The position numbers and the translations under genes were made by a program. Positions 1-64,000 of a stretch of 64,000 nt of DNA are shown here, piece after piece. Position 1 is the stretch's first letter. The number at the start of each line of letters is the position of its first letter. The notes beneath the pieces were generated by a model. It searched no databases. It was not told where the DNA came from and saw only the letters and a program-made list of their open reading frames with translations. Source of the stretch: Phycisphaerales bacterium (GTDB taxonomy: Bacteria > Planctomycetota > Phycisphaerae > Phycisphaerales > UBA1924); NCBI GenBank assembly GCA_040221175.1, contig JAVJVK010000013.1, positions 124,001-188,000 of the forward strand. Direction: 5' to 3'.

Positions 1-927
1 GTCGGCCACCACCTTCACGATGAGCGCAAAGACGGCGATGGGGGCGGTGAGCATCAGCAACTCCACGAGCTTGATGACCGCCTTGGTCATGCCATCGCAG
101 AAGTCGACGACGGGCTTGGCTTCGGACGGCAGGATGAGGCTGAGCCCGATGCCAATCAGCAGCGCGAGGAACACGATCTGCAGCATGTTCCCCTCGGCGA
201 TGGCCGCGAAGGGGTTGGCGGCGACGAGGTCGACGATGCGCTCCCACGGGTTCAGGTCGCCGCTGGCCTGGGCGACGTCCACGCCGCCCTGGGCCGCGTC
301 CTTGTAGTCGGCCAGCAGGCGATCGCGCATCTCCTGCGGCACGAACGCGCCCGGGCGCGCAATGTTGGCGATGACCAGGCCCAGCGAGATCGCAACCGCC
401 GTCGTGACCAGGTAGATGCCGATGGTCTTGCCGCCGATGCGGCTGAGCTTGGTCAGGTTGTTCAGCGTGCTGACGCCCACGATGAGGCTGAACAGCACGA
501 TGGGCACGGCGATGAAGCGCAGGCAACGCATGAACAGGTCGCCCACGAAGAGGTTGGCGTTGCGGATGAACCGCGACGCGTGGGCCAGGAAGCTGGCGTC
601 CTGGTTGGCGACGGCGATGCCGAGCCGCTCGAGGTCGGAGTCTTCGAGTTCGGTCGGATCGAGCACGGCCCACTCGGGCAGGCCGGCGTCGGTGGCGACC
701 TGGGCGAAGGGCTTGCCATCGGGCATGACCAGCACGCGCTCTTTTGCCAGGAAGGCCGGCACGTTGTCGACGCCCATCGACGCCCAGGTCCCCTGCGTCC
801 ACGCGAGGTTGATGATCAGGCCGACCACGATGCCGGCGACCAGGCCGATGATGATCTGCCAGTGCAGGGCCAGGCCCTTTCGGCGGGACGGAATGCGGCC
901 CGGGGTGGTCGTCGGGGCGTCGGCCAT
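1..927 (-). CDS. Dicarboxylate/amino-acid:cation symporter, 3' truncated by window edge
   Basis: Secondary transporter of the sodium:dicarboxylate symporter (SDF/GltP/DctA) family, an inner-membrane carrier for C4-dicarboxylates or acidic amino acids driven by Na+ or H+. Translating leftward from the ATG at 927 gives 309 open codons running off the window. The first membrane segment is at residues 20-45 (ALHWQIIIGLVAGIVVGLII), then a hydrophilic insertion of about 60 residues, then FIRNANLFVGDLFMRCLRFI, AVPIVLFSLIVGVSTLNNL and LQIVFLALLIGIGLSLILPS, all typical of the family. The substrate-binding C-terminal part lies outside, so substrate cannot be judged. A strong AGGAGG sits 5-6 nt before the ATG. 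It is divergent from the ABC exporter across 93 bp. Full family members are somewhat over 400 residues. Confidence 0.93.
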   Translation of the reverse strand, partial: MADAPTTTPGRIPSRRKGLALHWQIIIGLVAGIVVGLIINLAWTQGTWASMGVDNVPAFLAKERVLVMPDGKPFAQVATDAGLPEWAVLDPTELEDSDLERLGIAVANQDASFLAHASRFIRNANLFVGDLFMRCLRFIAVPIVLFSLIVGVSTLNNLTKLSRIGGKTIGIYLVTTAVAISLGLVIANIARPGAFVPQEMRDRLLADYKDAAQGGVDVAQASGDLNPWERIVDLVAANPFAAIAEGNMLQIVFLALLIGIGLSLILPSEAKPVVDFCDGMTKAVIKLVELLMLTAPIAVFALIVKVVAD

Positions 928-1009
928 GGGAACCTCCTGCGAGTGCGTTCTTATCCTCGAACGGCCTAGTGAATCCGCCAACCCTATGCGGCTCGCGTTC
1001 GCGACCCGT

Positions 1010-1015
1010 TACCAT
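1010..1015 (+). promoter_or_regulatory. Putative -10 element TACCAT, leaderless geometry
   Basis: TACCAT ends 5 nt before the GTG at 1021 and there is no Shine-Dalgarno sequence. If this is the -10 box, transcription would start at or beside the start codon. No clear -35 is seen. It is one of nine such sites in the window. Confidence 0.45.
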
Positions 1016-1020
1016 ACGGG

Positions 1021-3042
1021 GTGGCGAGGAACCAGCAAGTCAGCAGCCGGCGATACCGGCACTACATCGAGCGTGAACGCGAGCGGCGGGCGGAGGCCAG
1101 GGAGCCCAGCGACGACCCCCTCGCCAGGAAGGGCAAGCGCTCGCGCGGCTTCGGCACGCTGGCGCGCCAGTTCTGGAAGCTGCTGCGCGGCCATCGCGGC
1201 ATGGTCATCGCCTCGCTGGTCACGCTGACGATCGCGACCGGCCTGGGCCTGCTGCTGCCGCTGTCGACCAAGATCGCCCTGGACTACATCCTGAGCACCG
1301 AGCCCGGTCTGAGCGGGCTGGCCGAGAACCTGCCCGAGCCCCAGCGCGGGCGGTCGCTCGAGGCTCTGGGATCGATGGGCGATGCCGAACTGAGGACGCT
1401 GCGGTGGCGGGCGCTGCTGGTCTTGTGCGGGGCGATGATGATCGTCGCGACGCTGGGCGTGGCCTTCGGCATCTGGGGCCGCTGGCAGATGACGCGCATG
1501 ACCAAGCGCGTGCAGGCGATGCTGCGCCGCCGCGTGTTCGAGCACGCCGCGCGGCTCCCGCTGCACAGGGTCCAGGCGATGCGCTCGGGCGGCGTCTCGA
1601 GCATCCTGAGAGAAGACGCCGGCGCGGCGGCCGAACTGCTCTTCGGCATGATCTACAACCCCTGGCGCGCCGCCGTCACGCTGCTGGGCGCGCTCATCGC
1701 CATGGCGGTTGTCGACTGGCGGATGCTGGTGGGGGCCATCTTCCTGCTGCCGGTCGTGTGGGTCACGCACCGCGCGTGGATCGGGCGCATCCGGCCCATT
1801 TACCGCGATGTCAGAAAGACCCGCAGCGAGATCGACGCCCACGCGACGGAAGCGTTCGGTGGCGCAAGGGTCGTCCGCGGCTTCCACCGCGAGCAGCAGG
1901 AGGCCAGCCGCTTCACCGGGGGCGTGCACCTGATGGCCCGCCAGGAGCTGCGCGCGTGGTGGTGGAGCCGGTCTGTGGAACTGGTCTGGTCGGTCATGAT
2001 CCCCGCGGCGTCGGCGGGCGTCTTGCTCTACGGCGGCGCGGCCGTGCTTGGCGGCACGATGACCATCGGCGACGTCATGATGTTCTCGGTGTACCTGCTC
2101 TATCTCTTAGGCCCCGTCGAGGCACTGGCCGCCAGCGCGACGCAGATCCAGAACGCGCTGTCGGGCCTCGATCGATCGCTGGACCTGCTGGAAGAGCCCC
2201 TCGAGTTCGCCGACACGCGCGATGCGGCGACGAGCATGCCCGCCGTCGTGCACGGGCGAATCTCGCTCGAGGGCGTGTGGTTCGCGTATCCAAGGAGCAA
2301 GAAGACCCAACCCGGCGAGCCCGAGCCAGAGCCCGAGTACGTGCTGAAGGACATCAACCTGGACGTCCCCGCCGGCTCGACGGTCGCGCTGGTTGGCCGC
2401 AGCGGCAGCGGCAAGACGACCTTGTGTAATCTCGTGGCCCGCTTCTATGACCCAACGAGGGGCCGCGTGCTGCTCGACGGCGTGGACCTGCGCGACATCG
2501 ACGTGGACAAGTACCGCGCGCTGCTGGGCGTGGTCGAGCAGGACGTCTTCCTCTTCGACGGCAGCATCTACGACAACATCGCCTACGCCCGGCGCTGGGC
2601 GACCGAGGACCAGGTCCGCGAGGCGGCGCGCATCGCGAGCGCCGACGAGTTCATCGAGGAGCTGAGCGAGGGCTACCAGACCATCGTCGGCGAGCGCGGC
2701 GTGCGCCTCAGCGGCGGGCAGAAGCAGCGCATCGCCATCGCCCGCGCGGTGCTGGCCGACCCCAAGGTTCTTATCCTGGACGAGGCCACGAGCAACCTGG
2801 ACACCCACAGCGAGAAGCTCATCCAGCGCGCCCTGGCCCAATTGACCAGCGAACGCACGACGTTCGTCATCGCCCACCGCCTGAGCACCATCCGCCACGC
2901 CGACGCCATCGTCGTCATGCACAAGGGCCAGGTCACCGAGGTCGGCACGCACGAGGAGCTGCTCGCCCGCGGCGGGGCCTACGCGGGATTGGTGCAGGCG
3001 CAGGTGGAGGATCTGGAAGAGGACGCCGAGATCGCGCAGTAG
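1021..3042 (+). CDS. ABC exporter, fused permease and ATPase (MsbA/MdlB-like)
   Basis: Half-transporter of the type IV ABC exporter class that pumps lipids, drugs or peptides out across the inner membrane as a dimer; the substrate is unknown. The 673-residue product has a charged N-terminus, a six-helix membrane domain at about residues 55-350 starting with RGHRGMVIASLVTLTIATGL, and an ATPase domain at about 415-660. The ATPase carries Walker A GRSGSGKTT (about 459), signature LSGGQKQR (about 562), Walker B ILDEATSNLD (about 583) and the switch histidine AHRLS (about 618). The GTG at 1021 is chosen because it is preceded by a -10-like TACCAT and allows the whole membrane domain. It stands alone, divergent from the symporter. 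Confidence 0.93.
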   Translation: MARNQQVSSRRYRHYIERERERRAEAREPSDDPLARKGKRSRGFGTLARQFWKLLRGHRGMVIASLVTLTIATGLGLLLPLSTKIALDYILSTEPGLSGLAENLPEPQRGRSLEALGSMGDAELRTLRWRALLVLCGAMMIVATLGVAFGIWGRWQMTRMTKRVQAMLRRRVFEHAARLPLHRVQAMRSGGVSSILREDAGAAAELLFGMIYNPWRAAVTLLGALIAMAVVDWRMLVGAIFLLPVVWVTHRAWIGRIRPIYRDVRKTRSEIDAHATEAFGGARVVRGFHREQQEASRFTGGVHLMARQELRAWWWSRSVELVWSVMIPAASAGVLLYGGAAVLGGTMTIGDVMMFSVYLLYLLGPVEALAASATQIQNALSGLDRSLDLLEEPLEFADTRDAATSMPAVVHGRISLEGVWFAYPRSKKTQPGEPEPEPEYVLKDINLDVPAGSTVALVGRSGSGKTTLCNLVARFYDPTRGRVLLDGVDLRDIDVDKYRALLGVVEQDVFLFDGSIYDNIAYARRWATEDQVREAARIASADEFIEELSEGYQTIVGERGVRLSGGQKQRIAIARAVLADPKVLILDEATSNLDTHSEKLIQRALAQLTSERTTFVIAHRLSTIRHADAIVVMHKGQVTEVGTHEELLARGGAYAGLVQAQVEDLEEDAEIAQ

Positions 3043-3077
3043 CGCACGGTCGGATGGAGATCACGCCCGGCCGCCCG

Positions 3078-3749
3078 CTACGCCGCGTGCTCCCTGGCCC
3101 GCTGGCTCCGCGCCCGCTCGCGTACCGTCCCCAGCCGCACCGAGTGCGTGGCCATCGGCCCATCGCGCGTCGAGGTCATCGCCGTCACCTGGTAGAAGAC
3201 CGCGCCAACACCGATGGGGATGGCCTCGTCGACGAAGCGCCGCTCCTTCACCGTCGCGAGGTAGCGCATCGGCCCCTCGTACTCGTCCTGCCGCTCGATC
3301 CTGTAGGTCACGCCCTCGACGCCCTTGGGGTGCGGGCACTTGAACGTGATCTCCAGCCCGCCGCGCGCGGTCAGCCGCGTCTCGAAGCGGATCGGCTTGC
3401 CCGGCGCGGGCGCTCGGCCGCGGCGCTTGGGCGCGCTCAGCCGCGCGCTCGCGTACACCTCCTGCGGGTCGGTCGTCGTCAGCGCGTAGCCGCGCACCTG
3501 CGTCACCTGCGCGCTCGCCTTGGCGCGCATCTTCCCCGCCAGGCTCCGGTAGCGGTCGCCCTGGGCCTTCAGCTGGGCCTCCAGCCGGCGGTACTTGGCC
3601 AGGGCCGCGTGGGCCTGGGTCGCAAGATCGGTGAGCTCGTCCACCTGCTCGGGGCGCAGGCCGATGGCCTCGGGCGCGGCCGCCCAGATGGGCACGCGCC
3701 GGCGCACCCAGTTGATCGCCTTGGGAAGCTGCTTGGGGATGGACGCCAT
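3078..3749 (-). CDS. Conserved hypothetical protein, possible fibronectin-like fold
   Basis: A 223-residue protein of unknown function. From the ATG at 3749 it begins MASIPKQLPKAINWVRRRVP. A helical stretch follows (about residues 25-75, LRPEQVDELTDLATQAHAAL) and then a beta-rich half (about 110-215) with IRFETRLTARGGLEITFKC, YRIERQDEYEGPMRYLATV and FYQVTAMTSTRDGPMATHSV. This resembles a fibronectin type III-like domain that compares arguments of a shared scaffold; similar proteins seem common in planctomycetes, which is recollection and not tested. There is no signal peptide, so it is presumably cytoplasmic. The frame is open much further upstream, but that extension overlaps a repeat-rich non-coding region and is not protein-like. 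It is convergent with the ABC exporter, with a 35-bp gap. Confidence 0.75.
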   Translation of the reverse strand: MASIPKQLPKAINWVRRRVPIWAAAPEAIGLRPEQVDELTDLATQAHAALAKYRRLEAQLKAQGDRYRSLAGKMRAKASAQVTQVRGYALTTTDPQEVYASARLSAPKRRGRAPAPGKPIRFETRLTARGGLEITFKCPHPKGVEGVTYRIERQDEYEGPMRYLATVKERRFVDEAIPIGVGAVFYQVTAMTSTRDGPMATHSVRLGTVRERARSQRAREHAA

Positions 3750-3840
3750 CGCGCTGGTCTCCGGCGCCCGGCCGGCATGGCCGGGGCGTTCGCTCCCCAA
3801 GCATCGAGCGAACCGGGACGCCACTTGAGCGCCGGGCCCG

Positions 3841-3966
3841 CAAAAACTCCGGAATCGCCCGCGTGTTCGGGGGATGAACGGAAGATCCCGCCAGAATCGC
3901 CGCCAATCACGCCAGAACCGCAGCGATTCCGGCGGGCAACGCCCGATCGCTGGGGGGAAAATCGAA
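3841..3966. repeat. Degenerate 21-bp tandem repeats
   Basis: Read in 21-bp steps, the units at 3883-3903 and 3904-3924 agree at about 16 of 21 positions (shared core CGCCAGAA-CGC-GC), and those at 3841-3861 and 3925-3945 agree with them at about 11-12. The unit at 3862-3882 agrees poorly. The same period recurs in two other non-coding regions of the window. Confidence 0.5.
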
Positions 3967-4011
3967 AAATTCCTCCAGCGGCGCGGGATTGCTCGCCAGG
4001 GGCGGCGCATC

Positions 4012-4042
4012 GCCCGCCGGACATGTCGGGTGTCCGGCGGGC
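4012..4042. repeat. Perfect 12-bp inverted repeat, hairpin
   Basis: The arm GCCCGCCGGACA at 4012-4023 is the exact reverse complement of 4031-4042, with a 7-nt loop. A further partial copy GCCGGCGGGC follows at 4045-4054. There is no T-run on either side, so a classic intrinsic terminator is unlikely. It could be an operator or an RNA hairpin. Confidence 0.6.
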
Positions 4043-4263
4043 ATGCCGGCGGGCCTGGTCCGCAGCCCGCCGCGCCCGATCCCCCAGGAACCCTTCTGGG
4101 CGGTTGGCGGTACGGAAGGGTGGCGGCCGCACGGGTCCGATGCATGTAGCCATCGATTCCCCGGACCCGATCCATTCATTGCCGTGCCACCGGCCGCGGC
4201 ACGACCCCAGGACCACGCCAGACCGCGTGTCGGGGGAGACATCTCGGACAAGGAGTTTCGATC

Positions 4264-5601
4264 ATGCGAACGAACACGAAGACGGCCACGGCGCTGCTGG
4301 CGGCCGCGGGCGGGCTGGTGATGCCCGGCGCCGGGCTGGCGCAGGAATGCGGATGGGAGGGACTCGACGCCGAGGTGCGTCCCTACGGCGAGTCCAGGCG
4401 GCAGATGCTCGTGCACGACGACGGGAGCGGCCCGGCGTTGTACGTCTCGGCCGGCGTGCTGACCGCAGGCGACGAGCGGCTGGGTCCCATCGCACGATTC
4501 GACGGCGACGCGTGGTCGGCCGTAGGCGACCTGGGCGAGGTCTGGGTCTCGGCGCTCAGCACGCTCGATCTGGGAGACGGGCCGCGGCTGTACGCGGCGC
4601 TGAGCGACTTCCTCGCGTCAACATCAACCATTCATGTGCTCGACGGCCACGCGTGGGTTCCGTACGGGCCGGCGCTCGACGGCGTCGCCCGGCAGCTCGT
4701 GGCCTTCGACGACGGTTCGGGCCCGATGCTCTACGCCTCGGGCGACATCAACTTCGGCTTCGATGATCTGCGGGTGCGCGGCGTGGCCCGGCTGGAAGAC
4801 GGCCAGTGGGCGGGATTCGGCACGGTTGGCAACTTCTACGGCGTGTTCGGGACGGTCAACGACATGGTGGTGTTCGACGACGGTGACGGGCCCGCCCTCT
4901 ACCTCGCCGGGGATCGAGTCTGGCCGGATCGAGCGCCGCTGCCAGTAGAGATCGGTGTGGCCCGCTAGGATGGCGCCGCGTTCTCGGTGGTCGAAGGGTC
5001 TCCGGCCTCGGTGGTGCGTGACATGCTGGTCATCGATGATGGTGGCGGCGAGTCGTTGTACCTGGGTGGGCGGATGCACCTTCCCGGCATCGCCAGTAGC
5101 ATCGGCGCCGCCCGTTGGGACGGCGACGCATGGACCGCGCTCGGGGAAGGTTTCGACGATGACGCCCTCTCGCTGGCGTTCTTCGATCGCGGCGACGGGC
5201 CAGCGCTCTACGCCGCCGGGCGCTTCGAGGAGATCGGCGACGACCGCGTCGAGTACATCGCCCGATGGGATGGCGACGCGTGGCGGCCGCTCGACGAACC
5301 CCTGGAAGGCGGCGCCATCCTCATCACGGGGTGGGATCAGGGCGACCTGCGCGGCCTGTACGCCGTGGGAGGGTCGGGGTACATCGACGATCGGTACATC
5401 GGCGGCGTGCCGCGCTGGGGCGCCTGCACCCCGTGCCCGGCCGACCTCGACATCGATGGGGCGTTGACGATCTTCGACTTCCTGGTGTTCCAGAACCTGT
5501 TCCAGCATGGCGACCTTCGCGCCGACTTCGATGGCGACGGTGAGCTCACCCTCTTCGACTTCCTGGCCTTCCAGACCGCCTTCGACGCGGGCTGCCCGTA
5601 G
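4264..5601 (+). pseudogene. Secreted propeller-like dockerin protein interrupted by in-frame TAG
   Basis: Two halves lie in one reading frame, split only by the TAG at 4966-4968. The start ATG 4264 follows AAGGAG and encodes a signal peptide (MRTNTKTATALLAAAGGLVM, cleavage near GLAQ). The body is built of repeats with two recurring motifs: DDGxGPxLYxxG and IARxDGDAWxxV/L. Copies of the second include IARFDGDAWSAV, VARLEDGQWAGF, AARWDGDAWTAL and IARWDGDAWRPL. At the amber codon the sequence reads VAR-stop-DGAAFSVV, so the stop replaces the aromatic position, consistent with TGG to TAG. The C-terminus (about residues 395-445) is the paired dockerin-like module, LTIFDFLVFQNLF and LTLFDFLAFQTAFDAGCP. 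It may be a nonsense allele, a sequencing error, or a read-through codon. A secreted or surface role is likely. Confidence 0.85.
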
Positions 5602-5638
5602 CAGGCCTCCGCGACCAATCTCCGCTTCGAACAACAAA

Positions 5639-5670
5639 GCCCGGGCTCGCGCCCGGGCCTCGTTCTTTCC
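5639..5670. terminator. Intrinsic terminator, probably bidirectional
   Basis: The stem GCCCGGG (5639-5645) pairs with CCCGGGC (5652-5658) across a 6-nt loop. A T-rich tail (CTCGTTCTTTCC) lies on the right and an A-rich CAACAAA on the left. It sits between the convergent dockerin gene and the minus-strand gene ending at 5701, so it can serve both strands. Confidence 0.75.
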
Positions 5671-5700
5671 ATTGCCCAGTGCCCGATCCCCGTTGCCCGC

Positions 5701-6381
5701 CTACTCTGCCGCCGCCTCCGCCGCCAGCCCGCCCACGCCGCCGGCCTCGCGGATCATCGCGTGCAGGTTCGCGACCCGGTCCAGGTGCTTGAGTATCTTG
5801 TCTAGGTCGAAGACAAATAGAGCGCCCTCGTCAGCGAACTCGACGAATCGCGGATGGGGTAGATCACATAACTCGCACGCCTTGAATGCTGCCTCCACCC
5901 ATGTCACAGCCAGATCCGCCGACGTTGTGGCATCATCTGGATGTCGGCTCGTCACGAGTTCGATGGGCTTGCGGCCTTCCGACAACAGCCAACGTTTGAG
6001 GACTTGGTATCGAAAAGGCTTAGGCCCACCGAGCCAACCGCCCCGCGTTCCCACGACGCCTACCGGGCCTGTCGGTATTGATGGATCCTCGATGCACAGA
6101 CAGACAATTCGGTCATCATCTACCCCGGCCAAGAAGATCGATTCACGTTGCGTCGCGTTGGGTAGCGTAAATGCTCTAGTCAAAGTCCAATCTTGCCAAG
6201 GCACGCGACGCCGAAACCACCGAAAGCGGTCGAGACTTCGTACGACCTGATCCACCGATATCGGTTCGGCGTGAGGCAGGCCTTGCCTGATGCTTCGTCT
6301 GAGCTCTCTCGTCGAGAGCACGATGGTTCCAACAACAAGAACCGTCAAGACGACAACGAGGTTAATGGCTCCCCAACTCAC
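5701..6381 (-). CDS. Hypothetical single-pass membrane protein, less G+C-rich
   Basis: I do not recognise the family. A GTG start at 6381 with GAAGGA six nt upstream gives 226 residues. One N-terminal membrane segment (GAINLVVVLTVLVVGTIVL, about residues 3-22) is followed by a soluble domain of about 190 residues containing FRWFRRRVPWQDWTLTRAF, FLAGVDDDRIVCLCIEDPS, ELVTSRHPDDATTSADLAV and LFVFDLDKILKHLDRVANL. An earlier ATG at 6441 would add an Arg-rich stretch translated from the end of yebC and is less likely. The DNA is visibly less G+C-rich than its neighbours, suggesting an acquired or fast-evolving gene. Its last codons encode AAEAAAE, resembling the end of the adjacent yebC product. 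Confidence 0.7.
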   Translation of the reverse strand: MSWGAINLVVVLTVLVVGTIVLSTRELRRSIRQGLPHAEPISVDQVVRSLDRFRWFRRRVPWQDWTLTRAFTLPNATQRESIFLAGVDDDRIVCLCIEDPSIPTGPVGVVGTRGGWLGGPKPFRYQVLKRWLLSEGRKPIELVTSRHPDDATTSADLAVTWVEAAFKACELCDLPHPRFVEFADEGALFVFDLDKILKHLDRVANLHAMIREAGGVGGLAAEAAAE

Positions 6382-6409
6382 ATCGTCCTTCGCATCGTAA
6401 ATCGTGCTC

Positions 6410-7171
6410 CTACTCCGCCGCCTCCGCCGCCATCTCCTCATCCAGGTTGTGGTACACCTTCTGCACGTCCTCGTTGTCCTCGAGCGCGTCGACGAGGTTC
6501 ATGAGCTTGGTGGCCTCTTCGGGCGTGGGTTTGGCGATGACGTTTGGGATCTTGTCGATGCCGCCCTCGCTCACCTCGATGTTGGCTTGTTCGAGGGCCT
6601 GACGCACGGCGTGGTAGTCGGTGCGCTCGGTGGTGATGACCCAGTAGCCTTCTTCATCGCCATCGGCTTCCGGAGCCTCGATGTCCTCGGCGCCGGCCTC
6701 GAGCGCGACGTCCATGAGCTGCTCCTCGGTCGTCTTGCTCGCCTCGATGTAGATCCGGCCCTTGGTCTCGAACACGAACGCGACGCTGCCGGCGTTGCCC
6801 ATGCTGCCGCCGGCCTTGTTGAAGATGAACCGCAGGTCGTTGACGGTTCGCGTTCGATTGTCGGTCAGCGTATCGACGATGATCGCCACCCCGCCGGGGC
6901 CGTAGCCCTCGTAGGTGATCTCGGCGAAGCCCTCGCCGTCGGCCGCGCCGCTGCCCTTCTCGACGGCCCGCTGGATCGTGTCCTTGGGCATGTTGGCGTA
7001 GCGGGCCTCGTCGATGGCGTAGCGCAGGGCGAGGTTGGTGTCCGGGTCGCCGCCGCCCGCGCGGGCCGCGGCCATGATGGCCTTGGAGCACTTGCTCCAG
7101 ATCTTGCCCTTCTTCTTGTCCTGCCGCTCCTTGCGGTGGCGGATGTTCGCCCACTTGCTGTGTCCGGCCAC
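6410..7171 (-). CDS. yebC: YebC/PmpR family protein
   Basis: Member of the YebC/PmpR (TACO1) family, cytoplasmic proteins described as DNA-binding regulators and, more recently, as factors that help ribosomes through difficult sequences. The GTG at 7171 begins the canonical N-terminus MAGHSKWANIRHRKERQDKK, preceded by GGGGAG. The conserved ALRYAIDEARYANMPKDTIQ, YEGYGPGGVAIIVDTLTDNR and GSVAFVFETKG blocks are all present. The 253-residue length is normal, with a short extra AAEAAE tail. It closes the leftward nusA-infB cluster, 81 bp after the preceding gene, which suits a role linked to translation. Confidence 0.96.
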   Translation of the reverse strand: MAGHSKWANIRHRKERQDKKKGKIWSKCSKAIMAAARAGGGDPDTNLALRYAIDEARYANMPKDTIQRAVEKGSGAADGEGFAEITYEGYGPGGVAIIVDTLTDNRTRTVNDLRFIFNKAGGSMGNAGSVAFVFETKGRIYIEASKTTEEQLMDVALEAGAEDIEAPEADGDEEGYWVITTERTDYHAVRQALEQANIEVSEGGIDKIPNVIAKPTPEEATKLMNLVDALEDNEDVQKVYHNLDEEMAAEAAE

Positions 7172-7252
7172 GTGCTGCTCCCCGGCGAAAGCCGATCTTC
7201 TGCGGCCGATTGCGAGTCCCGGCCCATGCGTCTGGATGATTCTAACGCGCCC

Positions 7253-7882
7253 CTACGCCCGCACCACGCGGCCGGCGGCGGCCTCCAGCCGAAGGTACAG
7301 GTCGGCGGCCTCGCCCGCGGTGCAGCAGCGGGCCAGCAGGTCACCGGCCGCGGCGGTGGTGGTCTGGGCCGGCACCACGCCCCGCTCGATGAGCACGCCC
7401 AGCAGCCGGCCGTCGACGGGCACGCGCTGCTCGCCGAAGACCAGGGCCAGCACGCGATCGACGGCGAAGGCCGGCAGCGCCTCGATGGCCCGCAGATAGG
7501 GCCCGCCCTCGTGGGCGCCGGCCCGCGCGACGCGATCGATGCTCACGGCGTCTTCCTGCTCGAACACGGCGTGGAGGGTGTCCAGGATGGCCCGGGCCCG
7601 ACGCGTCGCGTGCTCGTCGGCCAGGCCCACCGTGTCCTCGACTTCTTCCTGAAGCGCCACGCGGACCTCGTTGAGGTCGACGAACTGCTCGGCCAGCCGG
7701 CGGGCGGCGCTGACCGCCGCGGGCAGGCCGGCCTCCCACACCAGCAGCGAGAACACCAGCTCGGCCGTGGCCATGTCCGACGAGCCGGGCAGCAACGCCG
7801 CGGCGTCCACGGTGGGGGCCATGGGCACGCCCTCGAGCCAGGACTCGAGTCGGCGCTGGGTCTCGGCGACGGGGTGATTCAC
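7253..7882 (-). CDS. Hypothetical protein, weakly like HhH-GPD/endonuclease III domain proteins
   Basis: A 209-residue cytoplasmic protein with no membrane segment. It is largely helical, with LVFSLLVWEAGLPAAVSAAR followed by LAEQFVDLNEVRVAL, a pattern I associate with planctomycete proteins sometimes labelled endonuclease III-like. No catalytic Lys/Asp pair or iron-sulfur cysteine set can be assigned, so this is only a hint. The GTG start at 7882 overlaps the rbfA stop codon (GTGA), so it is probably translated by coupling within the nusA-infB-rbfA operon. Confidence 0.7.
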   Translation of the reverse strand: MNHPVAETQRRLESWLEGVPMAPTVDAAALLPGSSDMATAELVFSLLVWEAGLPAAVSAARRLAEQFVDLNEVRVALQEEVEDTVGLADEHATRRARAILDTLHAVFEQEDAVSIDRVARAGAHEGGPYLRAIEALPAFAVDRVLALVFGEQRVPVDGRLLGVLIERGVVPAQTTTAAAGDLLARCCTAGEAADLYLRLEAAAGRVVRA

Positions 7883-8289
7883 GGCCGGGGCTCCGAGCCT
7901 TGACCTGGCTGCTCACCCTCACCGGAACGGTCTTGTTCGTCCTCGTCCATCTCCGCGCGCACCTTGGCCAGCGTCGAGAGCACCTCGGCCTGCTTCTTCA
8001 GGCTGTCGTCCTCGACGAAGCGGAACTCGGGCATGGTGCGGGTGCGGATGAGCTCGGCGACTTCGCGGCGGATGTGCCGCGCGGCGCTCTGCAGGCCGTG
8101 GACGGTCAGCTTCTGGTGCTCGGCGGGCAGCACGCTGATGCCGATGGTGGCCTGCTTGCTGTCTTCGGTCACGTCGACCTTGGTGACGGTGATGAGCCCG
8201 CGGACGCGGGGGTCCTGCAGGCCCCGGGCGAGGACCTGCTGGACGCCCTTTTCGAGCGAGGACGCCAGGCGATCGGTCTTGGTGCTCAT
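7879..8289 (-). CDS. rbfA: Ribosome-binding factor A
   Basis: RbfA helps mature the 30S subunit by binding near the 5' helix of 16S rRNA. The 136-residue product starts MSTKTDRLASSLEKGVQQVL and contains the KH-like core RGLITVTKVDVTEDSKQATI, ISVLPAEHQ and MPEFRFVEDDSLKKQAEV. The acidic C-terminal tail (EMDEDEQDRSGEGEQPG) is longer than in many relatives. The ATG at 8289 overlaps the stop of the DUF503 gene (ATGA), and its own stop overlaps the next GTG, so three genes are coupled. The longer open frame upstream lacks conservation and overlaps the DUF503 gene, so it is not used. Confidence 0.95.
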   Translation of the reverse strand: MSTKTDRLASSLEKGVQQVLARGLQDPRVRGLITVTKVDVTEDSKQATIGISVLPAEHQKLTVHGLQSAARHIRREVAELIRTRTMPEFRFVEDDSLKKQAEVLSTLAKVRAEMDEDEQDRSGEGEQPGQGSEPRP

Positions 8290-8681
8290 GGGTTCTCGTC
8301 TCCCTGGCGCGTGTCGCCTTGAGCATAGTGCTCGAGCATTTCCTGTTGAAGGGCCTCGGCATCCGGCTCGTGCGGCGGCGCGTCTTCCTCGCGCGTGGGG
8401 ACGATGATCTCTCGCCGTACGCTGCCGATCTGGCCGTCGCGGAGTTCCTTGAGGCGGTTCCACGCCTTGTCGAGCAACTCGTGGGCGCGGGGGCCGTCGG
8501 TGGCCACCAGGGCCGCGCCCATCATGGCGACCGTGGGATTGTCGTGGGCGCCCACCTCGGCCACGCTGATGCGCAGCTCGCGGCTGAGCTTGTCGCGCAC
8601 GGAGCGCACGACGGCCCGCTTGTCCTTGAGGGACTCGGCGCCGGGCACGAGCAGCTCGAACTGGAGGACGCCGATGACCAT
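8286..8681 (-). CDS. DUF503 family protein (YlxP-like)
   Basis: Small conserved protein of unknown function, usually found between infB and rbfA in bacteria, exactly as here. The 131 residues begin MVIGVLQFELLVPGAESLKD and contain the family core KRAVVRSVRDKLSRELRISV and AEVGAHDNPTVAMMGAALVA. The C-terminal 40 residues are acidic and probably disordered. There is a 20-bp gap after the infB stop and a 4-bp ATGA overlap with rbfA. No Shine-Dalgarno is evident, so translation likely depends on ribosomes from infB. Confidence 0.9.
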   Translation of the reverse strand: MVIGVLQFELLVPGAESLKDKRAVVRSVRDKLSRELRISVAEVGAHDNPTVAMMGAALVATDGPRAHELLDKAWNRLKELRDGQIGSVRREIIVPTREEDAPPHEPDAEALQQEMLEHYAQGDTRQGDENP

Positions 8682-8701
8682 GGGTTACGCCGCTAACTCG
8701 A

Positions 8702-11581
<2,880 letters not shown>

Positions 11582-11650
11582 ACGTCACTCCATGCGCCCG
11601 ACCCCGATCCACACAAAGGAGGGGCCACCGGGGCGCGCTGCGCCAAACAC

Positions 11651-13114
11651 TCAGCCGCCGAGAATCTCCGCGGCCCGGCTATCGCCGTTGCTGTCATTCC
11701 CCTCGCTCGAACCCTGCTCCGAGTCGCTGCCTTCGGCCGACTCGCTGGGGCTCTCGGGCGAGGCCTTCTCACCACCAGAATCTTCAGTGCTGGCCGAATC
11801 GCCAGCCGACGAACCACCGCCGAGGATGGCGGCCGCGGCGCTGTCCGCGTCGGGCGCGCCCTCGGGGCCGAGCAGGTCCTCGCCCGCGGCGATCCGGGCC
11901 TGCTCTTCCTGGCGGCGCTTCTCGGCCTCTTCCTTCTCGCGGGCCTGCTCTTCGGCCACCACCTTCGCTCGCTCGCTGGCCAGCTCGACGGCCTTTTGGG
12001 CCACCTCGGGGCTGAGCTCGAGTTCGGTCGCGAGCATGTCGGCGCCGATCTCCTCGACGTCAAACACGCTGATCATGCCAAGGGCCGCCAGGCGGTCGAC
12101 CATCTGCTCGTCGATCTCGTCGATCTGCTGGAGCGTGGTCGACATGATCTCCAGGTTCTTGGTGAACTCCTCGGGCGTGAGGATGTCCACGTCCCAGCCG
12201 GTCAGCTTGGCGGCCAGACGCACGTTCTGCCCGCGCTTGCCGATGGCAAGGCTGAGCTGGTCGTCGCGGACCACGACGGTGGCGCGGCCGAGCTCGAAGC
12301 ACAGGCTGATCTCGGCAACCTCGGCGGGCTTGAGCGCGTTCTGGATCAGGATCTGGCTGGACTCGTTCCAACGCACGATGTCGATCTTCTCGCCGTTGAG
12401 TTCGTCGACGATGTTCTTGATGCGGCTGCCACGCACGCCGACGCAAGCGCCTACGGCGTCCACGCGGCTGTCGATCGAGCTCACCGCGATCTTGGTGCGC
12501 TGGCCCGGCTCGCGGGCCATGGCCTTCACCTCGATGATGCGCTCGGCCACCTCGGGCACCTCGACCTCGAAGAGCCGCTTGATGAAGTCCGTGTGGCCTC
12601 GGCTGAGCACGACGCGCGTCGCGGAGCCATCCCGCTTCACGTCCAGGATCATCGCGCGGACGCGGTCGCCCGGGCTGAACTGCTCCCCGGGAATCTGCTC
12701 CTGCCGGGGCATCTCGCCCTCGCCGGCGTCGAGCGAGACGACCAGGCGCCCGCCGCGCTCGTAGCGCTGGGCGGTGCCGGTGACGATCTGTCCCACGCGG
12801 GTGTGGTAGCGGTCGTAGAGGCTGGTCTGCTCGTCCTCGCGGAACTTCTGGATCATGACCTGCTTGAAGGTCTGGGCGGCGATGCGACCCAAGTCCTGCG
12901 GGTTGAGCTCCACGGGCTCGCCGTGGCGGGTCAGACTGATCTCGCCGCTGAGCTGATCGACGGTGCAGGCGAACTCTTCGAGATCGAGCGAGCCGAAGTG
13001 CTTGCGCGCCGCGCTCACCATGGCTTGCTCAAGGTCGGCAACCAGCACCGAACGCTCGACCTTGCGGTCGCGTGCGATCGAGTCGAGGATCCTCAGCATT
13101 TCGGGGCCGTTCAA
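11651..13114 (-). CDS. nusA: Transcription termination/antitermination factor NusA
   Basis: NusA binds RNA polymerase and nascent RNA, modulating pausing, termination and antitermination. The 487 residues contain the N-terminal polymerase-binding domain (LRILDSIARDRKVERSVLVA), an S1 domain (RVGQIVTGTAQRYERGGRLV, about 130-200) and two KH domains (VDAVGACVGVRGSRIKNIVD and LSLAIGKRGQNVRLAAKLTG). A helix-hairpin-like region follows, then an acidic Ser/Glu-rich tail of about 90 residues. The TTG at 13114 follows GGAGGAAG; an ATG five codons later is the alternative. It heads the nusA-infB-DUF503-rbfA-yebC operon. The usual first gene rimP is absent here. Confidence 0.96.
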   Translation of the reverse strand: MNGPEMLRILDSIARDRKVERSVLVADLEQAMVSAARKHFGSLDLEEFACTVDQLSGEISLTRHGEPVELNPQDLGRIAAQTFKQVMIQKFREDEQTSLYDRYHTRVGQIVTGTAQRYERGGRLVVSLDAGEGEMPRQEQIPGEQFSPGDRVRAMILDVKRDGSATRVVLSRGHTDFIKRLFEVEVPEVAERIIEVKAMAREPGQRTKIAVSSIDSRVDAVGACVGVRGSRIKNIVDELNGEKIDIVRWNESSQILIQNALKPAEVAEISLCFELGRATVVVRDDQLSLAIGKRGQNVRLAAKLTGWDVDILTPEEFTKNLEIMSTTLQQIDEIDEQMVDRLAALGMISVFDVEEIGADMLATELELSPEVAQKAVELASERAKVVAEEQAREKEEAEKRRQEEQARIAAGEDLLGPEGAPDADSAAAAILGGGSSAGDSASTEDSGGEKASPESPSESAEGSDSEQGSSEGNDSNGDSRAAEILGG

Positions 13115-13530
13115 AGTCCGCTTCCTCCGACGCCTCGAGGGGCGTCACTGTTCCAGATTGCCGTCTTGTCGAGACCGTGCAAGCGATTCAGAAATCCGAT
13201 TCTCTTTGGCGGGTTCTCCGCCAACAACAACCCGGGCCACGAGCCGCTGAATGCGCCCATGACCCGGCCACAAGCCGCACGACGAAGGGTCAGCCCGCTC
13301 GTCGCTGGCGTGCAGATTGTGCCGAAACCTCACATCATCGGCAGCAACCCTTCCAGGCCCGGGCCAGTCCAGCACCGATGCCCTCGCCGATTGGCGGCGC
13401 AGGCATGGGTCCGACATGAGTCCCGGCGTGGCTCATAGCAACAGCATGGTAGCGATCGGCGCGGGTGGGAGTCAACCAAGCCCCCGGGCCCGATGGCCCC
13501 AAGGGGCGGCCCGAACGTCGGCGAGCGAGG
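13115..13530. other. Non-coding 416-bp region between fliM and nusA
   Basis: It lies downstream of fliM and upstream of nusA, both on the minus strand. It must contain the nusA operon promoter and any fliM terminator. I could not pick a convincing -35/-10 pair. A short minus-strand frame (13145-13417, 90 codons) has no protein-like composition and is not called. Confidence 0.5.
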
Positions 13531-14544
13531 CTACACCCGATCGGCGGGCGTGGTGGGGCGGTCGATGCGGAGCGCCCGCTTGTTGCGGTGCTGGCCGATA
13601 TGAGCCAGGAACTTGCGTTCGCCCTCGACCGCCAGCACCATGGGGCGGCTGGCAGGGGTTTCGGTCATGATCAGGTCGCCCGGAGCCATCGTGGCAAGGT
13701 CCCGCAGGCTAATGGTGGTGCGAGCCAGCACGCCCGCCACCGACACGCTGGCCCCGGCCAATGAACCGCCCAGGCACTCCCGCATGCCCTCAAACTTCGT
13801 GCTCTGGCTCGAGGAGAACCAGTTCTGGGCGCTTACGGCGCTGATGACCGGCTCGATGACGTTGTAGGGGATGCACAGGCTCATCGTGCCGGCGCGGTTG
13901 GACATCTTGATCTCGAAGCCCACGACGACCACCACCTCGTTGGGCGGCACGATCTGGACCAGCTGTGGGTTGCTCTCGGTGGCCTTGATCTCGAAGGACA
14001 TTTCCTTGACGCCCGCCCAGGCTTCGCTGAGCGCCCCCAGGCCACGGTTGGTGACGTTGCTGATCAGGCGGGCCTCGATGAGGGTCATGGGCCGCTGGGG
14101 GATGAACAGGTCCTGGCTTGTGCCGCCCAGGAGGCGATCGATGATCGGGTAGATGATCAGCGGGCTCAGCTCCATGCAGATCTGGCCCTCAAGGACGTTG
14201 CTCTCGATGAGGTTGAAGCTGGTGGGGTTGGGAAGGGCGCTGATGAACTCGCCGTACGTCATTTGTTCGCATGTGGCGACCTTGACCTCCACGATCGTGC
14301 GCAGAAAGCCCGATAACGAAGCGCCAAAGTTGCGGGCGAATTGCTCGTGCAGCGTCTGCAAGGCCCGCATCTGGTCCTTGCTGACGCGCTCAGGCCGCTT
14401 GAAGTCGTACGAGCGGACCTCGATCTCGTCGAAATCCCGGTGGTGTCGGCTGAAGATCTGGGCGCGCGGCGGCTCCTGCTCGACCGCGTCGGAATTCACC
14501 GCGGCCAGTAGAGCATCGACCTCGTTCTGGTCAAGCACGTCCAT
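13531..14544 (-). CDS. fliM: Flagellar motor switch protein FliM
   Basis: FliM forms the middle of the flagellar C-ring and binds phosphorylated CheY to set rotation direction. The 337 residues start MDVLDQNEVDALLAAVNSD, the conserved CheY-binding N-terminal motif, followed by YDFKRPERVSKDQMRALQTL and the CheC-like middle domain (SNVTNRGLGALSEAWAGVKE). The C-terminal SpoA domain contains VLARTTISLRDLATMAPGDL and FLAHIGQHRNKRALRI. The longer upstream reading frame is Pro/Arg-rich noise. No other flagellar gene is adjacent in the window. The organism is therefore presumably motile, with its main flagellar cluster elsewhere. Confidence 0.96.
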   Translation of the reverse strand: MDVLDQNEVDALLAAVNSDAVEQEPPRAQIFSRHHRDFDEIEVRSYDFKRPERVSKDQMRALQTLHEQFARNFGASLSGFLRTIVEVKVATCEQMTYGEFISALPNPTSFNLIESNVLEGQICMELSPLIIYPIIDRLLGGTSQDLFIPQRPMTLIEARLISNVTNRGLGALSEAWAGVKEMSFEIKATESNPQLVQIVPPNEVVVVVGFEIKMSNRAGTMSLCIPYNVIEPVISAVSAQNWFSSSQSTKFEGMRECLGGSLAGASVSVAGVLARTTISLRDLATMAPGDLIMTETPASRPMVLAVEGERKFLAHIGQHRNKRALRIDRPTTPADRV

Positions 14545-14773
14545 GCAGGGTCTCAAGCAAGGTCGATCGAGCGAGCCGGCGCCACCACCTGGCGTTCCGG
14601 TCGGGCCCGGGGTTGGATCGGTCCCGCGGATGCCGAGGCTTGAGGAACGAGCCGCAACTGGCGGGCCAGAATGGCTTGAGCGATCCGGGAACACGGCCGT
14701 AGGGCGGCGGATTACACTGGGCACGCTCGTTGAATCTCGGTCTGCGGCCCCTGGGGGGCCACGGAGGGCATGC

Positions 14774-16861
14774 ATGCGTCAGGTGACGATTCTGGGTCTG
14801 GTGGCCCTGCTTCTCGGACTCTTCGCCCCGTCGGCGGCCGCCCAGCCAATGGGCTTTGGCGACTCGGTCTCGATGTCGGCGCGTGCGTGGTGGGCTCCGC
14901 GGCAGGCCGACGAGGGGCCGCTGGTCGCCCTGGTGGCCGTCACCATGGACCACCCGCCCGGGCTCCATAGCTGGCCGAGCGCCGATCAGGACGTGTTGCC
15001 CGAGTCCGTAGCGTCGTTTGCCATCCGCACCGAGGTCGCCCTGAAGGGCGGGCCCGGCGTGCTCGAGACGGGCGACGTCCAGTGGCCGGCGCCCAAGCCC
15101 TATCCGGTGCCCGACCCCAGCGGCATGGGCGACCCCATCGAGGTGCCCGTCTACTCGGGCGCGGCCGTGGTCTTCGTGCCGGTCCTGATCGACCGTGATG
15201 CAGCGAGCGAGGCTCGCTCGCTCGAACTGGTCGTGAGCTACCAGGCGTGCGACGACACGGTGTGCTACCCCCCCGAAGACGTCGACGTTGTCGCGAGCTT
15301 GCCGGCCTTCGGAGCGGGTGAGGCGCCAGCGGAGGCCGCGGGCATCGATTCGGCCACGATCGACAATGCAATCGCACGGGCCGTCCTTGCGGCCAGCGGT
15401 GCCGCCGAGCCTTCGGAGCCGGAGAGCCAGGCGGACGTAAGCAGTGAAACCGAGGCTGCGCAGCAATCCGCACCATCGGAGGACGCAACGGCCGAGACAC
15501 GCAACAAGTTCCTCGGGTTCATTCCGGTGCCGAGCCCTGATTCGGCCGGCGGCGTCGTGGTCATCGTCCTGTTGGGCGTGGTGGGCGGCTTCGTGCTGAA
15601 CCTGACCCCGTGCGTGCTCCCGGTGATCCCCATTAAGGTCATGACGCTCTCGCAGCACGCCGGCTCTCCCGGCAAGACGCTGATGCTGGGCATCTGGATG
15701 GCGCTGGGCGTGGTGGGCTTCTGGGTGGCGCTCGGCGTGCCGGCGGCTCTTCTGGGCAAGGCCGTGGGCGCCATCTTCGGCATCTGGTGGTTTACCTTTG
15801 GCGTGGGCGTGATCATCGCGCTCATGTCGATCGGGCTCATGGGCCTGTTCACGCTGCAACTGCCCCAGTCGGTATACAAGGTGAACCCCAAGGCCGACTC
15901 GCCCTGGGGCTCGTTCGTGTTCGGTGTGATGACGGGCGTGCTGGGCCTGCCGTGCTTCGGTCTGGTGGCGGGCGCGTTGCTGGCCAGCTCCACGGTCATT
16001 CCCCCCGTGGTAACGATGCTGATCTTCACCGCCCTGGGCGTGGGCATGGCGCTGCCCTACCTGATCCTGTCGATGAATCCCAAGTGGGTGGAGGTCTTGC
16101 CTCGCACCGGGCCGGCCAGCGAACTTGTCAAGCAGGTCATGGGCCTGCTGCTGCTGGGCGCGGGCGCGTACTTCATCGCGACTGGCCTTCAGGCGCTCAT
16201 CCTGGACATGCCCTGGATCGGTCGGCAATTGCATTGGTGGGCGGCGGCGGTGTTCGTGGCGCTCGCATGCCTGTGGCTGGCGGTGAGGACCATGCAGATC
16301 ACCAGGAGCGTGCCCAAGCGCGGCGTCTTCGGCGTGCTGGGCCTCGTCGTGGCGTTGGGTGTCATCTGGTTTGCGGTCGACGTGACCGGCAACGCCAAGG
16401 AAGATTATCTCGAACGCGAAGCAAGGCTCGCCGAAGCACAGCGAGAAGCCGATGGCGGCGCCATCCTGACCAGCACCTGGGTGGACTATTCACCAGAGCT
16501 GCTGGCACGGGCGCGTGCCGAGGGCTACGTGGTGGTGGTCGACTTCACCGCCGACTGGTGCATCAATTGCAAAGCGCTCGAAGAAAAGGTGCTCGGGGCC
16601 GAGCCCGTGCGTTCTCGGCTGCGTGACAAGGACGTGGTGATGATGAAGGCCGACCTGACGAGCACCCGCCAGCCCGCGTGGGCGCTCATGAAGGAACTGA
16701 ACCAAAAAGCTCCGCCCGTGCTGGCGGTGTACGGCCCGGGCATCGAGGGCGACACGCCCTGGATGAGCAACGCGTACGACACGAGCACCGTGATGGACGC
16801 AATCGCGCTGGGGAAGGGTTCGGATACCGGTGACGCGAAGGACATCGCCCGGGCAAACTAG
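14774..16861 (+). CDS. dsbD: Thiol:disulfide interchange protein DsbD
   Basis: DsbD carries reducing power from cytoplasmic thioredoxin across the membrane to periplasmic thiol proteins and cytochrome c maturation. The 695 residues comprise a signal peptide (ending PSAAAQP), an N-terminal alpha domain with the cysteine pair QACDDTVCYPP (about 157-165), an eight-helix membrane domain with the redox cysteines LNLTPCVLPVIP (about 278) and GLPCFGLVAGALL (about 392), and a C-terminal thioredoxin domain with DFTADWCINCK (about 594). GGAGG precedes the ATG at 14774 by 7 nt. A possible -10 TACACT lies at 14713-14718. It is divergent from fliM. Confidence 0.93.
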   Translation: MRQVTILGLVALLLGLFAPSAAAQPMGFGDSVSMSARAWWAPRQADEGPLVALVAVTMDHPPGLHSWPSADQDVLPESVASFAIRTEVALKGGPGVLETGDVQWPAPKPYPVPDPSGMGDPIEVPVYSGAAVVFVPVLIDRDAASEARSLELVVSYQACDDTVCYPPEDVDVVASLPAFGAGEAPAEAAGIDSATIDNAIARAVLAASGAAEPSEPESQADVSSETEAAQQSAPSEDATAETRNKFLGFIPVPSPDSAGGVVVIVLLGVVGGFVLNLTPCVLPVIPIKVMTLSQHAGSPGKTLMLGIWMALGVVGFWVALGVPAALLGKAVGAIFGIWWFTFGVGVIIALMSIGLMGLFTLQLPQSVYKVNPKADSPWGSFVFGVMTGVLGLPCFGLVAGALLASSTVIPPVVTMLIFTALGVGMALPYLILSMNPKWVEVLPRTGPASELVKQVMGLLLLGAGAYFIATGLQALILDMPWIGRQLHWWAAAVFVALACLWLAVRTMQITRSVPKRGVFGVLGLVVALGVIWFAVDVTGNAKEDYLEREARLAEAQREADGGAILTSTWVDYSPELLARARAEGYVVVVDFTADWCINCKALEEKVLGAEPVRSRLRDKDVVMMKADLTSTRQPAWALMKELNQKAPPVLAVYGPGIEGDTPWMSNAYDTSTVMDAIALGKGSDTGDAKDIARAN

Positions 16862-16894
16862 CCGAAGGTCGGACTCGCTCAAATCATCGACGAC

Positions 16895-16930
16895 AACGCC
16901 CCGCGCCGGAGGATTCCGAGGCGGGGCGTT
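16895..16930. terminator. Terminator-like hairpin between convergent genes
   Basis: AACGCCCCGC (16895-16904) pairs perfectly with GCGGGGCGTT (16921-16930) across a 16-nt loop. It lies in the 94-bp gap between the dsbD end and the subtilase end. Only a weak T-rich tail follows, so efficiency is uncertain. Confidence 0.6.
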
Positions 16931-16955
16931 CGCATTCGAGCCTGTCGGTGAGTTC

Positions 16956-19124
16956 TCAGTCGCAGCCGACGACGAACCGCGACTGGAACAGGATGAAGTC
17001 AAACATCGTCAGCACGCCGTCACCGTCGAAGTCCGCTTTCAGGTCACCGTCGAAGAAGGCGGACTGGTAGCCGATGAAGTCGAAGATCGACAACTTGCCA
17101 TCGCGGTCGAAGTCGACCCGGCAAACGGGCGCCGAGGCCCCGCCCTGGATGACCAGAGAGAAGTGTGCATCGATGCCCGGCGTGGAGAGGTCGGCGTCCT
17201 CATTGATCTCCTGGGCCAGCACTTCCACGGTCCAGAGTCCGGGCTCGGCACGCTGGACGAAGACATTCTCGATCGTGTCGACCGAGTTCGGCGAGCCGCC
17301 GGGTGCGGAGAACAGTCCTTCGTGCAGGCCGACGTTGCCGTGATAGACCTTGCCGCTGGGCGAGGTCACACGCAGGTCGAGGTCGTTGATTCGGTGGACG
17401 GTCGCCGCCGGATTGCCGGGCGGATCGAGATATGCCATCGTGATGCGGAGCGGCGCGCCTTGGGGCGGCATGGCGACGAGGTATTCGGCGCGATCCCCGC
17501 TATGCAGCAGTGTCCACGACTGGTCGACGATATATAGCGAGTCGCGCGCGTCGAAGAGGTTGGATACGTTCGGAGGCCCCCAGCCCTGTTCGTCGCGGGA
17601 GATGTCGTCGCCAATGGTCCAGGGCTGTGCCGTGTTGATCATCAACGCGCGGGCGGTGGTGGCGCTCGGCCGCCTGGAGAACACGTCGCCCAGTGGCTCC
17701 ACGGCGTCTCGGAAGACGCCCTCTCCCCAGAGCTGGTACAGAATGCCGAAATGCCCGGCAACGATCGGCGTGGATGCGCTGGTGCCGTTGAACACGGTGT
17801 ATTCGCCTGGGCCAGCGCTGCTGGTGGTTTCGATGCTGTCGTAGAAGTGCGACAGGTCGGGCTTGACGCGGCCATCGGCTGCGGGGCCGGTGCTTGCCGA
17901 CCAGTGGAAATCGTCGATCCGTCCGACGGTGCTTTCGTGATTGATGCCGCCGACCGAGATGATGTTCTTGGCCCATGCCTGGGGGCGGGAGTTGCGATCA
18001 CCCGAGTTTGACTGGCTTTGGGTGATGACGATGTCGTTGAGAAACGCGATGTCGTCCATCTGGGCCGAGATGGTCGTGTAGTCGGTCGCGCGCGGGTCGC
18101 CCCAGCTGTTGGTTTGGAATACGGCGCGGTACGGGCCGTCGGGATCGACGAGTTCGGCGGTGTGCTCGTAGCGCCCGGGTCCCTCATCGAGGAAGCCAAG
18201 TTCCGGATAGCTCGCGAAGATCCCCTGGCCCTCGGGCAACATGCCGGTCTTGGTCGGGTCGGCCGTTCCATCGCCGAAGACGATGCCGTACACCGCGGTG
18301 CCGTGGGCGGTCACGGGGCCATTGGCGGTATGGATGAGCGGTGGCCTTGCCTGGAAATCGAGGTGGCTCGTGCGCAGGCCGCCATCGAGCACCTCGCCTC
18401 GCACGCCCCGTCCGCTGAAGCCCAGGCCGTGCAGGCGATCGCCGCCGCTGAAGAGCCTGACGATGTCCATGTCGGGCTCGGGCGCGCCCTTGGCGTCGAT
18501 GAAGAGCACCTCGGGTCGTCGGGCGACGGCGGTCAGTTGATCCAGCGTCAGCGTTGCTTCGATGCGGAACCCCATCGGCTCGAAGCCATGCACCTGGCCG
18601 CCCATCTGGTCGATCGCTCGTGCGACCGCCTGCTGGTCAGCGTTGCCGCGGGAGAGCATCTGGATGGAGTAGCGGGTGGGCGTTGCGTACCCCGTGCCGA
18701 GCACGATGGCCTGGAGCAGCGGCTCGTCGAGCTTGTACGCGGGGTGAAAGGGCCCAACCCAGCGGACGGACGCAAGCGAGCGCACCGCGTCGGCAGCGTG
18801 CTCGTCCATGCGCACGATGTAGGCGTTATGGGGAAGGAAGCGGCCGATGCGCGCGCCGGCTTCGGTGATGGCCTGGCGGGACTGATCGGTGGCGTGATCA
18901 TGCAACTGCACGATGTACACGCCGGGGTGCTTGTCGGCCCGGAGCACCCGGGGGACGGCGGGGACGGTGTCGATCGGATCGAATGCGGCATACCGCAGTT
19001 TCAGGGTTGCGTGGGAGTCTTGAGAGACGGTCCCGTGGTCGGCGAGGGCTGGTGAGCAGACCAGCGTGAACGCGGCGGCAAGGCAGACCGCCCGCGCTCG
19101 CGACGCGGATGTTTCTGTGAGCAT
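16956..19124 (-). CDS. Secreted subtilisin-like serine peptidase (S8) with C-terminal dockerin
   Basis: Extracellular endopeptidase of family S8. The 722 residues comprise a signal peptide (CLAAAFTLVCSPALA), an N-terminal region of about 210 residues, and a catalytic domain. The triad appears as Asp in EVLDGGLRTSH (about 247), His in AHGTAVYGIVFG (about 275) and Ser in FNGTSASTPIVAGH (about 447). A beta-rich domain near 530-660 (HRINDLDLRVTSPSG) resembles the proprotein-convertase P domain. The end is the paired dockerin-like module LSIFDFIGYQSAFF and LTMFDFILFQSRFVVGCD, more diverged than in the other copies. Start ATG 19124 has no clear Shine-Dalgarno. An A+T-rich stretch at 19260-19315 is the probable promoter region. 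Confidence 0.9.
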   Translation of the reverse strand: MLTETSASRARAVCLAAAFTLVCSPALADHGTVSQDSHATLKLRYAAFDPIDTVPAVPRVLRADKHPGVYIVQLHDHATDQSRQAITEAGARIGRFLPHNAYIVRMDEHAADAVRSLASVRWVGPFHPAYKLDEPLLQAIVLGTGYATPTRYSIQMLSRGNADQQAVARAIDQMGGQVHGFEPMGFRIEATLTLDQLTAVARRPEVLFIDAKGAPEPDMDIVRLFSGGDRLHGLGFSGRGVRGEVLDGGLRTSHLDFQARPPLIHTANGPVTAHGTAVYGIVFGDGTADPTKTGMLPEGQGIFASYPELGFLDEGPGRYEHTAELVDPDGPYRAVFQTNSWGDPRATDYTTISAQMDDIAFLNDIVITQSQSNSGDRNSRPQAWAKNIISVGGINHESTVGRIDDFHWSASTGPAADGRVKPDLSHFYDSIETTSSAGPGEYTVFNGTSASTPIVAGHFGILYQLWGEGVFRDAVEPLGDVFSRRPSATTARALMINTAQPWTIGDDISRDEQGWGPPNVSNLFDARDSLYIVDQSWTLLHSGDRAEYLVAMPPQGAPLRITMAYLDPPGNPAATVHRINDLDLRVTSPSGKVYHGNVGLHEGLFSAPGGSPNSVDTIENVFVQRAEPGLWTVEVLAQEINEDADLSTPGIDAHFSLVIQGGASAPVCRVDFDRDGKLSIFDFIGYQSAFFDGDLKADFDGDGVLTMFDFILFQSRFVVGCD

Positions 19125-19381
19125 TGAGGGAGTGGTCCTTGTGCTTCCTGCACCTCGGGGCGTTAGAGCCGTCGAGGCGGGTCACGGTTTCGGGTCCCGG
19201 CGAGAGCGCCCGTGCAAACGCCAGCATCACTGCGGACAGGTTAACGAGCTTTCACTGCAAAACCGTTGAATTTTCCTGCATTCTTTTGAGAAAATGGGTA
19301 GTTTTGGGGATTTGGGCAATGATCCCGTACGGGTCTTCGCCATTGCGGATCGAGCCCGCCAGACTGGAGCGGGTTGGCCCC

Positions 19382-20803
19382 TTAGCCGCGGGCTTTCGCC
19401 CCGCTCTCGGTACGCAGCCGATCGCGAGCGGCTGCAGCGGCCTGGGCTACTCGGGCGGGCGCCGTACCACCGAACGCCGAACGCTTGCCAAGCGTGGCCT
19501 CGATGGTCAGCACGTCGGCGACGTCGGCATCGATCTTCTCGTGGATGGTGCGCAGGGTGTCGAGGGGGAGTTCTTCCAGCGGCAACCCGGCATCCAGGCC
19601 TGCCCGTACCGCCTTGCCGGCGACGTCGTGGGCTTCGCGGAAGGGCACGCCCCTTGCCACCAGGTAGTCGGCCAGTTCCGTTGCGTTGGCGTAGCCCGCA
19701 GCGGCGCGGGTTCGGCACCGATCCAGATCGAAGGTGGTCGTGTCGATGACCAGTGCTCCAACGCGCAGGCACATGCTCAGCTCTTCGGCGGCGTCGAAGA
19801 GGGCGGCCTTGTCCTCCTGGTTGTCCTTGTTGTACGCCAGCGGCTGGCCCTTCAGTAGGATGAGCAACTGGTTGTGGGCGCCAGCGATGCGGCCGGACTT
19901 GCCGCGAATGAGTTCGAGCGCATCGGGGTTCTTCTTCTGGGGCATCAGCGAAGAGCCGGTGGTGACCTTGTCGCTGAGCTTGACCAGTGCGAACTCGGCA
20001 CTGTTGTAGATGATCATGTCCTCGGCCAGGCGCGAAAGATGGACGGCGCAGGCGGCGAAGACGGCCAGCGTCTCGAGCGCGAAATCGCGATCACTTGCCG
20101 CATCGAGGCTGTTGGTGCTCGGGCGCGCAAAGCCGAGGTTGTGCGCGAGTCGGTGGCGGTCGATGTCGTAGGCCGTGCCCGCCAAAGCGCCGCAGCCCAG
20201 CGGGCACTCGTTCACGCGGTCGAGCGTGTCGAGAAGGCGTGCGCTGTCACGGGTGAGCATGGCCTCGTAGGCAAGCGCCCAATGGCCGATGGTCACTGGC
20301 TGGGCGGGCTGCAGGTGGGTGTAGGCAGGCATGGGGTCGGCCGCGTGCTTCTCGGCCACGTCGATGAGCGCGCGGCGGAGGTCGGCCAACTCGCGACGGC
20401 GACCATGGACGCAATCGCGTGTCCACAGGCGGAAATCGGTCGAAACGAGGTCGTTGCGGCTGCGGCCGGTGTGTAGCTTCTTTCCTAGGGGACCCAGGCG
20501 TTCGACCAGTTGGTGCTCGACCCAGGTATGGACGTCCTCGAGTCCGGACTCGACTGGCGGGCCGGGCAGCGAGGCGGCATGATCGGCGATCTCGCGCAAG
20601 CCGGCGGTGATGCGTTCGCACTCTTCGCTGGTGAGCACGCCAACGTTGCGGATCTCCTGCGCCCATGCGATGGACGCGGTGATGTCCTGCTGGACCATGT
20701 GCCAGTCGATGGGCAGCGAGTCGTTGAACCGCTTGAAGAGTTCGTCCGGCGGTTCGTCGAAGCGACCGCCCCACATCGAAGCAGGCTTGCCGGCGGGACT
20801 CAC
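19382..20803 (-). CDS. argH: Argininosuccinate lyase
   Basis: ArgH splits argininosuccinate into arginine and fumarate, the last step of arginine synthesis. The 473 residues begin MSPAGKPASMWGGRFDEPPD. The family signature GSSLMPQKKNPDALE (about residue 280) carries the catalytic serine loop, and HTGRSRNDLVSTD and TYLQPAQP-like YTHLQPAQPVTIGHW are present. Normal length. The ATG at 20803 overlaps the argG stop by 4 bp. Last gene of the argC-B-F-G-H operon. Confidence 0.97.
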   Translation of the reverse strand: MSPAGKPASMWGGRFDEPPDELFKRFNDSLPIDWHMVQQDITASIAWAQEIRNVGVLTSEECERITAGLREIADHAASLPGPPVESGLEDVHTWVEHQLVERLGPLGKKLHTGRSRNDLVSTDFRLWTRDCVHGRRRELADLRRALIDVAEKHAADPMPAYTHLQPAQPVTIGHWALAYEAMLTRDSARLLDTLDRVNECPLGCGALAGTAYDIDRHRLAHNLGFARPSTNSLDAASDRDFALETLAVFAACAVHLSRLAEDMIIYNSAEFALVKLSDKVTTGSSLMPQKKNPDALELIRGKSGRIAGAHNQLLILLKGQPLAYNKDNQEDKAALFDAAEELSMCLRVGALVIDTTTFDLDRCRTRAAAGYANATELADYLVARGVPFREAHDVAGKAVRAGLDAGLPLEELPLDTLRTIHEKIDADVADVLTIEATLGKRSAFGGTAPARVAQAAAAARDRLRTESGAKARG

Positions 20804-22041
20804 GGGATGATCCGGGCGGGCGCCTCGGGCTCCTTGATGTCACGCTGCAGACGCAGGGCCTCGACACGCTGGGTCAGCGTCCACAGGCGGATGAATCCGC
20901 CGGCGTGCTTCTGGTCGTACAGCGGGGTGTTGCTGAACGAGGCAAGTCCGGGGTCGTACAGGGCCGCATCGCAGGAGCGTTGCACGACGGTGGCGTGGCC
21001 CTTGAACAGACGCACGACGACCTGGCCGGTCAGACGCGACGCCATCGACTCAGCGGCGGCGCTGATGGCCTGGCGCAGCGGCGTGAACCACTTGCCGGCG
21101 TAGACGAGTTCGCCGAAGGTGGTGGCCATGTGCTCGCGATACCGGCGGACGTCGCGATCGAACGCGAGTTCTTCGAGCCCGCGCAAGGCGTTCACGAGCA
21201 CGGCGCCCGCGGGGGTCTCGTAGAGCCCGCGGCTCTTGATGCCCACCACGCGGTTCTCGATGATGTCGACGCGTCCGACGCCATGCCGGCCGGCGATCTC
21301 GTTGAGTTGCTCGATGAGTTCGACCCCGCCGAGATAGGCGCCGTTGAGGGAGATGGGGCGGCCGTCTTCAAAGGTCAGGCTCACCTCCTCGGGCTGGTCG
21401 GGCGTGTCTTCGATGTTGCGGCTCATCATCCAGACGTCCGGCGGCGGCGCGTTCCACGGGTCTTCGATGGGCCCGCCCTCGTGGGAGATGTGCCAGAGGT
21501 TGCGGTCTCGGCTGAAGATCTTGGTCGCGCTCGCAGTGCTCTTGATGTCGCGCTGGCGGAGGTACTCGAGCAGGTCTTCACGCGAGTGAAGGTCCCAGAT
21601 GCGCCAGGGGGCGATGATTTCCATGTGGGGCGCCAGGGCCGCATACCCGGCCTCGAAGCGGATCTGGTCGTTGCCCTTGCCCGTACAGCCGTGGCAGACG
21701 GCGTCGGCACCGACCTCGATCGCGTACTCGACCTGCGCCTTGGCGATGACCGGGCGGGCCATTGCCGTACCGAGTTGGTACGTGGTTTCGTACTGGCAGC
21801 CTGCGATCAGCGTCGGGAAGACGTAGTCGTCGACGAATTCCTGCTTGAGGTCCGCGACTTTGCAGCTCTCGGCGCCGGTCTTGCGCGCTTTCTCGATCAC
21901 GCCCTCGAGCTCTTCGGCGCCCTGGCCCACGTCGGCAACGATGCAATGCACCTCGAAGCCATAGGTTTCGACGAGCCACGGCACGATGGCCGAGGTGTCA
22001 AGGCCGCCGGAATAGGCAAGGACGACCTTGCGCTGGGTCAT
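20800..22041 (-). CDS. argG: Argininosuccinate synthase
   Basis: ArgG joins citrulline and aspartate using ATP to give argininosuccinate. The 413 residues begin MTQRKVVLAYSGGLDTSAIV with the pyrophosphatase-type P-loop. Further conserved blocks are ADVGQGAEEL, GCTGKGNDQIRFE, AYLGGVELIEQLNEIAGRHG and VGIKSRGLYETPAGAVL. Normal length. The gene overlaps argF upstream (4 bp) and argH downstream (4 bp), so all are probably translated by coupling. Confidence 0.97.
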   Translation of the reverse strand: MTQRKVVLAYSGGLDTSAIVPWLVETYGFEVHCIVADVGQGAEELEGVIEKARKTGAESCKVADLKQEFVDDYVFPTLIAGCQYETTYQLGTAMARPVIAKAQVEYAIEVGADAVCHGCTGKGNDQIRFEAGYAALAPHMEIIAPWRIWDLHSREDLLEYLRQRDIKSTASATKIFSRDRNLWHISHEGGPIEDPWNAPPPDVWMMSRNIEDTPDQPEEVSLTFEDGRPISLNGAYLGGVELIEQLNEIAGRHGVGRVDIIENRVVGIKSRGLYETPAGAVLVNALRGLEELAFDRDVRRYREHMATTFGELVYAGKWFTPLRQAISAAAESMASRLTGQVVVRLFKGHATVVQRSCDAALYDPGLASFSNTPLYDQKHAGGFIRLWTLTQRVEALRLQRDIKEPEAPARIIP

Positions 22042-23027
22042 GAGTTCGCTCCGTTCGTGTTCGTGGAATCGCCGCCCAGCAGCATCGTGAGGAGGGCGTT
22101 CTGTGCGTGCATTCGGTTCTCGGCCTGTTCGTACACGAGCGAGCCGGGACCATCGATGACCTCGTCGTCGACCTCGACGCCGCGGAAGGCCGGCAGGCAG
22201 TGCATGAAGTGCGCCGCGGAGCGGTTCTCCGCCGCGCGGGCCATGGTCGCAGCGGTCACGCGGTATCGCTGGAAGGCTTCAACGCGTTCGTCGCGTTCGC
22301 TCTCGCTGCCCATCGAGACCCACGTATCGGTGTAGACCACGTCGTGGCCGGCGATGGCGTCGGGATCGGTGTTCAGCTCGACGGCTCCCCCGGATGCCTC
22401 GGCCCGCTCGCGTGCCATTGCGAGCACCGCCGGTTGTGGGTCGTAGGCGCTGGGCGCGATGATCGTGACGTGGGCGCCCAGCGCGCTCAGCGTGAGCACG
22501 AGCGAGTTGCAGACGTTGTTGCCATCGCCGATGTAGGCGACTTTGACGCCCTCGATTCGCCCGCAGGCGGCGCGAATGGTCATCGCGTCGCCCAATGCCT
22601 GGCACGGGTGCTCGTGGTCGCTGAGTGCGTTGACGATCGGCACGCGGGACACGCGGTCCATCTCCTGGAGCACCACGTGTCGGCGGACACGGGCGACGAT
22701 GGCATCGGCGTACCGCTCGAGCGTTCTGGTGAAGTCGGTGATCGACTCGCGATCGCCCAGGGGCGAGCCGGACTGGTCGAGATACGTCACGTTGGCGCCC
22801 AGGCGAGACAGGCCAATGTCGAAGCTCGTCCGCGTGCGCAGCGAGGGCTTTTCGAACACGAGTGCGACGGCCTTGTTCTCCAGCGTTCGGGCGGGGGTGG
22901 GCCACGCCGATCGCATGTCGTCGGCCAGGTCGATGACCACTCGGATGCCGGCGGCATCGAGCTGGGCCGAAGAAAGCAGGCTCTTGGGCATCTGGATGGC
23001 CGGTGGCGGCGTGGGTGCGTCAGGCAT
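22038..23027 (-). CDS. argF: Ornithine carbamoyltransferase
   Basis: Transfers the carbamoyl group from carbamoyl phosphate to ornithine, giving citrulline. The 329 residues contain the carbamoyl-phosphate motif FEKPSLRTRTSFD (Leu where Thr is most common), HEHPCQALGD, the ornithine loop DTWVSMGSE, HCLPAFRG and the C-terminal EQAENRMHAQNALL. The ATG at 23027 is chosen; it overlaps the argB end by 8 bp, and the longer upstream frame is Pro/Arg-rich. Conserved ligand motifs support ornithine over other transcarbamylase substrates, and the operon agrees. Confidence 0.94.
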   Translation of the reverse strand: MPDAPTPPPAIQMPKSLLSSAQLDAAGIRVVIDLADDMRSAWPTPARTLENKAVALVFEKPSLRTRTSFDIGLSRLGANVTYLDQSGSPLGDRESITDFTRTLERYADAIVARVRRHVVLQEMDRVSRVPIVNALSDHEHPCQALGDAMTIRAACGRIEGVKVAYIGDGNNVCNSLVLTLSALGAHVTIIAPSAYDPQPAVLAMARERAEASGGAVELNTDPDAIAGHDVVYTDTWVSMGSESERDERVEAFQRYRVTAATMARAAENRSAAHFMHCLPAFRGVEVDDEVIDGPGSLVYEQAENRMHAQNALLTMLLGGDSTNTNGANS

Positions 23028-23847
23028 TGCCGGCTCCCAGCGAGGCCGCGGGCTTGCCGTCCCGGATGATGGTGCCACCGGGTGCGGCAGGATCTCGCCA
23101 CCACGACGCATCGGCATCGGTCCATGATGCGATTCGAACGGGGGCGTGCAATCGCGCGGCCATATCCACGGCGGCGCGCACCTTGACGATCATGCCGCCG
23201 GCGATGATGCCCGCATCGATCAGCCGTTCGATCTCGGCTCGATCGAGCTCGTTGATGAGTCCACCATCGGCGTCGAGTACGCCGGCGGTGTCGGTCAGCA
23301 GCACCAGTTGGCTGGCGCCGAGCGCGATGGCGACGCCCGCGGCGGCATCGTCGGCATTGACGTTAAGGGGCAGGCCGTCGTCGTCGGCGCCGACGCACGA
23401 GATTACCGGCAGCACGCCCGCGCCCATGAGCGCCAGCAGGCCGTCCACGTTATGGGCGTCTTCGTCGGGATCAACGACGCCCACGCGGCCAAGGTCCACC
23501 CCGTCGACCGGTCGATGCACGCGGCAGCAGATGCCGGCGCCCGACAGCGTGAGCCCCGCACAGGAGACGTCGCGGGAGATCAATGCGCCGACCAATGCGT
23601 GGTTGACATTACCGCCCACGGCGGCGACGACTTCGTGCATCGTTTGATCGTCGGTGACGCGCAAGCCCTGGACGCGCCGGGCCTCGATGCCGAGCCGATC
23701 GAGGCGTGCATCGATGGCGCCGCCGCCGCCATGCACGATCACGAGGCGCTCGTGGGCGGCAAGGCGGGCCAGGGCGTCGATGATGGGCTCCCGCGAGACG
23801 GCCGCGTCGACGCCGCGTCCGCCGAGTTTGACGACGACTGCGTTCAT
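23020..23847 (-). CDS. argB: Acetylglutamate kinase
   Basis: Phosphorylates N-acetylglutamate, the second and often feedback-controlled step of arginine synthesis. The 275 residues begin MNAVVVKLGGRGVDAAVSRE. Glycine-rich IVHGGGGAIDARLDRLGIEA, NVNADDAAAGVAIALGASQL, LLTDTAGVLDADG and AGGMIVKVRAAVDMAARLHA are diagnostic. The ATG at 23847 overlaps the argC stop (ATGA) and is preceded by AAGGAG. The short form without a long N-terminal helix suggests an arginine-insensitive type, which is inference. The upstream continuation of the frame is antisense noise over argC. Confidence 0.95.
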   Translation of the reverse strand: MNAVVVKLGGRGVDAAVSREPIIDALARLAAHERLVIVHGGGGAIDARLDRLGIEARRVQGLRVTDDQTMHEVVAAVGGNVNHALVGALISRDVSCAGLTLSGAGICCRVHRPVDGVDLGRVGVVDPDEDAHNVDGLLALMGAGVLPVISCVGADDDGLPLNVNADDAAAGVAIALGASQLVLLTDTAGVLDADGGLINELDRAEIERLIDAGIIAGGMIVKVRAAVDMAARLHAPVRIASWTDADASWWRDPAAPGGTIIRDGKPAASLGAGNA

Positions 23848-24890
23848 GCGAACTCCTTGGAAGCCGTGGTGCGATCGGGCGTCAGGCCGGCGCGCTCGTC
23901 GAGCCCAAGCCGGATGTTGACGGCTTGGAGAGCCTGGCCCGAGGCGCCCTTGAGCAGGTTGTCCAGCGAGCAGGCCAAGACGGCATGGTTCGAGCGTTCG
24001 TCGAATGCCAGGGCGATGTCGGCGTAGTTGGTTCGCTCGACGCCCGCGACGCTCGGCCAGCGCCCCTTTGGGAGTAAGCGCACAAAGTGGTCGTCGGCGT
24101 ACGCGGACGCAAGGCATGCGCGAACGTCGTCTTCGCTGGCGTCGGGAATGAGATCAACGTGCACGAGGGCGAGCATGCCCCGAAAGAACGGCGCGACGCT
24201 GGGCGTGAAGAGCACCTGCACGCCCGCGTGGTGGGCGATCTCGGGCTGATGGCGGTGCGCGAAGACGTTGTACGGCTCGAGGCTGACTTCCCCAAAGAGG
24301 TTGCGTTGCGACGGCGTCCGGCCCGCGCCGCTGATGCCGCTCACGGCGTCTATGAACGGCACCCGGCCCTCGGCGAGCAGGCCGGCATGGACAATCGGAC
24401 GCAGCGGCAGGAGGCTCGCGGTGGGGTAGCAGCCCGGGCACGAGAGCAGGCTGGCCTCACCGATGGCGGCACGGTTGTGCTCGGGCAGCGCATAGACGGC
24501 CTGGCCGAGCAGCGCGGGGGTGGGGTGTTCGAAGCCGTAGGCCGTCGGGTAGTCCGATTCGGGCAGCCGGAAGGCGCCCGACAGGTCGGCAACGACCGGG
24601 CAAGAGCCAACCAGGGCGCCGGCGAGCGTGGCGCTGGCTTCGTGCGGCGTGCACAGGAAGACCACCTCTGGCGAGCACGCCAGGATGGACTCGGGCTCGC
24701 CCGCCCCGAAGGTTGCCTGGGTGCGTCCACGCAGATCCGGGAAGACGTCCTCGACGCGCTGGCCCACGCTGCGACCCTCGGGCGAGGCGAAAACGCCGGC
24801 CAGTTCGAGCGAGGGGTGGGCAAGGACGAGACGGATGAGTTCCAGTCCCGTGTATCCCGTGGCCCCGGCAATGGCGACGGGGATGCTCAT
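23844..24890 (-). CDS. argC: N-acetyl-gamma-glutamyl-phosphate reductase
   Basis: Reduces N-acetylglutamyl phosphate to the semialdehyde with NADPH. The 348 residues start MSIPVAIAGATGYTGLELIR (nucleotide-binding GxxGxxG). The catalytic cysteine lies in SCPGCYPTASLLPLRPIV, and SGISGAGRTPSQRNLFGEV and HRHQPEIAHHAG follow. It heads the arginine operon, 143 bp from the divergent rhodanese gene. A GGAG lies about 10 nt before the ATG. I did not find an ArgR-box-like palindrome in the divergent gap. Confidence 0.96.
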   Translation of the reverse strand: MSIPVAIAGATGYTGLELIRLVLAHPSLELAGVFASPEGRSVGQRVEDVFPDLRGRTQATFGAGEPESILACSPEVVFLCTPHEASATLAGALVGSCPVVADLSGAFRLPESDYPTAYGFEHPTPALLGQAVYALPEHNRAAIGEASLLSCPGCYPTASLLPLRPIVHAGLLAEGRVPFIDAVSGISGAGRTPSQRNLFGEVSLEPYNVFAHRHQPEIAHHAGVQVLFTPSVAPFFRGMLALVHVDLIPDASEDDVRACLASAYADDHFVRLLPKGRWPSVAGVERTNYADIALAFDERSNHAVLACSLDNLLKGASGQALQAVNIRLGLDERAGLTPDRTTASKEFA

Positions 24891-25033
24891 CGGCAGCGTG
24901 CTCCGGAGGAGTCGGTTACTGATTGGTGCCTGATGGGCTCACGCATTGCGACGTAGCGTATTGGGGCTGAACCGCCACTGCAACCCGTGAGGCCCCGACG
25001 CGAACGCCCGAGGCCAATCAGGAGAAGATTCTG

Positions 25034-25411
25034 TTGAAGCACTCAGAGAAGTTTCTGGCGATCGTGGACGAGGCTCGCGGACGCATCAAGGAATGCACGG
25101 TCGAGGACGTCCGGAAGATGCAGGCAGCCGGTGAGGCGTTCGAACTGATCGATGTTCGCGAAGAAAGCGAGTTTGCCAGGGGACGACTGCCGGGCGCTCG
25201 CCACATCGGCAAGGGGGTCATCGAACGGGATGCCGAGGCGAAGTTGCCCGACCCAGACGCGAAGATCGTTCTGTATTGCGGCGGGGGCTATCGCTCGGCG
25301 CTGGCGGCGGACAACCTCCAGAAGATGGGCTATCGCGACGTCATCTCCATGGATGGAGGGTACCGCGGATGGACCGAAGCGGGTCTTCCCACCGAGCAGC
25401 CCGAGACCTAG
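25034..25411 (+). CDS. Rhodanese-like sulfurtransferase domain protein
   Basis: Single rhodanese domain of 125 residues, presumably cytoplasmic, carrying sulfane sulfur on one cysteine. FELIDVREESEFARGRLPGA is the CH2A region and IVLYCGGGYRSALAADNL holds the active cysteine in the loop CGGGYR. GYRDVISMDGGYRGWTEAG closes the domain. The TTG at 25034 follows AGGAG by 9 nt and gives a normal N-terminus. It is divergent from argC, with no evident link to arginine synthesis. Confidence 0.92.
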   Translation: MKHSEKFLAIVDEARGRIKECTVEDVRKMQAAGEAFELIDVREESEFARGRLPGARHIGKGVIERDAEAKLPDPDAKIVLYCGGGYRSALAADNLQKMGYRDVISMDGGYRGWTEAGLPTEQPET

Positions 25412-25421
25412 CCCCGGCGGG

Positions 25422-25643
25422 TCATCGATCTTCGCGGGCGACGCGGGGTTGCTGGAGCGCCGCGGGAGTGGCCTGCCACACGGTGGGCGCGTAGGACCGC
25501 GCCTGCGGCGGGCCGTCAGGACGTGAGGACGTGGCGCAGCCCGAGACCATGCAGCCTGCGGTTGCGGCAAGCAATACACCCCCGACGGTCCGCAGGCCTG
25601 GCCAGAGGGTTCGAGTTCGTGTGAAAGGGTGTGTGGTCGTCAT
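25422..25643 (-). CDS. Small putative lipoprotein
   Basis: A 73-residue product from ATG 25643: MTTTHPFTRTRTLWPGLRTV followed by the hydrophobic stretch GGVLLAATAGCMVSGCATS. Cysteines in both TAGC and VSGC could serve as lipobox, then a polar tail (SSRPDGPPQARSYAPTVWQA). The family is not recognised. It is tail to tail with the rhodanese gene, 10 bp apart. The frame remains open far upstream on the minus strand, but that part is antisense to the isomerase gene. Existence is supported by the signal peptide only. Confidence 0.55.
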   Translation of the reverse strand: MTTTHPFTRTRTLWPGLRTVGGVLLAATAGCMVSGCATSSRPDGPPQARSYAPTVWQATPAALQQPRVAREDR

Positions 25644-25970
25644 ACAGCCAAGAGCGTCCTTCGTTGGGGGGCAGCGCACGCTGGCACGTCGGTCAGCGTG
25701 CTGTTCGGATACCGGGCGCCGGGCGTTCTGGTCGAGGTTCGCTTGCGACCGCGGCGGCGGCCACGGCGGGGGCCGATCATCGGACGATTCGGCGTCGCGG
25801 CATCGGCAGAATTGGGAGAGATTGCCCGGTTTGTGGGGCGGCGGTGTCGTTGACCAGCCCGCGGGTTGTCGTACGATCCGGGCCGACGCGGCGTTCATTC
25901 GGGACGTGCGGGATAATGCTGTGCGTGTTATCCCGTATGCCTCTCCGCGTTTGGGCGAGAGGATTGCTCC
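25644..25970. other. Divergent intergenic region, 327 bp
   Basis: It lies between the small lipoprotein (minus) and the sugar-phosphate isomerase gene (plus). No coding sequence is convincing. It contains an inverted repeat (25909-25935) close to the rightward gene. Confidence 0.5.
25909..25935. promoter_or_regulatory. Inverted repeat CGGGATAA-N11-TTATCCCG, possible operator
   Basis: Perfect 8-bp arms (25909-25916 and 25928-25935) separated by 11 bp. The arm centres are 19 bp apart, about two helical turns. It lies 36 bp before the ATG at 25971, a good place for an operator of a dimeric regulator of that gene. No T-run follows, so it is not a terminator. Confidence 0.5.
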
Positions 25971-26846
25971 ATGATTCGCACGGCGTTCAGCACGGTTGCC
26001 TGTCCCGATTGGACCCTTGTTCGCGTGGCCCGGACCGCAGCCGACCTGGGCTTCGATGGGGTCGACCTGCGAACCTTCGGCTACGACTCGCGCACCTTTG
26101 TGTGCGACCCGCTGATGACCAGCGCCAAGAAGGTCGAGTCGACCTTCAGCGACCTGGGCGTGGACGTGTGCGGGCTGGCGACCTCCATCACGCTCGACCA
26201 CCCGGTGCGCCCCCACGTTGTGGGCCGCACGTTCCTGTTTGATCAGGAGCGTGTGACCAGGCAGGCGACCCGGCTGGTGGACTTCGCGTCGATGGTCGGG
26301 GCCCCGTACCTGCGCGTCTTTGGCTTCGAGGTGCCCGAGGGCGAGAAGCGCGCCACGTCGGTTCGGTTGATTGCGAATCGACTGACGGCGATCGCCGACC
26401 ACGCCAGGCACCGCGGGGTGACGATCGTGCTCGAGAACGGCGGTAGCTTCCGGACCGCCGAAGACCTGCGCGAGATCATCGACATGGTCGACAGCCCGCT
26501 GCTGGCGGCCTGTTACAACAACGCTGTCGGCCATGCCGCGGGCGATGACTATGTCAAGGCCGTACGCACCCTCGGCCGCCGCCTGAAGTTCGCGCGGCTG
26601 AAGGATGTGGGCGAGGACGGCTGCGTTCGACTCGGCACGGGTCGGAGCGAACCCGAGTCATTCGTCCGCGCGTTGATGGAATACGGGTACTTCGACGGTT
26701 GGCTCTGCTACGAATGGGATCGCGCGTGGGACGACACGCTCGCGCCGGCCGAGGACGTGCTGCCAGAGGCTATCCGCACGATCTACGGCTGGCTGGGCGC
26801 AACCGGGAGCAAGACCGGCTCGCGCCAGGCAGCCGGGGCGGTCTGA
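25971..26846 (+). CDS. Sugar phosphate isomerase/epimerase family TIM-barrel protein
   Basis: The 291-residue protein belongs to the xylose isomerase-like TIM-barrel/AP endonuclease 2 superfamily, which includes sugar isomerases and epimerases. It starts MIRTAFSTVACPDWTLVRVA; the phrase ADLGFDGVDLRTFG is the usual first-strand pattern. Metal-ligand candidates are Glu in GVTIVLENGGSF, Asn/His in CYNNAVGHAAGDD, and Glu in WLCYEWDRAW. The substrate cannot be told. GAGAGG precedes the ATG, and an inverted repeat lies just upstream. It ends 31 bp before queG and may be co-transcribed with it. Confidence 0.85.
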   Translation: MIRTAFSTVACPDWTLVRVARTAADLGFDGVDLRTFGYDSRTFVCDPLMTSAKKVESTFSDLGVDVCGLATSITLDHPVRPHVVGRTFLFDQERVTRQATRLVDFASMVGAPYLRVFGFEVPEGEKRATSVRLIANRLTAIADHARHRGVTIVLENGGSFRTAEDLREIIDMVDSPLLAACYNNAVGHAAGDDYVKAVRTLGRRLKFARLKDVGEDGCVRLGTGRSEPESFVRALMEYGYFDGWLCYEWDRAWDDTLAPAEDVLPEAIRTIYGWLGATGSKTGSRQAAGAV

Positions 26847-26877
26847 CGCTACGGACAAGAGCGAGCGCACGAGGCTG

Positions 26878-27927
26878 GTGCTGGAGCGTTGCAAGGAGCT
26901 TGGCTTTGCGCTCGCTGGCATCGCACCGGTTCGTCGCATGCGCCGCGAGGCCGAGATGCGGGCGTGGCTTGCCCGGGGCCGGCACGGATCGATGGCGTAC
27001 TTGGCGCGACATGCCGATTTGAAGGCCGATCCGTCGCAGTTGCTCGATGGCGCGACGTGCGCCGTCATGGTCGCGGATCTCTACGCGACGCGCGATGGCG
27101 GACCCGATGACGTTCCCGATGGCCACGGGCGCATCGCCCGATACGCCCGCGGCGGCGACTACCACAAGATCATGAAGAAGCGGCTGCACGCGCTGTGCGA
27201 TGACCTGGCGTTACGCTGGCCCGAGTCGCGCACTCGGGCGTTCGTTGACACTGCGCCCGTGCACGAACGCGAGATGGCGCTCGCGGCCGGGCTCGGTTGG
27301 ATCGGCAAGCACACGCTCCTGATCCATCCGAAGATGGGAAGCTGGATGCTGCTGGGAGGCGTGCTGACCACGCTGGAACTGGAGGTGCGGCAGTCCGAAG
27401 AGCCCGACCACTGCGGTACGTGCACGCGTTGCATCGATGCCTGCCCGACCGATGCAATCACGCCGTACAGCGTCGACGCGTCGCGATGCATCAGCTACCT
27501 GACCATCGAACGACGCGGGCCGATTGAGCCCGACTTGCAGCGCGGCATGGGGCCATGGATCTTCGGATGCGACGTATGCCAGGAAGTATGCCCGCACAAC
27601 TCGCCCCGATCGGGCGACGTGGGCGATGCGAACCCGGCGTACGCGGGAGATCGGTCGTCGTTCGATCTGCTGGAAGTACTCGGCTGGGACGAAGGCGCCC
27701 GGCGGGCGGCGTTCGCAAAGAGCGCCATGAAGCGGGCCAAGCTTGGCATGATGCGCCGCAACGCGGTCATCGCGGCGGGCAACGAGATCCGGCGGCTGGG
27801 ACCCGGCGACGACGTCGCGACGAAGCTGGTGCGTGGATTGCGTGAGGTTGCGGGCGACGCGGCGGCGGACCAGGAACTCCGCACGCTTGCGATGCGCACG
27901 CTGGAGGACCTGGGGCAATCGCTATGA
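26878..27927 (+). CDS. queG: Epoxyqueuosine reductase
   Basis: QueG is the cobalamin- and Fe-S-dependent enzyme that reduces epoxyqueuosine to queuosine in tRNA. The 349 residues begin near LERCKELGFALAGIAPV. The conserved CDVCQEVCPHNS and HCGTCTRCIDACPTDAI motifs bind two [4Fe-4S] clusters, and FVDTAPVHEREMALAAGLGW and GWIGKHTLLIHPKMGSW form the cobalamin/substrate region. The GTG at 26878 is the first available start near the family N-terminus. No strong Shine-Dalgarno is seen, so coupling to the isomerase gene is possible. Confidence 0.94.
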   Translation: MLERCKELGFALAGIAPVRRMRREAEMRAWLARGRHGSMAYLARHADLKADPSQLLDGATCAVMVADLYATRDGGPDDVPDGHGRIARYARGGDYHKIMKKRLHALCDDLALRWPESRTRAFVDTAPVHEREMALAAGLGWIGKHTLLIHPKMGSWMLLGGVLTTLELEVRQSEEPDHCGTCTRCIDACPTDAITPYSVDASRCISYLTIERRGPIEPDLQRGMGPWIFGCDVCQEVCPHNSPRSGDVGDANPAYAGDRSSFDLLEVLGWDEGARRAAFAKSAMKRAKLGMMRRNAVIAAGNEIRRLGPGDDVATKLVRGLREVAGDAAADQELRTLAMRTLEDLGQSL

Positions 27928-27928
27928 T
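27923..27928 (+). promoter_or_regulatory. Putative -10 element TATGAT, leaderless geometry
   Basis: TATGAT ends 5 nt before the ATG at 27934 and overlaps the queG stop codon. The gene lacks a Shine-Dalgarno sequence. Position matches the eight other TANNNT sites. Confidence 0.4.
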
Positions 27929-27933
27929 CGGTC

Positions 27934-29550
27934 ATGGCTGAGGTCCGGCCCGTGGTGGTGATCGTCGGCGGTGGGTTCGCCGGGCTGGCATGTGCACGGG
28001 CGCTCAAGCGAGCCCCGGTTGACCTCGTCCTGGTCGATCGCCGCAACCACCACCTGTTCCAGCCCTTGCTGTATCAGGTTGCCACGGCGGCGCTGTCGCC
28101 GGCAAACATCGCGGCGCCGATCCGCCGCATCATGCGCAGGCAGCGTAACTGCACCGTGGTGATGGGCGAGGTCGAAGCCGTCGACGCCGGCGCGAAGACT
28201 ATCCGCATTGCCGGTAATGAGCGACGGTATGAATTTCTAGTGCTCGCATGCGGCATGCGACACAATTACTTCGGTCATGACGAGTGGCAACGCGTGGCGC
28301 CGGGACTCAAATCGGTGGACGACGCGTTGGAGATCCGCCAGCGCGTGCTGCTGGCCTTCGAGGCGGCCGAGGTCGAGGCCGATGAGGCGGCGCGACGAGC
28401 GCAGCTCACGTTCGTGGTCATCGGTGCGGGCCCGACCGGCGTGGAACTGGCTGGCGCGATCGCAGAGATTGCGACGCAGTCGATCCCGCGGGACTTTCGC
28501 CGCGTCGATACCCGGACGGCGAAGGTCGTGCTGGTCGAGGGCGCCGGCCGCGTGCTGCCGATGTTCCACGAAGAGTCTTCGGAGCGTGCGAAGCGGAGCC
28601 TGGAGGGCCTGGGCGTCGAGGTCGTGTTGGGTCAGATGGCGTCAGCCATCGACGATCAGGGAGTCACCATCGGCAAGGGTGAAAATGCGCGGCGGATCGA
28701 GAGTCGGTGCGTGCTTTGGGCCGCGGGGCTTAAGGCAGAGTCGGTGTTGGATGGTCTGGACGTTCCCAAGGACAGGATGGGCCGTGTGAAGGTCGAGGCC
28801 GATCTATCGGCGCCCGGCCATCGCGAGATATTCGTCGTGGGCGACCTGATGGCGCACGAAGACCCGGACACCGGCAAGGCCACGCCCGGCGTGGCGCAGG
28901 CGGCCATGCAGTCGGGCCGATACGTAGGCGAATTGATCGCCGCCGAGGTCGGCGGCGCGTCACGCGGATCTGTTGAACCGTTTCGGTACAACGACAAGGG
29001 ATCGATGGCGACGATCGGGCGCGCGCGGGCGGTGGCGGAGATCGGTTCGCTGCGCTTTGGCGGGTTTGTTGCGTGGGTGCTTTGGTCGGTTGTGCACGTG
29101 TCGTTCCTGATCGGCTTTCGCAACAAGCTCATGGCGCTCATCGAGTGGTCGTGGCTGTACGTGTCGTGGAGCCGCGGGGCGAGGCTGATCACCGGCCGGC
29201 GCGCGCAGCCCGACCCGGCCGATCGTGTTGATTCGACCGGGAGGACAGGGTGCGTTGGTAAAGGTCGGGCCTCAGGGGCCCAGCGGGCGAGGCGTGGGCT
29301 CGCTGGTGGGCTCGAGCGTGAACGTGCGATCGATGTCCTTGGCCTTCTCGGCCTCGTATCGCAGGGTGAAGGTCGCGCCCTGCTCACCCCTGATGATGTA
29401 GCGGAAGATGGCTTCGTCCATGCCGCCGACGCCCTCGTTGAGCTGGATGCGATGCGGCTCGAAGCGGACCTCGTTCATCTGCCGATCGTTGAAGTCGCGC
29501 AGGCGGCCGGCGGTGATGACCTCGGCGCCGTTGCCCTCGAAGTGCAGTAG
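27934..29550 (+). CDS. ndh: Type II NADH dehydrogenase (FAD-dependent), C-terminus overruns the convergent gene
   Basis: NDH-2 transfers electrons from NADH to quinone at the membrane without pumping protons. Two Rossmann motifs are visible: VVVIVGGGFAGLACARALKR for FAD and FVVIGAGPTGVELAGAIAEI for NADH. HHLFQPLLYQVATAALSPAN and VGDLMAHEDPDTGKATPGVA are typical, and the membrane-associating end is VVHVSFLIGFRNKLMALIEW and SWSRGARLITG (about residue 425). Relatives stop about there. Here no in-frame stop occurs until 29548-29550, adding about 110 residues, the last 93 of them antisense to the M14 peptidase gene. That tail lacks protein character, so a lost stop codon or a small frame error is likely. 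Confidence 0.88.
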   Translation: MAEVRPVVVIVGGGFAGLACARALKRAPVDLVLVDRRNHHLFQPLLYQVATAALSPANIAAPIRRIMRRQRNCTVVMGEVEAVDAGAKTIRIAGNERRYEFLVLACGMRHNYFGHDEWQRVAPGLKSVDDALEIRQRVLLAFEAAEVEADEAARRAQLTFVVIGAGPTGVELAGAIAEIATQSIPRDFRRVDTRTAKVVLVEGAGRVLPMFHEESSERAKRSLEGLGVEVVLGQMASAIDDQGVTIGKGENARRIESRCVLWAAGLKAESVLDGLDVPKDRMGRVKVEADLSAPGHREIFVVGDLMAHEDPDTGKATPGVAQAAMQSGRYVGELIAAEVGGASRGSVEPFRYNDKGSMATIGRARAVAEIGSLRFGGFVAWVLWSVVHVSFLIGFRNKLMALIEWSWLYVSWSRGARLITGRRAQPDPADRVDSTGRTGCVGKGRASGAQRARRGLAGGLERERAIDVLGLLGLVSQGEGRALLTPDDVAEDGFVHAADALVELDAMRLEADLVHLPIVEVAQAAGGDDLGAVALEVQ

Positions 29551-31080
29551 ATCGTTCTGCCCGATGTTGTTGCGGCGGGCGATGCTCAGGCGCGTGGGAA
29601 TGTGGCGCTCGTTGCGAATGGCCACGTCGACCTGCCACAGGCCCGGGGAACGCTCTTCGATGTCGACCCGGCCGAAGCGCAGGAGCGGCATCTGCCGTGC
29701 GTGGAACATCGTGAAGGCGAAGTTGCGGTGCGCCTCTTCTTCGAGCATGAACGGCGGCGTGTTGCGGCTCGACCAGCGATTGGTGCCGCCGATGAGGACG
29801 GGCCCGTAGTCCGGGTGGTCGTACTCGGTGTAGTCGGTGAACTCGGTGCCGAAGACCATGTGGTCTCGCCAGAGCCATTGCTGGTCTTCGCTTTCGCGTC
29901 CGCCCTCGCCCTGGTAGCGCTTGGCGTTGGTCCACAACTCGTTGGTGAAGCTGACGATGCCCAGCGTTTCGGCCAGCCAGTTCACCTGCCCGCCGTGCAC
30001 GCCGTAGAGGTCTCGCCAGATGATCCAGTCGCGGTAGTAGGGCAGCATCTGGGCGCCCTCGGATGCGATGGCGTCGTAGACGCGCGAGTCGTTGCGGTCG
30101 TAGAGGTTGCTGCGGCTTTCGTCGCCGGGCCCGCGGAGGATCATGCCGCCGGAGTTGTGGTAGCTCTGCCCGGCGGCGATGTTGGGCCGCGAGAGGATGA
30201 ACTGGCCCACGCCGAAGGTCTCGGGCGCGCTGAACGGGTAGGGGCCGGCGCCGAACTGGGCGTAGCCTGGCTGCCAGTCGCCCGGCCAGTTGCGGTTCAT
30301 GTCGTCGGCGAAGGGCGCGTCTTCGTTGATCCGGCCATCGCCGTCGTTATCCAGGCCCTCCGAGCCCAGGTACTCCCATTCGCCCAGTTCGTAGGGCCCG
30401 ACGCGTTCGAAGCGACGCGGATCGGTCTCGCTGCGGCGGAAGGGACCGCCGACGCGTTTGCGCCACATCTGCGTGATCGAGCCATCGCCGTCGAGGTCGT
30501 CGTAGCCGTCCTCGTCCGATACGCCATCGGCGTCGTTATCAAACGGGCGCTGGTTGTGTCGGCTGGAACTGGACGTATTGGGCTGGGCAAACCACCATGC
30601 CCGACCATCGGGGTTCGTCACGGGCACGAAGTAGAACGAGGCGTTGTCGAGCAGTTCGGTCAGGTGCTCGTTCTTGCCGTGGTTCTCCACGAGATACCAG
30701 AGCGAGTAGAGCACCACTTCGGCGGCCTGCACCTCGTTGCCGTGGATGTTGCCGTCGATGTACATGGCCGGCTTGGTCCCGTCTTCGCCCGTTTCGGGGT
30801 TGTTGGCGATGGCAAGCCAGACGTCGCGGCCCTGGAGGCTCTTGCCCAGGCTCTTGAGGGTGACCAGTTCGGGATGGGCTGCCTCGATCTGCTTGAGCAG
30901 GTCGACGATCTGGTCGTAGTCGTAATAGCGGTTCCAGGCGATGTCGACCTTGTAGTCGGGGTTGTACCGCCGGGTGCCATCTTCGGCCGCCGGGGGCATC
31001 TGCTGGGTCTGTGCGATGGCAGGGGCTGCGGCGACCGCGGCCAGGAGCGCCATCTTCTTGATCGTGTGCAAGCGTTTCAT
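29272..31080 (-). CDS. Secreted M14 family zinc carboxypeptidase
   Basis: Exported metallocarboxypeptidase. The 602 residues comprise a signal peptide (MALLAAVAAAPAIAQ) and a catalytic domain with zinc ligands in IDGNIHGNEVQ (HxxE, about 112) and SYHNSGGM (about 307). The substrate-carboxylate arginine is in DDMNRNWPGDW (about 262) and the general base Glu in VSFTNELWTN (about 378). A calcium-loop-like insert DADGVSDEDGYDDLDGDGS lies near 195. A beta-sandwich-like region follows (VDVAIRNERHIPTRLSIARR). The ATG at 31080 overlaps the stop of the upstream M14-like gene (ATGA), so the two are coupled and may act together. Confidence 0.92.
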   Translation of the reverse strand: MKRLHTIKKMALLAAVAAAPAIAQTQQMPPAAEDGTRRYNPDYKVDIAWNRYYDYDQIVDLLKQIEAAHPELVTLKSLGKSLQGRDVWLAIANNPETGEDGTKPAMYIDGNIHGNEVQAAEVVLYSLWYLVENHGKNEHLTELLDNASFYFVPVTNPDGRAWWFAQPNTSSSSRHNQRPFDNDADGVSDEDGYDDLDGDGSITQMWRKRVGGPFRRSETDPRRFERVGPYELGEWEYLGSEGLDNDGDGRINEDAPFADDMNRNWPGDWQPGYAQFGAGPYPFSAPETFGVGQFILSRPNIAAGQSYHNSGGMILRGPGDESRSNLYDRNDSRVYDAIASEGAQMLPYYRDWIIWRDLYGVHGGQVNWLAETLGIVSFTNELWTNAKRYQGEGGRESEDQQWLWRDHMVFGTEFTDYTEYDHPDYGPVLIGGTNRWSSRNTPPFMLEEEAHRNFAFTMFHARQMPLLRFGRVDIEERSPGLWQVDVAIRNERHIPTRLSIARRNNIGQNDLLHFEGNGAEVITAGRLRDFNDRQMNEVRFEPHRIQLNEGVGGMDEAIFRYIIRGEQGATFTLRYEAEKAKDIDRTFTLEPTSEPTPRPLGP

Positions 31081-33110
31081 CGGTTGCCTCCCTGCTGCGT
31101 CTCGGCCAGTTCGATCTGGATGTCGGTGGTGCCGAACTCTTCGGTGCGAAGCTGAGCGTTGAGCGTGTCGCCCTCGCTCGCCAGCACGAGCCACTCGGCA
31201 CGCATGGTGCCGCCGGGCGCGATGCTGTTCTCGCGGTTGATGGTCGAGCCGCTGAGCAGCGTATCCTGCGGCACGTCGAGCGCGAGCACGTACGGCGCCA
31301 GTCGTCGCGCCTTGTCGCCCAGCGCGGTGCGGGTGGGCAACTCGCCCTCGTTGTGCACCTCGATGGTGATGCGCCAGACGCCGTCTCCGACCTTCTCGAC
31401 CACCGGCTCGTCGATGGCAAGCCGCGGCATCATCGCCAGGAGTTGCTCGATGAACGCCCCTTGCGCCTGGACGATGTCCTCGACGGCGGCCTCGGGCGCG
31501 TTGAGCTTGAACCCCGGCACGAACCCGCCAACCTCGACGGTGCCGAGCTGGGGATGGTCGACCGCTTCCCAGTCGACGAAACCCGAACCCACGCGGTCGG
31601 CGTAGGCCAGCCACTTGGCGTCGTCAGAGTCCTTGCCGCCGCCACCGCCGCGGGCGCGACGGGTAGGGCGCGGCGCCTCGGGCCTGGCTTCCTGGGCCAT
31701 GGGGTCTGGTGCGCCCTGAGCGATCGTCATGATGCGCTCGCGCGTGGCGGCGGGCAAAGCCTGGAAGGCTTCCATGCGCTCGGCCTGCTCGGCTTCGCTG
31801 AGCGTCTGCGCCTCGGCCAGCGCGTTCTGGATCGCCTCCTGGGTGAGCACGAGCTTGTAATCGCCGATCATCACGAACGGCGGCTCGTCGGGTGCGGGCT
31901 GCTCGGCCTGGGCGCCCGCCTCTGCAGCATCGTTGTCGCCCCCTTCGTTGGCGCCTTCTTCCTTGGGCGCTTCGGGACGTTGCCAAGGGTTGGTGGCGAT
32001 GGTGACCAGCCCCAGGTGGGCGTATGACCAGCCGGAGAACGAGCCGTCCAGGCTGACCTTGTCGGCCTGGGACAGCTTGGTGGCTTCCTTGTATTGCTCG
32101 CTGAGGCGGTCCATCAGCTCCTTGTCGGCGCGCTCCAGGCCCGTGGGCACGCGGCCGGTGTGGTCGTACCCGCTCGAGGCGGGCACGTTAATAATGGTGT
32201 CGTGCGGGCCATACACGATGGCCGCCATGACGTTGGGCCGCTCGAGCAGCCAGGTGGCCAGTGCCTTGCTCTCGGCTTCGCTGAGCGGGTACGCGCCGCT
32301 GCTGGTCCCGAACTCTGGCCAGCGATATGGGAAGTTCCTGTTGAGATCGACGCCGCCCGCGCCGTCTTCGCCCATCTGGCCGTCGCCGTCCTGATCGGCC
32401 GCTTCGGGTAACAGGGCGTGCGTGGCGACCTCGCCCTTACTGGCGTCGGCGCGGCGCATCAGACGTGGATGGTCGGGATCGACCACGTGGGTCAACTCGA
32501 TGCCGTAGCGGGGCACGGGCCGGTCGATGCGCATCATGGTGATGTGGCCGTCGCCGTTGAGGTCGGCGGGTCCGTCCTCGTCCATGCGGCCGTCGCGGTC
32601 GGCGTCTTCGGGCGTGCGCGTGCCGCCGGGCACGGCGGCGGTGGTATCGTCGCGGCCCTGGGCGTCTCGGTTGACGCGGGGAATGACATAGACCGTGGTG
32701 TGCTCGAGGTCGGCCTCGCGTTCGAGGTGGCCGACCAGTTCACGGGCGACCATCGGGCCGGTCTCGTGGCGGCCATCGATGCCCGCGACGACGAGCAGGC
32801 CGGGCTTGGCGTCCGGGTCGCCTTGGCCCTGGCTGACCCGGTAGACGTAGATGGGTTGTTCGTTCGCGGTGCTGCCGATACGGAAGCGGTCGACCGCGAG
32901 CACGCGGCCGGCGTGCCCCGCCGCGACGATGCGCGACGCGGTGGGCGTTTCGGTCAGCACGGCCCGGGGCGGCTGGCCTGCGCGGGGCGAGTGTTCATCG
33001 TGCGCACCGCCTTGCTGGGCCGAGCAGGCGGCCAGGCCAGCCAGGAGCGCGAGCGAGGAGGCCCGCACGAGCGGGCCGACGCGGTATGGTGGGGGTTTCA
33101 ACGGGTTCAT
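31077..33110 (-). CDS. M14-like lipoprotein with degenerate active site (probable pseudopeptidase)
   Basis: A 677-residue paralogue of the downstream M14 peptidase. The N-terminus is a lipoprotein signal (SLALLAGLAACSAQ). The fold markers remain: VDLNRNFPYRWPEF (about 253), VYGPHDTIINVPASSG (about 300), and calcium-loop-like inserts DADRDGRMDEDGPADLNGDG. The zinc motif HxxE, GIHGNE in the partner, is GIDGRHETG here, so His becomes Asp and Glu becomes His. The base-containing VSFTNELW aligns with VTIATNPW, so the general-base Glu is missing. I infer loss of peptidase activity or a changed metal site. A Glu/Ala-rich linker spans about 375-480. It is preceded by a leaderless-type TATCGT. Confidence 0.85.
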   Translation of the reverse strand: MNPLKPPPYRVGPLVRASSLALLAGLAACSAQQGGAHDEHSPRAGQPPRAVLTETPTASRIVAAGHAGRVLAVDRFRIGSTANEQPIYVYRVSQGQGDPDAKPGLLVVAGIDGRHETGPMVARELVGHLEREADLEHTTVYVIPRVNRDAQGRDDTTAAVPGGTRTPEDADRDGRMDEDGPADLNGDGHITMMRIDRPVPRYGIELTHVVDPDHPRLMRRADASKGEVATHALLPEAADQDGDGQMGEDGAGGVDLNRNFPYRWPEFGTSSGAYPLSEAESKALATWLLERPNVMAAIVYGPHDTIINVPASSGYDHTGRVPTGLERADKELMDRLSEQYKEATKLSQADKVSLDGSFSGWSYAHLGLVTIATNPWQRPEAPKEEGANEGGDNDAAEAGAQAEQPAPDEPPFVMIGDYKLVLTQEAIQNALAEAQTLSEAEQAERMEAFQALPAATRERIMTIAQGAPDPMAQEARPEAPRPTRRARGGGGGKDSDDAKWLAYADRVGSGFVDWEAVDHPQLGTVEVGGFVPGFKLNAPEAAVEDIVQAQGAFIEQLLAMMPRLAIDEPVVEKVGDGVWRITIEVHNEGELPTRTALGDKARRLAPYVLALDVPQDTLLSGSTINRENSIAPGGTMRAEWLVLASEGDTLNAQLRTEEFGTTDIQIELAETQQGGNR

Positions 33111-33116
33111 GGTGGC

Positions 33117-33122
33117 ACGATA
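33117..33122 (-). promoter_or_regulatory. Putative -10 element TATCGT, leaderless geometry
   Basis: On the minus strand TATCGT ends 6 nt before the ATG at 33110. There is no Shine-Dalgarno. It faces the site at 33172-33177 of the divergent permease gene. Confidence 0.45.
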
Positions 33123-33171
33123 CCCCCGTTCCACGCCCGGGGTTACGCATTACCGGGCCGTGGGGGGCCTC

Positions 33172-33177
33172 TACACT
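33172..33177 (+). promoter_or_regulatory. Putative -10 element TACACT, leaderless geometry
   Basis: TACACT ends 6 nt before the ATG at 33184, with no Shine-Dalgarno. It is one of two mirror-arranged sites in a 73-bp divergent gap. Confidence 0.5.
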
Positions 33178-33183
33178 GGGCCC

Positions 33184-34746
33184 ATGTACGCCGCCGTGCT
33201 GGCTCGAAAGTATCTGACGACCAAGGCCATCCCCCTGCTGGCGGCGCTGGCGGTCACCCTGAGCGTCGCGACCGAGCTGATCGTGTGGTCGGTCATGGGC
33301 GGGTTCCTCACGATGCTGGTCAATGAAGGCCGCAAGACCGACGGCGACCTTCGCATCACCTGGGAGCACGTGGGCTTTGGCCACTACGAGGAGCTGATCG
33401 AAAAGCTCGAGTCTGATCCCGCCATCGCCCACGCCACGCCGCTGATCGAGACGCTGGCCATCCTGGGCATGCCCGACGACCGGCCCGTGAGCGTGCAGCT
33501 GCTGGGCGTCGACCCCGACAGCTACGCCGATGCGACGGTGTACGAGCAGAGCCTGTACTGGCGGCCCATCGAGGGCGGCAACGAGCCCGTGCAACTGGAC
33601 GAAGACGGCCAGCCCATGCTGCGCGATCCCAGGATGGAGCCCCAGAACGAGGGCGACCTGACGCAGTGGCTGGCCGAGGGGCGCACGCTGCGGACGCCCG
33701 ATGGCCAGGCGGCCATGGTCACGGGCATCGCGGCGACGAGCTGGAACTGGCGGGTCGTGCCGGGGAACTTCTACGTGCCGCGTTTTACCGAGCAGCGGCT
33801 GCCCAGCGGCGGCGTGCGGATCGATCGCTCGTTCCTGCCCGAGACCAGCGTGCGGCTGACCGTGCTGCCCCTGGGCCAGGAGGGCACGGGTGCGCTCGAC
33901 TTGCGGACCATCGAATTCCCCATCGCCAACGAGCTCTCGACGGGCAACTACGCGTACGACTCGACGATGGCGATCGTGCCGCTGGAAGCCTTGCAGGACC
34001 TCCTGCAGATGGGCGCGGCCCAGCGCATCGACCCCGCCAGCGACCCCTTCGCCGTCGAGATTGGCCCCGACGGGGTGGAGCGCCCCGTGCGGCCGACGAT
34101 CCAGGGCGAGAGCCCGGCGCGGGTGACCGACGTGCTGGTGCGCGCCGCCCCGGGGGTGACGAGCGCGGCACTGGAAGAGGCGGCCGAGCGCGTGTATGAG
34201 GCGTTCGCGCAGGAGCACCCCGGCGAGGTGCCAAGCTCGCGGTCGATCGGCATCCAGACCTACGAGCAGCGCAACGCCATGTTCATCGGCGCCGTGCAGA
34301 AGGAGACCACGCTGGTGCTGTTCATCTTCGGCGTGGTGAGCCTGACCAGCGTGTTCCTGGTGCTGGCGATCTTCTGGGCGATGGTCAGCGAGAAGACGCG
34401 GGACATCGGCGTCTTGCGGGCCATCGGCGCGTCTGGCACGGGCGTGGCCGCGGTCTGGGTGGGCTACGGCCTGGCCATCGGCATCGTGGGCAGCGCGCTG
34501 GGCGCGGGGCTTGCCGCACTGGTCGTCACGAACATCAACCCCATCCACGAGTGGCTGGGCGAGGCCCTGGGCGTGCAGGTGTGGGACCCCAACGTCTACT
34601 ACTTCACGACGATCCCCACCGACCTGGACGCCACGAAGTTCATCATCATCGTCGCGGGCGGCATCATCGCGAGCGTGGTGGGGGCGCTGGTTCCCGCGGC
34701 GCGGGCGGCGGTGATGGATCCGGTGAAGGCACTGCGGTTTGACTGA
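33184..34746 (+). CDS. ABC transporter permease, FtsX/LolC-type
   Basis: Inner-membrane permease of the MacB/FtsX/LolCE class, which moves lipoproteins or other amphipathic cargo with a separate ATPase. The 520 residues have one N-terminal helix (AIPLLAALAVTLSVATELIV), a large periplasmic domain of about 310 residues, and three C-terminal helices (LFIFGVVSLTSVFLVLAIFW, AVWVGYGLAIGIVGSALGAG and FIIIVAGGIIASVVGALVPA). The coupling motif SEKTRDIGVLRAIGAS sits between the second and third helices, and PVKALRFD ends the protein. No ATPase gene is adjacent, so its partner must be elsewhere. It is divergent from the M14 pair. Confidence 0.9.
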   Translation: MYAAVLARKYLTTKAIPLLAALAVTLSVATELIVWSVMGGFLTMLVNEGRKTDGDLRITWEHVGFGHYEELIEKLESDPAIAHATPLIETLAILGMPDDRPVSVQLLGVDPDSYADATVYEQSLYWRPIEGGNEPVQLDEDGQPMLRDPRMEPQNEGDLTQWLAEGRTLRTPDGQAAMVTGIAATSWNWRVVPGNFYVPRFTEQRLPSGGVRIDRSFLPETSVRLTVLPLGQEGTGALDLRTIEFPIANELSTGNYAYDSTMAIVPLEALQDLLQMGAAQRIDPASDPFAVEIGPDGVERPVRPTIQGESPARVTDVLVRAAPGVTSAALEEAAERVYEAFAQEHPGEVPSSRSIGIQTYEQRNAMFIGAVQKETTLVLFIFGVVSLTSVFLVLAIFWAMVSEKTRDIGVLRAIGASGTGVAAVWVGYGLAIGIVGSALGAGLAALVVTNINPIHEWLGEALGVQVWDPNVYYFTTIPTDLDATKFIIIVAGGIIASVVGALVPAARAAVMDPVKALRFD

Positions 34747-34848
34747 GTTGTTTTGACGCTTCGCCGTTCAGGGGGCGGCTTTATGGCCTGCACGGATTGT
34801 GGCGAAAACTCTTTTATCGGGCCAGCATGAACTTGCCGTGGCGATGCC

Positions 34849-38037
<3,189 letters not shown>

Positions 38038-38670
38038 GGCGGGTCCCCTCCGAGTGCGTGCGTGCGGGCGGCACTCGGACCCGCACGACGCCGCACCGGC
38101 TCTGGGACCCCCGCGATGGAATCGAGACTACGAAGTCAAATACGCGGGCGTCAAGGCCGCGTTACGCGAAGATTCGCCGAAGAATGCCGCAAAAACGCTC
38201 CCGCCGCCGCACGCCACCACGGCGGTGCAAGGCCCGAGAACCCCGGTGACGGTCCTCCGCGCTGCCCTGCCCGTCCTTGCGTCACCGCCACCCGTCTCTC
38301 CGTGAGCGTTGACGGTCCTTCCGTTCACGCCACCCGTCCTTCCGTCACCGCTGACCGTCCTTCCGTCACCGCTGACGGTCCTTCCGTCACGGCCACCCGG
38401 GCTTCCGTCACCGCCGCCCGAAGGACCGTCTCCGCCACCGGGGGCCCCATCGCCGCCGCGCGAGGCCCCTTCGGAGCGCCTGGATAACCGAGCGGCGCGG
38501 CCAGGGCCGCTCGCACGGCCGCCGGGGGCCGATCCGGACGGGGCGGGCCTCGTGGCGGCCCGGCGGATGGGGCCGGCCGAACTTCCCCTTGCGGCCCGGC
38601 CCCGTTCCTGGTATATTGGACGCCGGGCGGCCGACGGGCGGCCCGTGTGTTCGTGGAGGAGACGCCGACC
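38038..38670. other. Non-coding 633-bp region with a 21-bp repeat array
   Basis: It lies between the divergent starts of two dockerin-protein genes (38037 minus, 38671 plus). The centre holds an array of 21-bp direct repeats. Frames through it give only Pro/Arg/Gly-rich heptad repeats and overlap real genes at both ends, so no gene is called. A Shine-Dalgarno GGAGGAG for the rightward gene sits at the right edge. Confidence 0.6.
38231..38461. repeat. Array of about eleven degenerate 21-bp direct repeats
   Basis: Units step exactly 21 bp: 38273, 38294, 38315, 38336, 38357, 38378, 38399 and onward. The best copies (38336-38356 and 38357-38377) are identical over 20 bp and begin GTCCTTCCGTCACCGCTGA. 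Outer copies decay to about half identity. There are no spacers, so it is not CRISPR. Confidence 0.85.
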
Positions 38671-39735
38671 ATGCCCAGCCGCCCGCCGCCCCCCTTCGTG
38701 GCCTCGATGGCCGCGTGCCTGATCGCGTCCGCCCTGGCCGCTGCGCCCGCGTTCGGCCAGATCGCCCTTGGGGCACACGACGGCGACGCGTTCTGCGGCA
38801 CGCGGCTCACCGAGGCGACCGGCCGGCGGCACGCCGAGCGCGAGCGGGCCGGGGTGCTCGCGGCGGCGCTCGAGGCCTTCCCGCCGCGCACCGATGCGCC
38901 GCTGCGCGTGCGCGTCGTCTTCCACATCGTGCGCGCCAGCGACCGCACGGGCGGGGTCGATCCCGCGCTGCTGCCCGCCGAACTCCAGGCGATGAACGAC
39001 GCGTTCGCGCCCGCGGGCTTCGGCTTCGTGCAGGAGGGGCCCGTGCGCTTCATCGACGACGATCAGTTCTACGAGTTTCCGAGCCTGGACGACCTCAACC
39101 TGATGCGCAGCCGCTTCAACGAGCCCGGCGCGGTGAACGTGTTCTACGTGCCCGAGATCCTGCTGCTGTGCGGCTTTGCGAGCTTCTCGGGCGACGCGAT
39201 CCAGGGCATCGTGATCAAGGCCGCGTGCATGGGCGGACCGACCACGCCCCACGAGGTGGGCCACTACTTCGACCTGTACCACACGCACGAGACGTTCTTC
39301 GGGGCCGAGTGCCCCGATGGGAGCAACTGCGCCACCGCGGGCGACCTCGTGTGCGACACGCCGGCGGACCCGGACCTGCGCGGCGTCGTCGGGCGCGACT
39401 GCATCTACACGGGCACGGCCTCGCGCTGCCGGCAGTTCTTCGCGCCCGACACGCGCAACGTGATGAGCTATTCCGATCTCGATTGCCTCGAAACCTGGAC
39501 CCCCCAGCAGCACCAGCGCGCGCTGTCCGTCCTGCTGGCCGAACGCGCCGACCACATCGTCAGCGAATGCGAAGCCGACCTGGACGGCGACGGCGTGCTC
39601 ACGATCTTTGATTTCCTCGCGTTCCAGAACCTCTTCGACATGGGCGATCCGGCGGCGGACTTCGACGGCGACGGCAGCCTGACGATCTTCGACTTCCTCG
39701 CGTTCCAGAACGCGTTCGACGCGGGGTGCCCGTAG
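38671..39735 (+). CDS. Secreted M43-like (pappalysin) metalloprotease with dockerin
   Basis: Extracellular zinc endopeptidase. The 354 residues comprise a signal peptide (ACLIASALAAAPAFGQ), a metzincin-type catalytic domain with TPHEVGHYFDLYHTHE (HExxHxxxxxH, about 193-203) and the Met-turn RNVMSYSD (about 263). Cysteine-rich loops (CPDGSNCATAGDLVCDTP) are typical of the M43/pappalysin family. The C-terminal 50 residues are the paired dockerin-like module (LTIFDFLAFQNLFDMGD and LTIFDFLAFQNAFDAGCP). The ATG at 38671 follows GGAGGAG by 10 nt; an upstream GTG at 38647 would place that ribosome site inside the gene. Confidence 0.92.
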   Translation: MPSRPPPPFVASMAACLIASALAAAPAFGQIALGAHDGDAFCGTRLTEATGRRHAERERAGVLAAALEAFPPRTDAPLRVRVVFHIVRASDRTGGVDPALLPAELQAMNDAFAPAGFGFVQEGPVRFIDDDQFYEFPSLDDLNLMRSRFNEPGAVNVFYVPEILLLCGFASFSGDAIQGIVIKAACMGGPTTPHEVGHYFDLYHTHETFFGAECPDGSNCATAGDLVCDTPADPDLRGVVGRDCIYTGTASRCRQFFAPDTRNVMSYSDLDCLETWTPQQHQRALSVLLAERADHIVSECEADLDGDGVLTIFDFLAFQNLFDMGDPAADFDGDGSLTIFDFLAFQNAFDAGCP

Positions 39736-39906
39736 GGATCGCGGCCCGCGGGCGGCCCCTCGTGGCCGGCCATAGGCCATGCGTGGCCGATGAAGCGGGG
39801 AATGTGCGATCGCGTGTGCAACGTTCGTGCTCGGGTGCAGCCGGCGCGCGTGTTGCACGTATGCTCCGGTGGCACGCCCCTCGACCCCGGAAGCGAGAAG
39901 AAAGAC

Positions 39907-41283
39907 ATGGATAGACCGATCACCGCCCGCGCGATGGCCGCCGCCGTCGCCATCACGTGCTCGGCCGCGCCCCTCGCGTGCGCCCAGAGCGTCACCATCA
40001 CGAAAGTCATCGGCGAGGAGGACACGCTGCCCAACGGCTACCGCTACGGCGGCGGCGGGCTGGCGGGGATGGACGGCGACCGCATCGCCTTCTACGTGGG
40101 CACGATGGACGGCGACGACGCCGTGTGCGTGCGCAACGTCGTGACCGGCGACACGATCGTCCTGGCCGACACCGACGCGACCGTGAGCCCGACGTATGGC
40201 GAGGTCTTCAAGAGCCTGACCAACCCGACCATCCGCGGCGACGAAGTGGTCTTCCCCGGCGCAGCCCAGTTCTTCACCAACGAGTGGGAGGGCCTGTACC
40301 TCGCCGATGCGGGTGGCGCGGGCGAGGTCAGCGTGATCATCGACGAGTTCTTCCCCGGCGTGCGCATCCCGCGATTGCCCGCGCAGAACGACGCGGGCGT
40401 GGCGTATCGCGACGCGGGATACGCGGGCGAGCCGCTGTTCTTCACGACTCTGGGCGGGGCGATCACGCCCATCGCCACGCGCAGCATCGCCGCGCCCGGC
40501 GGTGGCACGTACTTCGACGTGGAGCCGCCCAGCGCGGGCGGGAACCTGGTCGCCTTCTGGGGCATCGCGACCGGCTCGGACATCGGCGCGCTCTGGGGCG
40601 CGTGGGTGTGGGATGCGTCGACCGAACAAACCACGCTGCTCGCCCAGGAGGGCCAGCCCATGGTGGGCGCGCCCGCGGGCGTGGCGTTCGACATCGTGGC
40701 GGCCATCGATACCGACGGAGAGCGCGTGCTGGTGGGCGGCTCAAGCGGCAGCCTGCCACGCGACTTCTACTCGGCCCTGTACCTGTGGGGCGGCTCGAGC
40801 ACGCTCCAGGAAGTCGTCAAGCGCGGCGACACGATGCCCAGCGGCGAGACGTTCGGCTTCGTCAGCGGCATCGCCGTCGACGGCGACACGGTGCTCTTCC
40901 GCGGCGAGACGCACGCGGGCGACGTCGTCGCGCTGTACGTGTGGATCGACGGCGAGATCATCGAGATCCTGCGTGCCGGCCAGGCCCTGCCCGATGGCAA
41001 GGAGGTCTACAACTTCAACCTCCGCCCGCGCGCCCTCTCGGGCGATCGGGTCGTGATGAACGTGGGGCTGAGTCGCCTGGGCGAGGACGGGATCTACTTG
41101 GCGGAGATCAATCGTTGCCGGCCGGACCTCGATGGCGACGGCGTGCTGACGATCTTCGACTTCCTGGCCTTCCAGAACCTCTTCGACGCGGGCGACCCCA
41201 CCGCCGACTTCGATGGTGATGGCGAGCTGACGATCTTCGACTTCCTGGCGTTCCAGAACGCGTTCGACGCGGGGTGCCGGTAG
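39907..41283 (+). CDS. Secreted beta-propeller-like protein with dockerin
   Basis: The family is not recognised with confidence. The 458 residues comprise a signal peptide (AMAAAVAITCSAAPLACAQ) and about 380 residues of repeating beta motifs of the type GDxxPxG...xxxxxxxGDxVxFxG: GEEDTLPNGYRYGGGGLAG, GDRIAFYVG, RGDEVVFPG, KRGDTMPSGETFGFVSGIAV, DGDTVLFRGE and RAGQALPDGKEVYNFNL. This is consistent with a propeller that reads like planctomycete autotransport-style repeat proteins. It ends in the paired dockerin-like module and FDAGCR. The start ATG 39907 has only a weak AGAAAG. A longer frame from 39790 adds non-signal sequence. Confidence 0.85.
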   Translation: MDRPITARAMAAAVAITCSAAPLACAQSVTITKVIGEEDTLPNGYRYGGGGLAGMDGDRIAFYVGTMDGDDAVCVRNVVTGDTIVLADTDATVSPTYGEVFKSLTNPTIRGDEVVFPGAAQFFTNEWEGLYLADAGGAGEVSVIIDEFFPGVRIPRLPAQNDAGVAYRDAGYAGEPLFFTTLGGAITPIATRSIAAPGGGTYFDVEPPSAGGNLVAFWGIATGSDIGALWGAWVWDASTEQTTLLAQEGQPMVGAPAGVAFDIVAAIDTDGERVLVGGSSGSLPRDFYSALYLWGGSSTLQEVVKRGDTMPSGETFGFVSGIAVDGDTVLFRGETHAGDVVALYVWIDGEIIEILRAGQALPDGKEVYNFNLRPRALSGDRVVMNVGLSRLGEDGIYLAEINRCRPDLDGDGVLTIFDFLAFQNLFDAGDPTADFDGDGELTIFDFLAFQNAFDAGCR

Positions 41284-41454
41284 AAGGCGGCATTCCCATA
41301 CATCATCCGTAACATCGTTGGTTGACCCACCGTCAGCGGCGGGCAAGTCGATGCTTCACGTGTCGTTTCACATTTTCCTCATGAAACTCACTCTGGTTTG
41401 TGGTATGCTGGAAGGGAGCATCCGTTGGAGCGGGCAGGCAAGGGAGGGTTGCAG

Positions 41455-43200
41455 ATGGACACGCGCTGTGGTCGCTGGTTGTTGGGGTCGGTCGTCGTTG
41501 GATCGCTGATCGGTGCGAGCACGCCCGATGCCTGCGCGCAGGGCGCGCTCAGCGAGCCCTTCGAGCCCATCGTTGAGCTGTCGAGCGTCGATGGACGCAC
41601 CGGGGCGGCGTTCAACGGCGCGGCGATCCGCGATGGCGTCGGCGGCGCCGTCGCGCTGGTGGGCGATGTAAACGCCGACGGGATCGACGACGTCGCCATT
41701 GGCGCCAGCGGCGCCGGCGCGGGCGGGGAGGCCTACGTGCTCTTTGGTCGCGGGCCGACCGCCGGCGGCTCGCTGCCCGGGGAGATCGGGCCGAGCGACC
41801 TGGATGGCGTGCTGGGGTTCCGGCTCATCGGGCCGGATCGCAATGCCGGGGCGGTCGTCGTGGCGGCCGGTGATTTCAACGGCGACGGCATCGATGACCT
41901 GGCGCTCAGCGATCCCTTCGCGACCGGGGCGGCCGGAACGCGCTCGGGCAGGACCTGGGTCGTCTTCGGCCGCGCCGGTGGATTCCCGCCCGACGTGCGC
42001 CTGTCCGACCTGGACGGCAGCGACGGCGTCGCCCTGGCCGGCATCGGCAGCAGCGGCTCGTCGGTCTCGGCCGCGGGGGACGTAAACGGCGACGGGCTGG
42101 ACGACCTGATCATCGGTGCACCGCGGGGCATCGGCGAGGCCTACGTAGTGTATGGCTCGCGCGATGGGTTCCCGGGGTTGATCGATCTCACCATGCTGGA
42201 TGGGGTCAACGGGTTCCGCCTCGTTGGCACGACCGGCGAGAGCGCGGGCCGGGCCGTCGCCGGCGTGGGCGATGTGAACGCCGATGGCGTGGCCGACGTG
42301 GCCGTGGGCGCGCCCGAGGCCGATGTGCGTGGGGCCGGGGGCCAGGGCCAGACCTACGTGGTGTACGGCCGCGCGGGCGGGTTCCCGCCGGTGGTGGAGC
42401 TTGCGCGCTTGGGCGCGGGTGAGGGCGCGCGGCTGCTGGGCGATGTCCAGTTCGTGGCCAGCGGGAGTGCGCTCTCGGCGGCGGGCGACCTGAACGACGA
42501 TGGCATCGACGATCTCGCCGTCGGCGCCGCTGCGTGGGGCCCGGACACCTCCAGGGGTAATGGTGCGTGCTACGTGGTCTACGGCGTTGCCGGCGAGCTG
42601 CCATCGGTGTTCGACCTGACCGATCTGGACGGCGACAACGGCTTCCAATTGGTCGGCCCGCGCGGCGGGGCCAACCTGGCCAACGCGATCGCATCGGTCG
42701 GTGATGTCGATCAGGACGGCGTGGACGATCTGCTCATTGGCGCCGCTGGTTCGTACGACGGAGATCGTCGCGTCGGGTTCGCCTACCTGGTCTCGGGTCG
42801 CTCGGGCGGCGGGTTTGGTGCGCTGACCGACATCGAGACGCTGGTGGGTCGCGGCGTCGTCCGATTCCAGGGCGAAGAAACGCAAGACAGCGCGGGCAGC
42901 GACGTCTCGGGTGGCGGCGACATCAACGCCGACGGCGTACTTGATCTGATCATCGGGGCCGACGACAACGACGCGGGCGGCGTGGACGATGCCGGCAAGG
43001 CGTACATCCTGTATGGCCGCGACCCGAGCCGGTGCGCGGCCGATCTCGACGGCGACGGCGCCTACTCAGCATCCGACTTCCTGTTCTTCCAGAACCTCTT
43101 CGACATGGGCGACCCCGCGGCGGACTTCGATGGCGACGGCGAGTTGACGATCTTCGACTTCCTCGCCTTCCAGAACGCGTTCGATGCCGGGTGCCCGTAG
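41455..43200 (+). CDS. Secreted integrin-like FG-GAP propeller protein with dockerin
   Basis: A 581-residue exoprotein. It has a signal peptide (LLGSVVVGSLIGASTPDACAQ region), then seven FG-GAP repeats at about 35-520, each with a calcium loop and a closing phrase, for example GDVNADGIDDVAIGASG, GDFNGDGIDDLALSDP, GDVNGDGLDDLIIGAP and GDVDQDGVDDLLIGAAG with AYVVYGR. This is the integrin-alpha-type seven-bladed propeller. The C-terminal module has a first half altered to YSASDFLFFQNLFDMGD, while the second is canonical, LTIFDFLAFQNAFDAGCP. GGGAGG precedes the ATG at 41455. Adhesion or polysaccharide binding is plausible but unproven. Confidence 0.92.
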   Translation: MDTRCGRWLLGSVVVGSLIGASTPDACAQGALSEPFEPIVELSSVDGRTGAAFNGAAIRDGVGGAVALVGDVNADGIDDVAIGASGAGAGGEAYVLFGRGPTAGGSLPGEIGPSDLDGVLGFRLIGPDRNAGAVVVAAGDFNGDGIDDLALSDPFATGAAGTRSGRTWVVFGRAGGFPPDVRLSDLDGSDGVALAGIGSSGSSVSAAGDVNGDGLDDLIIGAPRGIGEAYVVYGSRDGFPGLIDLTMLDGVNGFRLVGTTGESAGRAVAGVGDVNADGVADVAVGAPEADVRGAGGQGQTYVVYGRAGGFPPVVELARLGAGEGARLLGDVQFVASGSALSAAGDLNDDGIDDLAVGAAAWGPDTSRGNGACYVVYGVAGELPSVFDLTDLDGDNGFQLVGPRGGANLANAIASVGDVDQDGVDDLLIGAAGSYDGDRRVGFAYLVSGRSGGGFGALTDIETLVGRGVVRFQGEETQDSAGSDVSGGGDINADGVLDLIIGADDNDAGGVDDAGKAYILYGRDPSRCAADLDGDGAYSASDFLFFQNLFDMGDPAADFDGDGELTIFDFLAFQNAFDAGCP

Positions 43201-43252
43201 GCACCTGTCGCTCGTGCGAGGCCGATGGGCGGACGTGCGCCGGGTGGGTCCA

Positions 43253-43258
43253 TACTGT
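43253..43258 (+). promoter_or_regulatory. Putative -10 element TACTGT, leaderless geometry
   Basis: TACTGT ends 5 nt before the ATG at 43264, with no Shine-Dalgarno in between. Confidence 0.4.
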
Positions 43259-43263
43259 GCCCC

Positions 43264-45717
43264 ATGGACCACGCCCACGCCACGGATGGCACGACCACGC
43301 CCGAGCACGACCCCTATGACCCGCACGCGTACGGGCCGGAGGGAGATGCCCGGATCGACCCCCACGCCGACCCCGACAACGACCCCCTGCTGGCCGACCT
43401 GACCGAGAACCAGCGGCGGGCCGTGCTGGCCACCGAGGGCCCCGTGCTCGTGCTGGCGGCCGCGGGCAGCGGCAAGACCCGGGTCATCACCCGGCGCATC
43501 GGGCACCTGGTTCGATTGGGCGTGCCGGCGTGGTCGATCCTGGCGCTGACCTTCACCAACAAGGCCGCCGCCGAGATGCGCGAGCGCGTGGGCGTACTGC
43601 TGGGCGGGCAGGACGGCATGGACGCCCGCAGCACGCGGGGGCTGACCATCGGCACTTTCCACAGCCTGTGCGCCCGCCTGCTGCGGCGATACGCCGACGA
43701 CGACGCGCTGCCCCACCTCAAGCCCGACTTCACCATCTACGACACCAGCGACCAGGTGGCCCTCATGAAGCGGACCATCAAGGACCTGGGCATGGACAGC
43801 AGCAACTGGGCCCCGCGCAGCGTGCTCAACGCCATCAGCGGCGCCAAGAACGAGCTACAGGACGCCGACGCGTACGCCACCAACGCGATGGACTTCTACA
43901 CCAAGCAGGTCGCGCGCATCTACGAGGCCTACCAGCAGGCGATGCGCTCGGCGGGCGCGGTGGACTTCGATGACCTCCTGCTCTTGACGGCGAAACTGCT
44001 CCGCAAGAGCGACACGGCCCGGGCCGAGCTCCGCGAGCGCTGGCAGTACCTGCTCATCGACGAGTACCAGGATACCAACCGCGCCCAGTTCGAGATTGCT
44101 GCGCTCTTAGCCGGCGAAGCCGGAAAAGACGGGCGAGGCGAGGCGGGGCCCAACTTCTGCGTGGTGGGCGACCCCGATCAGTCCATCTACGGCTGGCGCG
44201 GGGCGGACATCAGCAACATCCTCGAGTTCGAGCAGCAGTATCCGGCGTGCGAGGTCATCCCCCTCGGCGAAAACTTCCGCAGCACCGCGCCGATCCTCAA
44301 GGCCGCCGACACGCTGATCGTCAAGAACAAACGCCGCAAGCACAAGGACCTGTTCACCAGCAGCACCGGCGGCGAGCCGGTCGAGGCCGTGCTGTGCCAG
44401 GACGAGCGGCACGAGGCCGAGCTGGTGGCCGACTGGCTCAAGGCCCGTGCGGAGGACGGCCTGGAGTGGCGCGACATGGCGGTGTTCTACCGGACGAACG
44501 CCCTGAGCCGCGTCATCGAGGACGCCATGCGCTCGCACGCGGTGCCGTATCGCATCGCCCGCGGCACCGCCTTCTATGACAGAGAAGAGATCAAGAACAC
44601 CATCGCCTACCTCCGCGTCGTGGCGAACCCGGCCGACAACATCTCCCTGCTCCGCATCGTGAACACCCCAACGCGCGGCATCGGCAAGACCAGCCTGAAC
44701 AAGCTCGACGCCGCGGCCAACATGGCCCGCGTGCCGTTGTTCGACCTGCTTCGCGAGCCCGAGAAGCACGCCGAGGTGACCAGCCGATCGGGCAAGAGCT
44801 GCCGGGAGTTCGTCGAGATGGTGCACGGCTGGACCGGCCACGGCAGCTTCATGGGCGCCGAGGTCAGCGCGACGCTGGCCGACCTGGTGGCGCGGGTCAT
44901 CGACGATAGCGGGCTGCGCTCGATGTACCAGTCTCGTGCCAAGAGTGGCGGCGAGGAGGACGAGAGCCGGCTGGACAACCTCGACCAGTTGATTACTGGA
45001 GCCGCCGAGTTCGAGCGCGAGTACGACCCCGCGGGCGACCCCTTCGCGTTTACCGATGCCGAGCAGGCCAGCGCGGGCAACGACGCCGAGGCGCCGCCGC
45101 TGCTGGCGATGCTCCGTGCCTGGCTCGAGACGGTTGCATTGGTCAGCGACCAGGACGCCGTCGACGCGGCGGGCGGGGCGGTCACGCTCATGACCCTGCA
45201 CGCCAGCAAGGGCCTCGAATTCCCCGCCGTCGCGATGATCGGCCTCGAAGAGGGCACCCTGCCGCACAGCCGGGCCCGCGAGAGCGAGGCCGAGCTCGAA
45301 GAAGAACGCCGCCTCGCGTTCGTGGGCATCACCCGCGCCATGAAGCGGCTGCTCATCACGAGCGCCCGCGTGCGCGCCGTCCGCGGCGTGCCCGAGCGGA
45401 CGATCCCCAGCCGCTTCCTCAGCGAGATCGGCGAGCAAGATGCAGAACACGTGAGCTTCAGCGACCGCTCGGACGACTTCAGCGATTTTGGTGGAGGTGG
45501 TCGTGGGGGGAGCGACGACTTCGACCCCTGGGGCGACGACGACGAGCCGAAGACCGCCGCCCTCAGGGTCGGCTCACGCGTCCGCCACCCCCAGTTCGGC
45601 GTGGGCAAGGTGCTGAGCTGCGGCACCGGAACCGGTGCGAGGGCGCGGGTGGAATTCAAGGGGATAGGGGTGAAGACGTTGATTTTGGAGTATGCGCGGT
45701 TGACCAGGGTTGACTAG
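43264..45717 (+). CDS. uvrD: UvrD/PcrA-type superfamily 1 DNA helicase
   Basis: 3'-5' DNA helicase for excision repair and replication. The 817 residues contain motif I LVLAAAGSGKTRVITRRI (about 64), motif Ia LALTFTNKAAAEM, motif II LLIDEYQDTN (about 265), motif III VVGDPDQSIYGWRGAD, motif IV GENFRSTAPIL, motif V VTLMTLHASKGLEFPAV (about 639) and motif VI EERRLAFVGITRAMKRL. A Gly/Asp-rich linker and the C-terminal Tudor-like VGSRVRHPQFGVGKVL, which binds RNA polymerase in PcrA/UvrD, complete it. The N-terminal 45 residues are Asp/His/Pro-rich. UvrD and PcrA cannot be separated by sequence alone. Confidence 0.96.
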   Translation: MDHAHATDGTTTPEHDPYDPHAYGPEGDARIDPHADPDNDPLLADLTENQRRAVLATEGPVLVLAAAGSGKTRVITRRIGHLVRLGVPAWSILALTFTNKAAAEMRERVGVLLGGQDGMDARSTRGLTIGTFHSLCARLLRRYADDDALPHLKPDFTIYDTSDQVALMKRTIKDLGMDSSNWAPRSVLNAISGAKNELQDADAYATNAMDFYTKQVARIYEAYQQAMRSAGAVDFDDLLLLTAKLLRKSDTARAELRERWQYLLIDEYQDTNRAQFEIAALLAGEAGKDGRGEAGPNFCVVGDPDQSIYGWRGADISNILEFEQQYPACEVIPLGENFRSTAPILKAADTLIVKNKRRKHKDLFTSSTGGEPVEAVLCQDERHEAELVADWLKARAEDGLEWRDMAVFYRTNALSRVIEDAMRSHAVPYRIARGTAFYDREEIKNTIAYLRVVANPADNISLLRIVNTPTRGIGKTSLNKLDAAANMARVPLFDLLREPEKHAEVTSRSGKSCREFVEMVHGWTGHGSFMGAEVSATLADLVARVIDDSGLRSMYQSRAKSGGEEDESRLDNLDQLITGAAEFEREYDPAGDPFAFTDAEQASAGNDAEAPPLLAMLRAWLETVALVSDQDAVDAAGGAVTLMTLHASKGLEFPAVAMIGLEEGTLPHSRARESEAELEEERRLAFVGITRAMKRLLITSARVRAVRGVPERTIPSRFLSEIGEQDAEHVSFSDRSDDFSDFGGGGRGGSDDFDPWGDDDEPKTAALRVGSRVRHPQFGVGKVLSCGTGTGARARVEFKGIGVKTLILEYARLTRVD

Positions 45718-45733
45718 TTCGGTCCGGAATGTG

Positions 45734-45752
45734 TGTGTGATCACGCGGATCA
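45734..45752. promoter_or_regulatory. Palindrome TGTGATC-N5-GATCACA beside TACAAT
   Basis: Perfect 7-bp arms (45734-45740, 45746-45752) flank ACGCG. A -10-like TACAAT follows directly at 45753-45758 on the plus strand. The shape recalls CRP/FNR-type sites, but the spacing differs (TGTGA-N9-TCACA rather than N6). It lies in the 82-bp gap between convergent genes, so a hairpin role is also possible. Confidence 0.45.
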
Positions 45753-45799
45753 CATACAATGCAAATACCCGCACAGAACGACCGAGATGGCCGGGACGA

Positions 45800-46144
45800 C
45801 TAATCAGACTTTGCTCTTGCTGGTGGCAGAGCTCTCCCCGCGGCGGGGATTAGCACGGCCAGCGCCAGCAGGGCAAAGAGGTCACCCAGCTGGAGCCATC
45901 GCTGTACTGAAGGCTTGGTGGCGCGAATTTGGCCGCTGATAGGCGTCGCTTCGCCATCTTTGATCTGAATCATGGCCCCTTCGGTAGCCATAAAATCTTG
46001 CACGGTGTGCCATTCGACGTCTTGATTCGCTTCGTCGGCACCGGCCCGAAAGCTCAATGCTGTTCCAATACATGTTTGGAGGGCGATGCTGATAATGGCG
46101 AGTACTCCGAAGATCTTCGCAAACTTAATGACGACATGATTCAT
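45800..46144 (-). CDS. Small hypothetical membrane protein, less G+C-rich
   Basis: The 114-residue product starts MNHVVIKFAKIFGVLAIISI. It has one N-terminal membrane segment (IFGVLAIISIALQTCIGTAL), a polar middle (ADEANQDVEWHTVQDFMATE) and a C-terminal hydrophobic segment (LGDLFALLALAVLIPAAG). The family is not recognised. Its DNA is clearly poorer in G+C than the surroundings, hinting at recent acquisition. A GGCGAGAAG lies upstream as a weak ribosome site. The frame extends further upstream, but that part has no membrane or domain logic. Confidence 0.65.
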   Translation of the reverse strand: MNHVVIKFAKIFGVLAIISIALQTCIGTALSFRAGADEANQDVEWHTVQDFMATEGAMIQIKDGEATPISGQIRATKPSVQRWLQLGDLFALLALAVLIPAAGRALPPARAKSD

Positions 46145-46284
46145 CTTTTGCTTCTCGCCGGCTAGTGTGAGATGATGTGCGGAATCAGAGTTCTTGCGAG
46201 CGTGTACTGCTGCGTTCAAAGTCAATAGCGAAATTGAGACTCTGGCAGCGCAAACCTACCATGAATTTAATTGCATGTCGGGCC

Positions 46285-47283
46285 CTACACCATCGCCCGC
46301 AGCGTGCTCGGGCTCTCCGCCTGCCCCGTCCGAGCACTCAGCAGCACAGCCGCCGCCATCGGGCCCAGATGCTGGGTATCCAGCGGCGGCGTCGCGCGGC
46401 CGTCGAGCAGGGGTGACAGGAACGCGACCAGCGCGTCGATGGCGGCGCGGTCGTGATCGGTTGTTTGGGATCGCGCCCGGCGTTCGGTGCTGTCGATGAT
46501 CTTGCCCGCGGGGTCGATCCAGCGGTGGCCGTCGTCGCCCAGTTCGAGGCGGCCGGCCTCGCCCAGCAGCGTGGCCCGGCGTTGCCAGCCGCCCGCGCGG
46601 TCGCTGAGCATGATGGCCGCCGACGAGCCGTTGTCGAAGCGGGCGTGGGCGGTCAGGTCGCCGGTGAGCGAGCCCAGCGACAGGCTCGCGCTCGGCTTCG
46701 TGGGGCCATTGAGAGAAGCCTCGACACGCTCGGCCTCGCCCAGCATGCCAACCAGGAGGTCCAGCGCATCGACGAGCAGCGCGCCCGTCGCGCCCTGGCC
46801 GGCCATCGTCGGGTCTCGGAAGCCCGCGAACAGCGCGCTGCGGACCTCGCCGAACGCAACCAATGTCTCCTGCGCTTCTTGAACGGCCGGGCTGTGGCGC
46901 AGCAGCGGCCCGAAGCGCACCGCCTCGGTCGGCACGCGGCCCTGCATGGGCGCGTGCCAGGCCTCGGCCGCGTCGCTGGGCGGCATCGGCAGCGGCGAGA
47001 GGGTCGCGATGCGCCTTCCCTCGGCGGCCGCCCGCGCGACGGCCTGGGGCAACGCCTCGCCGTAGCCCTCGCACGCGGTGGCCAGCAGCACGGCCCTCGC
47101 GTCGGTGTTCAAGAGGTCCAGCAGATCGCCGGCGAACGTCGCGCCCAAGTCGTCGGCCAGCGTCGTGCCGTGGGCGCGCACGGGCGCGGCGGCGGCGACG
47201 ATCGACGCGCCCAGCTCGGTCGCCAGCGCACGCAGCAGCGGCGCTTGTTCCGGCGTGGCCCAAATGGCGAGGGTGGCGTCCAA
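46285..47283 (-). CDS. Gfo/Idh/MocA-like oxidoreductase, divergent
   Basis: A 332-residue protein with the two-domain layout of NAD(P)-dependent sugar or aldehyde oxidoreductases. The N-terminal half is Rossmann-like (ATLAIWATPEQAPLLRALA, RAVLLATACEGYGEALPQA), but the usual GxGxxG is not evident. The C-terminal half matches the family pattern (FGEVRSALFAGF, GALLVDALDLLVGMLGEAER, ARFDNGSSAAIMLSDRAGGW, RATLLGEAGRLELGDDG). It may be a non-catalytic or cofactor-altered member. Start TTG 47283 is preceded by GGAG at 8 nt; upstream frame is antisense to rnpB. Its promoter appears to share an element with rnpB. Confidence 0.72.
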   Translation of the reverse strand: MDATLAIWATPEQAPLLRALATELGASIVAAAAPVRAHGTTLADDLGATFAGDLLDLLNTDARAVLLATACEGYGEALPQAVARAAAEGRRIATLSPLPMPPSDAAEAWHAPMQGRVPTEAVRFGPLLRHSPAVQEAQETLVAFGEVRSALFAGFRDPTMAGQGATGALLVDALDLLVGMLGEAERVEASLNGPTKPSASLSLGSLTGDLTAHARFDNGSSAAIMLSDRAGGWQRRATLLGEAGRLELGDDGHRWIDPAGKIIDSTERRARSQTTDHDRAAIDALVAFLSPLLDGRATPPLDTQHLGPMAAAVLLSARTGQAESPSTLRAMV

Positions 47284-47307
47284 AGTCGGGTGCTCCGGCG
47301 GTGCGCG

Positions 47308-47314
47308 TATAGTA
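47308..47314. promoter_or_regulatory. Overlapping divergent -10 elements for rnpB and the oxidoreductase gene
   Basis: TATAGT (47308-47313, plus strand) lies 11 bp before the rnpB 5' end. Its complement shifted by one base reads TACTAT (47314-47309, minus strand), 25 nt before the TTG at 47283. One A+T block in a G+C-rich 41-bp gap could drive both directions. Confidence 0.55.
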
Positions 47315-47324
47315 GGGGGTACGA

Positions 47325-47810
47325 GTGGTGCGGCCGGACGGTCGCGGGTGTGATGAGCAATCTTCGCACTCGAGGAAAGTCCGAGCACGGCAGGGCAACG
47401 GTGGTGGGTAACGCCCACCCGTCGGAACTCGTGGCTCTCTTGAGAGTCAGGTCGCGAGCCGGCGAGGGACAGTGCCACAGAAAACACACCGCCGATGGCG
47501 TTCGCTTGCGAGCGCACAGGTAAGGTTGAAATGGTGCGGTAAGAGCGCACCGCCCGGCTGGCGACAGACGGGGCACGGCAAACCCCACCGCGTGCAAGGT
47601 CACGCAGCCGTCGCGATGGTCGAGCAATCGGCCATCGACGCCCGGCCCGGGCGGCAGGCGGCGGGTAGACCGCTGGGGCCCGGCATTGCCGGATTCATGC
47701 CCCGATCACGCCGGCAACGGCGTGGCCAGAGAAATGGCCGTCATCTGTTCCGGAGGGCCGTTCGCGCCGGGGCAGAGACAGAACTCGGCTTACAGGCCGC
47801 ACGCGACCAC
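47325..47810 (+). ncRNA. rnpB: RNase P RNA, bacterial type A
   Basis: Catalytic RNA that trims tRNA 5' leaders. P1 is formed by GTGGTGCGGCC at 47325 and GGCCGCACGCGACCAC at the 3' end. The universal core GAGGAAAGTCCGAGC is at 47372. GGTAAGGTTGAAATGGTGCG with GGTAAGAGCGCACCG (P10-P12 region) and the 3' core AGAGACAGAACTCGGCTTAC near 47774 are present. Length about 486 nt is a little above average for type A. A -10 TATAGT lies upstream and a strong hairpin follows. Exact ends are estimated from P1 pairing. Confidence 0.95.
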
Positions 47811-47812
47811 AT

Positions 47813-47850
47813 GACGGCCCCGGGGGAGACTCCGGGGCCGTCGCCTTTAC
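47813..47850 (+). terminator. Terminator downstream of rnpB
   Basis: A perfect 11-bp stem GACGGCCCCGG (47813-47823) and CCGGGGCCGTC (47832-47842) with an 8-nt loop, followed by GCCTTTACC. The T-run is short, but position directly after the RNase P RNA supports the call. Confidence 0.75.
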
Positions 47851-47857
47851 CTGCCTG

Positions 47858-47863
47858 TACAAT
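47858..47863 (+). promoter_or_regulatory. Putative -10 element TACAAT, leaderless geometry
   Basis: TACAAT ends 6 nt before the ATG at 47870. No Shine-Dalgarno. It lies just past the rnpB terminator, where a new promoter is expected. Confidence 0.5.
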
Positions 47864-47869
47864 TCCGTC

Positions 47870-48202
47870 ATGAGCAGGCCTCGCACACGCACGATCGTCA
47901 TCACACTCGCGCCGCTGTTGATCGTGGCATCGCTCGTGGCGATCTATTTTCTCACGCGTCCGCCCGCCCTGGTGCGCGCGGCCGAGTCCATCGTTCGCCA
48001 AGCAGAGCGCGGTCGTGCGGTCGAGGTCGCCGAGATCGAGCAGCGCTTTGGAACTTCATACGAGCGCGACTTCGCGGGCTGGGACAGGGCGTACCACCTC
48101 GGCGACGACGGGTCGTTCTTCGCCATCGACAGCCGATGGCTCGTGATCCGGCTGAACCCTCAGACCGGCCGGGTCATCGATGCCGCGGTGATCGTGGACT
48201 GA
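47870..48202 (+). CDS. Small hypothetical protein with N-terminal membrane anchor
   Basis: The 110-residue product starts MSRPRTRTIVITLAPLLIVA with one membrane helix (TLAPLLIVASLVAIYFLT), followed by about 75 soluble residues: AESIVRQAERGRAVEVAEIE, YHLGDDGSFFAIDSRWLVIR and LNPQTGRVIDAAVIVD. The end looks like a small beta sheet, as in PepSY/YpeB-type or FMN-like modules, but I cannot assign it. It follows the rnpB terminator and has its own -10-like box. Confidence 0.7.
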   Translation: MSRPRTRTIVITLAPLLIVASLVAIYFLTRPPALVRAAESIVRQAERGRAVEVAEIEQRFGTSYERDFAGWDRAYHLGDDGSFFAIDSRWLVIRLNPQTGRVIDAAVIVD

Positions 48203-48231
48203 CCCTCGTCCGCCCGCCTCTCGAGCCAGGA

Positions 48232-48441
48232 TCTCCACCGCCACGCCCATCCCCACGGACCGCCCGCCCACCCCGCCCGGGCGAACGCCCTCCCGAACGG
48301 GCCGCTCGCCCCGCCCAACGGGACGCGTGCCCCGTTGAACGGGGCACGCGGTTCGCACCGCGGGGCACGCGTCCCGCGGCCCCTGGCGTTCGCCCGGGCC
48401 GGGTTGGCGAGGGGAAACCAGCGCGGGACACGTGGTCCGGC
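48232..48441. repeat. Array of about ten degenerate 21-bp direct repeats
   Basis: Units step 21 bp from 48232 (48253, 48274, 48295, 48316, 48337, 48358, 48379, 48400, 48421). For example 48358-48378 and 48421-48441 agree at about 14 of 21 positions, and 48253-48273 and 48295-48315 at about 15. The shared core is GGGCACGCG or GGGCCGCTCG, followed by CCC. It is more decayed than the array at 38231. Confidence 0.6.
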
Positions 48442-48505
48442 CGTCCGGGCGAGGGTGTGTGCGGGGCTTCTTGGCTCTCAGGGCGGGTGGAACGTGGCCA
48501 ATCCC

Positions 48506-48511
48506 TACCAT
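48506..48511 (+). promoter_or_regulatory. Putative -10 element TACCAT, leaderless geometry
   Basis: TACCAT ends 6 nt before the ATG of kmo at 48518. There is no Shine-Dalgarno sequence. Confidence 0.5.
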
Positions 48512-48517
48512 CGGCCG

Positions 48518-49978
48518 ATGAACGCGACCCCGAATCCCGCCCCCATCCTCCTCATCGGCGCCGGCTTAGCCGGCTCGCTCCTCGCCGTCCTGCTCGCCAG
48601 GCAGGGCTTCCCGGTCGTCGTCGCCGAGCGGCGGGGCGATCCGCGGGCGGCCGGCTACGTGGGCGGGCGGTCGATCAACCTGGCCCTCTCGGTTCGCGGC
48701 ATCACCGCCCTCGAGGCCGCGGGCATCGCCGACCAGGTGCTGCAGGACGCCCTGCCGATGCCCGGGCGCATCATGCATCCCAAGACGCTCACCGACGCCA
48801 CCGGCCGGGGCACCGTCTTCCAGCCCTACAGCCAGGACCCTGCCGACGCCATCCGCAGCGTGTCGCGCGGCGGGCTGAACATCGCCCTGCTCGACGCCGC
48901 CGAGCAGACGCCCGGCGTCGAACTGCGTTTCGACCATCGCTGCACGCACGTCGACCTGGACAACGCCAGCGCGACGTTCGACACGCCCGAAGGCGAGGTG
49001 GAACTGCAGGGTCGCGTGATCATCGGCGCCGACGGCGCGTTCAGCACCGTGCGCCAGGCCATGCAGGTCACCGACCGCTTCGACTACAGCCAGCACTACC
49101 TCGACGCGGGCTACAAGGAACTCCATATTCCCGCGCCGCAGGATCTGCCCGACCTGCCCGATGGCGTGGCCGAGAAGTTCGACGGCTACGCGATGGACCC
49201 CAAGGGCCTGCACATCTGGCCGGGCCGCGGCGGGGGCGCGTCGATGATGATCGCCCTGCCGAATCCCGATCGCTCGTTCACCTGCACGCTCTTCTGGCCC
49301 TACGAGGGGGCGCACGGCTTCGACGCGGTCGAGCCGCTGAGCGACAGGGCGCTGCGCCTGTTCTTCGACGAGCACTACCCCGACACGCGCTGGCTCATGC
49401 CCACGCTGGTCGAAGACTTCCGCGCCAACCCCACCAGCAGCCTCGTCACCGTCCGCTGCGAGCCCTGGCGGCGCGGGCGCTCGCTCATCCTGGGCGACGC
49501 GGCCCACGCCATCGTGCCCTTCTTCGGCCAGGGCATGAACGCGGCCTTCGAAGACTGCCGCATTCTCGCGGAGATGATCGAAGAAGCCGGCGGCGACATC
49601 GAACGCGTGATGGATCCCTTCTGGCAATCGCGGGTCGAGCACGCCAACGCCATCGCCGACATGGCCATCGCCAACTTTGTCGAGATGCGAGAAAAAGTCG
49701 CCGACGAGGCGTTCCTGTACCACAAGAGGGTCGAGCAAGCCGTGCACGCCCAGCTTGGCGAAGAAATGCCCGAGCGCGCGACGCCGCTTTACAACCTGGT
49801 GAGCTTCACCAACGTGCCCTACGCCGAAGCGCTGCGCCGCGGCAAGGAGCTCGACGCGGCCATTGCGCGGGTGGTCTCGCTCGTGCCGCCGGCGCGTGCC
49901 GGGGACATGGACGCCGCCGCCTGGCGCGAGCTGGTGGCCGACCATGCGCGTCGGGTGCTCGGCGCCCAGCCGGCCTGA
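48518..49978 (+). CDS. kmo: Kynurenine 3-monooxygenase (FAD)
   Basis: Aromatic hydroxylase that converts kynurenine to 3-hydroxykynurenine with NADPH and O2. The 486 residues begin with the FAD motif ILLIGAGLAGSLLAVLLARQ. The KMO-typical GRSINLALSVRG, KELHIPAP, HIWPGRGGGASMMIALPNPD, and the second FAD motif RSLILGDAAHAIVPFFGQGM followed by NAAFEDCRIL are present. The helical C-terminus (FVEMREKVADEAFLYHKRVE) also fits. No other kynurenine-pathway gene is nearby; in bacteria kmo may serve NAD synthesis from tryptophan. The open frame extends upstream into the 21-bp array, but the -10-like box supports the ATG at 48518. Confidence 0.92.
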   Translation: MNATPNPAPILLIGAGLAGSLLAVLLARQGFPVVVAERRGDPRAAGYVGGRSINLALSVRGITALEAAGIADQVLQDALPMPGRIMHPKTLTDATGRGTVFQPYSQDPADAIRSVSRGGLNIALLDAAEQTPGVELRFDHRCTHVDLDNASATFDTPEGEVELQGRVIIGADGAFSTVRQAMQVTDRFDYSQHYLDAGYKELHIPAPQDLPDLPDGVAEKFDGYAMDPKGLHIWPGRGGGASMMIALPNPDRSFTCTLFWPYEGAHGFDAVEPLSDRALRLFFDEHYPDTRWLMPTLVEDFRANPTSSLVTVRCEPWRRGRSLILGDAAHAIVPFFGQGMNAAFEDCRILAEMIEEAGGDIERVMDPFWQSRVEHANAIADMAIANFVEMREKVADEAFLYHKRVEQAVHAQLGEEMPERATPLYNLVSFTNVPYAEALRRGKELDAAIARVVSLVPPARAGDMDAAAWRELVADHARRVLGAQPA

Positions 49979-50010
49979 CGCCACGGTCTAGCATCGCCGA
50001 AGGGGGATCC

Positions 50011-50763
50011 ATGCGAGCATTGCCGAGCATCGTGTTCTTCGCCGCGGCCGCATTCCTGATGGGCTGCGGCGAGCAGGCGGCGTCCGCCGTCGTGGTCCAG
50101 GCCGATGAGCCCGTGCAGGGCGACGCGGGCGAGGAGTACCTGTCGCTGCACGCGGCGATGGGCCAGCCGTTCCTGACGCGCGTGGCGATGGTCGAGGGCC
50201 CGCCCGATGCACAACTCGTGGCCGAACTGGAGGCCAACGGGGACCTGATCGACCGGCTGGCCTACGCCTCGCGGATGACCGAATGCGACTGGGGCCTGCC
50301 CGAGCAGACCGGCGTGGACACCTTGCTGCCCCACCTGGGCAAGGTGCGGGCCCTGGCGCGCGTGCTCAACGTCGATGCCCGCAGGCTGGCCGCGGCGGGC
50401 GACGGCGATCGCGCCTCGCGGCGCGTGGCCGGGCTCGTGCGCATGGCCCGGCACACGGCCGAAGACGGCGCCGATTCGATCATCGAGTGGCTCGTGGGCA
50501 TCGCCGTCCTGGCGTTCGCCGCCGACGCTGCGATGTATTGCGCTCCAGACTTCGACGCCGCCCAGCGCGGGCGCGTGCTGGCCGAGTTCCGAGAGATCGA
50601 CCTGGACGATCCATACGGCCTCGATGCCAAGATCGCGCTCGATCGCGAACGCTCGGCCGCCGCGGGGCTCGAGACGACCAGCGAGCAGCAACTCCAGGAC
50701 GGCTGGGCCCGCGTCCGCAAGGACGTCGAGCGGGCCATCGAGACGCTCGAGAGTGGCTCGTAG
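50011..50763 (+). CDS. Hypothetical lipoprotein, planctomycete-type
   Basis: The 250-residue product has a lipoprotein signal (IVFFAAAAFLMGCGEQ). The body is helical, with ASRMTECDWGLPEQTGVDTL, LLPHLGKVRALARVLNVDAR, ASRRVAGLVRMARHTAEDGA and IIEWLVGIAVLAFAADAAMY. I recall this CDWG-LLPHL-RxLxxLL pattern as a recurring family in planctomycetes with no known function. AGGGGGA precedes the ATG at 50011. It follows kmo by 32 bp and precedes the NYN gene by 15 bp, so it may belong to one transcript. Confidence 0.8.
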   Translation: MRALPSIVFFAAAAFLMGCGEQAASAVVVQADEPVQGDAGEEYLSLHAAMGQPFLTRVAMVEGPPDAQLVAELEANGDLIDRLAYASRMTECDWGLPEQTGVDTLLPHLGKVRALARVLNVDARRLAAAGDGDRASRRVAGLVRMARHTAEDGADSIIEWLVGIAVLAFAADAAMYCAPDFDAAQRGRVLAEFREIDLDDPYGLDAKIALDRERSAAAGLETTSEQQLQDGWARVRKDVERAIETLESGS

Positions 50764-50778
50764 CTCGCTCTCTCGCGC

Positions 50779-51678
50779 ATGCTGCTCATCGATACATCCA
50801 ACGTCCTCCACGCCATCGGCGTGCTGCCCGAGCACCTGAGCGGCCTGGACGTTCCCGGCCTGGCGCGTTTGATTGCAGCCAGCCGCTACGGAAAGCGGCG
50901 TGCGGTGCTGGTGTGCGACGGCGTCGGGCCGGGGCGTGCGACCGAGGCGGGGGGCGGCGGCGCATCGGGCCCTCCCGAGGCGACGAACACGGCCCCGTCG
51001 GGCCGGGAAGTCGCCGGGCTCGACGTGGTCTACGCCGGGGCCCACCAGGAGGCCGACGACGTCATCGAGCTGCTACTGGCCCGCGACACCGCTCCGCGGC
51101 GGCTGCTGGTGGTCTCGACCGATCGCCGCCTCGTCCAGGCCGCACGCCGGCGGCGGGCCCAGAGCGTCACCAGCGAGGCCTTCCTCCAGCACTTGGCCAG
51201 TGACAGCGCCAAGCCGCGGGCCAGGCCCTTGCCCGGCTATGCCACCCAGGTGCCGCTGAACGAGTACGCGGTGGGGTATTGGATGACCCTCTTCGGCTAT
51301 GGCGCCCAGGCTAACGAGGCTCCGGCGGGTGAGCGACCGGTGTCCGACGTCTCGAATGCCGCCCGGCGCGGGCTGGAAGCCCAGCGCCAGCGTGAGCGGG
51401 ATCGCGCACGCGCCGCCAGCCCCCATGCGCACGAGCGGCTGAAGATCCCCAAGGATCTCCTCAACGCCACGGGCAGGCCGGACACATCGAAGCAACCGCC
51501 TCGGCCCGATCCCCGGCCCGCACCGCCTCCGCCGCCGCCACTCCCTCAGCCCGAATCGGCCGACGAACTGCCCGCCGACGTGCGGGAATTGCTCAAAGAT
51601 TCCGGCCTTTCCATCGACCCGGCCGATCTGGACATGAACCGATGGCTGCCAAAGCAAGACACCCCGCCGCCCTCCTGA
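50779..51678 (+). CDS. NYN (YacP-like) domain protein, putative ribonuclease
   Basis: A 299-residue protein with an N-terminal PIN-like NYN domain (about 1-165). The acidic metal-site candidates are Asp5 and Asn8 in MLLIDTSNVLHAIGVLP, Asp/Glu in GAHQEADDVIELLLARD and Asp in LLVVSTDRRLVQAARRR. YacP-type proteins are probable endoribonucleases acting on rRNA or mRNA. The rest is a linker rich in Arg/Pro (PRPDPRPAPPPPPPLPQP) and a short C-terminal motif VRELLKDSGLSIDPADLDMN. No Shine-Dalgarno is evident. The 3' end overlaps the next gene by 37 bp. Confidence 0.82.
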   Translation: MLLIDTSNVLHAIGVLPEHLSGLDVPGLARLIAASRYGKRRAVLVCDGVGPGRATEAGGGGASGPPEATNTAPSGREVAGLDVVYAGAHQEADDVIELLLARDTAPRRLLVVSTDRRLVQAARRRRAQSVTSEAFLQHLASDSAKPRARPLPGYATQVPLNEYAVGYWMTLFGYGAQANEAPAGERPVSDVSNAARRGLEAQRQRERDRARAASPHAHERLKIPKDLLNATGRPDTSKQPPRPDPRPAPPPPPPLPQPESADELPADVRELLKDSGLSIDPADLDMNRWLPKQDTPPPS

Positions 51679-52073
51679 TCGCCCTGGCCGTGCCGGCCGC
51701 GCCGCTGCTGGTGGGCGGGTGCCAGACCTCCGAGCGATACCAGGGCGAGAGCCGCACCGTGGCGACCTGGAAGGGGCGGACGCTTTCGGCCGAGGTGCCC
51801 GACGCGGTGGGCGTGCCCGGGGCTCATTACGCGGCGGTGGAAGCCCTGCAGGCCCGGGGCTACGCCATCGTGGCCGACGAAGCGACCGCCGATCGGGGGT
51901 ACCTTGCCGCCCGTGGCCCCGACGGCACCGTGCTGGGGGACTACCGGCGGGTGGTGGTCCGCACGGCCCTGACGCCCGCCGCGGTCGGGGTGGAGATCTC
52001 CCTCGAGCCCGCGGGCGACGAGGTTGCCGCCCGGGCCATCCTCGATGACGTATTGCGACGGCTTGGGCTCTGA
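51642..52073 (+). CDS. Small hypothetical lipoprotein
   Basis: The 143-residue product has a lipoprotein signal with lipobox LLVGGC (IALAVPAAPLLVGGCQTS). The mature part is TWKGRTLSAEVPDAVGVPGA, AAVEALQARGYAIVADEATA and RRVVVRTALTPAAVGVEISL. It resembles small DUF-type periplasmic alpha-beta proteins, but no family is certain. The ATG at 51642 lies 37 bp inside the NYN gene, in another frame; this long overlap is unusual but the signal peptide requires it. Confidence 0.75.
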   Translation: MAAKARHPAALLIALAVPAAPLLVGGCQTSERYQGESRTVATWKGRTLSAEVPDAVGVPGAHYAAVEALQARGYAIVADEATADRGYLAARGPDGTVLGDYRRVVVRTALTPAAVGVEISLEPAGDEVAARAILDDVLRRLGL

Positions 52074-52161
52074 GCGTCAAAGCAGACCGGCCCGAAGCTG
52101 CAAGTTCTGTGCTGGCAAGCTGTTATGCAGGTATTGAGACGCCCGCGGAAGGGCCGCCCGT

Positions 52162-52190
52162 TTGACTTGTCCCCCCGCGTCGGCTTGGAT
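52162..52190 (+). promoter_or_regulatory. Possible sigma70-type promoter for tatA
   Basis: TTGACT (52162-52167) and TTGGAT (52185-52190) are separated by 17 bp. The predicted start near 52197 leaves a short leader containing AGAGGA before the ATG at 52208. The -10 matches only three consensus bases. Confidence 0.35.
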
Positions 52191-52207
52191 TGCGTGAGAG
52201 GAACGCC

Positions 52208-52609
52208 ATGCCCAGTGCCGCCATCCTGAACCTTCCCCTGGCCCTGATCGGGCCGCTGGGCCCCATGGAGATCGGGGCGATCCTGATCGTCGCGGTGCTG
52301 CTCTTCGGCCGCCGCTTGCCCGACGTTGGTCGGAACGTGGGGAAGGCCATCATCGAGTTCAAGCGGGGCGTCAAGGGCATCACCGACGAGATCGAGGAAG
52401 AGTCTCGCAAGCCCGACAGCCGCGACGTGAGGCCCCAGGGCGACCGCCCGCCGGCCACGCCCGAACTGGAGGCCCCCAAGGGCACCGCCTACCGAGGCGA
52501 TGCCTTCCACGATGACCCTCCCGCCGGCGACGTCGGCCGTCCGGACGCGCCTCAGGCCCAGCCCGTTCGCGATCCGGCCCCGGGCGAGGGCCAGCCTCGC
52601 ACCAGCTGA
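52208..52609 (+). CDS. tatA: Sec-independent protein translocase subunit TatA/E
   Basis: TatA forms the pore-like oligomer of the twin-arginine export system. The 133 residues begin with a short hydrophobic helix: GPMEIGAILIVAVLLFGRRL, followed by the amphipathic helix PDVGRNVGKAIIEFKRGVKG, the family hallmark (FG-x-x-x-LP). The C-terminal 70 residues are Pro/Asp-rich and disordered, longer than usual. AGAGGA precedes the ATG at 52208. No tatB or tatC is adjacent. TatB cannot be wholly excluded. Confidence 0.92.
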   Translation: MPSAAILNLPLALIGPLGPMEIGAILIVAVLLFGRRLPDVGRNVGKAIIEFKRGVKGITDEIEEESRKPDSRDVRPQGDRPPATPELEAPKGTAYRGDAFHDDPPAGDVGRPDAPQAQPVRDPAPGEGQPRTS

Positions 52610-52689
52610 GGCTTCGCCAGCCCGGATCGGGGGGCCTTGCCCCGCTATTATCTCGACCCGCCTCTCGTAAGAGAAGGTGGGCACTTCCA

Positions 52690-52764
52690 GGCGAGGTAGC
52701 TCAGCTGGTCTAGAGCGCTGGATTCATAACCCGGAGGTCGAGGGTTCGAGTCCCTCCCTCGCCA
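52690..52764 (+). tRNA. tRNA-Met (anticodon CAT)
   Basis: Acceptor GGCGAGG pairs with CCTCGCC, D-arm GCTC/GAGC, anticodon loop TTCATAA with CAT, T-arm GAGGG-TTCGAGT-CCCTC. There is an A-C mismatch at the top of the anticodon stem (31/39). CCA is not encoded. A -10-like TATTAT lies at 52646-52651. A CAT anticodon may also mark tRNA-Ile2 with modified C34, but elongator Met is more likely. Confidence 0.93.
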
Positions 52765-52814
52765 CTTGCATCGCGTTTGATTTCGTCGAGACCGGTCGCC
52801 GTGCGGCCGGTTGT

Positions 52815-53402
52815 TCATTCCGGGGTCGCATCAAACGGCGGCACCGCTCGGGCCTGGGCCTCCTGCGGATCCCGGGCGATGCCGTTCTCGCGGATGTCGG
52901 CGATGAGCCACTCCATCTCTTTGATCTCGCGCCGCTGGGCCTTGATGATCTCGTCGGCCAGTTCGCGCACGCGTGGGTCCACGATGCGGGCCCGCTCGCT
53001 GGTCAGGATGGCGATCGAGTGGTGGGGGATCATGCCCTCCATGTAATCAGCGTCGCTGACCGTGATCTGGCTGCGAACGAGGAAGATGCCCGCGGCGATC
53101 AGCAGGACGCCCACCCCGACCGTCGCCAGGTTCTTCACGGTATTCCGGTACATGCCCAGCATGTACCCCAGCATGACGAGCACCATGCCCCCGCCCATGA
53201 TGAGCGTCATAAATAGTCGCGTCTCGCTGAACCACGCGTGGTCGATCAACTGGTACGAATGCAGGTACATCAGGCAGAACATGACCACCATCGACGTGGC
53301 GATCATCGCGAAGAAGCGAACGTAAGAGCCGTGCGGGCGACGCGGTGCTCGCTCCGGGCGTTCGGCGTCCGCACTCTGCCTTTTCGCGGCATGTTCGTGC
53401 AC
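52815..53402 (-). CDS. Membrane protein with C-terminal DUF305 domain
   Basis: The 195-residue product has three or so membrane helices (YVRFFAMIATSMVVMFCLMY, FMTLIMGGGMVLVMLGYMLG and LATVGVGVLLIAAGIFLVRS) and an external DUF305 domain of about 70 residues. The domain shows the ferritin-like four-helix start DADYMEGMIPHHSIAILTSE and ELADEIIKAQRREIKEMEWL. DUF305 proteins are often linked to metal, especially copper, handling. The GTG at 53402 is chosen because GGAGG lies 7 nt before it. A longer frame exists but has no ribosome site. Confidence 0.85.
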   Translation of the reverse strand: MHEHAAKRQSADAERPERAPRRPHGSYVRFFAMIATSMVVMFCLMYLHSYQLIDHAWFSETRLFMTLIMGGGMVLVMLGYMLGMYRNTVKNLATVGVGVLLIAAGIFLVRSQITVSDADYMEGMIPHHSIAILTSERARIVDPRVRELADEIIKAQRREIKEMEWLIADIRENGIARDPQEAQARAVPPFDATPE

Positions 53403-53502
53403 CTGAACACCTCCTTCGGCCCAAGCATGGTACAGCTTCACATGCCGATGCGGTGCGCGCATGAACATGTGTTCATCGTCGCGGCTGGCGTGCCGGCCGC
53501 CC

Positions 53503-54789
53503 TTACCACAACACGCGGACGCGGATGGTCTCGGGGATGGCTTCGAGTTCCTCGACCACGGGCCGCGAATCGCCGGGATCCACGTCGAGCACGACGTAGC
53601 CGAGATCCTGATTCGTGCCGAGCACCTCGCCGCTCACGTTGGCGCCGTGGGCGCTCAGAGCCTCATGCAGCCTGCCAAGCACGCCGGGCACGTTCTTGTG
53701 GAAGTGCAGGATGCGGTGCGGCCTGGCGCGATCGCGTGCGGGCTGCTCGGGCAATTCGACCTGCGGTACGTTGACGGCGCCGGTGGTCGAGCCCACGTTG
53801 ATGAATCGCGTGAGCTTGCCGGCAACGTCGCGCGCGATCGCTTCCTGGGCCTCGCCCGTCGAGCCCCCGACGTGGGGCGTGAGGATGACGTTTTCCAGCC
53901 CGCGCAGGGGGCTGTCGAACGGCTCGTCATTGCTCGAGGGCTCTTTGGGAAACACGTCGACCGCGGCCCCGCCCAGGCGGCCGCTGCGCAGCGCGCCGGC
54001 GAGCGCCTCGATGTCGACGACGCTGCCACGCGAGTTGTTCAGCAACATGGCGCCTTCGCGCATCAGGACCAATTCACGCTCACCGATGAGCCCGTTGGTT
54101 CCCTTGGTCGCCGGAACGTGCAGCGTCACCACGTCGCTCTTCTGGAGCAGGTCGTCGAGCGAACCAGCCGCGCTGGCATTGCCCATCGAGAGCGTCGGGA
54201 CGACGTCGTGGTAGATCACCCGCATGCCCATCGCCTCGGCCAGCACGCTCACCTGCGAGCCGATGCGGCCATACCCGACGATGCCCAGCGTCCGGCCGCG
54301 CACTTCGTGGCTGCCCGCGCTGCTCTTGCGCCACTGCCCGGCGTGCATCTGCATGGAGCGATCGAGCAGGCGGCGGTGCAGGGCGATGATCTCGGCGATG
54401 ACCAGTTCGGCCACGCTGCGGGTGTTGCTGAACGGGCTGTTGAAGACCGGCACGCCCATCGAGGCGGCCTTGCCGAGGTCGACCTGGTTCGTGCCGATGC
54501 AGAAGCAGCCCACTGTCAGGAGCTTATCGGCATGACGCAAGGCGTCGGCATTGAGCTGAGACTTGCTGCGGATGCCAATTGCGTGCGCACCGGCGATGGC
54601 CTTGGTCATGCTCGCGCCGGTGCAGGCCCCGGGAAGCTGCTCGACGCAGAAGCCCTCCGATTCGAGTTGTTCACGGGCCGAGTCGTGTACGCCCTCGAGC
54701 AGCACGATGCGGATCTTTTCCTTTGGAAAACTTGTGGGCTGGCCCTCGGGCTGCGGTTCGGCGACGGTCGTTGTTCTGGTATCAGTCAC
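53503..54789 (-). CDS. serA: D-3-phosphoglycerate dehydrogenase
   Basis: First enzyme of serine synthesis, oxidising 3-phosphoglycerate with NAD+. The 428 residues carry the NAD motif GRTLGIVGYGRIGSQVSVLA, substrate residues in FNSPFSNTRSVAELVIAEII, catalytic Arg in LLNNSRGSVVDIEALAGAL, Glu near GGAAVDVFPKEP and His in VILTPHVGGSTGEAQ. A C-terminal ACT domain (ILHFHKNVPGVLGRLHEALS, about 345-428) may bind serine. The start is GTG 54789 with a leaderless-type TATCAT. The layout is that of the E. coli-like short SerA type. Confidence 0.96.
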   Translation of the reverse strand: MTDTRTTTVAEPQPEGQPTSFPKEKIRIVLLEGVHDSAREQLESEGFCVEQLPGACTGASMTKAIAGAHAIGIRSKSQLNADALRHADKLLTVGCFCIGTNQVDLGKAASMGVPVFNSPFSNTRSVAELVIAEIIALHRRLLDRSMQMHAGQWRKSSAGSHEVRGRTLGIVGYGRIGSQVSVLAEAMGMRVIYHDVVPTLSMGNASAAGSLDDLLQKSDVVTLHVPATKGTNGLIGERELVLMREGAMLLNNSRGSVVDIEALAGALRSGRLGGAAVDVFPKEPSSNDEPFDSPLRGLENVILTPHVGGSTGEAQEAIARDVAGKLTRFINVGSTTGAVNVPQVELPEQPARDRARPHRILHFHKNVPGVLGRLHEALSAHGANVSGEVLGTNQDLGYVVLDVDPGDSRPVVEELEAIPETIRVRVLW

Positions 54790-54794
54790 AAGGC

Positions 54795-54800
54795 ATGATA
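54795..54800 (-). promoter_or_regulatory. Putative -10 element TATCAT, leaderless geometry
   Basis: On the minus strand TATCAT ends 5 nt before the GTG at 54789 of serA. No Shine-Dalgarno. Confidence 0.45.
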
Positions 54801-57526
54801 TCGGTGCTCAACCCCCACGTGCCCCCAACAGATCGAGTGGCTTGCGCCGCGATAGTGCGAGCACGGCGGGCGCCGCCGCGAACAGCGTCAGCACCATCGT
54901 CACGATCCAACTGAACACCAGCGGACCGATGGGCGGCCGCAGCGAGAGCGTCAACCCAGCGAGCAACGCATAGAGGCGCTGGCCGGCCCACGCTGCCTGA
55001 AAGCCCAGGGCGGTGCCCAGCACGATGGCCCCGATGGCGACGAGCACCGCCTCGGCCAGGACCAGTCGCGCGACCACCCCGCGCGATGCGCCGATGGCCC
55101 GCAACACGCCGAGCTCGTATCGCCGCGCATGGATGCCCGCCACCACGAGGTTCGCAACCCCGAAGCACGCCACGAGCATCGCCATGACCGCAACGGCCGA
55201 GAACACGGCAAGCGTTGTGTTCGCGACGGTCTCGATCTCACGCTTGATCTGCCGGCCGCTGCCCGCATCGAGCACGCCGCTGCCGAAGAGGGCGTCGCGG
55301 ATCTCGGCGACGGCCACCTCATCGTTGGTTTCCTCGTCGAGATCGATCTGGATGAGATGGATGGCGTTGACGTTGAAGCGGTCGATCAGGTCTCGCCGCG
55401 TGCCGAACACAGCATGCACGGCCTGACGCGCGAGGTCCTCGCCGGCGTTGAAGTACTGGCCGACGACCTCCAGGCCCGGGCTGGCGATCACGCCGACGAC
55501 CTCGAAGTCGTGCTCTTCGCCTTGCACCCGGCAGGTGAACGTATCGCCTACGCCCAGTCCCTGGGCCACGTTGAATTCGCGGGCCACCAGCACGGCCCCG
55601 CCTTCGGCCAGCCGTCGCTTGGCGACCTCGGGATCGCCCTGAACCCACACGAGCCGGGTCATCTCGAAGAAGGGCTCGGGCTCGAAAGCGACGAACGTCG
55701 TCTGATACGTCTGCAGCGCACGGATGCCGAACGCGTCGGTCTCGACCGGGAACAGCGTGACCGCGCACGTGCGCTCGACGAAGGGCAGTTCATCGAGGGT
55801 GCGACGGCTGTCTTCGGTGAGCCGCAGTCCGCTGACGAAGGCATCAGGAAAGTCGATCTGCCCCAGCCAGTCACGCAGCATGGCGCCGCCGGTGATCCAG
55901 TTCGAGATCATCAACGCCAGCCCCGTCATGAGCGCGCCGGCCGTAAAGCCCAGCCGATACGGCATCGACCGCACGCTTCGCTGCACGACCCTGGCTGGCA
56001 GTCGCAGCAGCGTCGAAAGCGGTCCGGCCAGCAGCAACGCCACCACGAACACGACCGGAGGCCCAAGCAAGAAGTAGCCCACGAACATCGCCGGCAAGCC
56101 GAACGTCGCGTAGCTCCAGAACACGATCTGGCCGTCGTCTGGCACGCCGACGGCGATGGCCTGGACCGCCAGCAGCATCAGCCCGAGCGAGGCAAGCACG
56201 ACCATCGTCCGGGCGCGTGGCGCCTTCGCTCGGCTTGCAAGCGCGCCCATCGGGCTGGTCCGGCTGGCGCGCCATGCCGGCCAGGCGGCGCCCAGAACCC
56301 CGGCGATGATCGATCCGAAGAATGCCAGCGCCAGCATCGCCGGCGGCGTCGCCAGTCCCCCTGGCAGCACTTCGCGGTAATACCAGGCGCCCGCAGCGGC
56401 CACGCCTACGCCCAACGGCACCCCGATGCAGGCGCCGGTGATTCCGATGAGCAGGCCTTCTACAAGCTGCGCCTGGGCGATCTGGCTGCGCGAGGCGCCG
56501 ATGCATCGAAGCATGCCCAGTTCGCGCTGGCGTTCGACGACGCCCGCCCCAAGCCCCGTTACGATGATGAATGCCGCCGAAAGCAGTGCAAGCAGGATCG
56601 CCAGCGACAGGCCGAACTGCCCGCTGCGCATGTTGCGATCAAGCCCGCTGGTGATGCGCTCGGTGGTCTGGAGGACGGCGCCCTCGGGCACGTCTTGCTG
56701 CCGGGCGTCGACGATCGCCTGTGGATCCAGGCCGGGCCGGACGGTGATGTCCACCTGCGTGAGTTCGTCGCCGCCGCCGCGCCCGGTCGCCTGTCGCAGG
56801 CCCTCCAGGGTCAGAAATGCCTGCGGCCGCCCGCCCAGCGGCGGCGGCTCGCTCATGCCCACCACGGTCAGCTCCGATGTGCCAAACAGGCGACGCACCG
56901 TCACGGTGTCGCCCAGCCGAACGCCCTGGAGGTCGTTGAAGGCCTCCGCTTCGCCTGGATTTGTTGGCGCTTCGGACGGAGGGCCGGGCAGCGGATCCTC
57001 GCCATCTTCGGCGATCAATGGATCGGCCCGGTCGAATACCCCGATCTTGCGGATCTGCTCCAGGCTGCCCTGCCAGGTCAGCCGGCCCGCGAGCGTGGCA
57101 TCGATGACGACCTCGCCCGGTTGCTCGGGGGCCCGGCCGGCCACGATGCGGATCGGACGCAACCGTGCCTCGGCGTCCGGATCGACGCCGATGCCCATGG
57201 CATTCACTCGAAAGTTCGCCTGCCGACGGTAGTAGGGGCCCTCGGGCTCGTCATCTCTGGGCGTGTACACCTCGCGAGAAATCTGCAACGCCAGGTCCTT
57301 GGAGAGCCGGGGGGCGGCCGCTTCGACCTCGGGCCATGATCGCACCACGTCGAGCGCATCGGCGGGCATCATGCCCCCCCGGCCGGTGGGCTCCAGGCGG
57401 AGTTGGGCGGCGCCGAACGTAGCGTCCATGCGAGCGTTGACGGCGTTGTTTGCCGACGACAGCGCGCACGCCACCGCGGCAATGAGCGCCGCCGAGAGGG
57501 CGACCGCCGACGTGAGCAGGGCGGTC

Positions 57527-58264
<738 letters not shown>

Positions 58265-58295
58265 GCCAGTTGTTTGGCTCGGCGGCCGGGCGCTT

Positions 58296-58676
58296 TCACG
58301 CCCCGCCACTGTCGGCATAGGCGCCGGCATCCATCATCTCGTCGAGTTGGCTCGCGTTGCTGGCCTTCACCTTCACCAGCCAGCCCTTGCCGTAGCAGTC
58401 TTCATTGATCAGGCCCGGGTTGTCGCCCAGGGCGTCGTTGACCTCGACGATCTCGCCGTCGACGTGGCAGTAGATGTCGCTGGTGGTCTTCACCGATTCG
58501 ACCTCGCCGATGGCATCGCCCTTGCTCAGGCTCGTACCCACGGCCTTCATCTCGACGAACGTCACGTCGGTGAGCTGATCGACGGCAAACTGGGTGATGC
58601 CAATGACCACGACGTCGCCTTCGGGCTTGTGCCATTCGTGGGAGTCGCTGTAGCGGCGGTCGTCGGGTGCGGGCAT
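58296..58676 (-). CDS. gcvH: Glycine cleavage system H protein
   Basis: GcvH carries the lipoyl-bound aminomethyl intermediate between the P, T and L proteins of glycine cleavage. The 126 residues start MPAPDDRRYSDSHEWHKPEG. Lys63 in IGEVESVKTTSDIYC is the lipoylation site. The remainder, HVDGEIVEVNDALGDNPGLI and INEDCYGKGWLVKVKA, is canonical. GAGGA lies about 12 nt before the ATG at 58676. gcvT and gcvP are not in the window. It heads a minus-strand unit with the ABC pair. Confidence 0.96.
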   Translation of the reverse strand: MPAPDDRRYSDSHEWHKPEGDVVVIGITQFAVDQLTDVTFVEMKAVGTSLSKGDAIGEVESVKTTSDIYCHVDGEIVEVNDALGDNPGLINEDCYGKGWLVKVKASNASQLDEMMDAGAYADSGGA

Positions 58677-58825
58677 GGTCTGAGGGTCCTCTAGTACGGG
58701 TCGTGCGGGTCGATAAACCGGCGTCCGCAGCGGTGGGGGCCGGCCCGTCGAGCCAATGCTATCGGCCAGCGTCCCGGAAGCCACCTCGTTGCCCCTTCGC
58801 GGGGGATGCCCGCCGCTCGGGCGTC

Positions 58826-58831
58826 TACAGT
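58826..58831 (+). promoter_or_regulatory. Putative -10 element TACAGT, leaderless geometry
   Basis: TACAGT ends 6 nt before the ATG at 58838. No Shine-Dalgarno. Confidence 0.5.
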
Positions 58832-58837
58832 GGTCCG

Positions 58838-59992
58838 ATGCTGCTCGCCCTTGCCGCCCGCTCCTTGCGCCCGATGCTCGTGGGCAAGGACGCCAGCCTG
58901 CCCCTGACCGACCTGCCACGCTTTGCGCACGAGCAGCTGGGCCTGCATGGCCTCATGCTCTCGGCCGATCTGCTGGCAGGCCGGACACGTGACGACCTTT
59001 CCCGCCTCCGCGATGCGGCCGATCGTGCCCGCTGCTCGTGTCTGGTGCTGCTCGAAGAGGACCCGCAGAACCTCGCCGCAGCCGACGCGAGCGCGGCCGC
59101 CGAGCGCATCCGACGCGTCATGGCCGCTGCCAGCCTGCTGGGCTGCAATGCCGCCGGAGTCGCCATCAAGGCGCCCGACACGCCCGAGGCCCTCGAGATC
59201 GTTGCCGAACGGTTCAAGGCCCTCATGGGCGACGCCGAGCAGCGTGAACTCAACCTGCTCATCATGCCCGGGTCGAGCAAAACGCCGGGCCTGACGTCGT
59301 CGCCCGAACGCCTGACCGAACTGCTCAAGAAGATCGGCGGCTTCCGGGTGGGCACCATGCCCGACTTCGCACACGCCGCCGAGCACGAAGATCCGCCCGC
59401 CTACCTGCGGAAGGTCACGCCCTACGCCTCGGCCGTGCTGGGCACGACGCTCGGCTTCCGGGCCGTCGAGGGGGACCTGGACGACGAACGCGCCATCGTC
59501 GAGCACGAGGGGTACGACCTGGCCGCCGTGGTCGAAGCGATCGCAGCAGTGGGCTACGACGGCGCCGTGGGGCTCGACTACCGGGGCGCAGGCGACCTGC
59601 GGATGGGCCTGCGTCGAAGCCGTGAGGGATTCACGCTGGCCGCTGAGGGCAAGGGTGGCCCGTTCAGCCTCGTGCAGGACGACGAGGACGAGTACGACGA
59701 CGAGATGGACGCGGCCGCCGCCGCCCTGCTGGACGCGATCTTGAGCGACGGCGGGGCCGACGATGAAGACGACGACGAGGATGACGACGCGCCGGATGCC
59801 GACGACTCGGCCCCGGACGAGTCGGATGGCCCTGACGACGACGGGGACGAACAGGACGAGCCGGCGGCTCCAAAGTCCCCGGCAAATAAGTCGGCCAAAA
59901 AAACCACGAAGAAGACGACCAGGAAGACCTCGAAAAAGACCACCAAGAAAACCTCCAGGAAGGCTCAGGGCGACGAAGGAGACGAGCCATGA
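58838..59992 (+). CDS. TIM-barrel (xylose isomerase-like) protein with acidic and Lys-rich histone-like tail
   Basis: A 384-residue protein. The first 275 residues form an isomerase/epimerase-type TIM barrel: LTDLPRFAHEQLGLHGLMLS, SLLGCNAAGVAIKAPDTPEA, ELNLLIMPGSSKTPGLTSSP, GGFRVGTMPDFAHAAEHEDP and AVGYDGAVGLDYRGAGD. From about 281 to 345 it is highly acidic (DDEDDDEDDDAPDADD), and from about 351 to 376 Lys/Thr-rich (KKTTKKTTRKTSKK), like the tails of histone H1-type or HU-extended proteins. The two charged blocks may bind each other or nucleic acid. Its 3' end overlaps cmk (ATGA). The catalytic role is unknown. Confidence 0.85.
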   Translation: MLLALAARSLRPMLVGKDASLPLTDLPRFAHEQLGLHGLMLSADLLAGRTRDDLSRLRDAADRARCSCLVLLEEDPQNLAAADASAAAERIRRVMAAASLLGCNAAGVAIKAPDTPEALEIVAERFKALMGDAEQRELNLLIMPGSSKTPGLTSSPERLTELLKKIGGFRVGTMPDFAHAAEHEDPPAYLRKVTPYASAVLGTTLGFRAVEGDLDDERAIVEHEGYDLAAVVEAIAAVGYDGAVGLDYRGAGDLRMGLRRSREGFTLAAEGKGGPFSLVQDDEDEYDDEMDAAAAALLDAILSDGGADDEDDDEDDDAPDADDSAPDESDGPDDDGDEQDEPAAPKSPANKSAKKTTKKTTRKTSKKTTKKTSRKAQGDEGDEP

Positions 59993-60837
59993 GCCGCCAG
60001 GGGGATACGCTCCGGTCGGCGGCCGTCGCGGTCCCGGTCGCCGTTGACCGCCGCGAACGGGCGGGCGACCCGGGCGATCGTCGGCCCTCGGCCAAGCGAG
60101 CCAGCGTGATTCCTCACGACGTGGACATCATCGTCACCATCGACGGGCCCGCCGGCACGGGCAAGAGCACCGTCGCCCAGGCGCTCGCCGAGCGACTTGG
60201 GCTCGACCTGCTCGATACCGGCGCCATGTACCGTGCCGCCGCGGCCATCGCCATCGATCGCGGCATGATCGAGGCCATCGCTGCAAAGGACGCCGCCGCC
60301 ACCTCGAAGTTCGTCGACATCGTCACCGAAGCCGACTTGCACTTCGACTGGACGCGTGACCCGCCGGCCATCATGGCCTGGATCTCCGAGCACGCCCGCT
60401 TCGAGCCGCTGAACGACCGCATCCGAACACCCGACGTCACCAAGGCCGTTTCGATCGTCGCCGGCATCGCCGAACTACGCCGCCACATGGTCCGCAAGCA
60501 GCGGCTCATCGGCCAGCAGCACCCCCGCCTGGTCACCGAGGGACGCGACCAGGGCTCGGTGGTCTTCCCCGATGCATTGGTCAAGTTCTTCCTCGATGCC
60601 GACCTCAAGGTCCGGGCCGAACGCCGGGCCGATCAGCTTCGCGAAGCCGGCTATCCCGTGGAAGCCGAGGAACTCGTCGAAGACCTCGCTCGCCGGGACG
60701 AGCTTGATCGCAGCCGCGACGAGGGTCCGCTCATTTGCCCCGACGGCGCGATCGTCGTCGACACCACCGAGTTGGACTTCGACGGCGTGGTCGACCGCCT
60801 GGAGCGCGACGTCCTGGATCGCGTCGGCGTCGCGTGA
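59989..60837 (+). CDS. cmk: Cytidylate kinase
   Basis: Phosphorylates CMP and dCMP. The 282 residues include the P-loop VTIDGPAGTGKSTVAQALAE (about 54), the substrate motif LDLLDTGAMYRAAAAIAIDR, LVTEGRDQGSVVFPDALVKF and DELDRSRDEGPLICPDGAIV. Usual length is about 225; the excess is an Arg/Val-rich N-terminal extension of about 40 residues. The ATG at 59989 overlaps the previous stop, favouring coupling, but GTG at 60106 would give a standard N-terminus (IPHDVDIIVTIDGPAG) and cannot be excluded. cmk followed by plsC is a common bacterial gene order. Confidence 0.95.
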   Translation: MSRQGDTLRSAAVAVPVAVDRRERAGDPGDRRPSAKRASVIPHDVDIIVTIDGPAGTGKSTVAQALAERLGLDLLDTGAMYRAAAAIAIDRGMIEAIAAKDAAATSKFVDIVTEADLHFDWTRDPPAIMAWISEHARFEPLNDRIRTPDVTKAVSIVAGIAELRRHMVRKQRLIGQQHPRLVTEGRDQGSVVFPDALVKFFLDADLKVRAERRADQLREAGYPVEAEELVEDLARRDELDRSRDEGPLICPDGAIVVDTTELDFDGVVDRLERDVLDRVGVA

Positions 60838-61550
60838 GCACCGACCAAGCCCAGCCGTCTCCGCAGAAATCCCTGGCATACCGGATCGGCCAGCCGCTCA
60901 CGCGTGCCTGGTTCCGCGGCTTCCATGATGTCCAATGGCTGCACCCCGAGCGCGTGCCAGAGACCGGGCCCGTGCTCGTCGTTGCAAATCACCAGTCGTA
61001 CTACGACCCGCCGCTCATCGGCGCAGGCATCACTTCGCGGCCACTGGATTACCTTGCGCGCGCCGGGCTGTTCAAGAATCCCGTCTTCGGACGCTTCATC
61101 AGTACCTTCAACGCATTTCCCATCAAGGAAGATTCCGGTGATCGTGCCGCGCTCGAGGCCGTCATCGGCCGCCTGCACGCCGGCGGAGCGGTGCTGCTCT
61201 TTCCCGAGGGACGTCGCACGCGCGACGGCCACGTCATGTCGCTCAAACGCGGCATGGCCCTCGTCCTGCGCAAGGCCCGCTGCCCGCTGCTGCCCGTGGC
61301 CATCGACGGCGTGTTCGACGTCTTCCCACCGGGCCAGAAGCGGCCCAGCCTGTTCCACGGCCCCATCGGCGTGCACTATGGCGAGCCGATCATGCCCGAC
61401 GAACTGCCCCGCCACGCCGGCCCGCTGTTGACAATGCTCCACGACCGCCTCGAGGCGCAACGCTTGGAACTGAGGCTCGAATTGCTTAAGAAGAGCGGCG
61501 GGAGGTTCCCTGCCCCGCTCTCACCGAAGACGCCCCCGGCCGTGGAATGA
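60834..61550 (+). CDS. plsC: 1-acyl-sn-glycerol-3-phosphate acyltransferase
   Basis: Membrane-associated enzyme that makes phosphatidic acid from lysophosphatidic acid. The 238 residues contain the HX4D motif VVANHQSYYDPPLIGAGI, the region RAGLFKNPVFGRFISTFNAF, the glycerophosphate-binding LFPEGRRTRDGHVMSLKRGM and PLLPVAIDGVFDVFPPG. No strong membrane helix is present. The GTG at 60834 overlaps the cmk stop codon (GTGA). Last gene of the TIM barrel-cmk-plsC unit; it is convergent with the MacB-like gene, 11 bp apart. Confidence 0.94.
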   Translation: MSTDQAQPSPQKSLAYRIGQPLTRAWFRGFHDVQWLHPERVPETGPVLVVANHQSYYDPPLIGAGITSRPLDYLARAGLFKNPVFGRFISTFNAFPIKEDSGDRAALEAVIGRLHAGGAVLLFPEGRRTRDGHVMSLKRGMALVLRKARCPLLPVAIDGVFDVFPPGQKRPSLFHGPIGVHYGEPIMPDELPRHAGPLLTMLHDRLEAQRLELRLELLKKSGGRFPAPLSPKTPPAVE

Positions 61551-61561
61551 GCCGCCCATGC

Positions 61562-62887
61562 TCAGTCGTGCCGCAGGGCCACGATCGGGTCCTGCCTTGC
61601 CGCCTTGCGGGCCGGGTAGAGGCCAAAGACGAGCCCCGTCAGCACGGCCACGGTCATTGCGACCACCACCGACCACCAAGCGAGCTGCGTCGGCAGGCTG
61701 GCGTCGCTGGGAATGAACCGGCCCACAAGCGGCACGTTGGGCAGCATCGGCACCGCCCAGCCCAGCAGCAGGCTCAGCCCCACGCCGATGGCCACGCCGA
61801 TCAGCCCGCCGATGAGGCTCAGCACGCTGGTCTCGACCAGGAACTGCCAGACGATGTGCTTGCGCGTGGCGCCCAGGGCCCGGCGGATGCCGATCTCGCG
61901 CGTGCGCTCGGTCACCGTCGCGAGCATGATGTTCATGATGCCGATGCCGCCCACCAAGAGGCTGATGCCCGCGATGGCCATGAGCATGAGCGTGCCGCGC
62001 AGGGCCGCCCGCTCGGCGTTCTCGAGCAACTCGAACGGCACCACCATGGTCACGTCGCTCATCCCGTCGCGCCGCGTCTGGAGCACGCGCTCCAGGCGTT
62101 GCGACAGCCCGACGACCTGCTCGCGTTCCGGCACGGTCAGATAGAGCTCGCTGACGTGGACTTCGGCGGCGTTGAACGAACCGCTGGTGCGGCGGAAGAC
62201 CGTATCGCCAAAGACGTATCGCGCCGTTTCGATCGGCACGTGGACGTCCTGGTTCAGATCACGACCGACCAGGGCCGAGCCCGCACCGCCCGCCAGCCCC
62301 ACGGGCGCCAGCACGCCGACGATGCGCAGCGCCTTGTCGTCGACGCGGAGCGTATTGCCCAGGGGATCTTCGAGCGGAAAGAACTGGCGGGCAACCTCGT
62401 GGCCGATGACGCACACCATGGCCCGTTCGGCGTTGTCGCTGTCGGTCAGGTACCGCCCCCGGGCCGTGCGGAGATTTGCGACCTCGGCCAAGAGCGGATC
62501 GACGCCGTAGGCCTGGCTGGTCTGCTTCTTCGCACCGCGGATGAGTTCGGACCCGATTTCCTTCAGCGCGACGATCCGGGCCTCGTCCGAGAAGTTGTCG
62601 TTGATGATCCGCATGTCATTCCAGGTAATCCCGTAGTTGACAACGAACGATCGTTCCTGACCCTGTTGCTGGGCCTCGGGTGGCCGCTGGCTGCGGACGA
62701 TGATGTTCCGGGCGCCTAACTGCTCGATCTGCCGCAGGGCCTCCTGCTTGCTGCCCTCGCCGATGGACACCATACAGATCACGGCCGCCACGCCCAGGAT
62801 GATGCCCAGGGCGGTCAGAAAGCTCCGCAGCTTGTGCAGGCGCAGATTGGCAATGCCCAATCGGATGGTTTCGAGCAGGAATGTCAC
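61562..62887 (-). CDS. MacB-type ABC transporter permease
   Basis: A 441-residue inner-membrane permease of the MacB family. N-terminal helix RLHKLRSFLTALGIILGVAA is the MacB_PCD start, followed by a periplasmic domain (about 50-260) containing YGITWNDMRIINDNFSDEAR. Three C-terminal helices of the FtsX domain are present: LMAIAGISLLVGGIGIMNIM, the loop LATVTERTREIGIRRALGAT, and VVAMTVAVLTGLVFGLYPAR ending ARQDPIVALRHD. No ATPase is adjacent. The start is GTG 62887; a TATCGG lies 12 nt before it without a Shine-Dalgarno. Substrate unknown. Confidence 0.93.
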   Translation of the reverse strand: MTFLLETIRLGIANLRLHKLRSFLTALGIILGVAAVICMVSIGEGSKQEALRQIEQLGARNIIVRSQRPPEAQQQGQERSFVVNYGITWNDMRIINDNFSDEARIVALKEIGSELIRGAKKQTSQAYGVDPLLAEVANLRTARGRYLTDSDNAERAMVCVIGHEVARQFFPLEDPLGNTLRVDDKALRIVGVLAPVGLAGGAGSALVGRDLNQDVHVPIETARYVFGDTVFRRTSGSFNAAEVHVSELYLTVPEREQVVGLSQRLERVLQTRRDGMSDVTMVVPFELLENAERAALRGTLMLMAIAGISLLVGGIGIMNIMLATVTERTREIGIRRALGATRKHIVWQFLVETSVLSLIGGLIGVAIGVGLSLLLGWAVPMLPNVPLVGRFIPSDASLPTQLAWWSVVVAMTVAVLTGLVFGLYPARKAARQDPIVALRHD

Positions 62888-62961
62888 GCGTTTTCACCCG
62901 ATAGAAGGCAAGTGGAGCCGAAAGGCGGGGCCCAACGAATAGATCCCGTCCGAACGCTCAG

Positions 62962-63357
62962 ATGGTAGTGGCCCCTATGCCCGTCGCGATCGGGGCCGGA
63001 GAATTGTCAGGGATACCGACGCGCGTGCCGCAGGCTGCAAGATCCATCGAGGTTGGCACCGAAACCGCCACGAGCGGCGGCTGGCTCTACGAGGTCACGC
63101 TGACCACGCCCGATGGCAGCACGACCCATGCCGTCAGCCTGAGCTGGCACGACCACGACTACTGGTGCGGCGGAGCGCTCGCCCCCAGCCGCCTGCTCGA
63201 GCGTCTTCTGAGCCTGCTGAGCCGGCACATGGGCAAGGGCAACACCCCCGCGTCGCTCCCCCCGCGCTTCGACTGCGCCACGGCCCGCCGATGGCTGCCG
63301 GAGATCGACGACCTGCTGCGCGAGGGGCCAATGGGCGGTAGCGGCGCACCGGCTTGA
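62962..63357 (+). CDS. Small hypothetical protein, planctomycete-type
   Basis: About 131 residues from ATG 62962, or 126 from ATG 62977. The family is not recognised by name, but the pattern WLYEVTLTTPDGSTTHAVSL, SWHDHDYWCGGALAPSRLLE and LPPRFDCATARRWLPEIDDL looks like a short conserved protein I associate with planctomycetes. Its three adjacent His/Asp (HDHD) could bind metal, which is only a hint. It is divergent from the MacB-like gene by 74 bp and ends 12 bp before the convergent uvrA. Confidence 0.75.
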   Translation: MVVAPMPVAIGAGELSGIPTRVPQAARSIEVGTETATSGGWLYEVTLTTPDGSTTHAVSLSWHDHDYWCGGALAPSRLLERLLSLLSRHMGKGNTPASLPPRFDCATARRWLPEIDDLLREGPMGGSGAPA

Positions 63358-63369
63358 AATTCGTCTGGT

Positions 63370-64000
63370 TTACTTGAGCATGTCCTTCAGGTATCGCCCC
63401 GTGTGGCTCTTCTCCACCTTCGCCACCGCTTCGGGTGGGCCCTCGGCCACGATCGTGCCGCCGCCGTCGCCGCCCTCGGGGCCCAGGTCGATGATCCAGT
63501 CGGCCCGCTTGATCACGTCGAGGTTGTGCTCGATGACCACCAGCGTGTTGCCCGCGTCGGCCAAGCGATCGAACACGCTCACAAGCCGGTTGATGTCCTC
63601 GAAGTGCAGGCCGGTCGTGGGCTCGTCGAGGACGTAGAGCGTGTGCTCGGTGCTGGGCGTGCCGTCGATGCGGGTGCCCTTGCCCAGTTCGGTCGCCAAC
63701 TTCACGCGCTGGGCCTCGCCACCCGAGAGCGTGGTGCTGGGCTGACCCAGCGTCAGGTACCCAAGCCCCACGTCGCGCAGGCACTCGACGAATCGCAGGA
63801 TCTTCCCGTGCGCGTCCAAGAAGCCGCACGCGTCCTCGATGGTCATGGCCAGCACATCGGCGATGTTCTTGCCCTTGTACAGAACCTCCAGCGTCTCGCG
63901 GTTGTACCGCTTGCCCTTGCACACCTCGCACTGCACGAACACGTCGGGCAAAAAGTGCATCTCGATCTTCTTGACGCCCTGGCCCTGGCACGCCTCGCAC
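63370..64000 (-). CDS. uvrA: Excinuclease ABC subunit A, C-terminal part only
   Basis: UvrA recognises DNA damage in nucleotide excision repair. The visible C-terminal 209 residues include a zinc finger (CEACQGQG and [10 protein letters not shown]), the UvrA insertion end [20 protein letters not shown], the second ABC signature [20 protein letters not shown], Walker [20 protein letters not shown] and the switch [20 protein letters not shown]. The frame stays open to the window edge, so the gene is truncated 5', not broken. It ends 12 bp from the small convergent gene. Confidence 0.97.

Follow-up and report, generated by a model that had tools for sequence, protein, structure and literature searches.

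What kind of element is a run of direct repeats that steps by 21 bp, two turns of B-DNA, in a non-coding gap between two genes transcribed away from each other? The repeats lie in a stretch of 64,000 nucleotides from a Phycisphaerales genome (the window), and we analysed them together with further parts of the same genome (G000) and with genomes of relatives. The reading that we consider best, with a probability of about one half, is that proteins bind this array and others like it at sites spaced two helical turns from each other, and that selection acts on the phase of these sites.

The array in the window

Autocorrelation over positions 38231-38461 gave identities of 0.64, 0.66 and 0.66 at lags 21, 42 and 63, the next best lag reaching 0.41. 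TRF reported a period of 21 with 7.2 copies (38269-38420, score 148) and also a period of 63 (38270-38420, score 209). Profile extension delimited eight units (38273-38440), to which one extra decayed unit, in phase, can be added on the left. The earlier note on this DNA had described about eleven repeats at an exact 21-bp step; the step is indeed strict, but only eight to nine units are good, and the count of eleven includes decayed outer copies (Table 1).

Table 1. Coordinates of the arrays in the window and of associated features
Feature	Position	Strand	Remarks
21-bp-period array (target)	38251..38440	no strand	nine in-phase units, the best ones GTCCTTCCGTCACCGCTGACC-like; decayed edges to 38231 and 38461
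Left neighbour of target, 1062-aa FG-GAP-repeat protein	34849..38037	-	gene start faces array
Right neighbour of target, weak Peptidase M43 match	38647..39735	+	gene start faces array
CCGAGAA boundary motif	38234..38240	+	32 bp left of profile-called target array
Second 21-bp array	48244..48390	no strand	different unit, CGCCCCGCCCAACGGGGCGCG; palindromic overall
Third, weak 21-bp array	3847..4014	no strand	z 6.8; upstream of family-X gene
Family-X gene, about 220 aa	3078..3749	-	downstream of weak third array; model of a paralogue has a long helix and an Fn3-like domain

A divergent gene pair flanks the gap, as the note had said. It had called both dockerin genes; each shares with other loci a stretch of about 55-76 amino acids that appears dockerin-like by eye, but Pfam gives no dockerin name. 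An 81-bp tandem repeat (88% match) was also seen at 41125-41273, within the gene at 39907-41283; it encodes what looks by eye like an EF-hand/dockerin-like motif.

All nine exact matches to GACGGAAGGACSG in the genome (3.44 Mb, 20 contigs) fall within the target or within a second array at G000:C19:462785-463056, which was found by DNA search and is the only other array in this genome with the target unit. A search allowing one mismatch gave 21 sites, compared with 26 for a backward control; the information therefore lies in the exact matches alone. When the C19 array was used as query, three of 60 relatives matched, all of the same genus. The C19 copy sits inside a tandem cluster (about 8.5-12 kb, within G000:C19:453500-473000, stretch L031) of paralogues of about 195-216 aa, at least one of which presumably carries a PEP-CTERM-like end, judging the motif by eye.

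A fixed period in the genome and the genus

Intergenic gaps of at least 90 bp were scored for periods of 8-49 or 8-59 bp, with one 126-bp periodicity score per gap, in 864 kb of the genome (25%, 295 gaps). Genes were called with a codon-usage script, which missed at least one real gene (L137:4095-4751). Dinucleotide-resampled gaps of the same genome served as the null and reached best z values of 6.6, 7.9 and 6.7 in three runs. The cut for strong arrays, z > 7.5, was chosen after the data had been seen; all 28 own-genome arrays counted have a z of at least 8.0. The first sample (464 kb, the window and 20 stretches of contig C4) contained 13 strong arrays in 160 gaps, ten with period 21 and one each with 42, 8 and 27. 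In the second (400 kb, 20 stretches from four other contigs) there were 15 in 135 gaps, twelve with period 21, two with 12 and one with 27. Altogether, 23 of the 28 strong arrays have a period of 21 (22 arrays) or 42 (one), and extrapolation from the 25% sample gives about 90 arrays per genome. The window had been picked for its arrays; without it the rate is about equal, at 21 arrays per 800 kb. Within the sampled quarter, lag 21 dominates the strong intergenic tandem arrays, contrary to the absence elsewhere that had been named as counting against the note's interpretation.

Two other gaps of the window had been said to share the period with different units. For 48232-48441 this is borne out by a lag-21 identity of 0.53 and a best period of 21 with z 12.5; in addition, the gap forms an extended but imperfect palindrome (fold z -4.8). 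An RNase P RNA of class A (Rfam) was located at 47326-47808 on the + strand, about 440 bp upstream of this array. The gap at 3841-3966 is marginal (lag-21 identity 0.46, z 6.8) and would not pass alone against the resampled nulls, but lags 21, 42 and 63 rank as its top three. The units of the three arrays do differ from one another, but the unit of the target does recur, on C19.

The class was found in six of the seven genomes of the genus, the relatives having been sampled less fully than G000. In 200 kb each, two of three strong arrays in G005 and three of four in G004 had a 21-bp period; further stretches, some of them chosen near known matches, gave two of two in G004, one of two in G003, one of two in G006 and three of three in G001, and one additional 21-bp array was found in G006 (L200). 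The seventh genome, G002, had no 21-bp array among 67 gaps (200 kb; Fisher test against G000, p 0.011); it is the member of the genus with the lowest identity (70%) to a 520-aa query protein. A strong intergenic array with a period of 14 bp (z 18.7) was observed in G002 at L262:7484. Stretches of 19 genomes from other genera of the family (468 kb, some contigs down to 0.8 kb) yielded no 21-bp array in 173 gaps. Their ten strong arrays had ten different periods, none of them 21, against 23 of 28 with 21 or 42 in G000 (Fisher, 6e-6). The sole strong array in one genome of another family had a period of 8.

Head-to-tail copies of a 10-100-bp unit place the arrays among minisatellites or tandem repeats in the general sense, but their period does not vary from locus to locus as that of minisatellites does. 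Bacterial minisatellites and satellites are head-to-tail repeats of various lengths, some of them non-coding and often with unique units (Subirana and Messeguer 2019, PMC6749651). The arrays described here resemble them in being repeated head to tail, in being non-coding as some satellites are and in often having unique units, whereas the part of that survey consulted names no species with one fixed period across unrelated units.

Units, cores and orthologous loci

Unit statistics were calculated for 39 delineated arrays (26 from G000 and 13 from relatives) with 350 units in total. This set includes three arrays that scored under z 7.5 or were recognized by eye (window 3847, L139:11164 and L200:11783), five from sequence search (L031, L060, L061, L062 and L063) and six homologous copies, which were left out of the analyses of 33 arrays. 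Arrays found later stand outside these statistics (L031:15177, L060:4030, L147, L224, two in L255, L272 and L273). One of them, at L031:15177-15345 in a convergent gap, is a strong 21-bp array with a TCCCGGGA core and a clear A/B alternation of 42 bp.

Only nine of 741 unit pairs from the 39 arrays matched at 17 or more of 21 positions, and 3000 shuffled pairs reached a maximum of 15. Eight of the nine are orthologues or belong to the same unit family; the exception is L139:11164 and L158:16020 (17/21). The statement that the period and not the sequence is shared is thereby strongly supported, and, as described below, it extends to orthologous loci in sister species. The units are not wholly independent between arrays, since matches of at least 15/21 occurred in 20 of 741 pairs compared with six of 3000 shuffled ones. 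REP/BIME elements are likewise built of palindromic units, but no genome-wide palindrome consensus of their kind is discernible, given the nine matching pairs among 741. At L139, two 21-bp arrays with different units (11164-11310 and 11462-11629) lie about 150 bp apart in one gap, with ATTCTCGG to the left of each.

Three unit families occur twice within G000 (the window and C19 arrays, L139:11462 and L217:3970, and L220:4789 and L217:18673), and in the second and third of these pairs the similarity continues for about 115-150 bp beyond the array. Such pairs are what a mobile or selfish satellite would leave if array and flank copied themselves between gaps. The heptamer CCGAGAA would fit as its boundary: it occurs in 10 of 66 array flanks in the toward-array orientation (0.72 expected), and 13 of the 33 intergenic copies outside arrays lie within 150 bp of one (binomial p 6e-9). 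Genes beside arrays also have paralogues more often than genes at other long gaps (56% of 52 compared with 23% of 165, p 5e-6), an excess due in part to the gene family X described below. However, most arrays have no unit in common with any other sampled array, and CCGAGAA stands beside some arrays and not others, in either orientation. As a genome-wide mark the motif was discarded, its longer form GGYCCGAGAAC being no more frequent in G000 than a control (26 sites and 28). In line with the earlier note, a Pfam scan of 36 proteins, which covered 32 of the 50 direct neighbours of own-genome arrays, detected no transposase. We therefore consider a selfish satellite improbable.

The mean identity at lag 21 was 0.65 in the 33 arrays, with lags 20 and 22 at the baseline of 0.29, and the single PWM match outside arrays was in phase. 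Sub-periods of 7 or 10-11 bp are not general. Neighbouring units differ at about one third of their bases. When the 28 arrays remaining after exclusion of those with fewer than seven units were examined, units at even distance were somewhat more alike than those at odd distance in 19 (Wilcoxon p 0.025).

Comparison of orthologous loci shows how the arrays change. Synteny identifies an array at G005:C2:1523951 as the orthologue of the window array; the C19 array has orthologues in both G005 and G003. In the cleanest pair, C19 and G005, the sole gap within the array measures 42 bp, and seven gaps, each of 1-5 bp, interrupt the alignment of the adjacent flank. Between the window and G005_C2 the extra length in the array consists of gaps of 1, 4, 16 and 21 bp, which sum to 42; the alignment is ambiguous there, and we read the difference as two units. 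The G003 orthologue of C19 has diverged units and ragged gaps (10 and 11 bp among others), which speak neither for nor against such a rule. At locus A the units of G000 and G005 are alike (19/21), and that of G006 is weakly so (13/21, p 0.03). Locus B is similar, with G000 and G005 alike (20/21), G003 weakly so (13/21, p 0.02) and G001 unrelated. At locus C the units of G000 and G005 are indistinguishable from chance resemblance (p 0.18), G001 has a weak array with an unrelated unit, and no array was detected in G003 (z21 4.3). Locus D, beside aspS, carries arrays with unrelated units in G000 and G004, as does locus E, where the flanks are 46-48% alike and possibly paralogous. The p values for the unrelated units (B and C in G001, D and E in G004) were 0.95-0.98. 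Since arrays recur at corresponding gaps with units that may or may not be related, place and period can outlast the sequence of the unit at several orthologous gaps.

These observations could be explained by a mutational ruler, i.e. a clade-specific amplification (by repair, by replication or through a recombinase that works on DNA in helical phase), which adds copies of 21 or 42 bp at certain gaps and serves no selected function. It would account at once for unrelated units and a fixed period, for the return of arrays with other units at the same gaps and for their restriction, so far, to one clade; the greater likeness of units at even distance and the 42-bp difference in the cleanest pair look as if the step were 42. 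On the other hand, two-copy 21-bp duplications outside arrays, the expected young products, show no excess (one in coding sequence, one in gaps), which makes a copying ruler of general action less credible but does not weigh against one restricted to array loci. Neighbouring units have diverged considerably, yet no phase slips were seen, and the conserved cores and dyads described next are unexpected for neutral copies. We regard this explanation as rather unlikely, though the most serious of the rivals.

Column conservation was overdispersed in 25 of 39 arrays, and conserved columns were clustered in nine. Dyad symmetry exceeded that of permuted columns (p < 0.05) in 15 of the 39 arrays, with a combined p of 1.5e-12 that includes the six homologous copies; both this test and the one for overdispersion assume independent units, although duplication relates the units to one another. 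Examples of dyad cores, recognized by eye, are ATGTCTGATCAGACAT (L198), CTCGCGCGAG (L215) and the core at L031:15177. G+C content is higher in conserved than in variable columns (0.81 compared with 0.63), and biased mutation may add to the pattern. By eye, a conserved core and a variable part share the 21 bp and there are no separate spacers, as the note had observed. CRISPR arrays likewise have a regular repeat step, but the absence of separate spacers sets the present arrays apart, as does that of cas genes, which the note had also remarked on and none of which turned up when 32 of the 50 own-array neighbours were scanned with Pfam.

Dyads of this kind might act in RNA, the arrays being transcribed as rows of small hairpins that serve as attenuators, terminators or small RNAs. 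The dyad cores would suit this, as would the number of arrays with a fold z under -2 (18 of 39 on one strand, 21 of 39 on the other) and the convergent orientation of four of 25 array gaps. Changes within the dyads gave no sign of compensation, however: in arrays with a symmetry score of at least 1 there were 185 one-sided changes, eight two-sided complementary and eight two-sided non-complementary ones. No Rfam match was obtained at the window arrays, and the target itself has fold z values of only -1.9 and -1.8. An RNA function thus appears quite unlikely.

Twenty-one base pairs also equal seven codons, and heptad repeats of small proteins were first favoured on the basis of a composite peptide search, which matched arrays in open frames throughout the genus. 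In the target a + frame (...ATRPSVTADRPSVTADGPSVTATRASVTA...) is open, as it is in the five related arrays translated alongside. Open frames are, however, common in units of such composition, and the units are replaced at orthologous loci. The codon-usage caller, which did miss at least one real gene elsewhere, places no gene on any of the 26 own arrays. The idea was dropped after a test for codon-phased variation, which reached p < 0.05 in only one of 39 arrays; a conserved heptad-repeat protein, which the note had named as the other finding that would speak against its interpretation, is therefore very improbable.

Surroundings of the arrays and their possible role

The 25 own array gaps comprise ten divergent (-+), six ++, five -- and four convergent (+-) ones, compared with 41 -+, 28 --, 16 ++ and nine +- among 94 other long gaps. 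Gene orientation at arrays thus resembles that at other long gaps, convergent ones included, which argues against a simple promoter-operator role. The neighbours are diverse, among them AspRS, SmpB, malate dehydrogenase and an amidohydrolase, so that no regulon is visible. Signal peptides, scored with a crude predictor, were not enriched beside arrays (13 of 50 flanks compared with 31 of 188, p 0.15).

Family X comprises proteins of about 220 aa for which an AF2 model shows a long helix and an Fn3-like domain; ten members scanned had no Pfam match, and NCBIfam and PHROG matches were weak or scattered. Matches number 45 in G000, 49 in G001, 24 in G003, 41 in G004, 21 in G005, 36 in G006 and two in G002, and in other genera 25 in G016, 16 in G035, 13 in G020 and 12 in G029; 20 kb of G016 contained no 21-bp array. 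Eight of 12 own-genome matches have a lag-21 z of at least 6.8 upstream (six of 12 above 7.5), a partly circular figure, the HMM having been seeded with eight array-flanking genes; in an unseeded blastp cluster, eight of 11 members flank arrays. Family X was considered as the array-binding protein and rejected, as the model shows no DNA-binding fold.

The arrays are best explained as a clade-specific class of non-coding intergenic elements with about 5-14 units each at exactly 21 bp. The strict phase, the conserved and dyad-prone cores and the absence of slipped units suggest selection on helical spacing and hence a bound protein. Each conserved core would be recognized by a DNA-binding protein acting as a dimer; with one such site per two turns, the copies of the protein would lie on one face of the DNA and could cooperate. 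Selection would keep the helical phase. Slippage or unequal exchange, always by whole units, would homogenise an array and let a new unit take over. As the arrays occupy gaps of every gene orientation, an architectural role (nucleoid, boundary or topology) is more probable than the regulation of a single promoter. The earlier note had proposed that a nucleoid protein or regulator binds cooperatively to the same side of the DNA. This idea gains only indirect support, from the strict phase, the dyad cores and the lack of indels out of step with 21 bp; a version based on intrinsic curvature failed, the roll signal at 10.5 bp reaching p < 0.05 in only two of 33 arrays. Several further findings count against protein binding as we propose it. 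The cores differ between arrays, so that many specificities or a shape-based readout would be needed; 24 of 39 arrays, the target included (p 0.48), have no significant dyad; and the array at locus C was undetected in G003.

Phased repeats are familiar from other systems. Plasmid iterons consist of directly repeated, helically phased units of about 18-22 bp that are bound cooperatively, with one sequence per replicon and a position beside the rep gene. The arrays resemble them in repeating units of about 20 bp head to tail and in phase with the helix, but they number about 90 by extrapolation, their units are mostly unrelated, and the Pfam scan of 32 of the 50 own-array neighbours brought up no Rep initiator gene. 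The direct repeats of BldC, the ParR/parC system and the omega heptads are also phased for cooperative dimers, with one core sequence per protein; here the cores differ and the gaps are of all orientations. Among titles and abstract openings in the open-access literature, none was found that describes fixed-period arrays unrelated in sequence.

The combination of a fixed 21-bp step with mostly differing array sequences suggests that what persists is the spacing and not the sequence. More tentatively, the arrays might form a genome-wide, orientation-independent code for chromosome organisation, in which spacing and location are inherited and selected, the sequence is replaceable and a putative protein senses phase or shape; we consider this possible but doubtful. 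Repeat families are normally defined by their sequence, whereas the arrays described here have in common a length of DNA, equal to two turns of the B-form helix, with the sequence turning over. To our knowledge, neither of the two mechanisms to which this leads has been described in bacterial chromosome biology: the recognition of helical phase by a protein that largely disregards sequence, or the copying of DNA in steps of 21 or 42 bp at chosen gaps.
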